Shown here in pieces: positions 1 to 59,065 of a stretch of DNA of 59,065 nucleotides. The DNA is taken from assembly GCA_944326115.1 (NCBI GenBank), contig CALVCQ010000010.1, forward strand, positions 1 to 59,065, given 5' to 3'. A model generated the notes under the pieces. The model was not told the origin of the DNA and made no database searches. It saw nothing but the letters and a program-made list of their open reading frames with translations. This DNA comes from Candidatus Gastranaerophilales bacterium (GTDB taxonomy: Bacteria > Cyanobacteriota > Vampirovibrionia > Gastranaerophilales > Gastranaerophilaceae). Each line of letters opens with the position of its first letter. The first letter of the stretch is position 1. A program made the position numbers and the translations under genes.

Positions 1-89
1 TTTTTACCCTGACAAACGCTTGGTATAGCAAGGCTTTATATCAAATTCCCTGCAACAAAAAAACAGGGAAGTAACAGCGAATTGAATGA

Positions 90-117
90 AAAAGAAGCTC
101 CTATTGGAGCTTCTTTT
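90..117. terminator. Bidirectional hairpin terminator after the terminase operon
   Basis: A 12-bp perfect stem (AAAAGAAGCTCC / GGAGCTTCTTTT) with a 4-base TATT loop overlaps the terminase stop codon. The A/T-rich ends give a U-run on either strand, so it probably ends the minus-strand operon and perhaps a plus-strand transcript from the left. Nothing else is recognisable in bases 1-89. Confidence 0.75.
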
Positions 118-1657
118 AAAACCGAGGAAACCTTTTACCTGGGTATTTAACTTGTCGCATAGCAAACTGACAAAAATCTCGTGCGCTCATATTTGAAAGG
201 CCAATAGGTTCTTTGTACCTATTGATTGCTTTAGCAATATTTTCAAGTGTACAGCCATATTGATTAGATTTGACACAATCAATTAGTTGAGTCAGAGCAT
301 CTACTTGATCATCATGTTTTCCATTTGGAAAAGCATTTATTTCTGCTCTAAACTCATCCAGCCAGCTTGCTCCTTCTGCCAACAAGACATCCTTACTTTT
401 TATATACAAGACTGCATTGTTAGCTCTTGTAGCTTTATTACCTTTTGGTTTGTATGGAATAAATGAGACAGGTAAGACTTTTTGCAAATACTGTATCAAA
501 GAAATAGAGATAGAACTCTCCTCTATGATGAGATGATTGCAGTTCTCTGCTACATAAAGTTCTTCAATTTTACTTGCTAGTGCCTGTAAATCCAATTTAA
601 ACCGTTTTACGTCTGTTATGTATATCTTGTTGCCATATATTTTAGCTGTAATACACACAGAATAATCGTTGTTTTTACCATCTTTTAAGGCAATATCCCA
701 GCTCTGAATTGTTTTAGCTTCAACTGGCACCTCTAATTCTGTAAATTGTTGAAACCAGTCATAGTTTATAACATTCCCTGCTAGTGGTATTGGATTTTGT
801 TGGTACTGAGCAGAGAAATTATACTCATTCATTAACTTTCTCTGATTATTTAAAACATCGATAGGCTCAAGAGACGGATTTAAAGCCTCTCCTGCTTTAC
901 GTCCAACAATTTTACCGTTTGAGAGAGTGAACTCTTCATCATTCTCTGCAATAGCAGGAAGAGACAAAACCTTCCATCCGTCTTGTTTCAGCAAATGTCC
1001 TGTTAAGTCATCAATGTGAAGTCTCTGCATAATAACGATAATTACACCGTTCACTTTATCGTTTAATCGTGAAACCAATGTATTGTCATACCAGTTATTA
1101 ACACGAGTTCTTATGGTATCTGATAGCGCATCATCGGCTTTGATTGGATCATCAATGATGATATAATTCCCACCAATACCTGTTAATGAGCCATCTATTG
1201 ATGTTGCATACCTAAAACCATTTTCTGTTGTTTCAAATTCGTTTTCTGTATTTTTATTGCCAAGACGGGTTTTAAAGATTTTTTTATAAAAATCAGATTC
1301 CATAAGCTGTCTTGTTTTACGAGAAAGGTTATCTGCAAGAGCTTGTGAATAGCTTACACAAACTATTCTTGCGCTAGGATCATGCCCTAGAATGAACGCA
1401 GGTAAACAAATTGAAGCACAATGTGACTTTAAATTCCGAGGTGGGATATTTACTATTATACGATTTGAATCATCGTGCACACATTGTTTTATATGATTAA
1501 AACCACTGTACACACATTGTTGCAATGTGTCACAAATAAGCTCAAGGTGCCAATTCCCCTTAAAAGGCTGAGAATTATCCGTTTCATAAAATGATCTTTG
1601 CATAAATGCATAAAAATCATTTCTCAATAAGCTTTTCAATACTCTGTTATTGTTCAT
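116..1657 (-). CDS. Phage terminase large subunit (ATPase-nuclease)
   Basis: This is the motor of phage DNA packaging, which cuts and pumps concatemeric DNA into the prohead. About 513 residues, full length for the family. The N-terminal ATPase has a Walker-A-like IPPRNLKS near residue 75, the variant form seen in the TIGR01630-type terminases, and a Walker B YIIIDDP near residue 170. The C-terminal RNase-H-like nuclease shows SWDIALK near residue 320 and HDDQVDAL near residue 455 with its acidic residues. I chose the ATG at 1657; an in-frame TTG lies 9 bases upstream. The start overlaps the end of the preceding gene, so it is the last gene of a three-gene operon. No portal, capsid or small terminase is next to it, although the element may continue left of the window. 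It could belong to a prophage, a satellite or a domesticated remnant. Confidence 0.88.
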   Translation of the reverse strand: MNNNRVLKSLLRNDFYAFMQRSFYETDNSQPFKGNWHLELICDTLQQCVYSGFNHIKQCVHDDSNRIIVNIPPRNLKSHCASICLPAFILGHDPSARIVCVSYSQALADNLSRKTRQLMESDFYKKIFKTRLGNKNTENEFETTENGFRYATSIDGSLTGIGGNYIIIDDPIKADDALSDTIRTRVNNWYDNTLVSRLNDKVNGVIIVIMQRLHIDDLTGHLLKQDGWKVLSLPAIAENDEEFTLSNGKIVGRKAGEALNPSLEPIDVLNNQRKLMNEYNFSAQYQQNPIPLAGNVINYDWFQQFTELEVPVEAKTIQSWDIALKDGKNNDYSVCITAKIYGNKIYITDVKRFKLDLQALASKIEELYVAENCNHLIIEESSISISLIQYLQKVLPVSFIPYKPKGNKATRANNAVLYIKSKDVLLAEGASWLDEFRAEINAFPNGKHDDQVDALTQLIDCVKSNQYGCTLENIAKAINRYKEPIGLSNMSARDFCQFAMRQVKYPGKRFPRF

Positions 1658-2339
1658 GACTTGCAATTGTTTTTATTCTTTTTAAATCATTTTGGAATTT
1701 TTCAATATTTCCATCAAAATTTATTTGTTGTACATTTGATATTGTGTTTTCCTGTTGTATTTGACGGGCAATAGCTTTTGCAGCTTTTTCGTTCTGTGCT
1801 GAATCGTCACCTTGTATAAGTAAGCCATTAGGAGTATTAGGGTATTGCTCCTCATTCGCAACACTTTCTCCATAAGGCTGGAAAAGTTCTTCAGATAGTT
1901 GTTCTATGTTCTCTTGCGACAAACCGCACGATAATAGTTCTGTATTTTTATCAATGTTGGCATATTTTTCTATGATTTTTTTTCTTTCTTTTTCTTTTTT
2001 TTCAATATCTTCTATTTTTTTTGATAATTCTTGTTTTTCTTTTTCTATTGCTCTTAATTTTTCTTCTCTTATAGCATTTTTTTGTTTTTCCTCTTCTTTA
2101 ATATCATTAATACACTTGTTTACTTCATTAGCGTGTCTTTCTGGATTTTTTGTAAAGACATATTCAAAAAAACCATATCTGTCAACAAAGTATGAATAAT
2201 CGACATGTCCGTATGATTTATATTTTAGCGCATCAACGTATTCTTGATCGGTATAATAGTGACCATTTATGGTTTTTCCTTTAAATGACAAAGAAGGTTG
2301 ATATTGTCTTATTGTATTTTGTACTGAACAGATTTTCAT
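1647..2339 (-). CDS. Coiled-coil protein with a degenerate P-loop-like C-terminal segment
   Basis: A 230-residue protein of unknown function. Its N-terminus (MKICSVQN... followed by FKG) looks like openings I associate with Gastranaerophilales proteins. Residues about 75-130 are a highly charged K/E-rich coiled coil. From about residue 165 the segment NGLLIQGDDSAQNEKAAKAI resembles the start of an AAA+ domain (NGxLLxGPPGxGKTxxAKAI), but the P-loop glycines, lysine and threonine are replaced, so it should not bind ATP normally. The protein then stops, giving the impression of a truncated AAA+ protein. It overlaps the upstream gene by four bases (ATGA) and the terminase downstream, so the three are translationally coupled. 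It is not a recognisable small terminase. Confidence 0.7.
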   Translation of the reverse strand: MKICSVQNTIRQYQPSLSFKGKTINGHYYTDQEYVDALKYKSYGHVDYSYFVDRYGFFEYVFTKNPERHANEVNKCINDIKEEEKQKNAIREEKLRAIEKEKQELSKKIEDIEKKEKERKKIIEKYANIDKNTELLSCGLSQENIEQLSEELFQPYGESVANEEQYPNTPNGLLIQGDDSAQNEKAAKAIARQIQQENTISNVQQINFDGNIEKFQNDLKRIKTIASHEQ

Positions 2340-2992
2340 TTTGTAGTTGAGCCTTTTTCTTTTATTTTATCTAATACAATTCCGGCAAGAGTACCAATTG
2401 TAGACCAAATTAAAATTCCGCTAATAGTTTTTTTCATAAATCTTTCATTCATTTTTGCTTTAAATTGCAAGTTTATATCCTCAAAAATATATTTATACTC
2501 AGCCAGAAACTGTTGCAGCTGTAGTTTTTTCTTTTTTATATTTATAATTTCTTTCTCAAGCTCAAATTTATTTGGGGATTTCGAAAGACTTTCTTGGTAG
2601 CTAAAAATATCTTCATCATAATATTTTATGCTCTCTTTAATTTGTTTTATATGCGTAATCGGATTTTTGCTAAATTTTGGTATGCATTGATGCTTATGAG
2701 CTTGATCAAACTCTGGTGTCATTATTGGTTTTAGTTTTTCTTTTACAAAAACAGCGTATTGCATTTTAATGTTTTTACTGACTTTTAAAGAAGGTTGAAT
2801 AATACCTGCCGCAGTTCCCACAAGAGTTAGTGGCATAGTGTAATTTTTCTTCGAAGCAACAGTCAGTTGATAATTCGTTTTATCAACTGATGCCAAGTGT
2901 TTATAAAAGTCATTGAAAACAGGTGCGGACAAATTTATTCCTCTGTATTTTCTTATTGTTGTATTCTTCTTTTTCCTTATGATAGTCATCAT
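2336..2992 (-). CDS. Hypothetical protein with C-terminal membrane segment
   Basis: A 218-residue protein of unknown family. It is basic at the N-terminus (IIRKKKNTTIRK), has a lysine-rich helical stretch at about residues 130-170 that may form a coiled coil, and ends with one hydrophobic helix (SGILIWSTIGTLAGIVLD) and a short basic tail. It is the first gene of the minus-strand operon that ends with the terminase and overlaps the next gene by four bases. Either of two adjacent ATG codons could be the start; no strong ribosome-binding site is visible. The context suggests an accessory or phage-related role, but nothing in the sequence names one. Confidence 0.62.
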   Translation of the reverse strand: MMTIIRKKKNTTIRKYRGINLSAPVFNDFYKHLASVDKTNYQLTVASKKNYTMPLTLVGTAAGIIQPSLKVSKNIKMQYAVFVKEKLKPIMTPEFDQAHKHQCIPKFSKNPITHIKQIKESIKYYDEDIFSYQESLSKSPNKFELEKEIINIKKKKLQLQQFLAEYKYIFEDINLQFKAKMNERFMKKTISGILIWSTIGTLAGIVLDKIKEKGSTTK

Positions 2993-3392
2993 AAGTGATA
3001 TAGGTTATAAATTTAAGCTCTTTTTTATTTCTACGGTAGAGGCTTTCTCATTTAAAAAGCCTGAATATTTATTTTTGTTAGTGTTTTTTAAGTTTATTAT
3101 TTTTTTTTTACTTTTTTAAGATTAAATTATTCTTTAATATATAAGAAATGATACAAGTGCATATTGCTTAAATTTGATTTTGATAATAAAGGGTTTATTG
3201 ATGAAAGTATGAGGTATCAAAAATATTGCGAAATTCATTGTTTGAAATAAAGATAGCCGATACATTCATATAAAAGCTGAGTTAAGTAAGCATATATCAA
3301 GGCATTTAATCGTTAATAGAATAAATACACTAGAAATATGTTATGCGAACTTAGGCATTTTTTAAACACTTGCAAAAACTAAATTTCGAAGA
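2993..3392. other. AT-rich intergenic region, no gene seen
   Basis: About 400 bases upstream of the terminase operon. A plus-strand reading frame at the left edge encodes a low-complexity F/I/L-rich peptide and looks like an AT-rich shadow. The region probably holds the operon promoter but no convincing -35/-10 pair could be picked out of the A/T background. Confidence 0.4.
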
Positions 3393-3552
3393 GGACTCTT
3401 TTTATTAGCCAAAAGAGAATTTTGCTTTAATTAAAGAAAAATTCTCCAAAAACAGCAAAAAGCTATTCTCTACTTTTCCTCAAAACGCACAAACCGCGGG
3501 AATTTAGGTATAAAAAAAGAGACTCTAATCGGTCTCTTCCTTTAAAATTGGA
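3393..3552. repeat. 160-bp direct repeat, outer copy (tRNA-Ala terminator region)
   Basis: This matches 5012-5171 over 160 bases with only five substitutions that I could find. It contains a copy of the tRNA-Ala terminator (AAGAGAC...GTCTCTT), an upstream hairpin CTCTTTT/AAAAGAG and an A/T-rich foldback. The bases just beyond it (3553-3580) still resemble the T-arm of the tRNA-Ala 3' end (ACGAGA.TCGAA), but the rest of the tRNA is absent. Together with the inner copy it brackets a zeta-type kinase module. This is the pattern expected of an attachment-site duplication or of a decayed tandem tRNA duplication. Confidence 0.85.
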
Positions 3553-3701
3553 TAAAACGAGAGTCGAAATAATGTCCAAAAACTTCCCCATTTTATCATT
3601 CTGTGTGTTTACAGTATGTCTCTATATTTTAGTTACATCAAGAGCTCTTAAGGTATTCTTATCATTCTAACACACTTGATTTAATGTACTACAAAACTAT
3701 T

Positions 3702-3866
3702 CTATGAAAAATTGTATTGGGTTGTAATATCTCCATTAGGTAATTGAAATACAATTTTTCCATTGATACTGTATACATTTGGTATACCTTTTTTACGATT
3801 ATTTTCTTGAGCTTTTTTAATTGCTCTATTCCCTATTTTTAATAATTTTTCTGTCATTTTAGTCAT
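3702..3866 (-). CDS. Small partner protein of the zeta-type kinase (54 aa)
   Basis: A 54-residue basic protein. The N-terminal half is helical and lysine-rich (KLLKIGNRAIKKAQ), and the C-terminal half reads like two beta strands (PNVYSINGKIVFQLPNGDI). Its ATG sits inside the stop region of the upstream kinase gene (ATGACTAA, 8-base overlap), so the two are translationally coupled. The consistent frame, the overlap and the lack of another gene in 3702-3866 make it a real gene. By position it could be an antitoxin or accessory subunit of the kinase; this is an inference, since it shows no DNA-binding motif and no epsilon-antitoxin likeness. Confidence 0.68.
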   Translation of the reverse strand: MTKMTEKLLKIGNRAIKKAQENNRKKGIPNVYSINGKIVFQLPNGDITTQYNFS

Positions 3867-4434
3867 AATGAAAATCCTTTACAAACTCAGTATACAAATT
3901 TTCATTTAATATTTCAATCTCTTCATTTTCAGATTGTGCTACTAGAATATATTCCGAAGAACCGTTATAAAATAAAAACCACTCATCTACTATATCTTTA
4001 TATATATTCCAAAAATTTTTCTTGCTACGATAAAAACGTCGTTCGATATCTTCTTTTGGAATATCATGGCCACCATTTAGTACTCTTATCTTAATTCGAT
4101 TTTCACACAATATAGGACTATCTAAATATGAATATATTAAAGTAATTTTATATTCCAAAGCTTTTGCTTTTTCTATAGTTTTAATATGATTTTTACCAGA
4201 TAAAGTTGTTTCTATTGCAAATGATTTATGTTTATCTAATAATTTTGCCAATTTATCTAAAACAATTTTGCCTGCTCTAATTTTTACACTTTCTATATTT
4301 TCAGGACAAATTTCTTTAGCAATATCATCAGCATTTAAATATTCTAAATTTTCATATGGTAACAATTCGCTTGCTAAAGTACTTTTCCCGCTACCATTAG
4401 CACCTGCAATGATATATAAATTTTTATTTTTCAT
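3859..4434 (-). CDS. Zeta-toxin-like P-loop kinase
   Basis: A 191-residue P-loop protein. Walker A is GANGSGKST at residues 11-19; LNADDIAKE near residues 33-41 resembles the substrate-aspartate region, and AIETTLSGKNH near residues 73-83 matches the ExTxSG region of the zeta toxin/kinase family. Known zeta toxins phosphorylate UDP-N-acetylglucosamine and poison cell-wall synthesis; many chromosomal relatives have unproven substrates. It is translationally coupled to a 54-residue downstream gene, unlike the usual order with an antitoxin upstream. The module lies alone between two 160-bp repeats, so it looks like cargo. It could also be a small-molecule kinase without toxicity. Confidence 0.8.
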   Translation of the reverse strand: MKNKNLYIIAGANGSGKSTLASELLPYENLEYLNADDIAKEICPENIESVKIRAGKIVLDKLAKLLDKHKSFAIETTLSGKNHIKTIEKAKALEYKITLIYSYLDSPILCENRIKIRVLNGGHDIPKEDIERRFYRSKKNFWNIYKDIVDEWFLFYNGSSEYILVAQSENEEIEILNENLYTEFVKDFHYD

Positions 4435-5011
4435 ATGATTAGATTAGCACAAATATAAAATTATAAGCATATAAGAAATAAATATTTAAGAATATGTAAG
4501 TTCTTCATTAGTGTACATAAGTTTGTAATGTCTTTTTTTCGGGAAACAAAAAGTCAAACCAATACCCAATTGGGTTAAAATATAAAGCAGACTTGTTTAA
4601 AAAAAATCTTTTATTTAGAGAAAGAGAATTTAATGCAAATATAAGTAATTTTCACTAGAATTTAATCAACTATAATTTTCTAATTAAAAAAGAAGCATCT
4701 TAACCATTTATTTATTATGTATATTATTACTACAATTATATTGAAAATCAAAGGAATATCAATTACAGAAAGGAATTTGTATAGTATTGCCTGAATATAC
4801 AATCCCGTTCAATACACATATTTATATTTTGTGCTTACAATAATTATAACAACATATTTAGGTGTTTTTTTGAAATTTCTCCACTCTAAAATTTTATTAA
4901 TAAAAAATATGATTAGATAAATAAAATATTATTTAAATTTTAATTTATTAAATTAAAAAAATTAATAAAGAGCTATTATATTTATCTTTTGGTACTTTAC
5001 TATTTTAAAAT
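4435..5011. other. Very AT-rich stretch, no gene seen
   Basis: About 577 bases between the zeta-type kinase and the inner repeat. It is exceptionally A/T rich, with only short reading frames and no tRNA-like or strongly paired segment. The kinase promoter must be near its right end of the coding side. The composition is consistent with decayed mobile DNA. Confidence 0.4.
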
Positions 5012-5171
5012 GGACTCTTTTTATTAGCCAAAAGAGAATTTTGCTTTAATTAAAGAAAAATTCTCCAAAAACAGCAAAAAGCTATTCTCTGCTTTTCCTC
5101 AATACGCGCAAACAGCGGGAATTTAGGCATAAAAAAAGAGACTCTAATCGGTCTCTTCCTTTAAAATTGGA
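5012..5171. repeat. 160-bp direct repeat, inner copy adjoining tRNA-Ala
   Basis: The second copy of the 3393-3552 repeat, five differences in 160 bases. Its right end includes the last four bases of the intact tRNA-Ala gene, and similarity continues weakly about 25 bases into the T-arm. It carries the working tRNA terminator. The arrangement, intact tRNA plus repeat here and tRNA-tail remnant plus repeat 1.6 kb away, is typical of DNA inserted at a tRNA 3' end. Confidence 0.85.
5136..5157 (-). terminator. Terminator of tRNA-Ala
   Basis: Read on the minus strand, AAGAGAC...GTCTCTT forms a 7-bp stem followed by seven T residues, about 11 bases after the tRNA 3' end. It is a standard intrinsic terminator. 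The same hairpin is duplicated inside the outer repeat. Confidence 0.8.
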
Positions 5172-5240
5172 GCGTACGAGACTCGAACTCGTGACCCCCA
5201 CACTGCCAGTGTGATGCGCTACCAGCTGCGCTAACGCCCC
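5168..5240 (-). tRNA. tRNA-Ala(GGC)
   Basis: A 73-base cloverleaf on the minus strand. The acceptor stem GGGGCGT/ACGCTCC contains the G3:U70 pair that identifies alanine tRNAs. The D arm is GCGC/GCGC, the anticodon loop CTGGCAG gives anticodon GGC, and the T arm is ACGAG/CTCGT with TTCGAGT. CCA is not encoded. A near-copy of its downstream terminator region is repeated 1.6 kb away, making this the likely integration target of the neighbouring element. Confidence 0.93.
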
Positions 5241-5280
5241 ATAATTGAGGCTTTTATAATAACTAAATATCGTTGATAAG

Positions 5281-5532
5281 TCAATATTTCTTGCTATTAA
5301 TTCTTTTATCAAAAATTTTAAATATTGGTTCAAACAAAACTTTATTACCTTTACAGATAAAACTGTTTTCTTTTAAATACAGATAGCAACCATCTGTATC
5401 TTTGAGTTTTATTATTTTTTGTTTGTTTACTTTATCAAAAAGTAGATCAACATCCTGATATTCTAATCGGTATACATCAAAAAACTCTGTAGAACCATAA
5501 TGAATAAGCTTATTATTCAGGCTAGTTTTCAT
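5281..5532 (-). CDS. Small hypothetical protein (83 aa)
   Basis: An 83-residue protein of no family I recognise. It has alternating hydrophobic and charged strands (FFDVYRLEY, KQKIIKLKDTDGCYLYL) and looks like a small soluble beta-rich domain. An AGGAG motif precedes the ATG with a short 3-base gap. It lies 40 bases upstream of tRNA-Ala on the same strand. The stop falls before the tRNA and the composition is not low-complexity, so I think it is real, but it could be a chance frame. Confidence 0.5.
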   Translation of the reverse strand: MKTSLNNKLIHYGSTEFFDVYRLEYQDVDLLFDKVNKQKIIKLKDTDGCYLYLKENSFICKGNKVLFEPIFKIFDKRINSKKY

Positions 5533-5647
5533 TTCTCCTCATTTCCATAACACAAAAGTTCTTCTGTTAGTATAGATAAGTATAAAGAAATAACAATTCC
5601 CCAACCGGGCAATCTTTATATTTGTAAAACTTTTGAGTTTATATCTA

Positions 5648-5676
5648 TTGACGAAGTTTCTTTATAAGGTAATATT
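5648..5676 (+). promoter_or_regulatory. Candidate sigma-70-type promoter of tRNA-Leu(TAG)
   Basis: TTGACG, 17 bases, AATATT (or TAATAT at 16 bases) lies about 70 bases upstream of tRNA-Leu(TAG) in the right direction. In such A/T-rich DNA the -10 is weak evidence; the -35 is the better half. Confidence 0.4.
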
Positions 5677-5745
5677 TATATACATATAAATTGTTTAATA
5701 TCCTTTTTGAAAGTGGTAGATACAGAGTTGAAAATTAAATATTGT

Positions 5746-5827
5746 GGGCGTGTGGTGGAATGGTAGACACGCTAGTCTTAGGAACTAGTGCGCAAGCGTG
5801 GGAGTTCGAGTCTCTTCACGCCCACCA
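5746..5827 (+). tRNA. tRNA-Leu(TAG)
   Basis: A class II tRNA with acceptor GGGCGTG/CACGCCC, anticodon stem CTAGT/ACTAG with loop CTTAGGA (anticodon TAG, reading CUA/CUN), a long variable arm (TGCGCAAGCGT) and T loop TTCGAGT. A73 and an encoded CCA end the gene at 5827. The 19 bases just upstream (from GTTGAAAATT) match 16 of 19 bases in front of tRNA-Leu(TAA) at the other end of the window. Confidence 0.95.
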
Positions 5828-5832
5828 TTTAT

Positions 5833-5859
5833 AAAAAAGAGCCGAAAAGGCTCTTTTTT
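5833..5859 (+). terminator. Terminator of tRNA-Leu(TAG)
   Basis: AAAAAAGAGCC/GGCTCTTTTTT forms an 11-bp stem with a GAAAA loop ending in a T-run, five bases after the tRNA CCA. Confidence 0.85.
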
Positions 5860-5935
5860 AGTAGCTTTTTAAGTTTAAATCTGCATTGCATGTGCTTATA
5901 ATAATATTGAAAATTTTTGACATAAGGCAGCAAAA

Positions 5936-6748
5936 ATGAACACACAAAAATCCGGTGACACAATAATAGATTTTGAAAACATATATGTAAATTACGGCAT
6001 GACGACTGTATTAAAGAACATAAATCTTAAAATAAAAAGCAATGAAAACTGGGCTATTTTAGGAGCGAACGGAAGCGGAAAGTCTACATTAATGAAACTT
6101 TTTTCGCATGATATTTATCCTAATACAAAATATCCTTTTAAAAAGGAAATCTTTGGCAAAGACAGATGGGATATTTTTGAACTGAAAAAATATCTGGGTA
6201 TAATTACAAACGACTTACAAGAAAAATTTGAATACAATGCAAAATCACAAACAGCATTAGATGTAGTATTAAGCGGATATCATAGTTCTTTAGGTGTTTA
6301 TAAGCATCATAATGTTAGCGAACATGAAATTCAAAATGCATTGCAGACAATGACCTTTCTTAATATTACTGATATAAAAGATAAAAAAGTTTGTGAAATG
6401 AGTACAGGACAATTACGGCGATGTATAATAGGCAGATCTCTTATCCACAAACCAAAGGCATTTATACTGGATGAACCAACAACTGGGCTGGATATCAAAG
6501 CACGAAAAAATGTTATTAATGTATTGCAAAAACTTTCGGAAAGATTACCGGTAATACTTGTTACGCACAATCTTGAGGAGATTTTTTCTCAAATAACTCA
6601 TGCGGCTTTAATGTATAAAAATACAATATACAAACAGGGAAAAAAAGAAGATATAATCACCTCTGCCAATCTTTCTGAAATTTTTGAAACAGATATAAAT
6701 ATAGAATTACATAACGGCAGGTTTTATATTACTTATAAAAATTTGTAA
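5936..6748 (+). CDS. ABC-type ATPase, ModF/YlmA-like
   Basis: A 270-residue single ATP-binding cassette. Walker A GANGSGKST is at residues 43-51, the signature MSTGQLRR near 155-162 (S-T-G-Q in place of LSGGQ) and Walker B AFILDEPTTGLD near 175-186, followed by the H-loop VTHNLEE. This layout and the SxGQLRR signature suit the ModF/YlmA group of cytoplasmic ABC ATPases. No permease or binding protein lies next to it, so it is either a solitary ATPase or works with a permease elsewhere. It starts with ATG about 75 bases after the tRNA-Leu terminator and has its own promoter region. Substrate unknown. Confidence 0.8.
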   Translation: MNTQKSGDTIIDFENIYVNYGMTTVLKNINLKIKSNENWAILGANGSGKSTLMKLFSHDIYPNTKYPFKKEIFGKDRWDIFELKKYLGIITNDLQEKFEYNAKSQTALDVVLSGYHSSLGVYKHHNVSEHEIQNALQTMTFLNITDIKDKKVCEMSTGQLRRCIIGRSLIHKPKAFILDEPTTGLDIKARKNVINVLQKLSERLPVILVTHNLEEIFSQITHAALMYKNTIYKQGKKEDIITSANLSEIFETDINIELHNGRFYITYKNL

Positions 6749-7138
6749 TTTCAAAAAATCAAACGCAACATCGGTGTCACAGCAACTTCTTGCTCAAAAT
6801 GGCGTCATGGCGGCATAAAGTTGACTAAATGCCAAGTTTTATGAAAGGGTTTTGATTCAGTGCAAAATATATTCACAAATAGTGCGCAAATGACGCTCAC
6901 CTGCACTCACCTTCGTTAAGTTTCACAGACAGGCTTACTACTGTTCAGTTCGTTGTTTGTGTAAAAATTCGTTTAAGTTATTTACCTCTCAAAAACAATT
7001 TACAGGATTGTTTTGTTCACAGCATCTTATCACGAATTTCTCTCTGACAATTTACACGGACATTTGATTAACAGTTTGCACTGCCTCTTGTTTATGCTAA
7101 AATTTTACTATAGATAGTATTAAATTAGGGGTGGAGAA
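6749..7138. other. 390-bp intergenic region upstream of gyrA
   Basis: No convincing gene or named RNA was found. The right end holds the likely gyrA promoter. The middle is less A/T-rich than most spacers here and contains ATCTTATCACGAATTT (7022-7037), a short string that recurs with small changes at 17100 and 33950; this may be a worn repeat or chance. Confidence 0.4.
7076..7103 (+). promoter_or_regulatory. Candidate gyrA promoter
   Basis: TTGCAC, 16 bases, TAAAAT ends 35 bases before the gyrA start. Orientation and distance fit a housekeeping promoter; no experimental support. Confidence 0.45.
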
Positions 7139-9721
7139 TTGAGCCAGCAAAATTTATTTGAAGACGGAAAAATAGTTCCTGTAAATATAAGAGATGAAAT
7201 GAAACGTTCTTACATAGATTATGCGATGTCTGTTATTGTAGGACGTGCGCTTCCTGATGTAAGAGACGGACTGAAACCGGTTCACAGACGTATTTTGTTT
7301 GCAATGAACGAACTCGGTATGACTCCGGATAAACCCTTTAAGAAAAGTGCAAGAATCGTCGGTGAAGTTCTCGGTAAATATCACCCGCATGGTGATTCAG
7401 CCGTTTATGAGTCTTTAGTCCGTATGGCTCAGGATTTTTCTACCAGATATCAAACAATTGACGGGCATGGTAACTTCGGCTCTGTAGACGGTGACTCCGC
7501 CGCTGCTATGCGTTATACGGAAGCAAGAATGCACAAAATTACACAATCAATGCTTGCTGATATTGATTGCGAGACTGTTGATTTTACACCAAACTTTGAC
7601 GGCTCACTGCAAGAACCGGCTGTTCTTCCTGTTAGGCTGCCAATGCTTTTATTGAACGGTGTATCAGGTATTGCCGTTGGTATGGCTACAAATATTCCCC
7701 CGCACAATCTTTGTGAAGTAGTAGACGGAACAATTGCTTTGATTGATAACCCTGATATTACTGTTGAAGGATTAATGGAACATATCAAAGGTCCTGATTT
7801 TCCGACAGCAGCAACTATTGTCGGATTGCATGATATAAAACAGGCATATATGACAGGACGAGGCTCTATAAAAATGAGAGCCGTAGCACAGTTTGAAGAA
7901 ATCCCCGGTGGCGGCGGACGTCAGGGCAGAACGGCAATTATCGTCACCGAGCTTCCTTATCAGGTAAATAAAGCTTTATTAATTGAAAAAATAGCTGAAC
8001 TTGTAAGAGATAAGAAGATTGACGGTATTTCCGACCTGAGAGATGAATCTGACCGTGAAGGTATGAGAATTGTTATAGAACTCAAACGTGATGCAAAACC
8101 GGAGGTTGTTAAAAACAATCTGTTCAAATACACTCAATTATCAACAACTTTCGGTGTAAACATGGTAGCCCTTGTTGGAAAACAACCACGTTTGATGAAT
8201 CTTTATGAAGTTTTGAATGAATTTGTTGAACACAGAGTCGAAGTAGTCACGAGAAGAACAATATTCTTCCTGAAAAAAGCGAAAATAAGAGCTCATATAT
8301 TAGCTGGTTTGATTATTGCTTTAGGCAGTCTGGACGAAGTAATTGAACTCATTAAGAAATCAAAAACAACAGACGAAGCAAGAGTCGGATTGATGAGCAG
8401 ATTCGGGCTTGATGCGGATCAGGCTAACGCAATTCTTGAAATGCAATTGAGGCGTTTAACCGGTTTGGAGCAGGATAAAATCAAATCTGAATACGATGAA
8501 CTCAAAAAGAAAATCGCTGAATATGAAGCTATTCTTGCTGACAGACAGAAAGTTCTTAATATAATTAAAGATGAATTAAAAGAAGATAAAGAAAAATACG
8601 GCGATGACAGAAGAACACAAATTGTTCCGGAAGCCGATGAAATGACAATCGAAGACTTAACACCGAATGTTCCTATGGCTGTATTTATTACAAGACAGGG
8701 CTATCTAAAAAGAATAGCACTTGATACATTTGAAAGACAAAATCGTGCCACCAGAGGCAAGGGCGGAATAAAAACCAAAGAAGATGATGATGTGGAACAT
8801 TTCTTTACTGCTATGATGCATGATAAGGTATTGTTCTTCTCTTCTAAAGGTACTGTATACAGCTTAAATGTATATGAATTCCCGGAAGGCGGCAGACAGG
8901 CTAAAGGACTTCCTATTATTAACGTGCTGCCTATTGAACAGGATGAACAGATTACGGCTGTTGTTCCGGTCAGCGACTTCAAAACAGCATCAAATCTTAT
9001 TATGCTTACGCAAAAAGGATATATTAAGAGAATCTCTCTTGATAACTTTGAAAATATCAGAAAAAGCGGCATAATTGCCATAGGTCTTGAAGAAGGAGAT
9101 ACACTCTGCTGGGTAAAACAGGCACAGGATAATGATGAAGTTATCATAGGCACCTCCTGCGGTATGGCAATAAGATTCCCGATTAATGACCTGAGACCAT
9201 TGGGAAGAAGTGCAAGAGGCGTAAACTCAATGAAATTGCGTTCCGGAGATAAGATTATCGGATGTGATATTGTGCCTCGAAATTATGATGCTGATTTGCT
9301 TGTAGTTACATCTGACGGTTTCGGCAAACGCTCTAAATTATCAGAATTCAGACCTCAAAACAGAGGAGGAATCGGACTTATTGCAACAAAATTCAAGTCA
9401 TCAGCATCCAGACTTGTAGCTCTAACTATAGTAGATGAAAATGATGAAATCATGGTTGTAACACAAAACGGTGTTGTATCAAGAATCAAGGCTGACTGTA
9501 TTTCACGTCAGGGAAGACCAGCTACGGGAGTACGCATTCAAAATCTCGGTGAAGGTGATATGGTTTGCACAATCAATAAAATAGTTGACCCTGATACGGA
9601 TGATAATTCAGCAGAATGCAGCGTTTCTGCTGAAAACGAAACTCCAAAAGAGACAACGGGGCCGACTGTCCAGCAAAGCATGCTTGACAGTTTGGAAAAT
9701 ACGGAAGACAATAACGAATAA
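7139..9721 (+). CDS. gyrA: DNA gyrase subunit A
   Basis: The breakage-reunion subunit of gyrase, which introduces negative supercoils with GyrB. At 860 residues it is complete. The N-terminal winged-helix region has [21 protein letters not shown], the quinolone pocket reads [12 protein letters not shown] with the usual Ser and acidic residue, and the catalytic tyrosine is Tyr126 in AAMRYTEAR. The C-terminal beta-pinwheel begins near residue 520; the GyrA-box position reads [10 protein letters not shown] rather than the usual QRRGG(K/R)G, which may affect DNA wrapping. The best start is TTG at 7139 with GGTGGAG six bases upstream. gyrB is not in the window. The last 40 residues are acidic and poorly conserved. 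Confidence 0.97.
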
Positions 9722-9725
9722 TAAT

Positions 9726-9892
9726 TGTCTGCTGAGGCAGAGTTGCTTGTATAATTTTTGATGCAAGTAACGTTAAGGTCTGTATTATGCTCAAGTGACC
9801 CTGCGTACTTGATGCGGGTGCCGGACTTCTCTATAAAAACAGACTTGTTTATCTCACAGGTTCATAAAGTAGTAGAATTCAGTTGATTATAT
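9726..9892 (+). repeat. Structured interspersed repeat, diverged copy 3
   Basis: About 167 bases that align along their length with the two identical copies at 33618-33794 and 45351-45527. Shared blocks are TGTCTG at the left, GCTTGTA, AAGTGACC, GTGCCGGACTT, CACAGGTTCA, AAGTAGT and TCAGTTGA at the right. Many differences are transitions. Two helices persist: 9742-9749 with 9764-9771, and 9808-9814 with 9863-9869. A TTGATG-17-TATAAA pair (9809-9837) points towards the next gene, which starts 20 bases after the repeat. Confidence 0.75.
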
Positions 9893-9912
9893 AAAAAAGA
9901 AAGGTATTTAAG

Positions 9913-10671
9913 ATGAAAAGAATTAATTTGTTCAAAAAAGATTTGGAATCAAAAAGAGCTGTAAAAATCATTGCCGGTATTGATAATTTTGATATTAACA
10001 GAGTTAAAAGTGTTGTAATAGCAGCTGATAAAGCAGGTGCTTCCGCAGTAGACGTCGCTGCTAACGAAGAAATTATAAAAATGGCAAAAGAGACAACTTC
10101 TCTGCCTGTTTTTGTTTCATCCATTGTTCCGGAAGATCTGGCAATGGCTGTAAAAGCCGGTGCTGATGCAATTGAAATAGGTAATTTTGATGCCCTTTAT
10201 AAAAAAGGTATGAGAATGTCTGCAATGGAAATTCTTGACATTGTAAAAGAAACATTAGACTTAATCGGAAAAACAAATATTTTTGTTTGCGTAACAGTGC
10301 CGGGACACATTGATGTTTCTTCACAAATTGCTCTGGCAAAAGAATTGGAAAATTTAAACATTGATTTAATCCAAACAGAAGGTGCCGCAACAGTTGATGC
10401 ACAATCAGAAGGAGCACGAGGATTACTCGAAACAGCTCAGGTTTCTATTGCAAATACAATTGAACTGGCAAGAAATGTTGAAATTCCTGTTATGACAGCA
10501 TCAGGATTGACAACAACAACTGTTCCTATGGCTTTTGCTGCAGGTGCTTCTGCTGTAGGTGTAGGTTCTTGTGTAAATAAACTCGGATCAGAAATTGAAA
10601 TGATTGCTGCTGCAACAGCTATAGTAGAATCCGTAAAAGGTGCTGAAAAACATTCCGAGATTTTGGCATAA
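9913..10671 (+). CDS. ycf23: Ycf23/DUF561 TIM-barrel protein
   Basis: A 252-residue protein matching the DUF561/Ycf23 family found in cyanobacteria and in some algal plastid genomes. Diagnostic stretches are LKxxxSKRxxKIIAGIDNF near the start, GADAIEIGNFDALY near residues 88-101, VPGHID and QTEGA in the middle, and the phosphate-binding-like AAGASAVGVGSCVNKL near residues 216-231. The fold is probably a TIM barrel related to thiamine-phosphate synthase or aldolase enzymes, but the reaction is not known. The start ATG follows AGAAAGG. It is transcribed alone and sits 20 bases after a copy of the structured repeat, which may supply its promoter. It is good evidence for a cyanobacterial relationship. 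Confidence 0.85.
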   Translation: MKRINLFKKDLESKRAVKIIAGIDNFDINRVKSVVIAADKAGASAVDVAANEEIIKMAKETTSLPVFVSSIVPEDLAMAVKAGADAIEIGNFDALYKKGMRMSAMEILDIVKETLDLIGKTNIFVCVTVPGHIDVSSQIALAKELENLNIDLIQTEGAATVDAQSEGARGLLETAQVSIANTIELARNVEIPVMTASGLTTTTVPMAFAAGASAVGVGSCVNKLGSEIEMIAAATAIVESVKGAEKHSEILA

Positions 10672-10703
10672 ATAATATTGTCATAAAATATTGTAATATT
10701 CTT

Positions 10704-10736
10704 TTAGACAGCCTTGTTAAAAACAAGGCTGTCTAA
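10704..10736 (+). terminator. Terminator of ycf23
   Basis: A 13-bp perfect stem (TTAGACAGCCTTG/CAAGGCTGTCTAA) with a 7-base loop, followed by a T-run. It lies 33 bases after the stop codon. Confidence 0.88.
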
Positions 10737-10984
10737 TTTTTTATATTATAACTAAGTCCTGTTTAGCGTTCATTTTAGAATATTCTGATTTGTACAAGTA
10801 ATAAAATACACTGTCTCCTTAAAAAAATTAAGAATTCTATTTTCTCAATATGCCAGCAGTATGCATTGTGCAGACGACAGGGTAGACTTTTGTATACCAA
10901 AATACTTAGCCGTTTAGTCTAATGTAATTTATTTCAAAAATGTAAAAATGAGTATGTGAGATGAAAAATTTCTTACGCAGAATA
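10737..10984. other. Intergenic region, nothing clear
   Basis: About 250 bases between the ycf23 terminator and a small secreted protein gene. It has several short T- and A-tracts and probably the downstream promoter, but no structured RNA or reading frame that I trust. Confidence 0.35.
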
Positions 10985-10999
10985 AAAGGAGAATTTATT

Positions 11000-11299
11000 A
11001 TGAAAAAGATATTTGCACTTACTGCTGTTTCTATGATTATGGCAGCTTCAACCGCTTTTGCGGCATGTCCATTGAAACCTATGCCAATGCAAAATTCCTG
11101 TTCAATGGGTGTACCGACAGGTGCAGCTGCTCCGGTAAGCTATAGTTATATTGTATCTCCGGTACAGCAGAGAACTTATCTTCCCGCCTGTAATCAATGC
11201 AACAAACCAGCAAAAAAAGGATTCTTTAGCAAGATATTTACCCCTGTCCAAAATGTTTATGACGCAACATTCGGACAAATATTCACAGGGTTATATTAG
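11000..11299 (+). CDS. Small secreted protein, cysteine-containing
   Basis: A 99-residue precursor. I chose the ATG at 11000 because AAAGGAG lies 8 bases upstream; a longer in-frame start at 10961 would bury the signal. The signal peptide is clear (MKKIFALTAVSMIMAASTAFAA, cleavage after AFA). The mature chain is about 78 residues with Met- and Pro-rich segments and four cysteines, including CNQC, ending in a hydrophobic FSKIF...VYDATFGQIFTGLY region. It matches no family I know. The C-terminal hydrophobic patch and cysteines suggest a periplasmic or surface role, possibly metal or redox related; this is speculative. Confidence 0.68.
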   Translation: MKKIFALTAVSMIMAASTAFAACPLKPMPMQNSCSMGVPTGAAAPVSYSYIVSPVQQRTYLPACNQCNKPAKKGFFSKIFTPVQNVYDATFGQIFTGLY

Positions 11300-11302
11300 T
11301 CC

Positions 11303-12331
11303 CTAAAGAATCATAGCAAGAACCATCAGCAGTATACTGCCGATTTGGATGCCCGTGTTTAACCGCTGCGCCCATTTATTAGAATCGTATGCTTTAGAGG
11401 TTTTTTGTGCGGTTGTTACCGCTAACAGTCTCTGGGTACGTGCTTCTTCATTGTCATTAAAGGTACGCTGAAACACTTTGTTTTCAAGACGGGCAAGACG
11501 TTTGGAAGGCGGCTCCTGGATAAATCTTTTACCGAAGAGCTGCTTTTCCAAAATGTCTAAATCGTAGTTCTGAGCATATCGTTCAGCGTAAATGTCCGGA
11601 GAATCAGAGAGATTTGTATCATCAATGTTATCTTGAACGGGAATCCTGTTTTTTGAGCTTTCATAGCTGTAATAGTTATAATGTGAATCACTGCTGCTGT
11701 TTCCAATATATGGATTTTCTATATATTTTCTGCCGTTTTCAAGAATAATTTCTTCTGTTACAGGGTCAATTTCCGCAATATTTTGTGAATTCCCTCCCAA
11801 AATTTTGTCACGCAAAGCCCCTACCCTTTCGTTTAAAGAGAGGGCGCTTTCTTTTTTAAATGTTTGTTTTTCTAACCTTGACAGCCTTAAATATATATCA
11901 TCGTCAGGATACGATTTATCAAAAACTTTTTCTTCCATTTTATCAACCACAGGATATTTTATACCGGCATCTGCTTTAGGACCTATTTCAAAATTTGTCT
12001 TTACCGGAGATTCTTCTTTCTCTGGTGTGTTTGCTGATACCTTTACATCGAGATTCATATCTTTATAAATTTTTTCAGTTCTTTGTTTTTGGCTGCCTGA
12101 ATTGCTTTTTCCGTAAAGATTTTTTTCCAGTCTTAAAATTCTTGATTCATTGCTGCCTTGATATGTGTAACCAAAGAAAAATTTTTCTATTTCACCAAGT
12201 CTTGATGCTACAGTATCAATACCTGCAGTTTGCAGACAAGTAGCAGTAATTAAACAAAAAAATACAAAAAATATCGAAATTTTATTTTTGCAATACATTA
12301 TTAAAAAATCCGTCAGTACATATCCGAACAT
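11303..12331 (-). CDS. Secreted/membrane protein with repeated LEK-FGK motifs
   Basis: A 342-residue protein of unknown function. The N-terminus is a signal sequence or anchor (KISIFFVFFCLITATCLQTAG); the internal Met at residue 12 is an equally good start. The body has three versions of a short motif, LEKxxFGKxxxxxxxxRLxRLE: near residues 50-75 (EIEKFFFGY...RILRLEKNLYGK), 145-175 (LSRLEKQTFKK) and 255-295 (DILEKQLFGK...RLARLENKVF). The C-terminus ends in a hydrophobic helix (TGIQIGSILLMVLAMIL), so both ends may be in the membrane. The gene converges on the small secreted protein gene with only 3 bases between the stops. I regard it as lineage-specific. Confidence 0.66.
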   Translation of the reverse strand: MFGYVLTDFLIMYCKNKISIFFVFFCLITATCLQTAGIDTVASRLGEIEKFFFGYTYQGSNESRILRLEKNLYGKSNSGSQKQRTEKIYKDMNLDVKVSANTPEKEESPVKTNFEIGPKADAGIKYPVVDKMEEKVFDKSYPDDDIYLRLSRLEKQTFKKESALSLNERVGALRDKILGGNSQNIAEIDPVTEEIILENGRKYIENPYIGNSSSDSHYNYYSYESSKNRIPVQDNIDDTNLSDSPDIYAERYAQNYDLDILEKQLFGKRFIQEPPSKRLARLENKVFQRTFNDNEEARTQRLLAVTTAQKTSKAYDSNKWAQRLNTGIQIGSILLMVLAMIL

Positions 12332-12528
12332 AAATTAAACGGATTTTTTAACCGCAACAATTGGACGGTATAATACTTTATTAAAAAAAATATTATGCTT
12401 CAAAATCTGATACTTTCAGGTAATAAAAGCTTGAAATAGGCTAAATATCAGATATAAAAGACTAATGCTTTGGGGCAATAAAATCGTAAAGTTTATACAA
12501 AAGATAAACCCGCTATTTTGGATACTAA

Positions 12529-13383
12529 TTATATATCAATAGTACCCTCAAACACATATTCTGCTTTTCCGGTCATAAATACGTCACAATCAGTATTTTG
12601 TGTATTACCTGCCCATTCAACAGTTAATATACCTCCCGGTAAATCCACATCAACAGATTCTTCACAGTATCCGTTTAATATGGCGGCAACAACGCTAGCA
12701 CAGGCTCCAGTCCCGCAAGCAAGAGTAATCCCGCAGCCTCTTTCCCACACAGCTGCTTCTATTTTATTTTTTGATTTTATTTTTACAAACTCTACATTTG
12801 TTTTTTCAGGGAAAAGGTTGTCATGTTCTATATTATTTCCGTATTTTTTTGCAAGTTCGTTTATGTCATCTTCGTCTTTAGCAAATATGACACAGTGAGG
12901 ATTGCCCATACTTATTGCATTTACGAGAAATTTTTTGACACCGTCCCACAAAGGATAATTAAGATTTTTGCTTCCTTTAAACGGGATTTTTTCAGGTTCC
13001 AGCACAGGCTTGCCCATATTAACTTTTACTCTGCAGTCTTCCAAAACTTCAGGTACAATTTTTCCTGCACCTGTGTGAACTGTAAATTTTCTTTTTTTTA
13101 CTATTTTTTTATCAAAACAAAAACGTGCAAAACATCTCATACCGTTTCCGCACATTTGGGCGGTAGAGCCGTCAGCCTGATAAAAAAGCCATTCTAAATC
13201 AGAATATGTCTTCGGATTTTCAACAGGTACAAAAATACCGTCAGCCCCTATTCCGAAATGTCTGTCACATAGTTTGACGGCAATATCAGGAAATTGTTTT
13301 TCGATTTTTTTATATTCGTCATATTCCATCAAGATGAAGTCATTTCCTGCACCTTGCATTTTTGTAAATTTAACCTGTGTCAT
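12529..13383 (-). CDS. dapF: Diaminopimelate epimerase
   Basis: It converts LL- to meso-diaminopimelate for lysine and peptidoglycan synthesis. At 284 residues it has normal length. Both catalytic cysteines are present: Cys78 in AQMCGNGMRCFARF and about Cys223 in ACGTGACASVV, and the N-terminal KMQGAGNDFI signature is intact. The sequence therefore suggests an active pyridoxal-phosphate-independent racemase and a DAP-type cell wall. It lies about 70 bases downstream of the SNF2 helicase gene on the same strand, but that may be incidental. Confidence 0.96.
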   Translation of the reverse strand: MTQVKFTKMQGAGNDFILMEYDEYKKIEKQFPDIAVKLCDRHFGIGADGIFVPVENPKTYSDLEWLFYQADGSTAQMCGNGMRCFARFCFDKKIVKKRKFTVHTGAGKIVPEVLEDCRVKVNMGKPVLEPEKIPFKGSKNLNYPLWDGVKKFLVNAISMGNPHCVIFAKDEDDINELAKKYGNNIEHDNLFPEKTNVEFVKIKSKNKIEAAVWERGCGITLACGTGACASVVAAILNGYCEESVDVDLPGGILTVEWAGNTQNTDCDVFMTGKAEYVFEGTIDI

Positions 13384-13454
13384 AGTTTAACCCCGCTTCT
13401 ATAAAAAAATTATACCATAATATTTGAGCTAATTTTTAAAAATATTACCGGTAA

Positions 13455-16400
13455 TTAATCAAGAGAGAAGATATCTTTTAAGTCTTCGTAAGTGAGAGAC
13501 TTGCCGATATTTCTGTCAACGGAAATTACGCTGTCCACAAGATCTCTTTTTCGGGATTTAAGTTTTTGAATTTTTTCTTCAACCGTACCTTTGGTAATCA
13601 TACGGTATACAAATACTTTCTTTGTCTGACCGATACGATAAGCTCTGTCTGTAGCCTGATCTTCTACAGCAGGGTTCCACCACGGGTCATAATGGATTAC
13701 ATAATCTGCACCTGTCAGATTCAATCCGGTACCGCCGGCTTTCAGGCTGATTAAGAATATAGGTATTGTCGGGTCTGAATTGAAGCGTTCAACCACTTCC
13801 TGACGATCTTTTGTGCTGCCTGTCAGGTATTCGTATTTGATATCTTCTTTTACAAGCCATTCTTTAATAATATCAAGCATATCAACAAACTGGCTGAATA
13901 ATAATACCCTGTGACCTTCCGAGATAATTTCTTCGAGCATAACTTTCAGCTGTTCGAACTTGCCGGATTCTTTTATGCCTTTTACATTTTCTTTGTCGTA
14001 AAGTCTTGGGTGGCAGCATATCTGTCTCAGGCGCAAAAGCGCAGAGAATATAGACATTCTGCTTTTTTCGATACCTTTTTCTTCGATGGATTTGAAGAGT
14101 TCTTCTCTTGTGGAATCCATAACTTCGAGGTAAAAATCTTTTTGTTCCGGTGTAAGTTCGCAGTATGCAACGTTTTCGATTTTATCCGGAAGATCTTTTG
14201 CAACATCTCTTTTCATACGGCGCAGGATAAACGGATAAATCTGTGATTTTAAGCGTTTTTCAACAGTTTTGTCCTCACGCTCCATAATAGGAGTAACATA
14301 GCGGTAATTAAATTCACTCTTGTCAAACAAAAATCCCGGCATGAGAAAATCAAATATTGACCACAACTCTTCAAGCCTGTTTTCTATAGGTGTACCGGAC
14401 AGAGCAAGTTTGTGCTTGCAATTCAGCTGTTTAACACTCTGTGCCGTGATAGATTCAGCATTTTTGATATTCTGTGATTCATCAAGTATCACGTATCTGA
14501 ACTCATGCTTTTTCAGTTTTGCAATATCACGTCTTATCAGCGCATAGCTTGTTATTACAACATCATATTTAGGAATTTCTTTGAATAAATCTTTTCTTTC
14601 CGTTCCGCTCAATTTAAGACACGTGAGCCCGGGAGCAAATTTTTCGATTTCATTTTCCCAGTTAAATACAACAGAAGTCGGGCAAATAACGAGATTCGGA
14701 GCTTTTTTGTTTTTTTCTTTTGCTTTTTGAAGCAATGCCAGCGCCTGCAATGTTTTACCGAGACCCATATCATCGGCAAGAATACCGTTTAAGCCGTACT
14801 GATACATAAACCACAGCCAGCCGAAACCTCTTGTCTGATATTCTCTGAACTCTGCCTTAATACCTTTAGGCAGTGAAGGAACATCCATTGTGGAGAAGGT
14901 AGAAATTTGCTTCCAGAATTTCGAAAATCTGCGGCTCATTTTTATCTTCATTCCGAGATTTTCCATCTCCGACAAAAGACCGGCTCTGTATGTTTTTACT
15001 ATGTATTTATTGTCGTCATTTTTGTATACATCAAAGGTATTGAAAGCTCTCATCAAAGAATACACATCCATAGTGGGAACTTCCGCAAATCCGAGATTTT
15101 TAATTCTTACATACTTGCTGTTATCCAGAGTCAATGCATATACATCGTCAAAAGGAATGATTTCTTCTCCAACTCTGCCGTAGAGTTCTATATCAAAACT
15201 GTCTGTGGAGTCAACTGAAAAATCTATATCAGCACAGAGTTCAAAAGGGTCTTTTGTAAGTTTGAAAAACGACATGTCGTCTTTTTCTTCAAACTTCCAG
15301 CCTTCGCCTGCCTGCTGTATGTAATAGTTGTAAAAATCTATTGCGTTTTCTTTTTCCAGCGCAAGGTTGTTTGTCTGCATTGGTGCAAATTTACAAGCAA
15401 GAAGCATCTGATAAGCCTGTTCTTCGTGCTGCGGGTTGCGTTTCACCCAGTACAATAAATCCTGTTCCGGTTTTTTTATTGTTACGTAAGGTGTTTTTTC
15501 CGTGTGTTTTGAATAAGGAACACGGGTTCCGTCGTATTCAAACTCTAATTCAGCTTTTAGTGAACCGTCATAATCCAATCCCAGAGTAACAACATTTATA
15601 GGAGGCTTTTGTTCCAGAAACAGCTTTTCGATTGTGTCTGAAACATTTACCTTCATAACTTTTTGAAGCTTCGGGAGTTCTTCATACAAAAATTTTGCGC
15701 CGTCAGCATCTTTTACATCAGTAAAACTTGCTTTGATAAGACTTTGAGGCAGAGCAGAAACAGGTGTGGAAGTCGGGAAAATTACGTTTTTGTACCTGCC
15801 CCACTTTAGCTGTCTTGAAAAATATCTTATTTCTTCAAAAGGATAAGAGTCGCTGCCGTCAGGACGCTCCCAAGTCAGAGACAACAGAACATTTCCTACC
15901 ATTGAAAAGTTAACAGAAAGTTCAAGCTGCCATTCCTGATTATCAAAACGCAGATGTTCTTTTGTTTTGCCGTCTATAACTTCTTCCGCCATTGCTAAAA
16001 GCTGGAAAAATCCGTCAAATTTTGCTATAGGTACATCGTACCAGCCTGCTTTTTTATCAAGGCGGGAGCGCTGTAAAAGCAGCTGAAATATAGCTATATC
16101 AACCTTTTCTTCTTCGTTTAAGACAAAAGATTTGTCTGTTCTTTGAAGTTCAATAATAGCTCTTAAAATAGCCTCAAGGTCTCTGATAACTTTGCCTGTT
16201 TCTCTGTCCATAACAAGTATGGAGAAGAAATTTTGTCTTCTTTTCGGGTTAAAATGGAACACATATCTTCCCGTGGGGTTTTCAACAGGCTCGACATATT
16301 CATCAGGGTATTCAAGGTGAACTTTATGAACACGTTCTAAGTATTCATCATAAACTTTGTCTTCTATAACCTTTAAACCTACGGCTATTGCGTGTTTGCA

Positions 16401-16631
16401 CCATTCTTCTTTTAAAGGACAGCTGCAATCAGCTTTTACTCCGTTTTTGGTGAAGGTAAGGCTTGTTTCGTAAGCATCTTTAAAATTGCCTTTTACCTGT
16501 GCGTCGACACCGGCAATTTTGGTATCATAAGACATTACAATACCCTTCTGGTAGCCTTCATATCCCCTTCTCCAGCTTCCGGGGGTGGCTTTGTCCTTAA
16601 TATATTTGTAATTAAATTTGCAAACGTTCAT
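13455..16631 (-). CDS. SWIM-domain SNF2 family helicase
   Basis: A 1058-residue SWI2/SNF2 ATPase. Near the N-terminus a SWIM zinc finger has Cys69, Cys71, Cys78 and His80 (CSCPLKEEWCKH). The middle 80-570 is a long accessory region typical of bacterial SNF2 proteins. The motor has Walker A DMGLGKT near 620, the DESQ box near 730, LSGTPIENRLEELWS, and a C-terminal helicase half with LLFSQFVDML, SLKAGGTGLNL and DRAYRIGQTK. Such proteins translocate on double-stranded DNA; in bacteria they are linked to RNA polymerase recycling or repair, but the role is unknown here. All motifs are intact. dapF follows it. Confidence 0.9.
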   Translation of the reverse strand: MNVCKFNYKYIKDKATPGSWRRGYEGYQKGIVMSYDTKIAGVDAQVKGNFKDAYETSLTFTKNGVKADCSCPLKEEWCKHAIAVGLKVIEDKVYDEYLERVHKVHLEYPDEYVEPVENPTGRYVFHFNPKRRQNFFSILVMDRETGKVIRDLEAILRAIIELQRTDKSFVLNEEEKVDIAIFQLLLQRSRLDKKAGWYDVPIAKFDGFFQLLAMAEEVIDGKTKEHLRFDNQEWQLELSVNFSMVGNVLLSLTWERPDGSDSYPFEEIRYFSRQLKWGRYKNVIFPTSTPVSALPQSLIKASFTDVKDADGAKFLYEELPKLQKVMKVNVSDTIEKLFLEQKPPINVVTLGLDYDGSLKAELEFEYDGTRVPYSKHTEKTPYVTIKKPEQDLLYWVKRNPQHEEQAYQMLLACKFAPMQTNNLALEKENAIDFYNYYIQQAGEGWKFEEKDDMSFFKLTKDPFELCADIDFSVDSTDSFDIELYGRVGEEIIPFDDVYALTLDNSKYVRIKNLGFAEVPTMDVYSLMRAFNTFDVYKNDDNKYIVKTYRAGLLSEMENLGMKIKMSRRFSKFWKQISTFSTMDVPSLPKGIKAEFREYQTRGFGWLWFMYQYGLNGILADDMGLGKTLQALALLQKAKEKNKKAPNLVICPTSVVFNWENEIEKFAPGLTCLKLSGTERKDLFKEIPKYDVVITSYALIRRDIAKLKKHEFRYVILDESQNIKNAESITAQSVKQLNCKHKLALSGTPIENRLEELWSIFDFLMPGFLFDKSEFNYRYVTPIMEREDKTVEKRLKSQIYPFILRRMKRDVAKDLPDKIENVAYCELTPEQKDFYLEVMDSTREELFKSIEEKGIEKSRMSIFSALLRLRQICCHPRLYDKENVKGIKESGKFEQLKVMLEEIISEGHRVLLFSQFVDMLDIIKEWLVKEDIKYEYLTGSTKDRQEVVERFNSDPTIPIFLISLKAGGTGLNLTGADYVIHYDPWWNPAVEDQATDRAYRIGQTKKVFVYRMITKGTVEEKIQKLKSRKRDLVDSVISVDRNIGKSLTYEDLKDIFSLD

Positions 16632-17211
16632 TTTGTAAAATATTAATAAATCCTATCAGAAGGGAGGAACTGCCGTTCTGACAAACATATAAACAAAAGA
16701 GTTAACTTAAAAAAAGATTAAGTCCAAACAGCTCTCTCGTTTAAAAGTAACACCACAGCCAAAAACCTTTATTAACAGCTGCTAATAAAATTATACACAA
16801 AACTCATAAAATGACAATAGTTTTCTTGCACGACTTATACCGCAAATTCAACAGATACCATAACGTCATTCCTGTATGTATCACATACTGGAATGACGTT
16901 ATGGCTATATTTAGAGCATATTTTGTATAAAGTTATATATAAGTTCCATATTTCAAGTTGTTGTTTTTTGAATCCAACCTTGCGCCGAAGCCGGCAACTG
17001 CGACGCTATATTAGATAATTACTATACAGCATGCAAAAGTTCCGCTTTCGGTTTAGCTCCTTTTATAAAAGCAACATGCAGTTACTTTTGTTCGGCTGAG
17101 TCTTATCACTAATTTTTTTCGGACAGAATATTTAATATAGAAATGAAATATTATCGCAAAATTTTATATAACATTATATAATTAATTATCATCAGAAAAC
17201 TAATATTAATA
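16632..17211. other. 580-bp intergenic region with a large palindrome
   Basis: The space between two divergently transcribed genes. It holds the 47-bp hairpin at 16858-16904 (separate entry) and a less A/T-rich block at about 16975-17100 (CCTTGCGCCGAAGCCGGC... to GTTCGGCTGAG) that is unlike its surroundings and could be a worn repeat. No reading frame is credible. Confidence 0.4.
16858..16904. repeat. 47-bp near-perfect palindrome
   Basis: CCATAACGTCATTCC pairs with GGAATGACGTTATGG (15 bp, perfect); after a single T/T mismatch GTATGT pairs with ACATAC around a 3-base ATC loop. No T-run follows on either strand, and no gene ends close by, so it is not a standard terminator. It may be a REP-type or IS-derived element. 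Confidence 0.85.
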
Positions 17212-20200
17212 ATGAAAAATATAAAAGTTTTAAAATTAGTATTTATAACGGGGTTGTTAATAATCTTTGCTGCTGGTATTTTATACCTGCATGTGCTTCC
17301 CCGGCAGTTGAATGAATTATTTACAACGGATAAAATACCGTTTTTAATCGAACAAAAGACAGGCTTGAAATTCTCTTATAAAAAAGCAGTTGTGAAAACA
17401 ACTCCGAGTTTGTGTATTAATTTTTATGCAGAAGACTTAAGTGTAAAAGATAAAAACGGTATTGATGTTGCAAGTGCAAAAAAAATATCCGCATCAGTTT
17501 TTTTGCCGGCTTTATTGATGAAAAAAGTTGTTGTAAAAACGGCTGAAGTTAACAGGCTGGATGTAAAAATAATAAGAAAAAAAGACAAAAAGCTTTATTT
17601 TGGTAGTTTTCCTTTGGATATTAGTCGAAAACTAAATATAAACTCAGATATACACTCATTATTTATTAATAATACAGATTTGGTACTTCAGGATGAAATA
17701 GTAAAAAAAGAACTAAAAACAAGCGTATCTAAGGCTAATGCTGCATATCAAAAGAATAGAAAATTAGCATTAATGGCTGATGTAAAGATTTTTGTTAACG
17801 GTAAAGAAAAATCTTCAGTAAATATAGATTTTTATTCAAGATTACCGCTTGAAAATGGATTGAAATATTCTGATTTAAAATGTATGTGCAGTATAAAAAA
17901 CCTTGATATTTCTGATTATACAGGATATCTTGCCTTTTTTACGGGACAGGATATTTTGTCTTCTCAAGGGATTATAAATCTGGATATAACAAACGTGCAA
18001 AATATTCATAAAGCAAGTGCTTATTCAATAAACGGGAATATATCAAATTTTGCAATTAATATGAAAAATCCCCTTGATACAATAAAATCAAAAACTCCTG
18101 TTAATATTGCTTCTGTTATATTTTTTGATAAAAAAATATTGAACATAGAAGATACACAAATAAAATCAGGCGACTGGCAGATAAATGTGTCCGGTAAAAT
18201 TAAGAATTATTCCGGCTCAAAACCAAAAGCAGATTTGGTTGTTGATATTCCAAAATCTGACATAAATTCTTTGTACTGGCTGGTTCCTTCCATAAAAGGT
18301 GATCCTTTTAATGTTATGGAAAAATTTAAAAAATACGGAGTCTGGGGGAAAGTCAAAGGTTCTTTGCAAATAAAAGGAAACATTTTTCAGCCTGATATAT
18401 ACGGTAAATTAAGTGCAGAGGATGTGTATATTGTAAAAAATAATCCGCTTGTTCCTCATTGTAAAGTTTATGCTGAATTTTTAAAAAATAAAGTTAGAGT
18501 AAAAACCAGAGTTTTTGCCGGTTATGGTGAATATGTAGATGTTGAAGGTATTGCGGAAATGAAATTTTACGGTACCGGTGATTTTCGTATTGTTTCATCA
18601 AAAAATGTTGATCTTTCAACTGCAGAATATATGCTTGTTCCGGTGCACGAAGTAATAGGTTTTGATCTTGGTCCTGTTCCTTATATGGATATAACAGGAA
18701 AAGGCAATATAGATATAAGAACTAAAGGAACTATTCTTGACGGTGATGTAGTAGGTAAATTTAATTTTAGAAATACAACAGCCGTACTTGAGGGCTTAAA
18801 CACAAAAATAGAAAAAGCAGATGGTGAGCTTGTTTTTGACCATAAAAATATGCATTTTTATACTACTTCTGCTTTTATTAATGGTCAGCAGATAAAAATT
18901 GACGGCAAAGCTAATCTTGACGGTCATATCGATTTTGATGTTGAGTCTCCGGATATTGAAATATCTGATTTGTTTAATATTCTTACAACAAGTAAAATAT
19001 TGGAAAACAAAAAGTTTATGGCAGATCCGCTGGAGTCTGTGTCAGGTAAAATTGGAGCAGATATAAAAATTAGAGGTATTGTAAAAGATTTTGGAGAAAT
19101 TGCACAAAATCAGACTCTTAGAATATCAGGGCTACTTAATTTGAGCAAGTACAAAGGAATAAAAGCAAAATTAAAAGGTATTCCTGTCATTGTAAATAAT
19201 ACCAAAGGTCATGTTAATTTTGATGATACAGATTGGAACGCCGGTTTGAACGGAAATGTTGCTGCTTCTCCGTTAAGAATTACAGGAGGATGCAAAAAAG
19301 GTAAAACAGATATAAAAATAACCGCACAAAATTTAAAAACTGACGACTTTATACCTTTGGTTTTGTTAACAAATAAGGAGATTAAAAATTTACCAAAAAC
19401 AAATTCTTCTATAACTTTTGACGGACATTATAAATCAGATGAAAAAAGCTTTAATCTTGATAATTTTTATGCAAAAGGAAGTTTTAAGCAGAGCAGTCAA
19501 AAAAATACGGATATATCAATTTTATCGGGAGATTTTACTATAAATAACGGCGACCTGACGCTCAAAAACTTTAGGGCAACAATATACGGAGCGTCTGTTT
19601 ATATAAACGGAACAATCCATAATTTTTTTGCAAGCGAATTCATTGCAGACGGACATGTAAAACTTTTGAACTTTAATCTCAATGTGTTGAATAAAATAAA
19701 ACAAATGCAAATTTTGCCGTATTCTGTGTACAAAATTTTAAATGCTTATGAAAATTACGAAGGTAATATTAATGCTGACATTGATTGCAGAAATAATAAT
19801 TTAAACGGATATATAGATTTAAAAGATATAAAATTCAATCACAGTTATTTTAAAACACCTGTTACTATTGATAGCGGGAAAGTAGTGCTCGATGGTAAAA
19901 AAGCTACATTACGTTCTATAATTGCACAGATAGATAATACACCTGTGTTTTTAAATATATCAATATGGGATTTGGACAAAACAGCAAAAATAAACGGTTA
20001 TTTAACAACAAAACTGGGCGAAAATTTTGTTAATAAATATATAAACAGCAGACTTACCTATCCTCTTAAGCCAAAAGGTGATATTTCTATAACCTGTGAT
20101 TTAAGCGGTCGTATGGACAATATAAGACTTAAAACAAAATTAAAATTCTCGCCGGATTCAGATATTTATTATATGGGCGCAAATATCGGTGATGAAGCAG

Positions 20201-21693
20201 AAAAAAGAGAAATTTACGCAGATATAAATATTGCACCGAATAATGTTTATTATATAAAAGATTTTCGTTATATAAGATATATGATATCCCAAAATGCAAA
20301 GACATATCCTTTAAATGTGCTAAAAGCTGCAGGTGTTGTTGAAGCAAATAAAAAACATATTTTTATAAAAAATCTCTATGTCAAAACATTAACCAGCGCA
20401 AATGCAAAAATATTCAATATAATATTTAAAAAATCAGTTATTAAAAACGGAAAATTTAATTGTAACCTTAACATTAAAGGTAATTTATTTAATCCTTCCG
20501 TGAATGGTTCGCTCAATTTTGATAATCTTGAGATGCCGATATATAACACTCTTATAAATGAAGGTGCTATTTTGCTTAATAAATCCGATATTATTGTAAA
20601 AATCAAAGGTGATGTTTTGAGTTCTGATTTTACTCTTTATTCGGTAATAAAAAATAAAATAAATCCTCCGGTAGTAATAGACAAACTTGATATAAAATCT
20701 GATAAACTGAATCTTGATGCTTTTATCGATTCGCTTACCAAAATACCGACACCAAATACCGCAACAAAACTTGTTAACAGCAATATAAATCAAAATAAAT
20801 TACCGTTAAATGTTTCGGATTTTAGAATAAAAAAAGGATCTTTACAGGCTGATAGAGTAGAAATTCGAAATCTAGGCACCAGCAATTTTTATGCTGACTT
20901 TAATCTTCAGGATAATATGCTGCTCAATATCAATCAAATCGGTTTTGATGTAACAACTGGAAAAATGACCGGCAATGCAGCTTATGAGTTTTTAACAGGT
21001 AAGATAAAAGCCAATTTAACAGCTCTCAATGTTGATTCAAACAAGATAGCTTCATCCCTGTTTGATTTTAAAGATCAAATTTTTGGCAATGCAAACGGAA
21101 ATATAGTTATAACAACAAGAGGGAACTCTGAAACAGAACGTTTAAAAAATATGTTCGGGTATGTTTATTTTGAAATAGCTGACGGAAAAATGCCGAAATT
21201 GGGTTCTGTTGAATATCTTTTAAAAGCGGGTAATTTTATAAAAAGCGGTATAACCGGCGCCAGTATAAGCAATTTTATAGATATCCTATCTCCTATAAAA
21301 ACAGGGCATTTTGAATCTATAAAAGGTAGTTTTGCGCTAAAAAACGGTGTTGCACAAAATATTGAAATATATTCAAAAGGCGAAAATTTAAACATTTACA
21401 TAAACGGAGAATATGATATTCTCCAACAATATGCAAATATGAAAGTCTACGGAAGATTGACAAGACATGCAACCAATTTGCTGGGAAAAATCGGTAATAT
21501 GTCTTTTAATACACTTTTGTCCAAAATACCGGGATTTAAATTGAACAAAGATGAAAAAGCAAAGCTTATACAAGATTTAAATAAAATTCCCGGTGTGGAA
21601 TTGAGTGATCAACAATACAGGATATTTACCGTAAAAATAGACGGAAATATCGATGAAAATAAATATGTAAAGAATTTCAGGTGGATTGAATAA
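17212..21693 (+). CDS. AsmA/TamB-like envelope protein (1493 aa)
   Basis: A very long protein with one N-terminal membrane helix (residues about 9-27, VFITGLLIIFAAGILYLHVLP) and then some 1400 residues of repeating short beta strands (patterns such as GKLSAEDVYI, GKANLDGHIDFDV, GDLTLKNFRATIYGASV). The N-terminal region resembles AsmA (FLIEQKTGLKFSYKKA..., AKKISASVFLPALLMKKVVVK), and the C-terminal ITTRGNSETERLKNMFGYVYFEIADGKM resembles the AsmA-2/TamB end. Such proteins form hydrophobic grooves that move lipid between the inner and outer membranes, so a didermal envelope is implied. Transcribed alone. The specific substrate cannot be told from sequence. Confidence 0.8.
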   Translation: MKNIKVLKLVFITGLLIIFAAGILYLHVLPRQLNELFTTDKIPFLIEQKTGLKFSYKKAVVKTTPSLCINFYAEDLSVKDKNGIDVASAKKISASVFLPALLMKKVVVKTAEVNRLDVKIIRKKDKKLYFGSFPLDISRKLNINSDIHSLFINNTDLVLQDEIVKKELKTSVSKANAAYQKNRKLALMADVKIFVNGKEKSSVNIDFYSRLPLENGLKYSDLKCMCSIKNLDISDYTGYLAFFTGQDILSSQGIINLDITNVQNIHKASAYSINGNISNFAINMKNPLDTIKSKTPVNIASVIFFDKKILNIEDTQIKSGDWQINVSGKIKNYSGSKPKADLVVDIPKSDINSLYWLVPSIKGDPFNVMEKFKKYGVWGKVKGSLQIKGNIFQPDIYGKLSAEDVYIVKNNPLVPHCKVYAEFLKNKVRVKTRVFAGYGEYVDVEGIAEMKFYGTGDFRIVSSKNVDLSTAEYMLVPVHEVIGFDLGPVPYMDITGKGNIDIRTKGTILDGDVVGKFNFRNTTAVLEGLNTKIEKADGELVFDHKNMHFYTTSAFINGQQIKIDGKANLDGHIDFDVESPDIEISDLFNILTTSKILENKKFMADPLESVSGKIGADIKIRGIVKDFGEIAQNQTLRISGLLNLSKYKGIKAKLKGIPVIVNNTKGHVNFDDTDWNAGLNGNVAASPLRITGGCKKGKTDIKITAQNLKTDDFIPLVLLTNKEIKNLPKTNSSITFDGHYKSDEKSFNLDNFYAKGSFKQSSQKNTDISILSGDFTINNGDLTLKNFRATIYGASVYINGTIHNFFASEFIADGHVKLLNFNLNVLNKIKQMQILPYSVYKILNAYENYEGNINADIDCRNNNLNGYIDLKDIKFNHSYFKTPVTIDSGKVVLDGKKATLRSIIAQIDNTPVFLNISIWDLDKTAKINGYLTTKLGENFVNKYINSRLTYPLKPKGDISITCDLSGRMDNIRLKTKLKFSPDSDIYYMGANIGDEAEKREIYADINIAPNNVYYIKDFRYIRYMISQNAKTYPLNVLKAAGVVEANKKHIFIKNLYVKTLTSANAKIFNIIFKKSVIKNGKFNCNLNIKGNLFNPSVNGSLNFDNLEMPIYNTLINEGAILLNKSDIIVKIKGDVLSSDFTLYSVIKNKINPPVVIDKLDIKSDKLNLDAFIDSLTKIPTPNTATKLVNSNINQNKLPLNVSDFRIKKGSLQADRVEIRNLGTSNFYADFNLQDNMLLNINQIGFDVTTGKMTGNAAYEFLTGKIKANLTALNVDSNKIASSLFDFKDQIFGNANGNIVITTRGNSETERLKNMFGYVYFEIADGKMPKLGSVEYLLKAGNFIKSGITGASISNFIDILSPIKTGHFESIKGSFALKNGVAQNIEIYSKGENLNIYINGEYDILQQYANMKVYGRLTRHATNLLGKIGNMSFNTLLSKIPGFKLNKDEKAKLIQDLNKIPGVELSDQQYRIFTVKIDGNIDENKYVKNFRWIE

Positions 21694-21697
21694 TTTT

Positions 21698-22555
21698 TTA
21701 TATTGCAGGTTTTGCTGTTCCGTCTATTTTGAAATTTTTTGCTTTTCTTAATGGAAATTTATCGTATTTTACCTGCATATCATAATAATAGTACGGAGCA
21801 GCATATAGTGCCGGTACTGATATGTGATATACTCCTTTTTCATCAATTTGGGCAAATTCTTTATGATAATGCCCCGAACAAATCATCAAAATATTGTTAT
21901 GGTGTTTTATCACTGCTGCATAGTCGTTTTTTTCAAGTATTTGCTTTTCCGGACTTTCGTAAGGCTCTTTATACGGTACATGCTGGAAAATTAATGCTTT
22001 TTTGTCTTTGTTTTTTGTTAATACTTCGTCAAGCCATTTTAGTGTTTTAGTTGTAAAAATACCGTGTTCGCTTGGCATGCCTGATGCCACTCCGTCAAGA
22101 ACAATAACTATCAAATCATTTGTCGGGCAAAAATAATATGAGTTTTGGAATTTTTTTTGATATTTATTGTTCTGTGCAACAATTTTTATATATTCTTCTT
22201 TACTCATTCCCGAAATTTTATGAACATCTCTGTTTCCCATAACCAGATAATACGGAGTTTTTATATGGCGTATAATATTTAAAAACCCTCTTAAATTTAC
22301 CGGTTTGGATTTATCAATGTTATCTCCGAGAAATATAACAAAGTCGTAATCGTTTTCATTTACTCTGTCAACAAAGCCTCTTAATGCTTTTGTGCTGTTG
22401 GAATATTTACCGTTATCAGCATCTGTTGCAACAGTATAATGAATATCTGATGTCACTGCAAATTTAACGTTTTTTGCAGTTGCCGGACAGCTCTGTAAAT
22501 ATAGTATTGATAATAAAACAGCACATGTATAAAATATACTTTTTATTGTATTCAT
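21698..22555 (-). CDS. Secreted calcineurin-like metallophosphoesterase
   Basis: A 285-residue protein with a signal sequence (FYTCAVLLSILYLQSCPATAK) that contains a possible lipobox-like LQSC. The metal-binding motifs of the family are all present in order: SDIHYT, FLGDNIDKS, GNRDVH, FQHVPY and CSGHYH. It should therefore be an active binuclear phosphoesterase in the periplasm or at the membrane; the substrate (nucleotide, lipid or cell-wall precursor) is unknown. The family includes CpdA-like and Icc-like enzymes. The gene converges on the AsmA-like gene with 4 bases between them. Confidence 0.82.
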   Translation of the reverse strand: MNTIKSIFYTCAVLLSILYLQSCPATAKNVKFAVTSDIHYTVATDADNGKYSNSTKALRGFVDRVNENDYDFVIFLGDNIDKSKPVNLRGFLNIIRHIKTPYYLVMGNRDVHKISGMSKEEYIKIVAQNNKYQKKFQNSYYFCPTNDLIVIVLDGVASGMPSEHGIFTTKTLKWLDEVLTKNKDKKALIFQHVPYKEPYESPEKQILEKNDYAAVIKHHNNILMICSGHYHKEFAQIDEKGVYHISVPALYAAPYYYYDMQVKYDKFPLRKAKNFKIDGTAKPAI

Positions 22556-22611
22556 AAACTCATCTCTTTCTTTTTGCCAATAAATATAAGTATATCAGAA
22601 TAAATTAAAAT

Positions 22612-23349
22612 CTAAATATTTTTTTGCAGATTATCCTGTTTTGCTTTTTTTATACCTGCCTCATAACCGCATATCAAGAAAATAGCAGGCAATGCTTTTG
22701 AAATAAAACCTTGTATTTTATCTCCTATAGGTGTTAATGCTGCAACAGTAAGTAAATCATCTACGTGAATACAAAAATCTTTGATTCCGACTTTTCTTTG
22801 GTCATTTTCTTTAAAGATAGCTTTATTTACTTTTGATGCAATCCAGTTGCCGCCTGTTACACCGCCGGCAACTCCTGCGACTGCAGCAAGAGCACTCAAT
22901 GATATTTCTTTAACTCTTGAAAATTTTCTTTTTTCTATTGCCTGTCCTGCAAGTCCGACTATTGTTATGGGTGTGACAACATTACCAAGAAACTGATGAA
23001 TGCCTTCTTTTAACTTTGCTTTGCGATTTTCTTTGCTGTCCGCAATCAATCCTCCTGTCATTCCTCCGATAACAGCAGAAGTGGCAAGACCCATTACCTT
23101 AAACATGTTTTTAAAGTCGAGATTGAACATATCTTTGACTTTAAAATCTCTTTTTTTGATTGATTTTGCAAGTGCAAATAAATAAGCAAGAGTTGTAATT
23201 GCACTGCCTGCAAGCGCAGCTCTTTTTACCTGTCCGTCTTTATCTTTTGCAATAAGACCTTTTAGCGGATTCTTATTATATTTGATTACTCCTGCATTTT
23301 TTACATCATGCGACGGGGTGTATGGTGTTGGCGTTATTAATGTAGTCAT
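22612..23349 (-). CDS. Glycine-rich multi-helix membrane protein, unknown
   Basis: A 245-residue protein with no family I recognise. It contains about four glycine/alanine-rich hydrophobic helices (AALAGSAITTLAYLFALAKS, VMGLATSAVIGGMTGGLIADS, VVTPITIVGLAGQAIE, SALAAVAGVAGGVTGGNWIAS) separated by basic linkers, and a final AIFLICGYEAGI. Gly-xxx-Gly patterns suggest helix packing. The N-terminus (MTTLITPTPYTPSHDV) is not a signal peptide. It may be an inner-membrane protein of lineage-specific function. Transcribed divergently from rqcP. Confidence 0.62.
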   Translation of the reverse strand: MTTLITPTPYTPSHDVKNAGVIKYNKNPLKGLIAKDKDGQVKRAALAGSAITTLAYLFALAKSIKKRDFKVKDMFNLDFKNMFKVMGLATSAVIGGMTGGLIADSKENRKAKLKEGIHQFLGNVVTPITIVGLAGQAIEKRKFSRVKEISLSALAAVAGVAGGVTGGNWIASKVNKAIFKENDQRKVGIKDFCIHVDDLLTVAALTPIGDKIQGFISKALPAIFLICGYEAGIKKAKQDNLQKNI

Positions 23350-23475
23350 AATTGTCTCAAAATAGTTTCAAATACATAACACTCGTAAATAAATATTTTT
23401 GCTGTTTAATTTTTAATACTATTATATTACAAACATAATATTTAAATTATTATTTATTTTTAGTAATATTAAATT

Positions 23476-23721
23476 ATGCGTTTAGACAAATTTTTAAAAG
23501 TTTCAAGATTGATAAAAAGAAGAACTGTCGCAAATGATGTTTCAGATCAGGGCAGAGTTTTTGTAAACGGTAATCCTGCAAAACCCTCCAAACAGTTAAA
23601 AGAAGGGGATGTTATAAAAATTGAACATTTTAATAAATCGGTCAGTGTGAAAATTTTAAAAATTCCTGAAGGAAATATTTCCGTTCAGGAAGCATCCTCT
23701 CTTTATGAAGAATTAAAATAG
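23476..23721 (+). CDS. rqcP: S4-domain RNA-binding protein, RqcP-like
   Basis: An 81-residue S4 protein (MRLDKFLKVSRLIKRRT..AND, GRVFVNGNPAKPSKQLKEGD). Length and sequence match RqcP/YabO, which stabilises P-site tRNA during RqcH-driven alanine tailing on stalled large ribosomal subunits. The alternative is Hsp15, which is usually longer with a basic C-terminal extension that is absent here. No RqcH is in the window. It stands in front of a small secreted protein gene, pncC and the dehydrogenase on the same strand. Confidence 0.85.
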   Translation: MRLDKFLKVSRLIKRRTVANDVSDQGRVFVNGNPAKPSKQLKEGDVIKIEHFNKSVSVKILKIPEGNISVQEASSLYEELK

Positions 23722-23783
23722 GGATTGCTTTTTTAATTTGCAATATCTAAAATAACATATATAAGTATTAAGAGGAGATTGTT

Positions 23784-24476
23784 ATGAAAAAATATATTGC
23801 ATACGGCTTTTTGATATTAAGCCTGTTTTTTGTATTTAGCGCTTCATCTAATGCAGCAATTACAAATAAAACAGTAAAGGCTGATGTTCAGACTGTTCGT
23901 ATTCCATCCGGCACTACTATGAAAATGGAGATTATGGAACCGGTTTCTTCTCATGCCGGAAATATAGGTGATGAATTTTCTGCAATGTTAAAACAGGATA
24001 TTACAGTAAATGATAAGATTGCTCTTCCTGCAGGAACAATAATAAGAGGAACAATAAATAAGCTTACACCCAGCAAACGTCTTTCAAAGAGTGCTGTTTT
24101 ATATTTAAGCTTTGATCACCTGGTAACACCTACAGGCAGACAAATACCCGTTAATGCCGGTCTGTATAATTATAAAGAGCTAACACTCGACGGTGGTATA
24201 TATGACGGCGGAAATTACGGGTATGCACTTCAACAGAACTGGCAAAAAACAAAAGATATCTTTGATAAAACCATACAATGGGGTAAAGGTACAGGTGATA
24301 ATATGCAATACCTATGTGTTCCCCTGGGTGCTGTAGGCGGTGTAATTGGCGGCGGGGCTTATTATGTAGGTATGGCTGTTGCTGATTTGTTTATGAAAGG
24401 TAATGAGGTTGATTGGTTGCAGGGCAAGGAATTTGAAATAATGCTTACACAGCCGCTAGATATTCCTTTACAGTAA
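23784..24476 (+). CDS. Secreted protein with a TrbI-like LPAGT domain
   Basis: A 230-residue precursor with a signal peptide (YIAYGFLILSLFFVFSASSNA). Residues about 45-130 carry GDEFSAMLKQDI, ALPAGTIIRGTINKL and SFDHLVTPTGRQIPV, the pattern of a TrbI/VirB10-like beta domain with the LPAGTxxxG loop. The same domain occurs in the 388-residue protein at 56029-57195, so the window contains two paralogues. A Gly-rich hydrophobic segment follows (GAVGGVIGGGAYYVGMAVADLF). A good ribosome-binding site (GAGGAG) precedes the ATG. No conjugation genes are nearby; a scaffold or envelope role is more likely than secretion. Confidence 0.68.
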   Translation: MKKYIAYGFLILSLFFVFSASSNAAITNKTVKADVQTVRIPSGTTMKMEIMEPVSSHAGNIGDEFSAMLKQDITVNDKIALPAGTIIRGTINKLTPSKRLSKSAVLYLSFDHLVTPTGRQIPVNAGLYNYKELTLDGGIYDGGNYGYALQQNWQKTKDIFDKTIQWGKGTGDNMQYLCVPLGAVGGVIGGGAYYVGMAVADLFMKGNEVDWLQGKEFEIMLTQPLDIPLQ

Positions 24477-24482
24477 AATATT

Positions 24483-25013
24483 ATGCGTTTAATTTATTGT
24501 ATTAAGTTAATAAGACTTTTATTAAATAAATACTATGAGCAGACAGCAGGTGAAATATTAATAAAGGAAAAGGCTTCGCTGGCAGTTGCGGAATCTTGTA
24601 CCGGCGGGCTTTTGAGTTCTCTTTTAACTGATATTTCAGGCAGTTCTTCTTATATCAGAGCGAATTTTGTTACTTATGCAAATGCTGTAAAAGTGAAATA
24701 CTTGAATGTGAAAGAAGACACTCTTGAGCAATTCGGTGCAGTCAGCGAACAAATAGCGTCCGAAATGGTAAAAGGACTTATTGCTGAAACAAATTCCGAT
24801 TATGCCATAGCAACAACTGGTATTGCAGGACCCTCAGGCGGCACTCGAGAAAAACCTGTCGGTCTTGTATATATAGCAGTTGCTTCAAAAGATAAAACGT
24901 GTGTTTACAGATATAATGTAAATCCTGATTATCCGAGAATACTCATAAAATATATGTTTGCAAAACATGCGGCAAAACTGTTGGCTGAATTTTTAAAAGG
25001 AAAAATACAATGA
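24483..25013 (+). CDS. pncC: CinA C-terminal domain amidase (PncC-type)
   Basis: A 176-residue stand-alone CinA-C domain. AVAESCTGGLLSSLLTDISGSS contains the nucleophile-bearing motif, and YAIATTGIAGPSGGTREKPVGLVYIA is the second signature. The family hydrolyses nicotinamide mononucleotide to nicotinate mononucleotide in NAD recycling. There is no N-terminal CinA domain. The given ATG lacks a good ribosome-binding site and adds about 18 residues beyond usual starts, so the true start may be downstream. It overlaps the dehydrogenase gene by four bases (ATGA), indicating coupled translation. Confidence 0.88.
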   Translation: MRLIYCIKLIRLLLNKYYEQTAGEILIKEKASLAVAESCTGGLLSSLLTDISGSSSYIRANFVTYANAVKVKYLNVKEDTLEQFGAVSEQIASEMVKGLIAETNSDYAIATTGIAGPSGGTREKPVGLVYIAVASKDKTCVYRYNVNPDYPRILIKYMFAKHAAKLLAEFLKGKIQ

Positions 25014-26005
25014 AAAAAGTTACACTTATACCCGGTGACGGAATAGGTCCTGAAATATGCAATGCTGTGACACAAATAATAGAAGCTGCCGGATTAAAAA
25101 TCGATTGGGATATACAAACAGCAGGTGCAGATGTTGTGCAAACGGAAGGTACTCCTCTGCCGCAAAGAGTTATAGACTCAATAAGACAAAATAAGGTCGC
25201 TCTGAAAGCTCCTGTCACAACACCGATAGGTAAAGGTTTCAGAAGTGTTAATGTTGCTTTGAGAAAAGAACTGGATTTGTACGCAAATATCCGTCCGTGT
25301 AAAAATATAAAAGGTATTAAGACTCCTTTTGACAATGTTGATATAGTGGTTGTAAGAGAAAATACGGAAGACCTCTACGCCGGTATAGAAAGACAGATAG
25401 ATAATGATACTGCTGAATCCATAAAAATTATTACAAGAAAAGCTTCAACAAGAATTGTAAAATATGCTTTTGAATATGCCTTAAAATATGGAAGAAAGAA
25501 AATTCATGCAGTTACTAAGGCTAATATCTGTAAATTGTCTGACGGATTGTTTCTGGAGTGCGCCAGAACTGTTGCACAAGAATATCCTCAAATAGATTTC
25601 AAAGAAATACTTGTAGATAATCTTTGTATGCAGCTTGTTCAAAATCCTTCGCAGTTTGATATTCTTGTGCTGCCTAATTTGTACGGAGATATTGTTTCTG
25701 ATCTGACTGCAGGACTTATTGGCGGGCTCGGTATAGCTCAGGGTGCTAATATAGGGTCTGATTATGCTGTGTTTGAGCCAGTACACGGTTCAGCCCCGGA
25801 TATAAAAGGTCAAAATAAAGCTAATCCTACAGCACTTTTGATTTGTGCTGTTAATATGCTCAAACATATCGGTGAGAATTTAATTGCACAAAAAATAGAG
25901 CAAGCTCTTTATTCTGTTATAGAAGAAGGCAAAATTTTAACAGCTGATCTCGGTGGTAGTGCTACTACACAGGAATATACAAAAGAAGTTATAAAACACC
26001 TCTAA
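25010..26005 (+). CDS. Isocitrate/isopropylmalate dehydrogenase family, probably NAD-isocitrate dehydrogenase
   Basis: A 331-residue beta-decarboxylating dehydrogenase. GDGIGPEI is at the N-terminus; SVNVALRKELDLYANIRP is the substrate loop and favours isocitrate (SxNxxLRxxxDLYANxRP) over isopropylmalate. The metal-site aspartates are in LVDNLCMQLV and NLYGDIVSDLTAGLIGGLG, and the nucleotide loop FEPVHGSAPDIKGQNKANPTA has an Asp/Ile typical of NAD use. It would feed 2-oxoglutarate synthesis for glutamate. Coupled to pncC by a 4-base overlap. Its end overlaps a convergent gene by 17 bases. Distinction from homoisocitrate or isopropylmalate enzymes is by motif only. Confidence 0.85.
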   Translation: MKKVTLIPGDGIGPEICNAVTQIIEAAGLKIDWDIQTAGADVVQTEGTPLPQRVIDSIRQNKVALKAPVTTPIGKGFRSVNVALRKELDLYANIRPCKNIKGIKTPFDNVDIVVVRENTEDLYAGIERQIDNDTAESIKIITRKASTRIVKYAFEYALKYGRKKIHAVTKANICKLSDGLFLECARTVAQEYPQIDFKEILVDNLCMQLVQNPSQFDILVLPNLYGDIVSDLTAGLIGGLGIAQGANIGSDYAVFEPVHGSAPDIKGQNKANPTALLICAVNMLKHIGENLIAQKIEQALYSVIEEGKILTADLGGSATTQEYTKEVIKHL

Positions 26006-26315
26006 TTTTTGCAATAAAAGAAGCTAACTGAAAGAAAATTGCAACAATAACCATCAGTAATACGAGAAATACCATTATTTTTTCAGGAAGTAAAAAATCC
26101 CGTCTTTTGCTGTTGGAATTTGAAAAAGAGTAATATGGTGTTTCTATAAAATCGAGTCCCAAGCTGACTGCGTGTTTATAGTCATCTTTTGCTTTTTCAT
26201 CTTCATTGTTTAAAAAATAATAATATCCCCTTTGGTAGTACAATTCCCAAACATCACCGTTTTTGGAAATTTCTTCACAAAGGGCATTTATTTCTTTATC
26301 ATATTTATTAACCAT
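25989..26315 (-). CDS. TPR-like tail-anchored small protein
   Basis: A 108-residue protein with one tetratricopeptide-like hairpin (WELYYQRGYYYFLNNEDEKAKDDYKHAVSLG, residues about 23-53) and a C-terminal membrane helix (IMVFLVLLMVIVAIFFQLASFIA). The TPR faces the cytoplasm if tail-anchored. It is the third gene after rsmH and ftsL on the minus strand with 16 bases between, so it may be cotranscribed with the division genes. The 3' end overlaps the convergent dehydrogenase gene. Function unknown. Confidence 0.65.
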   Translation of the reverse strand: MVNKYDKEINALCEEISKNGDVWELYYQRGYYYFLNNEDEKAKDDYKHAVSLGLDFIETPYYSFSNSNSKRRDFLLPEKIMVFLVLLMVIVAIFFQLASFIAKIRGVL

Positions 26316-26331
26316 AAAATTTCACTTTGCT

Positions 26332-26841
26332 TTAAAAGCCAATTGACCATTGAAAAGGTTTTTGTGCAGATTGCGCTGTTTTGTTAACAGAGCTATTTAC
26401 AGGTATAGTAGAAGGTGTTCCTTTAACCTCAATTACATTTTTTGCTTTTTGCAGTAAATGCTGCTTTTGCATTGCTTTATCTACATTGTAATAAGATTTT
26501 AAATAATCAAGCTTATTTTGTAATTCTACATTTTCATCGTTTAACGACAAAACCTGCTTTCTGTATTTATTTAAAGTTATTTCACTTGCTGTTACAAAAT
26601 AATAACTGACAGCAGAAAGCAGAATGAAAAATACAAGTATTGCACAAAGTGTTTTGTTAACTCTTGCAATAGCCATTTCTTTGTATGTTTTATGGGTTGG
26701 AAAGTAACCGTCGATGACAGGATTTATAGGGTTTTGTGTATTATTGTAATTATAGTTGTTGTATAAATGTCTCTGACTGTTTCTTGAGTCAATTACAGGT
26801 CTTGTCAATTTCGTTCTCCCATGACGCAATTTTTTTGGCAC
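26332..26841 (-). CDS. ftsL: FtsL-like cell-division protein
   Basis: A 169-residue bitopic protein: a cytoplasmic N-terminus of about 65 residues, one membrane helix (LCAILVFFILLSAVSYYFV) and an outside coiled coil with NDENVELQNKLDYLKSYYNVD, ending in a low-complexity tail. This topology and the position directly after rsmH fit FtsL, part of the divisome FtsQLB group that activates septal cell-wall synthesis. The start is uncertain: a GTG at 26841 has its GAGG too close, while an in-frame TTG nearer the rsmH stop has GGGAG at good distance. It overlaps rsmH. Identity rests on context and topology, since FtsL is poorly conserved. Confidence 0.68.
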   Translation of the reverse strand: MPKKLRHGRTKLTRPVIDSRNSQRHLYNNYNYNNTQNPINPVIDGYFPTHKTYKEMAIARVNKTLCAILVFFILLSAVSYYFVTASEITLNKYRKQVLSLNDENVELQNKLDYLKSYYNVDKAMQKQHLLQKAKNVIEVKGTPSTIPVNSSVNKTAQSAQKPFQWSIGF

Positions 26842-27772
26842 CCCTCAATTTTGCCGATCTGGATGGAGGGTTCTCCTTAATTTCTAATTCTGATGCCGTT
26901 ATTGGCTTTTTGTTAATCAATTCAAGCATTGGAGGCTTGCAATGACAAACCGGCTCATTCGGCTTGCAGCGGCATTTTGACGCATAATACTTGAAACACT
27001 GTTTAACAAGTCTGTCCTCTAAAGAGTGAAAACTTATTATACTAATTATAGCATCAACAGATAATAAAGTAAGCACTTCATTTAAAGTATTTTTAATATT
27101 TTGTAATTCATGGTTCACTTCTATCCGGATTGCTTGAAATGTGCGGGTTGCGGGGTGAATTCTTTCACCGGTTTTTGGTACTGCATTTTTTATTATTAGT
27201 GCCAATTCTCCCGTCGTTTCTATATTTTTAAGTTTACGATAATTTACAATATTTTTTACAATTCTTTTTGTAAATCTTTCTTCACCGTATTCACTTATTA
27301 TACGAATAAGTTCTTCTTGTGGGTACCCGTTTATTACGTCATAAGCGCTAAAGCCGGAGTCTCTGTCAAAACGCATATCAAGCGGAGCATCTTTCATAAA
27401 ACTGAAACCCCGTTCCTGTTTCGTCAGTTGATGATAGGATGCGCCAAGGTCAAAAACAATTCCCCCGGTAATTTGTTTTATACCTAAATTTTGTAAAACT
27501 TTTTTAATATTGGAGTAAGACTCCTTAACTATTGTTAAGTTTTTGTAATTTTCAAGTCTCTTTTTTGATGCATTTATTGCGTCTTCGTCTATATCAAAGG
27601 CAATTAGTTTTCCGTCAGGCTGAATTCTTTGTAAAATCAGCTCGCTGTGTCCTCCGCCGCCAAGAGTTGCATCCACATAAATTTTTCCCGGTTTACAATC
27701 CAGCATATCAACGGCTTCATTAGCCATTACAGTGTAGTGCTCAAATTCAGGAGTTTTAAATCTGCTTTCCAT
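26789..27772 (-). CDS. rsmH: 16S rRNA m4C1402 methyltransferase
   Basis: A 327-residue RsmH (MraW). It methylates N4 of C1402 in the decoding centre of 16S rRNA. The SAM-binding DATLGGGGHSELIL is at residues about 33-46, then FDLGASYHQLTKQERGFSF, and the C-terminal RTFQAIRIEVNHEL and IISFHSLEDRLVK signatures. A Cys-rich insert (ASKCRCKPNEPVCHCKPP) sits near residue 270 and could bind metal. It heads the remnant of the division cluster (rsmH, ftsL-like), with mraZ missing upstream in this window. Confidence 0.96.
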   Translation of the reverse strand: MESRFKTPEFEHYTVMANEAVDMLDCKPGKIYVDATLGGGGHSELILQRIQPDGKLIAFDIDEDAINASKKRLENYKNLTIVKESYSNIKKVLQNLGIKQITGGIVFDLGASYHQLTKQERGFSFMKDAPLDMRFDRDSGFSAYDVINGYPQEELIRIISEYGEERFTKRIVKNIVNYRKLKNIETTGELALIIKNAVPKTGERIHPATRTFQAIRIEVNHELQNIKNTLNEVLTLLSVDAIISIISFHSLEDRLVKQCFKYYASKCRCKPNEPVCHCKPPMLELINKKPITASELEIKENPPSRSAKLRGAKKIASWENEIDKTCN

Positions 27773-27995
27773 TACTATATTTTATATTAAATAAGAAATT
27801 ATATTCATATTTTCAATGATATTAGCAGTGTTAAAATAATCAACTTAATAAATATTTACAAATGTCTGAAAATCAATGATACTGTCTAATAGCATAGCAT
27901 TGCGTGGCGGAATGTCAGTCGTCTAAAGTTTTTTGCGCTCTTTTCGATATATACCTCGTAAGCGTTAATTTTTTATAGAAAGGTATGGTGTACGT

Positions 27996-29522
27996 ATGTC
28001 GTTTTTTAACAGAAGAATCGATGTGAATGAAGGCGGAAAATGTGATGCAACAAAAGTTTCTGATTCCGGTTTGAGTCAGGAGGAGCTTGCTGCTTTAGAT
28101 AAAAAACAGCGAAAAGCAATAGATATTTTTAACAAAGATAGTGATAAAAATTTAAGCAAAGAGGAACTTTCCGCAGCCTTATCAATGTATTCAGAATTTG
28201 CAGGTGAGGATGGAATCCTTACAAATAAAGATTTCAAAGCCATGGCAAAGGCAATGGGCGGTGATGTTTCCTGGAAAGACTTAAGGACAGCTTTGACATC
28301 TATGATAGGATTGATGAAACAAAAAGATGATCTTGTAGATGTAAATACTTCAATTGTATCTTCATCTAATATAGATATAGATGAACTTTCTCTTGATAAT
28401 GATCTTGATGATATAGTTGGTCATTTAAATACATTTGTTCCGGTAAAATCAGCCGAAGTAAAGGTTAATAATCTTAATTCTGCTGATGTTAACCCTATCG
28501 GTGAGCTAAACAAGTTTGTACCTGATGAGCAGTCAATATCTGACGGAGAAAAAGGAATCAGTCTTGATAACATTGTTGTCATCGGTGATGTCAGCAAAAA
28601 CAGAGAAGAAAAGATAATTTCAAGAACTTACACTGATCCTTCAACCGGTGAACAATTGAAATTTAATTATATTTATGATGAAAAAGGTCGTAAAACAAAC
28701 GTAAAATTAAGTAACGGACAAAGTATTGACTACACATACGCAGGTTCATCCAATAATATTGTTTCGCAAATACTTAAGGATGTAAATGGAAATGCAATAA
28801 GTACAACAAAATATAATTATGACAAAGCAGGAAATTTTGTTAGTCGTGAAACCTCTTTTGCAGACGGCTCAGAATCGCAGATTGTTTATGCTGATGATAT
28901 ACTTGCCAATACAAAGGTTCTCTCGGATATTAATGTAGCTAAAAATTATACAGATTCGACAGAACAGGTGGGATTAGTTTTGTCAGCAGATTTAACTACT
29001 TTGAATACCGGTGTAACAGAAAATCATCAATACACTTACGATTCACAGGGGAGAAAGTCTATTGTAAACGTCAGTGACGGTTCGTTGATATCCTATAAGT
29101 ATGTCGGTGATACAAAAAATATAGCAGAATGTATTCAAAAAGACGCACAAGGTAATATTATACAAATACAGCAATTTGAGTATAATGATTCAGGACAAAA
29201 AATTAAAGATATACAAAAGGATGCCAGTGGTAATGTCCTTAGCACCCATGAGTTCTGTTATGCGGATGACGGTACTAACTCAAGAATATCCAGAGATTCA
29301 GACGGTAATGTTTTTCAGATTGACAGATATCAAACACAGGCTGATGGAAGCCAAAAAGTTACTACCGTAAATATTGAGAATAACAAGGTGCTTTTTGCTA
29401 CCGAGGAAACAATAGATAGTAAAGGTAATTCAGTAGATTTGGCACAAATACAGGTAACAGGAAATAATCCCAATGAATTTATTGCAGCTTTGGGAATAGT
29501 CCTGCCTGACAATTGGACATAG
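27996..29522 (+). CDS. EF-hand plus YD-repeat-like protein
   Basis: A 508-residue protein of no named family. The N-terminal 90 residues contain an EF-hand-type calcium loop (NKDSDKNLSKEE, residues about 46-57) and a weaker second one (GEDGILTNKDF). From about residue 205 to 470 there are irregular YD/RHS-like repeats of the form YDxxGxKxxxxxxxGxxxxYxY (examples: YDEKGRKTNVKLSNGQ, YDKAGNFVSRETSFADG, YDSQGRKSIVNVSDG, YNDSGQKIKDIQKDASG). There is no signal peptide or membrane helix, and no RHS-core signature or toxin tip. Such repeats usually form extended beta shells on exported proteins. Transcribed alone and followed by a strong terminator. Confidence 0.65.
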   Translation: MSFFNRRIDVNEGGKCDATKVSDSGLSQEELAALDKKQRKAIDIFNKDSDKNLSKEELSAALSMYSEFAGEDGILTNKDFKAMAKAMGGDVSWKDLRTALTSMIGLMKQKDDLVDVNTSIVSSSNIDIDELSLDNDLDDIVGHLNTFVPVKSAEVKVNNLNSADVNPIGELNKFVPDEQSISDGEKGISLDNIVVIGDVSKNREEKIISRTYTDPSTGEQLKFNYIYDEKGRKTNVKLSNGQSIDYTYAGSSNNIVSQILKDVNGNAISTTKYNYDKAGNFVSRETSFADGSESQIVYADDILANTKVLSDINVAKNYTDSTEQVGLVLSADLTTLNTGVTENHQYTYDSQGRKSIVNVSDGSLISYKYVGDTKNIAECIQKDAQGNIIQIQQFEYNDSGQKIKDIQKDASGNVLSTHEFCYADDGTNSRISRDSDGNVFQIDRYQTQADGSQKVTTVNIENNKVLFATEETIDSKGNSVDLAQIQVTGNNPNEFIAALGIVLPDNWT

Positions 29523-29542
29523 AATTGATTTACTAATAATCA

Positions 29543-29581
29543 AAAAAGAGATATCTTTCTAACAGGAAGATATCTCTTTTT
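29543..29581. terminator. Bidirectional terminator
   Basis: A 15-bp perfect stem (AAAAAGAGATATCTT/AAGATATCTCTTTTT) with a 9-base loop, placed between convergent genes so it can serve both. Confidence 0.9.
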
Positions 29582-29605
29582 GTTAACAGTTAAGCTTATG
29601 TTTGC

Positions 29606-32600
29606 TTATTTTACAAGTTCACCGACTGCTTTGAACATAGCCATTCTCTTAGCAGCATCTTTTTCTGCCTGAGAATAAAGTTCTTCAGCATGTTCAGGAT
29701 TTGTCTTGGCGAGCTGTTTGTATCTGCCTTCGCTTCTGATAAAGTCCTGATAGCTTTCTTTAGGATCTTTTGCATCCCAAGTAAACGGCTGCTCATTAGC
29801 GGGGTTGTATCTGTAAAGCGGATAATAACCTGCTTCAACAGCACGTTTTTGTTCAGTTTGGGTTTTACTCATATCGATACCGTGAGCGATACAAGGAGCA
29901 TAAGCAAAGATGATAGAAGGTCCGTTGTATGCTTCAGCTTCCTGGAATGCTTTAAGAGTTTGTGCTCTGTCAGCACCCAATGCAACTGATGCAACATATA
30001 CGTAACCGTAAGACATGCTCATCAAGCCCATGTTTTTCTTGTAAGTCGGTTTACCGCCTGTAGCAAATTTTGCAACAGCACCTGTAGGTGTAGACTTAGA
30101 AGCCTGACCGCCTGTATTAGAGTAAACCTCTGTATCAAGTACGAGGATGTTAACGTTTTTGTTTTGAGCAAGAACGTGGTCAATACCGCCATATCCGATA
30201 TCGTTAGCCCAGCCGTCACCTCCGATAATCCAAACTGATTTGTCTGTAAAGTAATCTTCAAGTTCTCTTACTTTAGCCATATCAGGGCATGGAACATCAG
30301 CGTATTTAGCAAGAACTGCTTTTGCTTTGTTTTGAGCAGCAACTGCTTCTTCTGTTTTTGAGTTATCCCAGTGAGACATTGCTTCATTCAAAGCTTCTTT
30401 AAGGTCAGCAGGAGTTTTTTCATTTTCGAGAACTTTTTCAACATAAGTTTTTAAAGTATCTCTGTTCTGGTCGACTGCCAATCTCATACCAAAGCCGAAT
30501 TCTGCGTTGTCTTCAAACAGTGAGTTAGCCCATGCCGGTCCTCTTCCTTCTTTTGTTTTTGTGTAAGGAATTGTCGGGAAAGTACCTGAGTAGATTGAAG
30601 AACAACCTGTTGCGTTAGCAACAATAGCGTTTTCACCGAACAATTGAGAAACCAGTTTAACATAAGGTGTTTCTCCGCAGCCTGCGCAAGCGCCTGAGAA
30701 TTCAAACAACGGTTTTCTGAGCATTGCACCTTTGATTGTTTTTGTAGTATTTTTGCCCATTACATTGTCAGGTAATTCGTCAAAGAATTTTTCGTTTACG
30801 CATTCGCCTGCAGCTTCTTCTGCTTCTACAGAAGACCATGTGAGAGCCTGTTTTTCAGGATTTTTGTTAGCAGGACACTGGTCAACGCAAACGCCGCAGC
30901 CTGTACAATCTTTGCAGTAAACCTGAACTTTGAAGTGTTCGCCGTTGAGGTTTGGTTTTGCTTCTACTGTGTTGAAAGATTTCGGAGCATTGCCGAGATT
31001 TTCTTTTTCAACAAGTTTAGTTCTGATTGCAGCATGCGGACAAGCAGAAGCACAGATACCGCATTGGATACAAGCTTCTGAATTCCAGTGAGGAACACGA
31101 GGTGCAATAGCACGTTTTTCCAAACAAGATGTGCCTGTCGGGATTACACCGTCATTAGACATTGCTGAAACAGGAATGTCATCGCCTTTTTGTCTCATTG
31201 AAGGTTCGATGATTTTCTTAGCAAAGTCTGATGCGTCATCAGAGATGAATTTAACAGGAGCTGCTGCTTCTACACCGTTCAATGAAGACGGAACAACAAC
31301 TTCTTCGCAAGCATCAACAGCTGCATCAATCAATGCAAGGTTCATGTTTACAACATCGTCGCCTTTTTTCTTAAAGGTTTTCTTAGTCATTTCTCTCATG
31401 CCTTCTAAAGCTTGTTCAAAAGGAATGATGCCTGACACTTTGAAGTAAGCAACCATCATTACTGTGTTTGCACCTTTACCACGCAAGCCCGGTTGTTTTT
31501 CAATAAGAGCTTCTGCATCAATGTTGTAGAATTTGATTTTCTTATTGACAATAGTTTCTTGCATATCTCTTGTTAAATGAGAGAATGCTTCTTCTTTTGA
31601 CCAAGGGCTGTTAAGGAGGAATACACCGCCTTCTTTGATGCCTTTTAACAGGTCATATCTGCCGATATAAGAATGAGCAGAGCAAGAAACAAAGTCCGGT
31701 GCTGTGATTAAGTATGTAGATTTAATCGGTTTGTCGCCGAATCTCAAGTGAGAAACAGTTACACCGAAAGACTTTTTAGAGTCATAAGCAAAGTATGCTT
31801 GAGCATCTTTGTTGGTGTATTGACCGATGATTTTGATTGAGTTTTTGTTAGCACCGACTGTACCGTCAGAACCAAGACCCCAGAACATGCAGTTTGTTGT
31901 TCCGGCAGGTTCTGTAACGATGTGTTCTTCAATTTTTAATGATTTATGAGTTACATCATCTTCGATACCTACTGTAAATCCGTGGAAACCGTTGTTTTCA
32001 AGGTGTTTGTATACAGCAAGAACCATAGAAGGTGTAAATTCTTTTGAAGATAAACCGTAACGGCCGCCGATAACTTTGATATCTTTGTTTTCAAGAGCTG
32101 CTACAACGTCCATATATAAAGGTTCGCCGATAGAACCGGGTTCTTTTGTTCTGTCTAATACGGCAATACGTTTAACAGATGCAGGCAATGCAGCGTTAAA
32201 GCGTTTTGTATCAAACGGTCTGTACAATCTAACTTTAACAAGACCGTATTTTGTACCTCTGTTAGCATTGAGGTATTCGATAGTTTCTTCGATAGCTTCG
32301 CAGCCGGAGCCTATTGCAACAATAACATCAGTTGCATCAGGTGCGCCTACGTAATCGAACGGATGATATTGTCTGCCTGTAACAGCAGCAACTTTATCCA
32401 TGTATTCCTGAACAATGTCAGGTACAGCATCATAGTATTTATTAACTGTTTCTCTGCCCTGGAAGTAAACATCTGTGTTTTGTGCACCGACTTTACATAC
32501 AGGAGCTTCCGGTCTCATACCTCTTTTTTTGAATTCTTCGATATATTTTGGTTCAACAAGTTTTGCAATATCTTCGTAAGAGATTTCTTCAATTTTGTGT

Positions 32601-33139
32601 ACTTCGTGAGAAGTTCTGAATCCGTCAAAGAACTGCAAGAAAGGAACTTTTGCTTTGTAAGTTGAAAGGTGAGCTACAAGAGCCATATCCATTTCTTCCT
32701 GAACAGAGTTAGCAGCAAGCATTGCATAACCTGTGTTTCTGCAGCCCATAACGTCTGTGTGGTCGCCAAAGATTGCGAGTGATTGAGCAGCCAACGCACG
32801 TGCTGATACATGGATTACGTGCGGAAGCATTTCTCCTGCAACTTTGTGCATTACAGGAATCATCAATAATAATCCCTGAGATGCAGTATATGTAGAAGTC
32901 AAAGCACCTGCTGCCAAAGAACCGTGTACAGCACCTGCAGCACCGGCTTCTGATTGCATTTCTGCTACTTTTACTTCTTTGCCCCAGATGTTTTTCTTGT
33001 GTTGTGATGCCCATTCATCAACCCATTCGCCCATTGTTGAGGAAGGAGTGATAGGGTAAATTGCTGATACTTCGCTCAGTGCATACGCAACATGCGCTGC
33101 AGCGTAGTTACCATCAACTGTTATTGTTTTAGCTGGCAT
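29606..33139 (-). CDS. nifJ: Pyruvate:ferredoxin (flavodoxin) oxidoreductase
   Basis: A 1177-residue single-chain PFOR. It oxidises pyruvate to acetyl-CoA and CO2 while reducing ferredoxin, a hallmark of anaerobic metabolism. Order of domains: the N-terminal pyrimidine-binding and transketolase-like halves (ALSEVSAIYPITPSSTMGE), domain III, the two-cluster ferredoxin domain with CIQCGICASACP and CTGCGVCVDQCP near residues 690-760, and a C-terminal TPP-binding domain (GGDGWANDIGYGG, SNTGGQ...KSTP). The ATG at 33139 has AGGAGG upstream. It is monocistronic. No hydrogenase or formate lyase is in the window. Confidence 0.96.
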   Translation of the reverse strand: MPAKTITVDGNYAAAHVAYALSEVSAIYPITPSSTMGEWVDEWASQHKKNIWGKEVKVAEMQSEAGAAGAVHGSLAAGALTSTYTASQGLLLMIPVMHKVAGEMLPHVIHVSARALAAQSLAIFGDHTDVMGCRNTGYAMLAANSVQEEMDMALVAHLSTYKAKVPFLQFFDGFRTSHEVHKIEEISYEDIAKLVEPKYIEEFKKRGMRPEAPVCKVGAQNTDVYFQGRETVNKYYDAVPDIVQEYMDKVAAVTGRQYHPFDYVGAPDATDVIVAIGSGCEAIEETIEYLNANRGTKYGLVKVRLYRPFDTKRFNAALPASVKRIAVLDRTKEPGSIGEPLYMDVVAALENKDIKVIGGRYGLSSKEFTPSMVLAVYKHLENNGFHGFTVGIEDDVTHKSLKIEEHIVTEPAGTTNCMFWGLGSDGTVGANKNSIKIIGQYTNKDAQAYFAYDSKKSFGVTVSHLRFGDKPIKSTYLITAPDFVSCSAHSYIGRYDLLKGIKEGGVFLLNSPWSKEEAFSHLTRDMQETIVNKKIKFYNIDAEALIEKQPGLRGKGANTVMMVAYFKVSGIIPFEQALEGMREMTKKTFKKKGDDVVNMNLALIDAAVDACEEVVVPSSLNGVEAAAPVKFISDDASDFAKKIIEPSMRQKGDDIPVSAMSNDGVIPTGTSCLEKRAIAPRVPHWNSEACIQCGICASACPHAAIRTKLVEKENLGNAPKSFNTVEAKPNLNGEHFKVQVYCKDCTGCGVCVDQCPANKNPEKQALTWSSVEAEEAAGECVNEKFFDELPDNVMGKNTTKTIKGAMLRKPLFEFSGACAGCGETPYVKLVSQLFGENAIVANATGCSSIYSGTFPTIPYTKTKEGRGPAWANSLFEDNAEFGFGMRLAVDQNRDTLKTYVEKVLENEKTPADLKEALNEAMSHWDNSKTEEAVAAQNKAKAVLAKYADVPCPDMAKVRELEDYFTDKSVWIIGGDGWANDIGYGGIDHVLAQNKNVNILVLDTEVYSNTGGQASKSTPTGAVAKFATGGKPTYKKNMGLMSMSYGYVYVASVALGADRAQTLKAFQEAEAYNGPSIIFAYAPCIAHGIDMSKTQTEQKRAVEAGYYPLYRYNPANEQPFTWDAKDPKESYQDFIRSEGRYKQLAKTNPEHAEELYSQAEKDAAKRMAMFKAVGELVK

Positions 33140-33275
33140 AGTTAAAATATCCTCCTTTTCAATACCATAACTCTATTCTAAATTATGCCAACATGGTAAT
33201 ACAAACAGATATTTAATACAAATGATTTTGCCGGTATAAATTGGTAAAATTTTATGAATAAATTTAAGATTAAAT

Positions 33276-33593
33276 TTATTGTGTAAGTAATTTCAATCCT
33301 GTTATTCCGCTCACAATCAAAGCAATACAAAAAAGTCTTAAAGCTGTTGCCGGTTCTTTAAACAGTATTATTCCGCAGATGACGGTGCCGATTGTTCCTA
33401 TACCTGTCCATATTGCATAAGCAGTCCCTAACGGCAGGTTTTTCAGTGCCTGTGCAAGAAAATAAAAACTCAAAATCATACAGACAACTGTCAAAATTGA
33501 AGGTATTATTCTGGAAAATCCATGTGAAAATTTTAGTCCAACAGCCCAGCTGATTTCAAACATTCCTGCAATAATCAAGTATATCCAGTGCAT
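33276..33593 (-). CDS. Small multidrug resistance (SMR) family transporter
   Basis: A 105-residue protein with four membrane helices: WIYLIIAGMFEISWAVGLKFS (with the essential membrane Glu14), IIPSILTVVCMILSFYFLAQAL, AYAIWTGIGTIGTVICGIILF and ALRLFCIALIVSGITGLKLL. This is the EmrE/SugE/Gdx fold; GTAYAIWTGIGT is the family signature. It might export quaternary ammonium compounds or guanidinium. The ribosome-binding site (AAAGGAGG) is strong. The 177-bp structured repeat (copy 1) ends about 25 bases before the start codon and is the only thing upstream, so it may supply the promoter. No guanidine riboswitch was seen. Confidence 0.9.
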   Translation of the reverse strand: MHWIYLIIAGMFEISWAVGLKFSHGFSRIIPSILTVVCMILSFYFLAQALKNLPLGTAYAIWTGIGTIGTVICGIILFKEPATALRLFCIALIVSGITGLKLLTQ

Positions 33594-33617
33594 TGATATA
33601 TCCTCCTTTTTTTATAT
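33594..33617 (-). promoter_or_regulatory. Ribosome-binding site and leader of the SMR gene
   Basis: On the minus strand AAAAAAAGGAGG lies about 6 bases before the ATG at 33593, an excellent Shine-Dalgarno match. Only this short leader separates the gene from the structured repeat. Confidence 0.6.
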
Positions 33618-33794
33618 TTTTCATATTGTCAACTGACTCCGACTACTTGTTGAACCTGTGCAATAAGCAAGTTCAATATTTAACAATAAGTCCGGCACAG
33701 TCAACAAGCGCATGGGGTCACTTCCGTAAAATGCTAGACTCGGCGCCACTCGCACTCCGTGTACCACTCCTACAAGCGAGGTCCCACTCAGACA
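33618..33794 (-). repeat. Structured interspersed repeat, copy 1
   Basis: The reverse complement of 33618-33794 is identical, base for base as far as I can read, to 45351-45527 (177 bases). The sequence starts TGTCTGAGTGGGACCTCGC and ends with AGTTGACAATATG. Within it are a GC-rich left half with helices CTCGC/GCGAG, and a right half with a long stem (CTTGTTGA plus TGTGC paired with GCACA plus TCAACAAG). It lies between the pcrA terminator and the SMR gene. A short apparent coding frame in it is repeated with the element and is not a gene. Confidence 0.92.
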
Positions 33795-33802
33795 ATTTAT
33801 AC

Positions 33803-33840
33803 AAAAGCCCGGGAGATAGTATATTTTCTCCCAGGCTTTT
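33803..33840 (-). terminator. Terminator downstream of pcrA
   Basis: AAAAGCC-C-GGGAGA pairs with TCTCCC-A-GGCTTTT (13 bp with one mismatch) and gives a T-run on the minus strand. It ends 8 bases before the structured repeat begins. Confidence 0.8.
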
Positions 33841-33971
33841 ATCCTTCCGTGTCCACAAATTTGTGCGTTTTCTCTCGGTCCGGACCAAAAATAATTTTTG
33901 CGGAACCCTAGAAAACTCAGTTTATTAAATTTTTGAAAATCTTATCACAAATTTTGGGTTTAGTAAAACAG

Positions 33972-36497
33972 CTAGAATTTTTTTAAATTTGAATACAACG
34001 CATCAACGGCTTTTCTTCCGTGATTTCCGAAATCTATTATATACATTTTTGATGACCCGATTTCTTTAATTTCGCTGATATGTCCAATACCGAATTTTCC
34101 GTGAAATACCCTGTCTCCTATTGTATAATCTGTTTTGTTTTCAGATTGAGCAGCAGCTGCTGCTTCTTTTGCTTTTTTTTCTTCAAGCATTCTTTTTATC
34201 GGATTGTCCTCGAGCAGTTTTTTGATTTTTTCCTCGTCTTTTGCCTGATTCTGTGCATTTTTAACAACAAAAGCATCTCTTTTAACAAAGTTATTTTGTT
34301 TGGAAGAAGATAAAGGCTTATATGATGAGTGTGCATTGTAACTTTCGCCGTTATAAACAGGTTTCTTTTTTACAACTTTGCTTATACTCTGTGTGTTTTG
34401 CACAGATGTCGGCGCAATAAAACCTTTTCCGAAACTTGTACTTTTTTCAACATAACCGCTTCTGTCTGTTTTTATTTTGTTAACCGCCTGTTTAAATGTT
34501 CCGCCGTTATTATATGATACGGAATCATCGGGAACATTTCTTTCCGTAAGATTATCCGGAATTTCAGATAAAAAGCGGCTGGGGGTATAGTATCTGGTCT
34601 CTCCCCACATCTGGCGTCTTTTGGCATAGGAAATATAGAGTTTTTGTTTTGCTCTTGTAACTCCCACATACATAAGCCGGCGTTCTTCTTCCATTTCCGT
34701 ATTGCTGTTTAAAGAGCGGCTGTGCGGGAATATTCCTTCTTCAAGACCCGCAAGAAAAACATTTTCAAATTCCAGACCTTTAGCCGCATGCAGAGTCATT
34801 AGAGTAACTGCGTTTTCGGTATCAGGTGTTTCATCAAGGTCGCTGACCAGAGCAACCTGAGCCAGAAATTCGCCCAGCACATTGTCTTCTTCATCCGGAG
34901 TAAAGTCTCGTGCTACATTTACGAGCTCTTGAAGGTTTTCTATGCGTGACTCCGCTTCTTCGGTATCTTCCTGTTTTAATTCTGCAAGATATCCTGTTTC
35001 TTCAATAACGAAAGCAATAAACTCCGCAAGCGGCAGTGAATCTTTGTTTTTATCAAGCTTGTCAAGTAAATCACAGAAATTTTTCAGTTTTGTTTTTACA
35101 CCGGATGAAAAATCCTCGTATTCTTCAATGTTTTGCAAAACTTCATAAAAAGAATAATCCATCTGAGCGGCAATTTCTTGGATTTTTTTAACGGTAGTGT
35201 CGCCGATTGAACGTTTCGGAACATTTATTATTCTTTTTAAACTCTGTGAATCATGCCTGTTATAGAGCAATTTAAGATAAGCTATAATATCTTTTACCTC
35301 TTTACGGTCGTAGAATTTCAGACCGCCTACCATACGGTAAGAAATCCCTTTAGATATCAAAGCTTCTTCTATTGCACGTGATTGAGAATTTGTTCTGTAA
35401 AGAACAGCATAATCATTTAGATTTCGTGCATTTTGTTTAATCTTTGATGCAATGTAATACGCCTCATCAGATTCGTCGTGTGCTTCATAAATATCAATTT
35501 TTTCACCCTGACCTTTTGTTGAGTACAGGTTTTTGCTTACTCTTTCAGTGTTGTTTACTATGATGGCATTGGCAGCTTCAAGGATTGTTGCAACAGAACG
35601 GTAGTTTTTTTCCAGCTTAACTAGTTTTGAATTACGGAAATCGGATTGAAAGTTCAGGATAATTTTGTAATCCGCACCTCTCCAGCTGTAGATTGACTGG
35701 TCAACATCACCTACAACACACAGACTTCTTCCTTTTAACTCTTCTTCTGTTTTTCCGTTTGCATAAAGATATTTTATAAGCATATACTGGCTTATGTTTG
35801 TGTCTTGAAACTCATCTACAAGAATATGGGTAAATCTTTCGTGATATTTTTCTCTGACTTCTGGATTCGTGGACAGAAGATTTACTGTTAAAAGCAGCAT
35901 ATCATCAAAGTCTATAGCGTTATTTGCCAGAAGCTGTTTTTCATATTCTTCATAAATTTCTGAGATTTTTTGTGATCTGTAATCTCTTGCTCTGGTAGAG
36001 AATGTATAGGCATCCTGCATTTTGCTTTTTGCATTGCTTATGGCTGCTTTTACAAGTTTGGGTGCATAAACTTTTTCATCAAGATTTAGTTTTTTTATTG
36101 CATTTTTGATAATCGTATTGGAATCGGTTTCATCATATATTACATAATTCTTATCCCATTTTTTTCCGTCCGGGCTTTTGTAATTTTCTATATCAAAACG
36201 AAGGATTCTGCCGCAGATATTGTGAAACGTACCAACCCACATTTTTTTTACAACATCTTCGCCGAGCATTTTTGAAAGACGTTCTCTCATTTCCTTTGCC
36301 GCTTTGTTTGTAAAAGTTACAGCCAGAATGTTGTGCGGTTTTGCCCCGTTTTTAACAAGGTTAACGATACGTGTCGTTAAAACCTTTGTTTTGCCGCTGC
36401 CCGCTCCAGCAAGAACAAGTAATGCTCCTTCTTTTTCAATAACAGCTGCTCTTTGCTGTTCGTTTAATGTTGATAATAATTCTTCCAATTTCCCCAA
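33972..36497 (-). CDS. pcrA: UvrD/PcrA-type DNA helicase
   Basis: An 841-residue SF1A 3'-5' helicase used in excision repair and in removing RecA filaments or stalled polymerase. Motifs: Q motif LNEQQRAAVIE and Walker A LAGAGSGKTK near residues 29-38, motif Ia TFTNKAAKEM, motif II LVDEFQDTN, motif III GDVDQSIYSWRGAD, motif V TLHAAKGLEFENVF, and motif VI RLMYVGVTRAKQKLY. The last 50 residues (IGDRVFHGKFGIGHISEIKE...IDFGNHGRKAVDALY) form the PcrA-type Tudor-like C-terminal domain that binds RNA polymerase, so PcrA rather than Rep. It is transcribed divergently from the DprA-like gene. Confidence 0.95.
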   Translation of the reverse strand: MGKLEELLSTLNEQQRAAVIEKEGALLVLAGAGSGKTKVLTTRIVNLVKNGAKPHNILAVTFTNKAAKEMRERLSKMLGEDVVKKMWVGTFHNICGRILRFDIENYKSPDGKKWDKNYVIYDETDSNTIIKNAIKKLNLDEKVYAPKLVKAAISNAKSKMQDAYTFSTRARDYRSQKISEIYEEYEKQLLANNAIDFDDMLLLTVNLLSTNPEVREKYHERFTHILVDEFQDTNISQYMLIKYLYANGKTEEELKGRSLCVVGDVDQSIYSWRGADYKIILNFQSDFRNSKLVKLEKNYRSVATILEAANAIIVNNTERVSKNLYSTKGQGEKIDIYEAHDESDEAYYIASKIKQNARNLNDYAVLYRTNSQSRAIEEALISKGISYRMVGGLKFYDRKEVKDIIAYLKLLYNRHDSQSLKRIINVPKRSIGDTTVKKIQEIAAQMDYSFYEVLQNIEEYEDFSSGVKTKLKNFCDLLDKLDKNKDSLPLAEFIAFVIEETGYLAELKQEDTEEAESRIENLQELVNVARDFTPDEEDNVLGEFLAQVALVSDLDETPDTENAVTLMTLHAAKGLEFENVFLAGLEEGIFPHSRSLNSNTEMEEERRLMYVGVTRAKQKLYISYAKRRQMWGETRYYTPSRFLSEIPDNLTERNVPDDSVSYNNGGTFKQAVNKIKTDRSGYVEKSTSFGKGFIAPTSVQNTQSISKVVKKKPVYNGESYNAHSSYKPLSSSKQNNFVKRDAFVVKNAQNQAKDEEKIKKLLEDNPIKRMLEEKKAKEAAAAAQSENKTDYTIGDRVFHGKFGIGHISEIKEIGSSKMYIIDFGNHGRKAVDALYSNLKKF

Positions 36498-36626
36498 GTT
36501 CCGTAGTGTTTAATAAAAACTCTTTCATTTTTGTCAATTTATGATATTATTATGATAATCAAAAAAATATTTTAAGTAAAATCTTATATGTAACGTTTTG
36601 TAGATATTTTTAATTAGGATAAAGCA

Positions 36627-37196
36627 ATGTCAGAAGAAAACAAAGAAAATCAAGAACAATCATCAATTATGGTTCCTATTGATGATTTGGATAAAGTCTC
36701 TGAAGATGACGTAAATACTGTTGATCAGCTTGCAATGGAGCTTGCTACAATTCAGCAGTCAGAAAAAAGAATAGCCATAATCGGCAGCAGAAACCTGCCT
36801 ATTACTCATCAGCAAATTATTGAGACACTTTCTTTTGCATTGGTTTCTCAAGGCAATACGGTAATCACCTCCGGCGGTTCATCAGGTACAAACGCAGCGA
36901 CTATTCGTGGTGCAATGAAGGCAAACCCTGAAAAACTTAAAGTTATTTTGCCGCAGACAATCGGTCAGCAGCCGTCAGATGTACAGGATCAGCTTATCGG
37001 GGTGCCAAACATTATTGAACATGCTGACAGAGCTATGATGACGCTTGCTGATGCCAGCCGTATCTGTAACAGAGAGATTATTGACGACTGCCAGCAGTTG
37101 ATATGCTTCCTTTCTCATACATCAAACACACTTCACAAAGCTATTGAATATGCGGAAGAATCTCATAAGGTTATAACTGCTTTTTATCTTGACTAA
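36627..37196 (+). CDS. DprA/SLOG-like Rossmann protein (cyanobacterial type)
   Basis: A 189-residue protein. After an acidic leader, residues about 48-180 form a Rossmann-like SLOG domain: RIAIIGSRNLPITHQQI, VITSGGSSGTNAATIRGAM and CQQLICFLSHTSNTLHKAIEYA. This resembles DprA (recombination mediator that loads RecA on single-stranded DNA) but lacks the SAM and winged-helix domains; short proteins of this kind in cyanobacteria are annotated as DNA recombination-mediator protein A. The nucleotide-binding GGSSG is intact. Placement opposite pcrA may indicate a shared regulatory region. Other SLOG proteins bind nucleotide signals, so the role is open. Confidence 0.75.
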   Translation: MSEENKENQEQSSIMVPIDDLDKVSEDDVNTVDQLAMELATIQQSEKRIAIIGSRNLPITHQQIIETLSFALVSQGNTVITSGGSSGTNAATIRGAMKANPEKLKVILPQTIGQQPSDVQDQLIGVPNIIEHADRAMMTLADASRICNREIIDDCQQLICFLSHTSNTLHKAIEYAEESHKVITAFYLD

Positions 37197-37223
37197 ATTC
37201 AAAAGTGAGTTCTTATAATTACG

Positions 37224-37257
37224 AATTTATTACGGGTAATTCTGTCCGTAATGAATT
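37224..37257. repeat. Inverted repeat left of the tandem-repeat protein gene
   Basis: AATTTATTACGG pairs with CCGTAATGAATT (12 bp, one wobble). It lies 28 bases after the DprA-like gene and may be its terminator, although no T-run follows. A related hairpin with the same ATTACGG/CCGTAAT core lies just right of the repeat-protein gene (39624-39659). Confidence 0.65.
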
Positions 37258-37494
37258 GTGTTGTTAATATTTGGAATGGTGCTTATTTTTTAATGACAAT
37301 TAATGCTGCATCATAAAAATGAGCTTTAATTTTGTTTCCGATTTACAATTATTTACATTTGGTCAAATCGTTTTCATACTGCTGTATATCAGACTTTATT
37401 TTGGGCTTTTAAGAGAAATTTGATTAAAGTTTTTTCTTTGCTATCCGAACATATACTCATAAACACAGATATTAAGGATAGTAAAGGAGCGGAT

Positions 37495-39591
37495 ATGATG
37501 TTAATCAAGGGAAAGTCTAAAAAAAGAATAATTACTATTGCTTTGCTGGGAGTATTTCTCGCAAGCCCTATGTCCGGTATGTGTTATGCTGCAGAAATTC
37601 TGCCTGACAGCAGCAGACAAGAATCCGTAATTGCAGAGCAGGTACAAGAAGATATACAAAAAACTATTCCGGCAGTCCCGGAGGTCACAGCTGCAGGGAT
37701 TTCTGCAGCGGATAAATTAGATAAATCAGATATAAATAATATCAATAATTCTGACCTTCTTTATAATATCGACAATCAAAACACGGTTACGGTGCCAAAA
37801 GAAGAGCGTATTTCTTTAATGCCGGAGGATTATGCAATTTTGGCGCAAGAGGCACAACCGGAAATGAACGATGAAGAAATTTTAGTTGCACAACATCAAA
37901 CGCTCAATCTGCGACCACCCGTACAGCTGTCAAAAGCCCAAAATGAAACAGGAGAAATGAAGGTAAACAGCAATAATGAATCAGTAATAAACGCTAATAT
38001 GAGTATCTATCAGAAGGAAGAAGCTCTTAAAAATCTTATGGAAAAGTACGGATATGATTATTATACTATCAAATATGCTCTGGAATACATAGACTGGGAA
38101 AAAAGGAAAAGCACGGACTTTGCTCCTTCATTCTATACATTCTTAAAAAACGGACATCTTAAATCTCTTGACAATAACTACAAATTTTTATACCAATATG
38201 CATTTGACGAACAAGTAATGAAAAATATGTTAGATCTCACTGAGGAGATGAAAAAGCACGGATATGGTGAATATTGTATCGAATATGCTCTGGAATACAT
38301 AGACTGGGAAAAAAGAAAAAGCACGGACTTTGCTCCTTCATTCTATACATTCTTAAAAAAAGGACATCTTAAATATCTTAAGTATGCACATTCGTATAAC
38401 GACAAAATTTTATACCAATATGCATTTGACGAACAGGCAATGAAAAATATGTTAGATCTCACTGAGAAGATGAAAAAGTACGGATATGCTAGTTATTGTT
38501 TCGAATATGCTCTGCAATACATAGACTGGGAAAAAAGAAAAAGCACGGACTTTGCTCCTTCATTCTATACATTCTTAAAAAAAGGACATCTTAAATATCT
38601 TAAGTATGCACATTCGTATAACGACAAAATTTTATACCAATATGCATTTGACGAACAGGCAATGAAAAATATGTTAGATCTCACTGAGAAGATGAAAAAG
38701 TACGGATATGCTAGTTATTGTTTCGAATATGCTCTGCAATACATAGACTGGGAAAAAAGAAAAAGCACGGACTTTGCTCCTTCATTCTATACATTCTTAA
38801 AAAAAGGATATCTTGAATATCTTAACCGTAGCAACATATTTTTAGTCCAATATGCATTTGACGAACAGGCAATGAAAAATATCTCAGATCTCACTGATGA
38901 GATGATAAAGCACGGATATGGTGAATATTGTATCGAATATGCTCTGGAATACATAGACTGGGAAAAAAGAAAAAGCACGGACTTTGCTCCTTCATTCTAT
39001 ACATTCTTAAAAAAAGGACATCTTAAATATCTTAAGTATGCACATTCGTATAACGACAAAATTTTATACCAATATGCATTTGACGAACAGGCAATGAAAA
39101 ATATGTTAGATCTCACTGAGGAGATGAAAAAATACGGATATGATGAAGATAGTATAAAAATGGCTCTGGCACACATAGACTGGAAAAAATCAGAAAACGA
39201 TTTTGAAAATATTATTAATATATTAAAATTGAATTACATTTTTCTAAGTGTATTAGAACATATGGATTATAACAAATCTGCTGCAACTTATGAAATATTA
39301 AAAGTTATGAAAAATAACCGTATTGGTACTAATTGTATAAGCGAGCATTCAAAAGAGATTTATGCTGCCTATGATAAAATATATAATAATGAAAAAATTA
39401 CAAATAAAGAAAAAAAATTGGCAAAAGAGCTAAAAAAGATAGAAAACTCCTACAAAAGACAGCAAACAATAAGTAATACCAAAGATGTGATAGGTTTTTG
39501 TGGATTCATACTTGTTGCTGTTGTTACCCTGCCTATATGGGCACCGATCGTGCTGATCGCACTATTAACATGGGATGGTAGTTGGCATTAA
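37495..39591 (+). CDS. Secreted tandem-repeat protein (DWEKRKSTDFAPSFYTFLK repeats)
   Basis: About 698 residues from the ATG at 37495, which has AAAGGAG 5 bases upstream; a longer frame opens at 37420. A signal peptide follows (KRIITIALLGVFLASPMSGMCYAAE), then about 150 variable, acidic residues. Residues about 180-560 comprise five nearly identical units and one worn unit, each 70 or 74 residues, containing YIDWEKRKSTDFAPSFYTFLK and YAFDEQAMKNMLDLTEEMKKYGY. They look all-helical. The C-terminus has a hydrophobic helix (GFILVAVVTLPIWAPIVLIALL), so the chain is probably anchored. No known domain. Recent DNA duplication is evident. It may be a surface or adhesion protein. Confidence 0.75.
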   Translation: MMLIKGKSKKRIITIALLGVFLASPMSGMCYAAEILPDSSRQESVIAEQVQEDIQKTIPAVPEVTAAGISAADKLDKSDINNINNSDLLYNIDNQNTVTVPKEERISLMPEDYAILAQEAQPEMNDEEILVAQHQTLNLRPPVQLSKAQNETGEMKVNSNNESVINANMSIYQKEEALKNLMEKYGYDYYTIKYALEYIDWEKRKSTDFAPSFYTFLKNGHLKSLDNNYKFLYQYAFDEQVMKNMLDLTEEMKKHGYGEYCIEYALEYIDWEKRKSTDFAPSFYTFLKKGHLKYLKYAHSYNDKILYQYAFDEQAMKNMLDLTEKMKKYGYASYCFEYALQYIDWEKRKSTDFAPSFYTFLKKGHLKYLKYAHSYNDKILYQYAFDEQAMKNMLDLTEKMKKYGYASYCFEYALQYIDWEKRKSTDFAPSFYTFLKKGYLEYLNRSNIFLVQYAFDEQAMKNISDLTDEMIKHGYGEYCIEYALEYIDWEKRKSTDFAPSFYTFLKKGHLKYLKYAHSYNDKILYQYAFDEQAMKNMLDLTEEMKKYGYDEDSIKMALAHIDWKKSENDFENIINILKLNYIFLSVLEHMDYNKSAATYEILKVMKNNRIGTNCISEHSKEIYAAYDKIYNNEKITNKEKKLAKELKKIENSYKRQQTISNTKDVIGFCGFILVAVVTLPIWAPIVLIALLTWDGSWH
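38048..39160 (+). repeat. Tandem DNA repeats of 210/222 bp inside the secreted protein gene
   Basis: Corresponding bases of successive units fall at 38088, 38298, 38520, 38742 and 38952, giving spacings of 210, 222, 222 and 210. The 12-base difference is the presence or absence of a four-residue stretch in the KYAHSYND segment. The units starting at about 38460 and 38682 are almost identical at DNA level over 150 bases or more. Confidence 0.9.
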
Positions 39592-39623
39592 TTAATATGT
39601 TTTAAAACTTTGATATTGCTTAT

Positions 39624-39659
39624 ATTACGGGTTGAATGATTCAGTATTCAATCCGTAAT
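39624..39659 (+). terminator. Terminator-like hairpin after the repeat-protein gene
   Basis: ATTACGGGTTGAAT pairs with ATTCAATCCGTAAT (14 bp with one G-T wobble, 8-base loop). No good T-run follows, so it may be a repeat element as much as a terminator. Its ATTACGG/CCGTAAT core recurs at 37224-37257, on the other side of the same gene. Confidence 0.65.
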
Positions 39660-39764
39660 ATACTAAGAAACAGCAATTTATGTCCTTATGTATGCCGGAA
39701 TATACGCTCCTGACAAAATCACGCAGACATGTGCCAATAACAGATGAACGGAATAACTTTTGTT

Positions 39765-40430
39765 TTAATAATACGGACATGCTCTGTAATATTTGCAGAA
39801 TTTGCATTTATCTGTTTTGTTGCAAAAAAAAGTTTTGTTTTCGTTGATTTTATTTATTACTGATAAAATTAGTGATTTGTACTGATAAAACATATCTTCG
39901 TTAAACAGGATTTTTACAATGCTGTTTGATGACAGTACCATGTAATATAAAGCAAGCTGTTCAGGTTTTTCGATTAATTTTTTTGATTTTAATATTTCAT
40001 ACATGCATAACAGATAAAAAGAGGTTTGAAATCTTACATTTTCAGGAGAAAACTCTTCGCCTGTCTTCCAATCAGCTATAACATAGTGATCTCCTGCATC
40101 AAACAAAGCATCAATTCTGCCTGTCAGCCAGTATTCGTCTATTTTTACATTAAAAGCAAACTCACTGGCATAGCATTTGTATTTTGCAATATCACTGTTT
40201 TTGAAGTTATACCACAGCAGCTTTTCCGGTTTATTTAGCGCTTCTGTCAGTTTTGTAACGTCAGAACCCTGCAGATAGTAGTTAATGATATTGTGGATAT
40301 TGTTTCCTGTTTTTGTTTTTACAATAGGTTCTATAACATGAACTTTATCAATGTAGCAAAGTTTATACTTTTGCGGGCATTCATCGTACATTTGCAGTTT
40401 ATTCAGTGTATATGCTTGATTGGTAGTCAT
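39765..40430 (-). CDS. RecB/Cas4-like PD-(D/E)XK nuclease with Fe-S cysteines
   Basis: A 221-residue nuclease. The catalytic core reads GNNIHNIINYYL (His), LTGRIDALFDAGDHYVIADWKTG (Asp, then D-W-K) and FQTSFYLLCMYE (the QxxxY motif). Cysteines in YDECPQ near residue 18 and CKFCKYYRACPY at the C-terminus are arranged as in AddB- and Cas4-type nucleases that hold a 4Fe-4S cluster. It lies 40 bases downstream of the double-helicase gene on the same strand, so the two probably form one complex for resecting double-strand breaks. There are no cas1 or cas2 genes in the window, so Cas4 is unlikely. Confidence 0.82.
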   Translation of the reverse strand: MTTNQAYTLNKLQMYDECPQKYKLCYIDKVHVIEPIVKTKTGNNIHNIINYYLQGSDVTKLTEALNKPEKLLWYNFKNSDIAKYKCYASEFAFNVKIDEYWLTGRIDALFDAGDHYVIADWKTGEEFSPENVRFQTSFYLLCMYEILKSKKLIEKPEQLALYYMVLSSNSIVKILFNEDMFYQYKSLILSVINKINENKTFFCNKTDKCKFCKYYRACPYY

Positions 40431-40470
40431 TTGTTCCTCTTTGCCGTATTCTGTTCTGCTTTATAAGTTT

Positions 40471-43400
40471 TTATTCATTTTCCGAACCTGCAGAATGTAT
40501 CAAGATTTTTTCAAAAATTACTGACGGCTTTACGTCTTTCAGTTTTGAATATTTTTTATATTTATGTGCGCTTGTAATATAAAGCTTTTGTTTTGCTCTT
40601 GTGAGCGCAACATATAAAAGTCTCATATTCTCTTCCGCTGCAGCAAGTTTTAAATCCTTTTCATTTTTTTTATTGTAATTTGATTTTAAACCTTTTACGG
40701 ATTCTATAAACCGTTCTTTTGATTTAATTTTTATATTTGACATTTCAAGGGGCAAAATTTCTTCACATAATTGAGGGATGAAAACATAGTCAAATTCGTC
40801 GCCTTTTGATTTGTGATAGGTCATAATCTGGATTTTTCCGCCATTGTTCTGCGGATTTTTTTCTTCATCGTTAAAGAATTTGAATTTACTCAAAATCGGC
40901 TTACGGGCTAAATCTTCAAGCCTCTCGAGCAGTATATCAGTGTCTTTATACTGTGCATATAATTTTTTTAACATTAGTGCAACCATATAGACATTTGATT
41001 TTTCAATTTCTGATGAGTAGTAATAGCAGCCTGTTTTTATGGCAAATTCTTCGATATCCGGAGTTGAGTTTTCGAGCCAGTAGTTTAAATCCCATAACAA
41101 TTGGATTAATTTTTTTGACGGAATGTTTTGTTCCGTTAACAATATAAAAGGTGTTTTAAGATTTGTTATAAAATCTTTATCGTCTTTTGAAAAACAACAA
41201 AGCCGCTGTTTTGTAAGTACTTCAATAATTTTCAACACGTTATCATTTTGCAGTGGATGCGAACAAAATTTTAAAATTGAATAAACAAGGGAAAATACCG
41301 GTTGCGAATTCAGTGTATCGTTTTTTGTAATAACACTGTACCCGTAATCTGACAGGAATTCTTCAAATTCTGAAATGTTGTAGTTGTTTCTCACTAGTAT
41401 TGAAATAGTTGCGTTAGGATTGGCAGAAAAAATAGAGCGAATCTGCTCCAGCATAAACTCCCGTTCTTGTTTGTAATCGTCAAAAATATTTGCAAATACA
41501 GAATCCTTGCTTTTTGGATTTTTGCCTGTTACTCCGTGCATCTTTATATTAAAGAATGAATTTTTTAAACAGTCATTTGTAAAAGAATAATCAATCAGTT
41601 TGTTTGCAAGCGAATATATACCTTTCGCACATCTTTGAGAGTGATTCATTGTTACATTTTTTGAGCTTTTTATAAATTCTTTGAATCCTTCTAAATCAGA
41701 ATTTGTGAAGGTCGTTGTAATTGCCTGATTTATATCGCCGCAGCGGATAAGATTGTTGTGCTTTTTACTGAGTATATTTAGTAACTTTTGTTGTATTGAT
41801 GATGAATCCTGTGCTTCGTCTTCTATTAAATAATGACACAGCGACTGGTAATAGTTTGCAATATCTTTGTTTTCATCAAGAATGTTGACACAGTAGCACA
41901 GCATATCGTCGTAATCAATTAAATTAAGACTTTTCAGGTATTGATTGTATGAGGTATAAAATTTTAAAAATTTTTTGATTTCATTATCTTTTACAAACGG
42001 AATTTGTTTTATATCGGAAAGTTTTAATGCAGATATTGCTCTTTCATATTTGTCATAATCCTCCTGATCAAATTGCATTTTATACATTATTTCACGGATG
42101 ATTTTCTGTCTTTGATTATCGTCGCAAACTTCAAAATCCTCATTTAATCCCGCTTTCAAAAAATTGGAATTTTCTTTTAATATCCTGAGGGCAAGTCCGT
42201 GTATTGTAGAAATATTTGGTAATTTTTCAATTGACGGGCATGCTGATTTTATTCGTTCTTTAAAGTTTCTTGCTGCAGAATCCATAAATGTCAGTACAAA
42301 TATATTTTCGCTTTTGACGCCGGATTGAATCAGTTTGATTATTAATGCAAGCAGTATAGTTGTTTTACCTGCTCCCGGTACAGCAGATATCGAAAGTTTT
42401 CCTTTTTTGTATTCAAGAACCGGTTTTTGATCTTCTCTGGGGGTAAAGAAAAATGCTATTTTTTTGTCCTCTGCCCGGTTTCCTGAAATTATATAATCTT
42501 CAATTCCTTTAAAATTTTCGTTTCCTTCAATATCAAAAAGACTTGAATATGCATAAATTTTTTCTGTACATAACAAAGAGAGTTTTCTGAGCTGTTTTTT
42601 TGTTTTTAAGTCTGAAAGTTCGAGATTGTCTTCATAGGTAAAGTCTTTTTTATTCCATGATTTTTGAAAAGCCCAGGCATTGTAGAGCATACCAAAATCA
42701 TTCTTTGTCCACTCGTCTGATGAAACATCCAGCCAGAATTGATATTCTGTTTTGTACGAATAATCTATAATTTTTTGAGCGGTTCCTATGATTATTGCAT
42801 TTTCTTTTATTTCCGGTGCTGATGAAGGATTTTCGGAAATAATTGAATTTTCAAGCTGTGTCAAAAATGATTTTTGAAATGCCGGATTAAATTTATGTTC
42901 TTTAAATACTGCTTCAAAATCTTCAATTTGTTTAATGAAAAAGTTGAGGGCGGAAAGCTGTTTTATTTCATTTTGTTCGATATTAATCAAATTGTTATAG
43001 ATGTAAAAAATCTTATCGGATAAAAGCATATCAGGCGACTTTATTTTATCCAGAACTTTTATTAAGCTTTTAAGCCTTTCATTATATATATCTATTCCTA
43101 AATCAGTATATTCAAAAGCTCCTCTTTCTTTGAAAAGGCTAACATGTTTTATGCAGTATTTTAAAGGTATTTTTAATATATCACTAAAAATTGAACGTGC
43201 TTTGGCTGTATCAACGGATGAACCGGCGGCAAGGTCTAATAAATACAAAATGTTTTTGACAACAGGTACGGAGGCAAGTTTTTCGCTGCCGGAAAAGTAT
43301 TGATAATCAATATTTTTTAAATCAAATGCTTCTGATATTGCAAATTTTAAAGATTTGTCTATTTGAGGTGTAATGATAGATATCTCACCGGGGTTTATGC

Positions 43401-44301
43401 CCGAAGAAATTAGTTCAGATATCTGTTTCAGCGCCTCATGAACCATTTCTAATCTTCTTGTATACGAGTATCCGTAAATATTGTTTATTTTAGTTTCAGG
43501 ATTGTCTAAATCGATTTTTTTATCATGATTAAACAGTTTTTCGATATTCTCCGGCGTATTAACATCAGCATTTAAAAAACCTATACGGCTTGCTCCGTTT
43601 CTATCATAACCTATATATACCTCTTTCAGGTTTTGTTTTATTGCTTTTATAAATTCAAATTCGAACGGAGTAATTTCGTCTGCATCATCTAATATAAGGT
43701 ATTCGATATTTTTAAAACAATTTGTGTTTTTATAAATATACTCAAACAAACCAAGCTGTCTTATGTAATCAAATGCTCTGAATTCCAGAGTTTTTTTCTT
43801 ATAAATATCAATTGCTTTTTGTGCATCCGGTGCAAACTGCTCTCCCAAAAGTTTTGAACGTTGTTCAATTTCCTTTTCCGAAAGATTATTATTCATTATG
43901 AGAGAATACCTCCGGAATAATTGGTGAAGGAGGTTTATTTTTGAATTGTAATCTTTAAATCCGGCTTCTTTTATTGCTGATTTAAAAAATATTTGTGAAA
44001 TCTCAAGACCGCTTAAGTTTGGAGTTACAACAGGGCTGCCTGTTTTTATACCGGACTCAATTAACGGCCAGAAATTAATTATTGTATTGTATACAAGCCC
44101 TGAAAATGTGTAAATTTTAGGATTTTCATAATGAGCAATACATAAATCTTTTAATATAGCCTTTAAAAACAGACTCTTTTTATAAGAATTAAGGCAAAGT
44201 ACAAGAATTTTTGAAGCATCTGTACCTTTATTTAAAAGATTAATATAAGAATTTATAAGATAATCCGTTTTTCCGGAAACAGCGCTGCCCTGTATTAACA
44301 T
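40471..44301 (-). CDS. Double SF1 helicase (UvrD/AddA-AddB-like), 1276 aa
   Basis: One polypeptide with two motor-like halves. The N-terminal half has Walker A GSAVSGKTD near residues 5-13, a Walker-B-like LILDDADEITPFE near 203 and a SIITPQI motif, but few other SF1 signatures, so it resembles the degenerate motor of AddB/RecC-like subunits. The C-terminal half is a full UvrD-like motor: AVPGAGKTT near 640, TFMDSAARNFKER, LIEDEAQDSSS near 825, GDINQAI, MTYHKSKGDEFDYVFIP and LLYVALTRAKQKLY near 1233. The nuclease domain is not on this chain but in the next gene. Length exceeds typical UvrD (about 700) and suits AddA (about 1200), yet the arrangement differs. Confidence 0.8.
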   Translation of the reverse strand: MLIQGSAVSGKTDYLINSYINLLNKGTDASKILVLCLNSYKKSLFLKAILKDLCIAHYENPKIYTFSGLVYNTIINFWPLIESGIKTGSPVVTPNLSGLEISQIFFKSAIKEAGFKDYNSKINLLHQLFRRYSLIMNNNLSEKEIEQRSKLLGEQFAPDAQKAIDIYKKKTLEFRAFDYIRQLGLFEYIYKNTNCFKNIEYLILDDADEITPFEFEFIKAIKQNLKEVYIGYDRNGASRIGFLNADVNTPENIEKLFNHDKKIDLDNPETKINNIYGYSYTRRLEMVHEALKQISELISSGINPGEISIITPQIDKSLKFAISEAFDLKNIDYQYFSGSEKLASVPVVKNILYLLDLAAGSSVDTAKARSIFSDILKIPLKYCIKHVSLFKERGAFEYTDLGIDIYNERLKSLIKVLDKIKSPDMLLSDKIFYIYNNLINIEQNEIKQLSALNFFIKQIEDFEAVFKEHKFNPAFQKSFLTQLENSIISENPSSAPEIKENAIIIGTAQKIIDYSYKTEYQFWLDVSSDEWTKNDFGMLYNAWAFQKSWNKKDFTYEDNLELSDLKTKKQLRKLSLLCTEKIYAYSSLFDIEGNENFKGIEDYIISGNRAEDKKIAFFFTPREDQKPVLEYKKGKLSISAVPGAGKTTILLALIIKLIQSGVKSENIFVLTFMDSAARNFKERIKSACPSIEKLPNISTIHGLALRILKENSNFLKAGLNEDFEVCDDNQRQKIIREIMYKMQFDQEDYDKYERAISALKLSDIKQIPFVKDNEIKKFLKFYTSYNQYLKSLNLIDYDDMLCYCVNILDENKDIANYYQSLCHYLIEDEAQDSSSIQQKLLNILSKKHNNLIRCGDINQAITTTFTNSDLEGFKEFIKSSKNVTMNHSQRCAKGIYSLANKLIDYSFTNDCLKNSFFNIKMHGVTGKNPKSKDSVFANIFDDYKQEREFMLEQIRSIFSANPNATISILVRNNYNISEFEEFLSDYGYSVITKNDTLNSQPVFSLVYSILKFCSHPLQNDNVLKIIEVLTKQRLCCFSKDDKDFITNLKTPFILLTEQNIPSKKLIQLLWDLNYWLENSTPDIEEFAIKTGCYYYSSEIEKSNVYMVALMLKKLYAQYKDTDILLERLEDLARKPILSKFKFFNDEEKNPQNNGGKIQIMTYHKSKGDEFDYVFIPQLCEEILPLEMSNIKIKSKERFIESVKGLKSNYNKKNEKDLKLAAAEENMRLLYVALTRAKQKLYITSAHKYKKYSKLKDVKPSVIFEKILIHSAGSENE

Positions 44302-44466
44302 TCCATACTCCCTGTAAATATTTTAGCATTTAAAAACAAAGAATTTGTTAACAAATGTTAAGATAAACTTTAAAATAAAGCAATTTATAAAACTTGATTG
44401 TTTTTATATAAGTAAGGTTAGATAAAAAAGGTTATACTCCCGCAAGGGTAAATTTGGAGGTTAGTT

Positions 44467-45348
44467 ATGAACGGAATATCAGGTTTTTACGGATATTACC
44501 CGAGCCAGTTTCAAGTCACAGCGAATCCAACTGGTGCAGCACTTACACAGTTGAATTGTGATATGGCAAGAGATTTTGGATTAAATACGGCACCGGTTTA
44601 TAACTTGCCTCTTGATGTGACAATGGGCTTTGGCGGCGGATACGGCGGGGCTTTTGGCATGTACGGAATGGGGATGTATAATCCCGCTATGATGATGTCT
44701 CCGAGATATCTGGAATACATCAATATGGATTATAAAGACAGACTGGCTTATGATTCGGATCTTAGAGATACAGCCAGAGAATATAAATATCAGGAAGATT
44801 TGTCGGCTAAAAACTATGCATTTGCATCGGATCAATTGACAGGAGCTATCAGAACAGCCTGCAATGCCTTGCAAACAGTTGTAGTTGAAGGCGAATCCGA
44901 TCAGATTGTATATCAGTTTGAAAGAATTGTTAACGCATTGAGACGTTCACCTTTAGCCGAGAAATTTAAAGAACAGTTCAATGGTGATCCAACCAGTGCA
45001 GAAATGGCGTTGAGAAATGCTGCATTTGAACAATTCCAGGCAGCAACGGGTCAGGATTTGAAGGCAATGATCCAGCAGCATTGCGACGGCACTCTGGCAA
45101 ATTCTTTCTGGAATACAATTACGTTTGGCAATGCTCAAACCTTCTCTGCCGAAGAAATTATTGCAAAACTCGAAGGCTCCCACGCTCCGAAATCAGAAGG
45201 AAGCAAGAAAATATTCGGAAAAGTTGGCGGTACTACAGCAACTACTCTTGCCGGAGCCGGTATCGGTACACTTATTTGTCCCGGATTTGGTACGGCTATC
45301 GGTGCAGGTGTCGGTTTAATTGCAGGTGTTGTCGGATCATTTATGTAA
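44467..45348 (+). CDS. Gly/Met-rich protein with C-terminal glycine zipper
   Basis: A 293-residue protein of unknown family. Residues about 50-80 are rich in Gly, Met and Tyr (GFGGGYGGAFGMYGMGMY). The middle (90-215) appears helical and soluble (DSDLRDTAREYKYQEDLS, IVYQFERIVNALRRSP). The last 45 residues contain a glycine-zipper hydrophobic hairpin (GTLICPGFGTAIGAGVGLIAGVVGSF), which may insert into membranes. No signal peptide. GGAGG lies 6 bases upstream of the ATG. The 177-bp repeat (copy 2) begins two bases after its stop codon. Confidence 0.65.
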   Translation: MNGISGFYGYYPSQFQVTANPTGAALTQLNCDMARDFGLNTAPVYNLPLDVTMGFGGGYGGAFGMYGMGMYNPAMMMSPRYLEYINMDYKDRLAYDSDLRDTAREYKYQEDLSAKNYAFASDQLTGAIRTACNALQTVVVEGESDQIVYQFERIVNALRRSPLAEKFKEQFNGDPTSAEMALRNAAFEQFQAATGQDLKAMIQQHCDGTLANSFWNTITFGNAQTFSAEEIIAKLEGSHAPKSEGSKKIFGKVGGTTATTLAGAGIGTLICPGFGTAIGAGVGLIAGVVGSFM

Positions 45349-45350
45349 TA

Positions 45351-45527
45351 TGTCTGAGTGGGACCTCGCTTGTAGGAGTGGTACACGGAGTGCGAGTGGC
45401 GCCGAGTCTAGCATTTTACGGAAGTGACCCCATGCGCTTGTTGACTGTGCCGGACTTATTGTTAAATATTGAACTTGCTTATTGCACAGGTTCAACAAGT
45501 AGTCGGAGTCAGTTGACAATATGAAAA
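45351..45527 (+). repeat. Structured interspersed repeat, copy 2
   Basis: Identical, in opposite orientation, to 33618-33794. Helix A: 45366-45372 with 45393-45399. Helix B: 45437-45444 with 45492-45499, extended by 45446-45450 with 45484-45488. A promoter-like TTGACT-16-TAAATA pair lies at 45441-45468. The repeat lies after a gene's stop codon and before a terminator, so it does not serve as the leader of the next gene here. Confidence 0.92.
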
Positions 45528-45556
45528 TAATCCCCAAATTTATAATCAACTAACCG

Positions 45557-45590
45557 GAAAGCTCTTATTTAAAGTAAGAGCTTTCTTTTT
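45557..45590 (+). terminator. Terminator before the purD-like gene
   Basis: GAAAGCTCTTA pairs with TAAGAGCTTTC (11 bp) around a 7-base loop, followed by TTTTT. It ends transcription from the Gly/Met-rich gene or from the repeat. Confidence 0.88.
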
Positions 45591-45662
45591 GTTTATACAA
45601 AACTATGTTAACAGATTAGATATAATATATTATAATTATATTGATGATAAAAAGGATATTTT

Positions 45663-46928
45663 ATGAAAATTTTAATAATAGGCTCAGGATCAAAAGAATA
45701 TACTCTGGCAAAAATAATTTCACAGTATGAAGAAACGTCGCTTGTTTTTGTTGCACCCGGTAACTCGGCAATTGCCGAATTTGCAAACTGTGTGGATATA
45801 AAAGCTGATGATACAGACGGGTTGTTAGAGTTTGCAAAAGAAAACGAAATAGATTTAACAATTGCTGCATCAGAAAAAGCTATATCGGAAAATATTGCTG
45901 ATAAATTTAATAGTGAAGGATTGATGATATTCGCTCCTTCAGCAGATGCGGCAAGAATAGCCGTAAGTAAATCAATAAGCAAAAAATTTATGTATAAAAC
46001 AAAAATACCTACACCGAGGTTTGGTATTTTTGACAGAGAAAGTATAGCAACAGACTATGCAAGAAAGTCTCAATATCCGCTGGTCGTTAAAACAGACGGG
46101 CATCTGCACGGTGAAAATGTGTATATTTGCGATAATTTTAAAATAGCGAAAAGAATAATAGAAGATATATTTTCAGCACGTGAAAAAAAAGTAATAATTG
46201 AAGATTATGTTCAGGGGCAGGAATTTTCTTATTACATAATTACGGATGGTTATAATGCAATGCCTCTCGGGTCCGCAGTAACCTACAAAGGTACCCTTGA
46301 AGGCAACGGCGGAATAATTACTTCCGGACTCGGTGCATATTCTCCGTTTTATATGATTGACAGAACACTTGAAAGTAAGATATTTAAAGAGATTGTTTAT
46401 CCTGTATTAGATGAGCTTTCAAAAAACGGTAATCAGTATGTCGGTATACTGGGGATAGATATGATAATGGATCGAAACGGAAAATTGAATGTGATAGAGT
46501 TCAATCCGTTTTTTAAAGAACCTGATGCCCAGTGCGTATTAAGCCTTATTGATGAAGATTTTGTTAATGTTATGAAATCAGCCATAACCGGTACGCTTGT
46601 TGATGAATACAGAGAGATTAATGTCAAACCGTATTTTAGTCTTTCTGTTGTTTTGAGCTCGGGGGACTATCCTTCCGAAGGTGTTTATGGCTGTCTTATA
46701 TCAGGGCTGGATGAAGCTGCGGAAAGTAGTTATATTTCCCATTTTAATACAATAGTTGATAATGACGGCAACTATCTGACAGCAGGAGGCAGAACAATTA
46801 CGGTGACGGCTGTTGCCTCAACACTGGAAAAAGCCGCTCAAAAAGTATATGACAGCATATCTTTTATAAATTTTGATACAATGAAGTATCGAAAAGATAT
46901 CGGAAAGACAATTTTTATAGGCTGTTAA
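45663..46928 (+). CDS. Diverged phosphoribosylamine-glycine ligase (PurD-like)
   Basis: A 421-residue ATP-grasp protein with the PurD architecture: an N-terminal MKILIIGSGSKEYTLAK domain, ATP-grasp, and a C-terminal domain with TAGGRTITVTAVA and YRKDIGK. PurD makes glycinamide ribonucleotide in purine synthesis. Several usually invariant positions differ: KxDGLAxGKGV reads KTDGHLHGENV, and the E(F/Y)NxRFGDPE(C/T)Q signature reads EFNPFFKEPDAQ. It is therefore a diverged PurD or a relative with a changed substrate. One base separates it from ylxR, so it heads the infB operon, where nusA is common. Other purine genes are absent here. Confidence 0.72.
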   Translation: MKILIIGSGSKEYTLAKIISQYEETSLVFVAPGNSAIAEFANCVDIKADDTDGLLEFAKENEIDLTIAASEKAISENIADKFNSEGLMIFAPSADAARIAVSKSISKKFMYKTKIPTPRFGIFDRESIATDYARKSQYPLVVKTDGHLHGENVYICDNFKIAKRIIEDIFSAREKKVIIEDYVQGQEFSYYIITDGYNAMPLGSAVTYKGTLEGNGGIITSGLGAYSPFYMIDRTLESKIFKEIVYPVLDELSKNGNQYVGILGIDMIMDRNGKLNVIEFNPFFKEPDAQCVLSLIDEDFVNVMKSAITGTLVDEYREINVKPYFSLSVVLSSGDYPSEGVYGCLISGLDEAAESSYISHFNTIVDNDGNYLTAGGRTITVTAVASTLEKAAQKVYDSISFINFDTMKYRKDIGKTIFIGC

Positions 46929-46929
46929 A

Positions 46930-47190
46930 ATGGATGAACAAAATATATTCAGAAAATGTATTGCCTGTAATACATTAAAGAGCAGAGACAGATTGATAAA
47001 AATTACTATAAACAAAGCTAAAGAAATACAGGTTATGCCGGATTCTAAATTTCAAGGCAGATCCGTATATATTTGTAAAAATAGTGAGTGTGTACAAAAA
47101 GCTTTAAAAAAAAACAGAATATACAGGATATTGCGGGTAAATCCCGATAAATTTCCGGAAGAAAAAATCAGGGCTGTACTTGAGAATTAG
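46930..47190 (+). CDS. ylxR: YlxR family RNA-binding protein (DUF448)
   Basis: An 86-residue YlxR/DUF448 protein: FRKCIACNTLKSRDRLIKI near the start, GRSVYICKNSECVQKALKK in the middle. It is probably RNA- or nucleoid-binding. It lies directly before infB, the classical position. nusA, usually upstream, is replaced by the PurD-like gene. Confidence 0.92.
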   Translation: MDEQNIFRKCIACNTLKSRDRLIKITINKAKEIQVMPDSKFQGRSVYICKNSECVQKALKKNRIYRILRVNPDKFPEEKIRAVLEN

Positions 47191-47243
47191 ATTGTGTTAA
47201 AAATATAGTAGAGACACAATTAATTTGGAGAATAATATACATA

Positions 47244-49700
47244 ATGACTGATACCGTAAGAGTTTATGATATAGCAAAAGAATTAAACCTGCCGAATAAA
47301 GAGGTAATAGAACTTCTTGATAAAAAACTAGGTATAAAGGTTAAGTCACATTCCAGTGTTATCTCCGAATCACAGGCAAAACAGCTCAAAGAAGCGTTAA
47401 AAGAGCCTAAAACCGAGCAGACTAAAAAGCCGAAAGCTTTTATTGTAAAGAAAGCAAAGCCGAAACAGGAAGAAGAAAAGCAGGAAAAAGAAGAACCGCC
47501 AAAACAGGAAAATATACCTGAAAAAGTTAAGCTCGGTAAAATTGAACAACCCAAATTGCCGTCAGTTCCTGCGCCCCGTGTAAAATTGGGCAAAATTGAG
47601 CCTCAAGTTAGTTCTAAGCCAAAGCAGAAACCATTAAATAAAAATATTCAGGATAAACCAGAAGAAAACGCTTCTGTTAAGGCACCTGCTGAAGTTCAAA
47701 AGCCGGTACATAAAACAGAAAAGAAGCCTATTCAACGTCATATAATACCTCAGGAAATATATGAAACAAAAGGCTCGCCTAAAAAGAAAGGCTCAAAAAA
47801 GAAAGAAAAACTTTATAAATCAAAAGAAGAAGAGCAGGAAAGAATAAGTTTAGAAAAAGCTAATGCTCAAAAACATAAAAAAAGAACACATACAGAGGCA
47901 GCTGTTGAAGAAGTAAAAAGTGTTGTTATAAACCAACCTTTAACAGTTGGTGAATTAGCAGATAAAATAAATAAAGCTTCTGCAGAAATTGTCAAATTTT
48001 TGATGATGCAGGGTATTTTAGCTACAGTAAATCAGGTTATAGATGTAGTAACAGCTAAAAAAGTTTGCGAAAATTTTGAGATAGAAGTTCAGGAACAGGA
48101 TCTGGATGCATTTATCGAGGAAGAAATGCAAAAAGAAGAAGAGGCAAAAGAGCTTGCCGCAATTGATCCTAAACTTTTAAAAAGACGTGCTCCCGTAATA
48201 AGTATTATGGGGCATGTTGATCATGGTAAAACTACGCTTTTAGACTCAATTCGTGCTTCCAAACATAAAATTGTTTCGACAGAGGTCGGAGGTATAACAC
48301 AGTCCATCGGTGCATATACCGTATACTTAAACAATAAAAAAATTGTGTTTATAGATACTCCGGGTCACGAAGCTTTTACAGAAATGAGAGCCAGAGGCGC
48401 ACAGGCTACAGATATTGCTATCCTTGTTGTTGCTGCAGATGACGGTATAATGCCTCAGACTATTGAGGCAATTAATCATGCTAAAGCCGCAAATGTTCCT
48501 ATAATAGTTGCGGTGAATAAATGTGATAAGCCTGATGCGAATCCTGACAAAATTCTTCAACAACTCACAGAACACGGGCTGGTTCCGGAAGAATGGGGCG
48601 GTGATACAGTTTGTGTAAAAGTCAGTGCCTTGCAGGGTACCGGTATTGATGAACTTTTAGAATATATATTGCTTCTTGCTGAAGTATTGGATCTTAAAGC
48701 AAATCCTGATGCATCTGCGTCCGGTGTGGTAATTGAGGCTAATCTTGATAAAGGTAAAGGTCCCGTAGCAACACTGCTTGTTCAAAACGGCACGCTAAAA
48801 ACCGGTAATTGTGTTGTTGTCGGTAATGTCTGCGGAAAGGTAAGAGCTTTATTATCCGACTCAGGAGAAAGAGTTAAAAAAGCTACGCCTTCAACCCCTG
48901 TTGAGATACTCGGTTTGACGGAGGTGCCTCAAGCAGGTGATAAATTTGAAGTTGTTGAAAATGAAAAAATCATGAGGGCAATTGTTGCAGAGCGCAAAGA
49001 AAAAGAGCGTACAAATCGTCTTGAAGCAATGCTTCCGGCTCATATAAGGAATGAAGTTGTGGGAGAGAATGAAGACGGATTCCAGCATCTTAATCTGATT
49101 ATAAAAGCTAATACAAACGGGTCTGCAGAAGCACTCTCTCAGGCAATAGGACAGTTTAAGTCAAATGAAATAATCATAAAACTTATTCATGTCGGGGTAG
49201 GTGATATTTCAGAGGCTGATGTTATGCTGGCTGCAGCAAGTAAAGCTATAATACTAGGCTTTACGGTTAAAGAAGATCATAATGCGGAAATTGCCGCACA
49301 AAGAGAAGGTGTTGTTATTAAGAAATTTGATATCATATATCAAATACTGGAGGATCTAGAAAAGACAATGCTTAATTTGCTTCAGCCTGAGATTAAAGAA
49401 GTAGAACTCGGAAAGGCTGAGGTTAGACAGGTATTCACTGTAGGAAAAACTGGCAGGATTGCCGGCTGTTATGTTACGGAAGGCAAGATTATTCGTGGAA
49501 AAACAGCAAAACTTATTCGAGACGGAGAAACTATATTTACAGGCACTATTGATCAATTAAAACGTTTTAAAGATGATGTTAAAGAAGTTGCCACAGGTTT
49601 TGAATGCGGTGTTTCTTTTGCAAAGTTTAATGATATACAAGAGGGTGATATAATCGAAGTCTCAACAACAGAAGAAATAGAAAGACAGGCACTTGTATAA
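47244..49700 (+). CDS. infB: Translation initiation factor IF-2
   Basis: IF-2 positions initiator tRNA and joins the ribosomal subunits. 818 residues: an N-terminal DNA-/RNA-binding-like helix (RVYDIAKELNLPNKEVIELLDKKLGIKVKSHSS), a long Lys/Glu/Pro-rich linker (about 50-220), IF2-N (PLTVGELADKINKASAEIVKFLMMQG), and the GTPase domain with G1 GHVDHGKTTLLD, G2 GGITQSIGAY, G3 DTPGHEAF, G4 NKCDKPD and G5 SALQGTG. Domains II-IV follow to the end. All motifs are intact. It is in the ylxR-infB-rbfA-truB operon; a GGAGA motif lies upstream. Confidence 0.97.
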   Translation: MTDTVRVYDIAKELNLPNKEVIELLDKKLGIKVKSHSSVISESQAKQLKEALKEPKTEQTKKPKAFIVKKAKPKQEEEKQEKEEPPKQENIPEKVKLGKIEQPKLPSVPAPRVKLGKIEPQVSSKPKQKPLNKNIQDKPEENASVKAPAEVQKPVHKTEKKPIQRHIIPQEIYETKGSPKKKGSKKKEKLYKSKEEEQERISLEKANAQKHKKRTHTEAAVEEVKSVVINQPLTVGELADKINKASAEIVKFLMMQGILATVNQVIDVVTAKKVCENFEIEVQEQDLDAFIEEEMQKEEEAKELAAIDPKLLKRRAPVISIMGHVDHGKTTLLDSIRASKHKIVSTEVGGITQSIGAYTVYLNNKKIVFIDTPGHEAFTEMRARGAQATDIAILVVAADDGIMPQTIEAINHAKAANVPIIVAVNKCDKPDANPDKILQQLTEHGLVPEEWGGDTVCVKVSALQGTGIDELLEYILLLAEVLDLKANPDASASGVVIEANLDKGKGPVATLLVQNGTLKTGNCVVVGNVCGKVRALLSDSGERVKKATPSTPVEILGLTEVPQAGDKFEVVENEKIMRAIVAERKEKERTNRLEAMLPAHIRNEVVGENEDGFQHLNLIIKANTNGSAEALSQAIGQFKSNEIIIKLIHVGVGDISEADVMLAAASKAIILGFTVKEDHNAEIAAQREGVVIKKFDIIYQILEDLEKTMLNLLQPEIKEVELGKAEVRQVFTVGKTGRIAGCYVTEGKIIRGKTAKLIRDGETIFTGTIDQLKRFKDDVKEVATGFECGVSFAKFNDIQEGDIIEVSTTEEIERQALV

Positions 49701-49750
49701 CAAAAAAACTGATGATATAAATCACAGGTTGTACAAATAGGGAGAATTTT

Positions 49751-50104
49751 ATGTCTTTAAGGAATGAACGTGTCAGAAAAACATTAATGAAAGAAATTGC
49801 GGATATTATACAAAAAGATATAAAAGATCCTCGTATAGAGGGGGTTATTTCCGTAACGGATATTGAGCTTGCACATGATAACTCATTTGCAAAAGTTTAC
49901 TTTTCTGTTTTTACAACTGATGAAGGAAAAAAACAAAAATCAATAGATGCACTTGAAGAAAATGTCTCAAAAATACGTTATGAAGTGGGTAAAAGAATTC
50001 GTTTGCGGCTTACTCCCGAATTGCGTTTTATCCCTGATGACTCTTTGGAAAGAGGTACAAAGGTGATGGATTTAATAGACAAAATTTCTAAAGGTGAAAT
50101 ATAG
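49751..50104 (+). CDS. rbfA: Ribosome-binding factor A
   Basis: A 117-residue KH-like protein (RNERVRKTLMKEIADIIQKDIKDPRI...VSVTDIELAHDNSFAKVYFS, LRFIPDDSLERG). It acts in 30S maturation at the 5' helix of 16S rRNA. Lies between infB and truB as in most bacteria; GGGAGAA precedes the ATG. Confidence 0.95.
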   Translation: MSLRNERVRKTLMKEIADIIQKDIKDPRIEGVISVTDIELAHDNSFAKVYFSVFTTDEGKKQKSIDALEENVSKIRYEVGKRIRLRLTPELRFIPDDSLERGTKVMDLIDKISKGEI

Positions 50105-50110
50105 TCTGTT

Positions 50111-50986
50111 ATGTTCGGTTTTTTTAATATTAATAAGTCTAAAGGTATGACATCTCATGATGTTGTATCGAAATTGCGTCGTGTTTTAAAGATTAAACAA
50201 ATTGGTCATACCGGTACACTCGATCCTCTGGCACAAGGGGTTTTGCCTATAGCTGTCGGTAAAGCAACAAGACTTATTGAATATTTGGATGAAAAAAACA
50301 AAGAATATGTAGCGGTTTTAGAACTCGGAAAAATTTCCGATACCTATGATTGCGAAGGTATAATTCAACAATACAGCGATAAAAAAATCTCTGAAAATGA
50401 TTTTTTATCTGTAATTGATAAATACAGAGGAGAGATTGAACAGGTGCCGCCTGCATACTCCGCATTGCATTACAAAGGCAAGCGTTTGTATGAACTTGCA
50501 AGACAGGGAATTACGCCGGTTGATATTCCTGCAAGAACGGTCTATATAAATAAGCTTAATCTGTTGGATTTTGATTATGAATCACAAACAGCAACAATTG
50601 ATGTAGGGTGTTCACGTGGAACTTATATCCGTTCTTTGATAAATGATATAGGTATAAATTTAGGAACAGGCGCTATTATGACCGCTCTTACCAGAACAAA
50701 ATCAGGAGTTTTTTCTTTGAAAAATGCAGTTTCTCCGGAGCTTTTATCTGATAATTTTGAAGCTTTGAAATATTTGATTAATCCTGTTGACGTTTTATCA
50801 TATAAATGTTATCAATTGACTGAAATTGAACTGCAAAAAATTAAACACGGTCAGAGCATTGAAACAAAACATTATTATGAACCTTCTTCATATATTTGTC
50901 TTGAATATAATAATCAACTGTGTGCACTTGCTAAGAAAGATGCAATATCTAATAAATTAATAATACAAAAGGTGTTTATACAATGA
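50111..50986 (+). CDS. truB: tRNA pseudouridine-55 synthase
   Basis: A 291-residue TruB. It makes the pseudouridine of the T loop. The catalytic motif is HTGTLDPLAQGVLPIAVGKATR with the key Asp near residue 37; EQVPPAYSALHYKGKRLYELARQG and GCSRGTYIRSL are further signatures. The C-terminal PUA-like part is short. Six bases separate it from rbfA, and it overlaps the next gene by four bases, ATGA. Confidence 0.96.
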   Translation: MFGFFNINKSKGMTSHDVVSKLRRVLKIKQIGHTGTLDPLAQGVLPIAVGKATRLIEYLDEKNKEYVAVLELGKISDTYDCEGIIQQYSDKKISENDFLSVIDKYRGEIEQVPPAYSALHYKGKRLYELARQGITPVDIPARTVYINKLNLLDFDYESQTATIDVGCSRGTYIRSLINDIGINLGTGAIMTALTRTKSGVFSLKNAVSPELLSDNFEALKYLINPVDVLSYKCYQLTEIELQKIKHGQSIETKHYYEPSSYICLEYNNQLCALAKKDAISNKLIIQKVFIQ

Positions 50987-51861
50987 AAAGAGCAAAAATA
51001 TTAATAACTCTATTGTTTATACTAGCTGTTTCTGCCTCTGCCAATGCACAGAATTACAATAATCCTGATAATGTAATGTGTCCGGCTGTTCCACAGGTTA
51101 ACGGTCCTGTTTCTGCAGCATTAAGTAAGGTAACTGGCATGAATGCTATTATTTCAACAACACTTGAGTCTCAGGTCAGAAAACAACTTAATAAGGCTTT
51201 AAACGGTGATTTTAAAGTTGAAATCACTCCTTTTGGCGCAAAAAGTATGCTGGAAGGCAAATTTAAGAATATTGCTTTTCAATCAGATTCAGCTTATACG
51301 GAGGGAATATATCTTTCTAATATAACGGCGGAATCAATGTGCGGTTATAACCATTTTATTTATAAAAACGGTCAGGTCTATACGAATGAAAACTTTTTAT
51401 TGGGTTTTAATGCAAACATAACCTCTGAGGATTTACAAAAATCAGTTACAACTCCTGAGTATATGAAGCTTGTAAATTCTATGAATATAAAAATGGGTAA
51501 TTTAACTTTATTAAAAGTTTTTTCTCCTAAAGCCGGAATCAAGAATGACAGATTGTTTTTTTCATTAATGGTATCTTCTCCGTTAACCTTTAATGAGCCA
51601 AAATCGGTTTCTACTGAAATGGGGCTGGACGTTGAGGACGGTAAGTTTGTATTTACTGATATAAAAGTTACTCCAAGCAGTTCTTCTTTTAATATTAATT
51701 CAGTTTTACCCATTATTAATAAATTAAATCCTTTTGTCATTCACGCTTCTGTTTTGAATGATCCTGAAAGTATAATAAAAATAAATGATCTAAAAATCGA
51801 AAATAATAAAATTAATATAAAAGGACTGGTTATTGTTCCGAAAAACTATTATAATAATTAA
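50983..51861 (+). CDS. DUF2993 (LmeA-like) lipid-binding protein
   Basis: A 292-residue precursor with a signal peptide (KILITLLFILAVSASANAQ). The body matches DUF2993, a family of lipid-binding tubular proteins frequent in cyanobacteria and actinobacteria (LmeA): LESQVRKQLNKAL, FKVEITPFGAKSMLEGKFKNI and alternating strand patterns such as GLDVEDGKFVFTDIKV. It may carry lipids across the periplasm, which would complement the AsmA-like protein at 17-21 kb. Coupled to truB by a 4-base overlap. Confidence 0.75.
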   Translation: MKRAKILITLLFILAVSASANAQNYNNPDNVMCPAVPQVNGPVSAALSKVTGMNAIISTTLESQVRKQLNKALNGDFKVEITPFGAKSMLEGKFKNIAFQSDSAYTEGIYLSNITAESMCGYNHFIYKNGQVYTNENFLLGFNANITSEDLQKSVTTPEYMKLVNSMNIKMGNLTLLKVFSPKAGIKNDRLFFSLMVSSPLTFNEPKSVSTEMGLDVEDGKFVFTDIKVTPSSSSFNINSVLPIINKLNPFVIHASVLNDPESIIKINDLKIENNKINIKGLVIVPKNYYNN

Positions 51862-51887
51862 AAGATTTTATAATAAGGAAAATACAG

Positions 51888-52502
51888 ATGGGTTTCTGGT
51901 CAAAATTAGTTATATTATCACTCGTTGCACTTGCATTTTTCTATGTAAAAGTCAACTTTTTTGATACTCCGCATACTAAAGTTGAAAAAAAATTAGTAGC
52001 GGAAGAACAGGTCGTCGAACCTCTGAAATCTCAACCTGAAAAACAAACTGAGAAAAATGAAGCACAGCAAAAGAAAGAAAAAGTTTTTGTGACTGTGTAC
52101 TTTCTGGGTATGGATAAGTCTGATACAAGTATTTTTAAAAAAGTTAAAAGAGAATTGCCTGCGGGACAATCAAAGCTAAAATTTGCACTAAACCAGCTTA
52201 TAGCCGGTCCTTCTCCGTACGAAAAAAGTGTCGGGGTATATTCTGAAATTCCGAAAGATGTGAAAATACTTGGAATTGTAGAAGGTAAAAATAAGATAAT
52301 AATAGATGTGACAGGTAATATTCAAAATGGAGGCGGTGCTGACAGTTTGTACAGCCGAATGAAGCAGTTCATAAAAACAGCACTTGTAAACAGTCCTGAT
52401 AAACCTATGTATCTTTATATAGACGGAAAACAGGCTGAGGTTCTCGGCGGAGAAGGTATTATGATTTCACAGCCCTTAAATGAGAATTCATTAGATGGAT
52501 AA
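51888..52502 (+). CDS. GerMN-domain membrane-anchored protein
   Basis: A 204-residue protein with one N-terminal membrane helix (LVILSLVALAFFYVKV) and a charged linker. Residues about 65-195 form a GerMN domain: VTVYFLGMDKS, ALNQLIAGPSPYEKSVGVYSEIP and IIIDVTGNIQNGGGADSLYSRMKQFIKTAL. GerMN domains occur in sporulation GerM and in envelope proteins of non-sporulating bacteria, including cyanobacteria; here an envelope role is more likely. It overlaps the next gene by 8 bases. Confidence 0.8.
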   Translation: MGFWSKLVILSLVALAFFYVKVNFFDTPHTKVEKKLVAEEQVVEPLKSQPEKQTEKNEAQQKKEKVFVTVYFLGMDKSDTSIFKKVKRELPAGQSKLKFALNQLIAGPSPYEKSVGVYSEIPKDVKILGIVEGKNKIIIDVTGNIQNGGGADSLYSRMKQFIKTALVNSPDKPMYLYIDGKQAEVLGGEGIMISQPLNENSLDG

Positions 52503-52764
52503 AGATTTAGAGTATTATTTAAATTTAGACTGGACTTTGATAGAAGGTACTGATTTGGATTTTAACGGTAATCCTTATCACTATATAGAAATCAAAGAAT
52601 TTCCAAGTTTTGCTTATTGTGCTAAAACCCGTGAAATCGCACTTGCCAATTACAAAAATCAGCTTAAACTGATGCTCCAAATCATGCTTGAGGACGGAGA
52701 AAAAATACCCGAACCCGGAGAAAATGATGATGACGATATAGACTGGGAAAGCATTTGTCCTTAG
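52495..52764 (+). CDS. HicB-like small protein without HicA partner
   Basis: An 89-residue protein with the HicB-type strand-helix fold: YYLNLDWTLIEGTDLDF, YHYIEIKEFPSFAYCAKTREIALANYKNQL, then an acidic tail (ENDDDDIDWESICP). HicB antitoxins bind the HicA RNase and often carry a DNA-binding segment; here neither a HicA gene nor such a segment is present. It is the last gene of the infB operon. It may be a solitary HicB-fold protein used for something else. Confidence 0.65.
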   Translation: MDKDLEYYLNLDWTLIEGTDLDFNGNPYHYIEIKEFPSFAYCAKTREIALANYKNQLKLMLQIMLEDGEKIPEPGENDDDDIDWESICP

Positions 52765-52800
52765 TGAGTGTAATTTATTAAATATAATACGCAAAAATAA

Positions 52801-52826
52801 ACGCCCTGCTTTTTAGAATAGGGCGT
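52801..52826 (-). terminator. Terminator of the sigma factor gene
   Basis: ACGCCCT/AGGGCGT, a 7-bp G/C-rich stem. Only the minus strand shows a following T-rich run (TTTATTTTT), so it serves the sigma factor gene at 52853-53773. Confidence 0.75.
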
Positions 52827-52852
52827 GTGGTATATGTTTGTAGTGATATGGA

Positions 52853-53773
52853 TTAATACATATATGATGTCAATAATGTGTTTGTGTCAGTTAAATTCCT
52901 TAATTTTTTTAATGCCCTGCTTTCTGTTTGCCTGATGCATTCTTTTGTTACACCGTAAAGTTTTCCGATTTCTTCCAGTGTTTTTCTGCTAAATTCACCC
53001 AGACCGAACCGCATTCTTACAACAGCTTGTTCTCTTTCTTTAAGCTGCGATACAACTGTCTCAATGTCTTTTTTTAGATTTTCATATTCAGCATTTGTGT
53101 AAACTCCTGCATTCGGGTCTTCAATAATATCAGAGAGAGTGACTTCACTTCCTGAATTCAGTTCATAAGCTGAATCCATAGAAATAGATTTTGTGAATGC
53201 GCCTAGGAACGAATCTATTTTATCTGCAGATATATTCATTTTTTTTGCTACTTCTTCATTTTTAACCTGTGTATTATATTTTTGTTCCAGCTCTGCTTTT
53301 ACTTTAGAAAATTTAGACAGTGTTTCCTGAACATATACTGGAATTTTTACACAGTGAGATTGTTCGGATATTGCTTTAAATATTGCCTGTTTAATCCACC
53401 ATGCCGCATAAGTTGAAAATCTGTATCCTAATGTGTAATCAAACTTTTCAACAGCTACCATCAGTCCTAAGTTTCCTTCCTGAATAAGGTCAATCATAGG
53501 AAGATGAGAAATCTGTACTATTTTTCTTGCAATATTTACTACCAGTTTTAAATTTGCTGTAACAAGTTTTTGTTTTGCTTCCAGTGCTTTTATTGAATCA
53601 TTTTCTTTTGCGGCTTTTGCTGTTTCTTTTTCTTCTTCTGCAGATAATACGGCAAATGAAGAAATTTTCCTGATGTAAATACTTAATGTATCATCACTTG
53701 AGTCTGATGGTACAACATTGTTTGAATGCGGCTTAGTGGAAAGCGAACTTTGTGAGACTGAAATTTTAGACAT
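52853..53773 (-). CDS. RpoD-family sigma-70 factor (group 2-like)
   Basis: A 306-residue sigma factor with regions 1.2 to 4.2 and no region 1.1. Region 2.1-2.4 reads LVTANLKLVVNIARKI, DLIQEGNLGLMVAVEKFDYTLGYRFSTYAAWWIKQAI; region 4.2 reads LEEIGKLYGVTKECIRQTESRALKKLR with its helix-turn-helix. It therefore recognises ordinary -10/-35 promoters. Cyanobacteria have several such group 2 factors besides SigA; short length and a variable N-terminus suggest one of these rather than the main factor. AGGAG lies 8 bases before the ATG. Transcribed divergently from tadA. Confidence 0.9.
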   Translation of the reverse strand: MSKISVSQSSLSTKPHSNNVVPSDSSDDTLSIYIRKISSFAVLSAEEEKETAKAAKENDSIKALEAKQKLVTANLKLVVNIARKIVQISHLPMIDLIQEGNLGLMVAVEKFDYTLGYRFSTYAAWWIKQAIFKAISEQSHCVKIPVYVQETLSKFSKVKAELEQKYNTQVKNEEVAKKMNISADKIDSFLGAFTKSISMDSAYELNSGSEVTLSDIIEDPNAGVYTNAEYENLKKDIETVVSQLKEREQAVVRMRFGLGEFSRKTLEEIGKLYGVTKECIRQTESRALKKLRNLTDTNTLLTSYMY

Positions 53774-54035
53774 ACACTTACTCCTAATTTATTTATAATA
53801 TCCTAATTTATACAAATAATCTTGCGCACTAAAATTGCACAGTATAGAGACATCTATCTGCATAATCTTGCTGATAAATTAAATGACAAATCAAAGAAAC
53901 GAAAAATTTGCATAACTTATGTATATACTTAATATATCACTCAATATATACAAATGCAAGCTTTTTGTGAAGAAATATTACAAAATAAGAAAAAAAAATA
54001 CTGTTTTTGTAATATTTTGTAATATATTTAAGATT

Positions 54036-54473
54036 ATGGATATACAATATATGCAGATGGCTATAGATGCAGCGCAGCTTTCGGATGTTGATATTCCGAT
54101 AGGTGCGGTTATTGTAAAAGATAACAGAATTTTGGCTTTTGCGCACAATCAAAAAGAGGCGGATAATGATGCTACAGCACATGCTGAACTGCTTGTGATA
54201 AAAAAAGCTTCACATAAGACCGGTAATTGGAGACTTGAAGACTGTGATTTGTATGTAACACTGGAGCCATGTCCTATGTGCATGTGGGCGATACTTCAGT
54301 CCCGTATAAAAAATCTTTATTTTGGAGCTTACGATACAGTATATGGTGCAATCAGCACTATTCCTCAGATGATGACGCTTTCAAATTCGAAACTTAATTT
54401 TAAAGGCGGTATAATGGAACATGAGTGCAAAGTGCTTTTAGACAGTTATTTTAAATCAATGAGAATTAAATAA
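54036..54473 (+). CDS. tadA: tRNA adenosine deaminase (TadA family)
   Basis: A 145-residue zinc deaminase; I start it at the ATG 54036, since residues upstream in the longer frame are low-complexity. The catalytic motifs are THAELLVIKKA (as TAHAE) and LEPCPMCMWAILQSRI. TadA makes inosine at the wobble base of tRNA-Arg(ACG). SSrelated guanine and cytosine deaminases cannot be excluded, but the length and MDIQYMQMAIDAAQ start favour TadA. The next gene starts right after its stop codon. Confidence 0.88.
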   Translation: MDIQYMQMAIDAAQLSDVDIPIGAVIVKDNRILAFAHNQKEADNDATAHAELLVIKKASHKTGNWRLEDCDLYVTLEPCPMCMWAILQSRIKNLYFGAYDTVYGAISTIPQMMTLSNSKLNFKGGIMEHECKVLLDSYFKSMRIK

Positions 54474-55232
54474 ATGAATTTGCAAACAAAACAATATCTG
54501 GATAAGCTTGTAGAAACTTATGAAACAGCTGATTTTATAAAAGACGATCCTATTCAGTTTCCTCACAGATATAAAGATAAAAAAGATATTGAAATTGCGG
54601 GATTTCTGGCATCTATCTTTGCTTACGGAAAAAGAGAAGTATTTATTAAAAAATTAGATATACTTTTTAAAAAAATGTCACAGAAACCTTATGAATTTAT
54701 AATTAATTTTGATGAAAACAGTGATATTCTGGATGATTTTGATTACAGATTTTCCGTTGGAACAGATATTAAACAGATTGTATTGATATTAATGGCATTG
54801 TATACTTCCGGTAATTCTCTGGAATCACTATTTAAATACGGTTGGAAGCAAACCGGTTCTGTAGAAGGAATGTTGAAAACATCTGTAGATTATTTTTATG
54901 CCAGAGTTAGTCTTCCAGTGACAAAAGGCTTTTATCATCTTTTGCCTGATCCTGCAAAAAAAAGCGCATGTAAGCGTTTGAATATGTTTTTAAGATGGAT
55001 GGTCAGAGATGGAAAAGTAGATTTAGGTATTTGGAATTTTATTCCAAAGTCGGAGCTTTTGATACCAATGGATGTACATGTTGCAAAAGTATCAAGAGTA
55101 TTGTCTCTTCTGAACAAAAAACAGAATAATATGTCTGCGGTTCTTGAATTGACAGAGAAACTAAGGGAGTTTGACTCTTTAGATCCGGTAAAGTACGATT
55201 TTGCCATGTTTGGATACGGCGTAAACAACTAA
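54474..55232 (+). CDS. TIGR02757 (DUF2400) family protein
   Basis: A 252-residue member of the TIGR02757/DUF2400 family. Distinctive stretches are DDPIQFPHRYKDKKDIEIAGFLAS, AYGKREVF, CKRLNMFLRWMVR, DLGIWNFIP and LIPMDVHVAKVSR. The fold has been suggested to be related to helix-hairpin-helix DNA glycosylases, but no activity is established. It is directly coupled to tadA with no gap. Convergent with the prepilin-like gene. Confidence 0.88.
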   Translation: MNLQTKQYLDKLVETYETADFIKDDPIQFPHRYKDKKDIEIAGFLASIFAYGKREVFIKKLDILFKKMSQKPYEFIINFDENSDILDDFDYRFSVGTDIKQIVLILMALYTSGNSLESLFKYGWKQTGSVEGMLKTSVDYFYARVSLPVTKGFYHLLPDPAKKSACKRLNMFLRWMVRDGKVDLGIWNFIPKSELLIPMDVHVAKVSRVLSLLNKKQNNMSAVLELTEKLREFDSLDPVKYDFAMFGYGVNN

Positions 55233-55233
55233 T

Positions 55234-55986
55234 TTACTCAAATCGTTCTTTTGTAAAGTTAAGCATTTCCTGTGTTGTATAGCCGCCTTTTTCAATAAAT
55301 TCACAGTCTTGTGGTGCATCAAATGATGGGATTTCACCGGGACCTCCGAATAACTGTAAAAAGAACACATCATATCCAAAACGGTTTGGTGCTTTTTTCC
55401 CGTTGACATCAACAGCAAAAATAGGAAATTCACTGAAGTCATTTGTGTACGGGATAAGGGTAATTCCGTCAGAAGTAATTATTGCCGGTTTTTGTGACAT
55501 ATTTTCATAAGACCAGCCTGTACAACCTTTTGTTGAATTTTCAAGATCTTCCTGATATTGGTCTTTTTCTTCCTGTGATGCATTATCATCAGGAGCCGGA
55601 TGTTGTTCTTGATAAACAGAATCCCTGCCTTTATATTGCGGCAAGCATCCTTCTGTAACACCGTTTCCATCACAGATCTTGGTCGTCCTTAAATTTTCTT
55701 TTATAAAAGCATATAACTCAGTACACTGTGAAAAATCTCTTTGCGAAGTGTCTTTACTGTAATAGAAGCATTTTGGATAAGGTTGGAAACGTGATTCAGA
55801 TATAGACATTTCAACAACTTCATTTAATTTTACCAGAGCTTTTTTCAAAAGAGCAGAGTTTGCACGATTGTTGACATTGTACATTACAGAAGGTACGGTC
55901 AATGCTGCAATGACACCTATAATACCCAGAGATATAATCATTTCTGCCAGAGTAAATGCTTTCTGTTTTGAATCAATTTTATTCAT
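55234..55986 (-). CDS. Prepilin-like (type IV pilin/type II secretion) protein
   Basis: A 250-residue prepilin. The N-terminus KQKAFTLAEMIISLGIIG is a prepilin-peptidase site followed by the hydrophobic helix; the residue before the cut is Ala instead of the usual Gly, with Glu at +5 kept. The long C-terminal globular region (about 200 residues) has seven cysteines (for example KCFYYS, QCTELY, KICDGNGVTEGCLPQY, GCTGWSYE and DCEFIE) likely to form disulfides. It has no pilus machinery nearby. Such isolated minor-pilin genes occur many times in Gastranaerophilales-type genomes, in my experience of the group. Confidence 0.82.
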   Translation of the reverse strand: MNKIDSKQKAFTLAEMIISLGIIGVIAALTVPSVMYNVNNRANSALLKKALVKLNEVVEMSISESRFQPYPKCFYYSKDTSQRDFSQCTELYAFIKENLRTTKICDGNGVTEGCLPQYKGRDSVYQEQHPAPDDNASQEEKDQYQEDLENSTKGCTGWSYENMSQKPAIITSDGITLIPYTNDFSEFPIFAVDVNGKKAPNRFGYDVFFLQLFGGPGEIPSFDAPQDCEFIEKGGYTTQEMLNFTKERFE

Positions 55987-56028
55987 CTTAAATTCCTTTA
56001 TTTGTTAAATTCCCAGTTTGTAACAATT

Positions 56029-57195
56029 TTAAGCTTTTTTTCTCTTTTTGGATTTTTTCTTTTTTGCTTGAATATCTTTATATGCATTATCTATTGAAAG
56101 CTTTGCCACCTGTTTTCTTTGTATTCTGTCGTAGAAAACAAGCCAGTGTTTTCGTTTTACATTATCTACCGAAAAAGAAATTCTTCCTGCAGTCCTGTCT
56201 CCGGGTTTAATTTTCGAGAACAAAATTGTTGTATCACCGAAAACTGACGGGTAGAACGATGCATTTAAATCATTTACAAGCGATATATCAAAACCCGTAA
56301 AATATTTGTCGGTCAGGTTTGTAATAACAAGAGCAATCGTTATTGTGTTAAGTTCCCCAAACGGATCCTCTTCAAATTTTACATTTGTAATTTTTACATT
56401 AAGTCCGTCACAGGTAAATTCCTCCTGCTTTAGCGCTTCGTCTTTAAAAACCGGTAATTCAAGTTCTTTTGTTACTTTTACTCTTATCTCATCCCCCGGT
56501 GATATCAGAACATCTTTTCCTTTTTTGTATAAGGCCATACCCAGCCCTACTGCTCCACCAAGAGCCGCACCTCCTGCAAGCGTATATCCCTGACTTGCAA
56601 CAGCAGCCGGAAGTCCGAACATGTTCAACGCCAAAAATCCTCCGACTACACCTCCTGCAGCAGTGTATCCTGCACTTTTTGCAATCATTTTAGATGTGCC
56701 GACAACAGGGTTCATTTTTGTACTCATTTTCCCTTCAATAGGAATTTCTCTTCCGTCCGGAGTTATAAGATAATCAAAATTTACTTCTATCCAGGCATCT
56801 CGTCCCAATCTCTTTGATTCCTGTATCTCTCTTACACTTCCGTGAGCTATTGTTCCTGCTGGAAGAATAACACCTTTTTCTCCTTCCACTTCACTTGTGA
56901 TTTCTGCAAAAAATTCATCGCCTTCCTCTGTTATGCCGGAAGTTAACACTTGAGATACCGTCATTTTTATGACATCTTTTGTGTCCAGTTGATCTATTTC
57001 TCCTGTAAAGAGTTCTTTATTTTCTTTTTCCAGTTTGTCATTTATTTCTGCACGACCTTTGAATACATCATCGGAGTTCACCGCATAATCTGCAGCCTCT
57101 GATACCGGTTTTACGGAACTATAAGCAACCGGATTGATTCCGGTATATAAAAAAGAAAAAATGATAACAAGTACGTATGAAGTAATCTTTTTCAT
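56029..57195 (-). CDS. Secreted protein with TrbI-like LPAGT domain and glycine zipper
   Basis: A 388-residue precursor with a signal sequence (YVLVIIFSFLYTGINPVAYS). Residues about 75-165 contain GDEFFAEITSEVE, ILPAGTIAHGSV and FDYLITPDGREIPI, the same domain as in the protein at 23784-24476. A glycine-zipper segment (YTAAGGVVGGFLALNMFGLPAAVASQGYTLAGGAALGG is the region, about 180-220) follows, then a C-terminal beta domain resembling DUF4352-type immunoglobulin folds (LVITNLTDKYFTGFDIS). A basic KKKKSKKRKKA tail ends it. Envelope function likely, but unnamed. Confidence 0.68.
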   Translation of the reverse strand: MKKITSYVLVIIFSFLYTGINPVAYSSVKPVSEAADYAVNSDDVFKGRAEINDKLEKENKELFTGEIDQLDTKDVIKMTVSQVLTSGITEEGDEFFAEITSEVEGEKGVILPAGTIAHGSVREIQESKRLGRDAWIEVNFDYLITPDGREIPIEGKMSTKMNPVVGTSKMIAKSAGYTAAGGVVGGFLALNMFGLPAAVASQGYTLAGGAALGGAVGLGMALYKKGKDVLISPGDEIRVKVTKELELPVFKDEALKQEEFTCDGLNVKITNVKFEEDPFGELNTITIALVITNLTDKYFTGFDISLVNDLNASFYPSVFGDTTILFSKIKPGDRTAGRISFSVDNVKRKHWLVFYDRIQRKQVAKLSIDNAYKDIQAKKKKSKKRKKA

Positions 57196-57260
57196 ATTAA
57201 AAATTTTACCCTATATAAAAAATTAAATCACGTATGTAACAAATAATAATTGTAAAAAAA

Positions 57261-57282
57261 CCCCGATACTAAGTAATCGGGG
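57261..57282 (-). terminator. Terminator of the anti-sigma/ECF/Spy operon
   Basis: CCCCGAT/ATCGGGG, a 7-bp G/C-rich stem; on the minus strand it is followed by TTTTTTT. It lies 25 bases after the Spy-like gene. Confidence 0.85.
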
Positions 57283-57307
57283 CTCATAGTAAATTAAAGC
57301 GTAGTGA

Positions 57308-57844
57308 CTATTTTTTTGTCGGGTATGGATGATTTTGTTTTTTCATTTGGTAATGTTTTCTTGCTTTTTCCCTTGCTTCCTGTTTGATTTTTATAAATTC
57401 TTCTTTTTGTTCAGGAGTAAGAATAGCTTCAAATTCTTTTGTATTATCCATTCTTATCTGGCGAGCTTCTTTTTTTAGTTCTCTTAAATCATTTTTTAAA
57501 GGTGCAATTTGTTTTTCTTTTTCAGCCTGAGAAAGGTCACTTTCCGCAATCTTTCTTATTTCCGCTTTTTTAGCCTTCATCTGCTCAAAGACAGGTTTCA
57601 TCTTTTCATGACCTTCCATCCTGATTTCATGGGCTTTTTGTTTTTGTTCCTCTGTTAATTTCAGGCGGTCATCAAGAGATGCTCTTTTTGCATGAGGTGA
57701 TTTTTTACATTTGCAAGGCATTTTTTTCTCGCATTTTGCCTGTGGTTTTGTATTGTTTTCTGTTGTTGTAGTTGCTGCATAAGTTAAGGAGGAAGTCATC
57801 ATAACAGCTGCAGCTATCCCTGCAATTAAAAGTGATTTTTTCAT
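57308..57844 (-). CDS. Spy/CpxP-like LTxxQ periplasmic protein with Cys-rich N-terminus
   Basis: A 178-residue precursor from the ATG at 57844, which has GAAAGGA upstream; the longer frame begins inside the sigma gene. A signal peptide (KKSLLIAGIAAAVMMTSSLTYAA) is followed by a Cys/His/Lys segment (KCEKKMPCKCKKSPHAKRA) that could bind metal. Two LTxxQ-type motifs (LTEEQKQKAHEIR, LTPEQKEEFIKIK) frame a long helical region, as in the Spy/CpxP chaperones and the CnrX/ZraP metal sensors. It is the third gene of the anti-sigma/ECF operon, 14 bases after the sigma stop. Confidence 0.8.
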   Translation of the reverse strand: MKKSLLIAGIAAAVMMTSSLTYAATTTTENNTKPQAKCEKKMPCKCKKSPHAKRASLDDRLKLTEEQKQKAHEIRMEGHEKMKPVFEQMKAKKAEIRKIAESDLSQAEKEKQIAPLKNDLRELKKEARQIRMDNTKEFEAILTPEQKEEFIKIKQEAREKARKHYQMKKQNHPYPTKK

Positions 57845-57858
57845 AATAAATATCCTTT

Positions 57859-58356
57859 CTACATCAGCTCCTGCAAAGCAGTTGCCAGTTCTTTTTTTGC
57901 ATTGTATAAACGAGATTTTACAGTACCTATAGGACATTTTAGTTTTTGTGAAATTTCTTCGTACGACTGGTTTTCGATTTCATAGAGCATAATTACTTCT
58001 CTGAATTTCGGTTTCAGTTTATTAATAGCTTCAGAAATCATTCTCTGGCGTTCTCTTTTTAATAAAAGAGACTCCGGTGTGTCTTTTGTATCCTGTACAA
58101 GAGAAAGAACAGTTTCATCTCCTGTAGAATTGTCTGACATCTTTTTTTGTGAAGATTTTAGGTAATCTTTGGATAAGTTAGCGCTAATAGTTCTTATCCA
58201 TGCGTTAAAAGTACCTTTTTCCTGATACTTGTCTGCATTTTTCCAAACTTTTGTGTAGACCTCCTGTTCAAGGTCTTCATTCTGTTCATTTGTAATACGT
58301 TTTATGATATTCCTCACGGTAGTACCGTGATTTTTAATTATTGTCTTTAAATCCAT
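57859..58356 (-). CDS. ECF-type RNA polymerase sigma factor
   Basis: A 165-residue ECF sigma. Region 2: DLEQEVYTKVWKNADKYQEKGTFNAWIRTISANLSKDYLK. Region 4: LKPKFREVIMLYEIENQSYEEISQKLKCPIGTVKSRLYNAKKEL, with a helix-turn-helix. It is encoded three bases after a zinc-finger anti-sigma gene, which is the regulator that should hold it inactive. A Spy-like protein follows. The target promoters are unknown, but autoregulation of this operon is usual for ECF factors. Confidence 0.9.
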   Translation of the reverse strand: MDLKTIIKNHGTTVRNIIKRITNEQNEDLEQEVYTKVWKNADKYQEKGTFNAWIRTISANLSKDYLKSSQKKMSDNSTGDETVLSLVQDTKDTPESLLLKRERQRMISEAINKLKPKFREVIMLYEIENQSYEEISQKLKCPIGTVKSRLYNAKKELATALQELM

Positions 58357-58359
58357 ATT

Positions 58360-58716
58360 CTATTCTATATATAAAAAACCGTATTCGTCTACAGGAAGTC
58401 CGAGTTCTTGTGCGTCATAAGTGTTTTGTGCAACAACATTGTCGTAGACATCCACACCTACCATACACAAAGGAACACTTAATGTTGCAAAGACAGCTGT
58501 AAAAAATACAGCAGCAGTAGCCAGAACCTTCCATTGCTTTTTCTTTTGCTTTATATATGGTTTAGCTTCCAGTATGAGTTCTGATACCCGCTGCATTCTG
58601 GCATGCTCTGCTGCGCATTCCGGACATGACTCAAGGTGTTTTTGAAAATCTTCGTCACTGAGGAATGTGAACATTGCTTCGTATCCGTTACAGTTTGTTG
58701 TGTTGTTTTCTTTCAT
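58360..58716 (-). CDS. Zinc-finger anti-sigma factor, membrane-anchored
   Basis: A 118-residue protein. The N-terminal zinc-binding anti-sigma (ZAS-like) motif has CNGYEAMFTFLSDEDFQKHLESCPECAAEH, including H-x3-C-x2-C. A membrane helix follows (VLATAAVFFTAVFATLSVPLCMVGV) with a short external domain ending VDEYGFLYIE. It would bind the ECF factor encoded next in the operon and release it on an external signal. Gene order is anti-sigma first, the reverse of the usual sigma-first order. Confidence 0.85.
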   Translation of the reverse strand: MKENNTTNCNGYEAMFTFLSDEDFQKHLESCPECAAEHARMQRVSELILEAKPYIKQKKKQWKVLATAAVFFTAVFATLSVPLCMVGVDVYDNVVAQNTYDAQELGLPVDEYGFLYIE

Positions 58717-58791
58717 TTTTTTTATTCCTTACATATACTATAACGAATAAAAAATAAAAATGTTCATTTTTTATTTAAAATTTAAAATCTC

Positions 58792-58823
58792 TTGACATAA
58801 AAGCTATTTTACAGGAATATAAT
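58792..58823 (+). promoter_or_regulatory. Weak promoter-like pair upstream of the tRNA-Leu region
   Basis: TTGACA is perfect, but the TATAAT lies 20 bases after it, longer than the usual 16-18; an AATATA at 18 is the alternative. It points towards the truncated tRNA copy and tRNA-Leu(TAA). Confidence 0.35.
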
Positions 58824-58846
58824 ATTACAATTTTTATATATAATAG

Positions 58847-58884
58847 TACACGTAGTTGAAAATTGAATAATTTGCCCTGGTGGC
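58847..58884 (+). repeat. 38-bp direct repeat, first copy (leader and 5' end of tRNA-Leu)
   Basis: This is identical to 58972-59009 over 38 bases: a leader starting TACACGTAGTTGAAAATTG and the first 11 bases of tRNA-Leu (GCCCTGGTGGC). After that the copy diverges and cannot form a tRNA. A GCCCT...AGGGC foldback and a terminator-like hairpin follow. Confidence 0.85.
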
Positions 58885-58909
58885 AGGAACCATCATAGGG
58901 CAACAGAAA

Positions 58910-58934
58910 CAAAAACAATTGAGTATTGTTTTTG
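58910..58934 (+). terminator. Terminator-like hairpin after the truncated tRNA-Leu copy
   Basis: CAAAAACAAT/ATTGTTTTTG is a 10-bp stem with a TGAGT loop. The T-tract is inside the stem rather than after it, so its efficiency is doubtful. Confidence 0.5.
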
Positions 58935-58971
58935 ACAGGGCGGACAGAATGCACGGAGTGCTCCGCCACAA

Positions 58972-59009
58972 TACACGTAGTTGAAAATTGAATAATTTGC
59001 CCTGGTGGC
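58972..59009 (+). repeat. 38-bp direct repeat, second copy at the true tRNA-Leu(TAA)
   Basis: The same 38 bases as at 58847-58884, here in front of and including the start of the intact tRNA. A hairpin GGCGGA...TCCGCC with inner GCAC/GTGC lies just upstream (58940-58968). Confidence 0.85.
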
Positions 59010-59065
59010 GGAATCGGTAGACGCGTCGGACTTAAAATCCGATTGGGCTCACCCCCAGTGCCAGT
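58999..59065 (+). tRNA. tRNA-Leu(TAA), 3' end cut off by the window
   Basis: Acceptor start GCCCTGG, D arm GGCGGAATCGGTAGACGCG, anticodon stem TCGGA/TCCGA with loop CTTAAAA (anticodon TAA, codons UUA/UUG), and the beginning of the long variable arm (TTGGGCTCACCCCCAGTGCCAGT). The T arm and acceptor 3' strand lie beyond 59065. Confidence 0.9.

What the first reader, a model, noticed from the sequence alone, without database searches (positions are those of the whole stretch)
33618..33794. 177-bp structured interspersed repeat in three places, with paired substitutions in the diverged copy
Copy 1 (33618-33794, minus) and copy 2 (45351-45527, plus) are identical over 177 bases, yet lie 11.5 kb apart in unrelated neighbourhoods. 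Copy 3 (9726-9892, plus) is strongly diverged but alignable throughout. Two helices persist. Helix A: 45366-45372 with 45393-45399, versus 9743-9749 with 9765-9771; one C-G pair becomes T-A. Helix B: 45437-45444 with 45492-45499, versus 9808-9814 with 9863-9869; pair 45441/45495 (T-A) becomes 9812/9865 (A-T). Compensating changes argue for selection on structure, in DNA or RNA. Perfect identity between the other two copies argues for recent movement. No transposase and no clear terminal inverted repeats were seen. It does not match an RNA family that I know.
Basis: partly seen in the sequence, partly recalled or inferred. Interest (0 to 1): 0.8.

Follow-up and report, generated by a model that had tools for sequence, protein, structure and literature searches.

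The report
Structured mobile repeat, about 150 copies
A 177-letter DNA element that encodes no protein, folds into a conserved shape and has recently copied itself to about 150 places in this gut cyanobacterium-relative's genome, with no known copying enzyme found in that genome.

Summary
Copies 1 and 2 are identical over 177 bp and copy 3 is a diverged member. The genome carries about 150 right ends of the element. Of 85 full copies collected, 56 are letter-for-letter identical, always with the ends TGTCTGAG...ATATGAAAA, in unrelated intergenic sites. Longer forms (213, 266 and up to 349 bp in relatives) carry extra hairpins. Congeners have their own homogeneous versions (82-96% identical) and empty sites at both window insertions. 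The element is found in 3 of 41 genera of the family and has no Rfam match. The structure claim is supported: 16 of 30 pairs show changes on both sides that keep pairing, and no shuffle equals this. No target duplication exists. Insertions fall after WAAAT-like sequence, resembling the element's own 3' end (GAAAA/GAAAT), and neighbouring copies share orientation more often than chance. Reverse transcriptase, TnpB, IS110 and intact Y1 transposase were not found in this genome. Best reading: a non-autonomous mobile element of the bcr1/REP/PATE kind, probably moved as folded single-stranded DNA by a trans-acting HUH-type enzyme. The structure and the movement are shown; the enzyme is inferred and unidentified.

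The parts
33618..33794 (-). Copy 1 of the element, 177 bp, between the guanidine-I riboswitch region and the start of a small multidrug resistance gene
   Evidence: 100% identical to copy 2; CM 219.1 bits; empty site in congeners
45351..45527 (+). Copy 2 of the element, 177 bp, 2 bp after the stop codon of ORF 44467-45348
   Evidence: empty site in G001, G007, G014
9726..9897 (+). Copy 3, diverged older copy, after the DNA gyrase/topoisomerase IV subunit A gene
   Evidence: CM 113.7 bits, E 6e-28; a member of the model's own alignment A1
45351..45358 (+). Left end TGTCTGAG, sharp boundary; preferred flank WAAAT on its 5' side
   Evidence: flank profile of 84 sites: A at -4 in 87%, T at -1 in 68%; same in congeners
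45366..45399 (+). Left hairpin (helix A, 45366-45372 with 45393-45399)
   Evidence: pair counts
45413..45417 (+). Conserved ATTTT just 5' of the right hairpin; complementary to the 3' end GAAAT/AAAAT (possible guide, inferred)
   Evidence: conservation in A1; complementarity read directly
45425..45511 (+). Right long hairpin: 45425-45431/45505-45511, 45434-45443/45493-45503, 45445-45450/45484-45489
   Evidence: covariation C-G/G-C/U-A and U-A/G-C/A-U in the 45445-45450/45484-45489 helix
45508..45517 (+). GTCAGTTGAC palindrome near the right end
   Evidence: invariant in nearly all copies
45519..45527 (+). Right terminus ATATGAAAA (GAAAT in most other species), sharp boundary

Best explanation
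It is a non-autonomous mobile element whose plus strand folds. It has sharp ends, no ORF, inserts without target duplication after WAAAT-like sequence in AT-rich, mostly intergenic DNA, and has amplified recently from one master sequence. Shown: ends, copy number, empty sites, absence of duplication, conserved structure, tolerance of extra hairpins. Inferred: an enzyme acting in trans recognises the folded single-stranded plus strand, cuts at the AAAT-like site at the left flank and the GAAA(A/T) at the right end, and inserts the strand into exposed single-stranded DNA such as the lagging-strand template, as HUH/Y1 transposases of IS200/IS605 and REP systems do. The enzyme is not in this assembly as a recognisable intact gene; it may be lost, on a missing piece or plasmid, or of an unrecognised family.
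For: Sharp ends and identical copies; no TSD of any length against shuffled flanks; left-flank consensus resembles the element's 3' end; orthologous empty sites in congeners; structure with covariation; on the plus strand G-U exceeds A-C 77 to 24 when two special pairs are left out; neighbouring copies concordant in orientation, 35/48 in G000 and 55/80 in four relatives; orientation tends to follow strand composition in G000 and G012, combined sign-flip p 0.02 for GC and 0.002 for AT; a few copies sit end to end with another copy. HUH mechanism, subterminal hairpins and lagging-strand targeting are described in PMC6006769.
Against: No Y1_Tnp (PF01797) match in G000 or in other high-copy genomes such as G007, G014, G021, G008, G010 and G003; a genus-specific profile finds only remnants in G000. 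Intact RAYT genes in several congeners carry their own GTAG-type palindromes, unlike this element. The target is only a preference, looser than the fixed tetranucleotides of IS608 or ISDra2. The orientation-composition link is absent in G001. The ATTTT guide is untested.
Confidence: 0.5

Rival explanations
1. Mobilised by a tyrosine or serine site-specific recombinase through a double-stranded circle, with the shared AAA(T) at the left flank and right end as crossover (the idea proposed for bcr1 repeats).
For: No TSD, similar short AT-rich motif at flank and end; the last base and the -1 base of the flank vary in a partly linked way.
Against: Strong conservation of an elaborate folded structure is not needed for double-stranded recombination; orientation clustering is not predicted. 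Recombinase families were not searched (cap reached).
Confidence: 0.2
2. A SINE-like retroelement: the RNA is copied by a reverse transcriptase and inserted.
For: Plus-strand structure with many G-U pairs and A-rich 3' end; identical copies.
Against: No RVT_1 match in G000, G001, G012 or G021, all with many copies; RT found only in G006, G014, G015.
Confidence: 0.1
3. A host-useful RNA element (cis-regulator, mRNA stabiliser or sRNA) kept at many sites.
For: Conserved structure; some copies lie right after stop codons or in a 5' leader.
Against: No orientation preference relative to neighbouring genes: 22 divergent, 19 and 18 co-linear, 13 convergent; patchy presence in 3 of 41 genera and absence in some congeners; empty sites.
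Confidence: 0.12
4. A classical DDE-transposase MITE whose TIRs have decayed or are very imperfect (TGTC..TGA..GAC against TGTCAACTGACTCCGAC).
For: Imperfect inverted similarity of ends, read directly from the sequence.
Against: No TSD at any length; nine constant bases lie outside the putative right TIR.
Confidence: 0.08

Closest known systems
bcr1 and other group A repeats of the Bacillus cereus group (PMC6542083)
   Same: Short non-coding interspersed repeat, tens to 130 copies, restricted to one group of species, no known transposase, short AT-rich motif (TTTAT) linked to mobility
   Different: Different lineage and no sequence relation tested; here the structure is supported by covariation and the element carries nested hairpin modules
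REP/REPIN-BIME elements moved by RAYT (TnpA_REP) (PMC3116915, PMC3733652, PMC6006769)
   Same: Non-autonomous, hairpin-bearing, intergenic, high copy; RAYT genes exist in the genus
   Different: Several times longer than a REP (20-40 bp), no GTAG/GGAG tag, RAYTs of the genus carry other palindromes, no intact RAYT in this genome
PATEs / non-autonomous IS200/IS605 derivatives
   Same: No TSD, sub-terminal hairpins, target resembling the element's end
   Different: No parent IS or Y1 gene with these ends was found; target only a preference
ERIC/IRU, YPAL and other small mobile sequences (PMC2229807)
   Same: 100-200 bp non-autonomous structured repeats, empty sites known for some, no known transposase for several
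   Different: Those mostly have TIRs and TSDs; this has neither clearly

Membership tests
MITE of a DDE transposon | Target site duplication | tested here: not met
   No excess of flank identity at k=2-9 and offsets 0-5 over shuffles
MITE of a DDE transposon | Terminal inverted repeats | tested here: inconclusive
   Only an imperfect gapped match of TGTC..TGA..GAC, read directly; outer 9 bp unmatched
REP/REPIN (RAYT-moved) | GTAG/GGAG tag at hairpin foot shared with the RAYT's own flanks | tested here: not met
   RAYTs carry GTAGGTTGGG...-type palindromes; the 177-bp element does not
REP/REPIN (RAYT-moved) | Cognate RAYT in the genome | tested here: not met
   Only remnants in G000; assembly 96% complete
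IS200/IS605 derivative (PATE) | No TSD and insertion next to a target motif | tested here: met
   the motif is a preference, not fixed
IS200/IS605 derivative (PATE) | Parent element with Y1 or TnpB and the same ends | tested here: not met
   PF01797 absent in G000, PF07282 only in G008; no end-matching parent seen in loci held
IS200/IS605 derivative (PATE) | Insertion into the lagging-strand template | tested here: inconclusive
   Regional orientation bias; composition link in G000 and G012, not in G001
bcr1-type repeat | Structured, high-copy, lineage-restricted repeat without known transposase | tested here: met
bcr1-type repeat | Sequence homology to bcr1-bcr18 | not tested
   No bcr consensus at hand
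Retroelement/SINE | Reverse transcriptase in active genomes | tested here: not met
   No RVT_1 in G000, G001, G012, G021
IS110 / bridge RNA | IS110 transposase present | tested here: not met
   PF02371 only in G015 of 20 genomes
Rfam RNA family | Match above gathering score | tested here: not met
   None at gathering score; permissive search gave only chance-level matches, E 3.6 and above

The most novel reading that the evidence does not exclude
A folded element of a new mobility class: moved by an enzyme of a family not known to act on such repeats, since genomes with dozens of near-identical copies lack reverse transcriptase, TnpB, IS110 and recognisable intact Y1 transposase, and able to pick up and spread independent hairpin repeats as modules.
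Probability: 0.25. Interest if true: 0.75.

Novelty: new variant of a known kind. Interest (0 to 1): 0.55.

Why it matters
It is, as far as Rfam and the papers searched show, an undescribed repeat family in Gastranaerophilales, non-photosynthetic gut relatives of cyanobacteria. In this genome the right ends found would amount to roughly 1% of the sequence, and many contig breaks lie in copies. Transposase-orphan repeats such as ERIC and bcr1 are an old puzzle. Here there are many species with empty and filled sites, a structure supported by covariation, and identical young copies, so the question 'what moves them' becomes testable.

Tried and rejected
Rfam at gathering and permissive thresholds: no match. 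Phage and plasmid collections: no match. One viral-contig hit is a chance 19-mer in a phage gene. Target duplications: none. A gene recurring beside copies: none found among 698 proteins of the loci held. RAYT as mobiliser: considered because in G012 a RAYT lies between two copies 57 and 6 bp away; set aside because the RAYTs have their own GTAG palindromes, and many high-copy genomes lack one. Raw GC skew is dominated by gene direction and gave nothing clear; a gene-strand-corrected third-position skew was used instead. The GGGGWSAS motif of TIR-type tyrosine transposases (PMC3733652) occurs as GGGGTCAG in some species but as GGAGTCAG here, so it was not used as evidence. A terminal helix joining both ends is not conserved.

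Full report
OBSERVATION. The two copies at 33618-33794 (-) and 45351-45527 (+) are identical over 177 bases with unrelated flanks. The third, at 9726-9892 (+), is diverged but aligns throughout and is found by the covariance model at E 6e-28 (it is one of the model's own rows). In the whole genome (2.15 Mb, 92 contigs) a 19-base core has 97 matches and a 25-base right end 153, with no match of the reversed control. I collected 85 full copies with flanks: 56 are the same 177 letters, 14 are 213 bp, 5 are 266 bp, and a few are older and diverged. Many contigs end inside a copy.

ENDS AND TARGET. All copies collected start TGTCTGA and end ATATGAAA plus one base, nearly always A or T, and the flanks differ from the first base outward. 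No target duplication was found for lengths 2-9 and offsets 0-5 when compared with shuffled pairings. The left flank is biased: A at -4 in 87%, T at -1 in 68%, so roughly WAAAT; the right flank is T-rich. Copies from other species give the same picture. The flank thus resembles the element's own 3' end, GAAAA or GAAAT. Three copies in about 167 are followed within 0-5 bp by another element head to tail, and at least two are tail to tail.

MOVEMENT. Joined flanks of ten copies were searched in seven congeners. For copy 2, G014, G001 and G007 carry the continuous sequence without the element; for copy 1, G003, G021 and G007 do. Copy 1 lies downstream of a guanidine-I riboswitch and upstream of a small multidrug resistance gene. 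Congeners have their own families, 82-96% identical to this one and homogeneous within the genome, while several congeners have none. A covariance model finds the family in 3 of 41 genera of the family.

STRUCTURE. On 27 diverse copies the proposed helices are 95.2% paired, against 91.6% in shuffles and at most 42% in slid controls. On 58 matches including genera g49 and g42, 16 of 30 pairs have changes on both sides and 73 cells show them, against 23.6 in shuffles, 0 of 500 as high (that alignment was fitted to the structure, so it leans towards it). The clearest helix is 45445-45450 with 45484-45489: CUGUGC/GCACAG, GGGUGC/GCACCC, GAGUGC/GCACUC, and UUGUGC/GCACAA in g49. G-U pairs outnumber A-C 77 to 24 on this strand, leaving out two special pairs, which suggests that the plus strand is the one that folds. 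Folding energy alone is unremarkable (z -1.66). The longer forms contain extra hairpins. One, CTCTGCCGA-stem-GAGAG, also occurs outside recognised copies with many different but self-complementary stems, so the element has apparently absorbed other hairpin repeats and still spread.

CONTEXT. Copies sit in divergent (22), co-linear (19 and 18) and convergent (13) gene contexts without a preferred direction. This speaks against a cis-acting mRNA function. Orientation is not random along the chromosome: 35 of 48 neighbouring copies on a contig agree in G000 (p 0.002), 55 of 80 in four relatives. Against a gene-strand-corrected composition skew, copies agree in G000 (57 of 84) and G012 (23 of 35) but not in G001 (23 of 54). 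Overall sign-flip p is 0.02 for GC and 0.002 for AT. This suggests, without proving it, insertion biased to one replication strand. The corrected skew was chosen after raw skew had failed; G001 and G012 were then tested with the same measure.

WHICH ENZYME. Reverse transcriptase is absent from G000, G001, G012 and G021. TnpB occurs only in G008, IS110 only in G015. Y1/RAYT genes exist in eight congeners but not in G000. A genus profile finds only remnants in G000; one of them, at the start of contig 15, directly adjoins the right end of an element copy. The intact RAYTs are flanked by their own GTAG-type palindromes, so they are probably not the mobiliser, although one in G012 is bracketed by two copies. 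Site-specific recombinases and DDE families were not searched.

MECHANISM. Absence of duplication, a shared short motif at flank and 3' end, sub-terminal hairpins with structure conserved on one strand, and orientation bias together fit single-strand transposition by an HUH enzyme as reviewed in PMC6006769. I give this 0.5. A site-specific recombinase remains the main rival.

COMPARISON. The closest kind is the bcr1 group of B. cereus repeats: lineage-restricted, high-copy, with mobility linked to a short AT-rich motif and a suspected site-specific recombination-like mechanism (PMC6542083). REPs and ERIC-like repeats are related in kind (PMC3733652, PMC2229807). None of the papers that the searches returned describes this family.

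Noticed in passing
window 33826-33922 (-): Guanidine-I riboswitch (Rfam RF00442, 83.1 bits) upstream of a small multidrug resistance gene; copy 1 is inserted between the riboswitch's terminator-like stem and the gene's ribosome-binding site, and could affect its control.
   Followed up: partly
L104:2174, L104:15506, L211:19578 and other G000 loci: A second dispersed repeat: hairpins CTCTGCCGA-stem-GAGAG with a conserved base but very different, self-complementary stems, mostly outside recognised copies; also found inside longer forms of the 177-bp element.
   Followed up: partly
L138, L139, L140, L141, L144 (RAYT genes in congeners): REP-associated tyrosine transposases with GTAG-type palindromes (GTAGGTTGGG...CCCAAC) just before the start codon, and decayed RAYT remnants in G000, G010, G015 and G107.
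   Followed up: partly
L063 about 1584-1850 and related loci: Another dispersed repeat (TACCCGTGGGTATCCTGATGCGGACGG...) beside a copy, present many times at up to 97% identity in G007, G014 and others; it resembles an inserted module of the longer elements.
   Followed up: no
L124:1395-1983 and L187:1367-1956: 590 bp including a 349-bp form of the element are 98.5% identical between two genera, which suggests recent transfer or contamination.
   Followed up: partly
window 38038-39128: Tandem units of about 222 bp inside the ORF 37420-39591.
   Followed up: no
window 3383-3577 and 5002-5196: A 195-bp direct repeat, 91% identical, one copy overlapping a tRNA gene.
   Followed up: no
   Followed up: no
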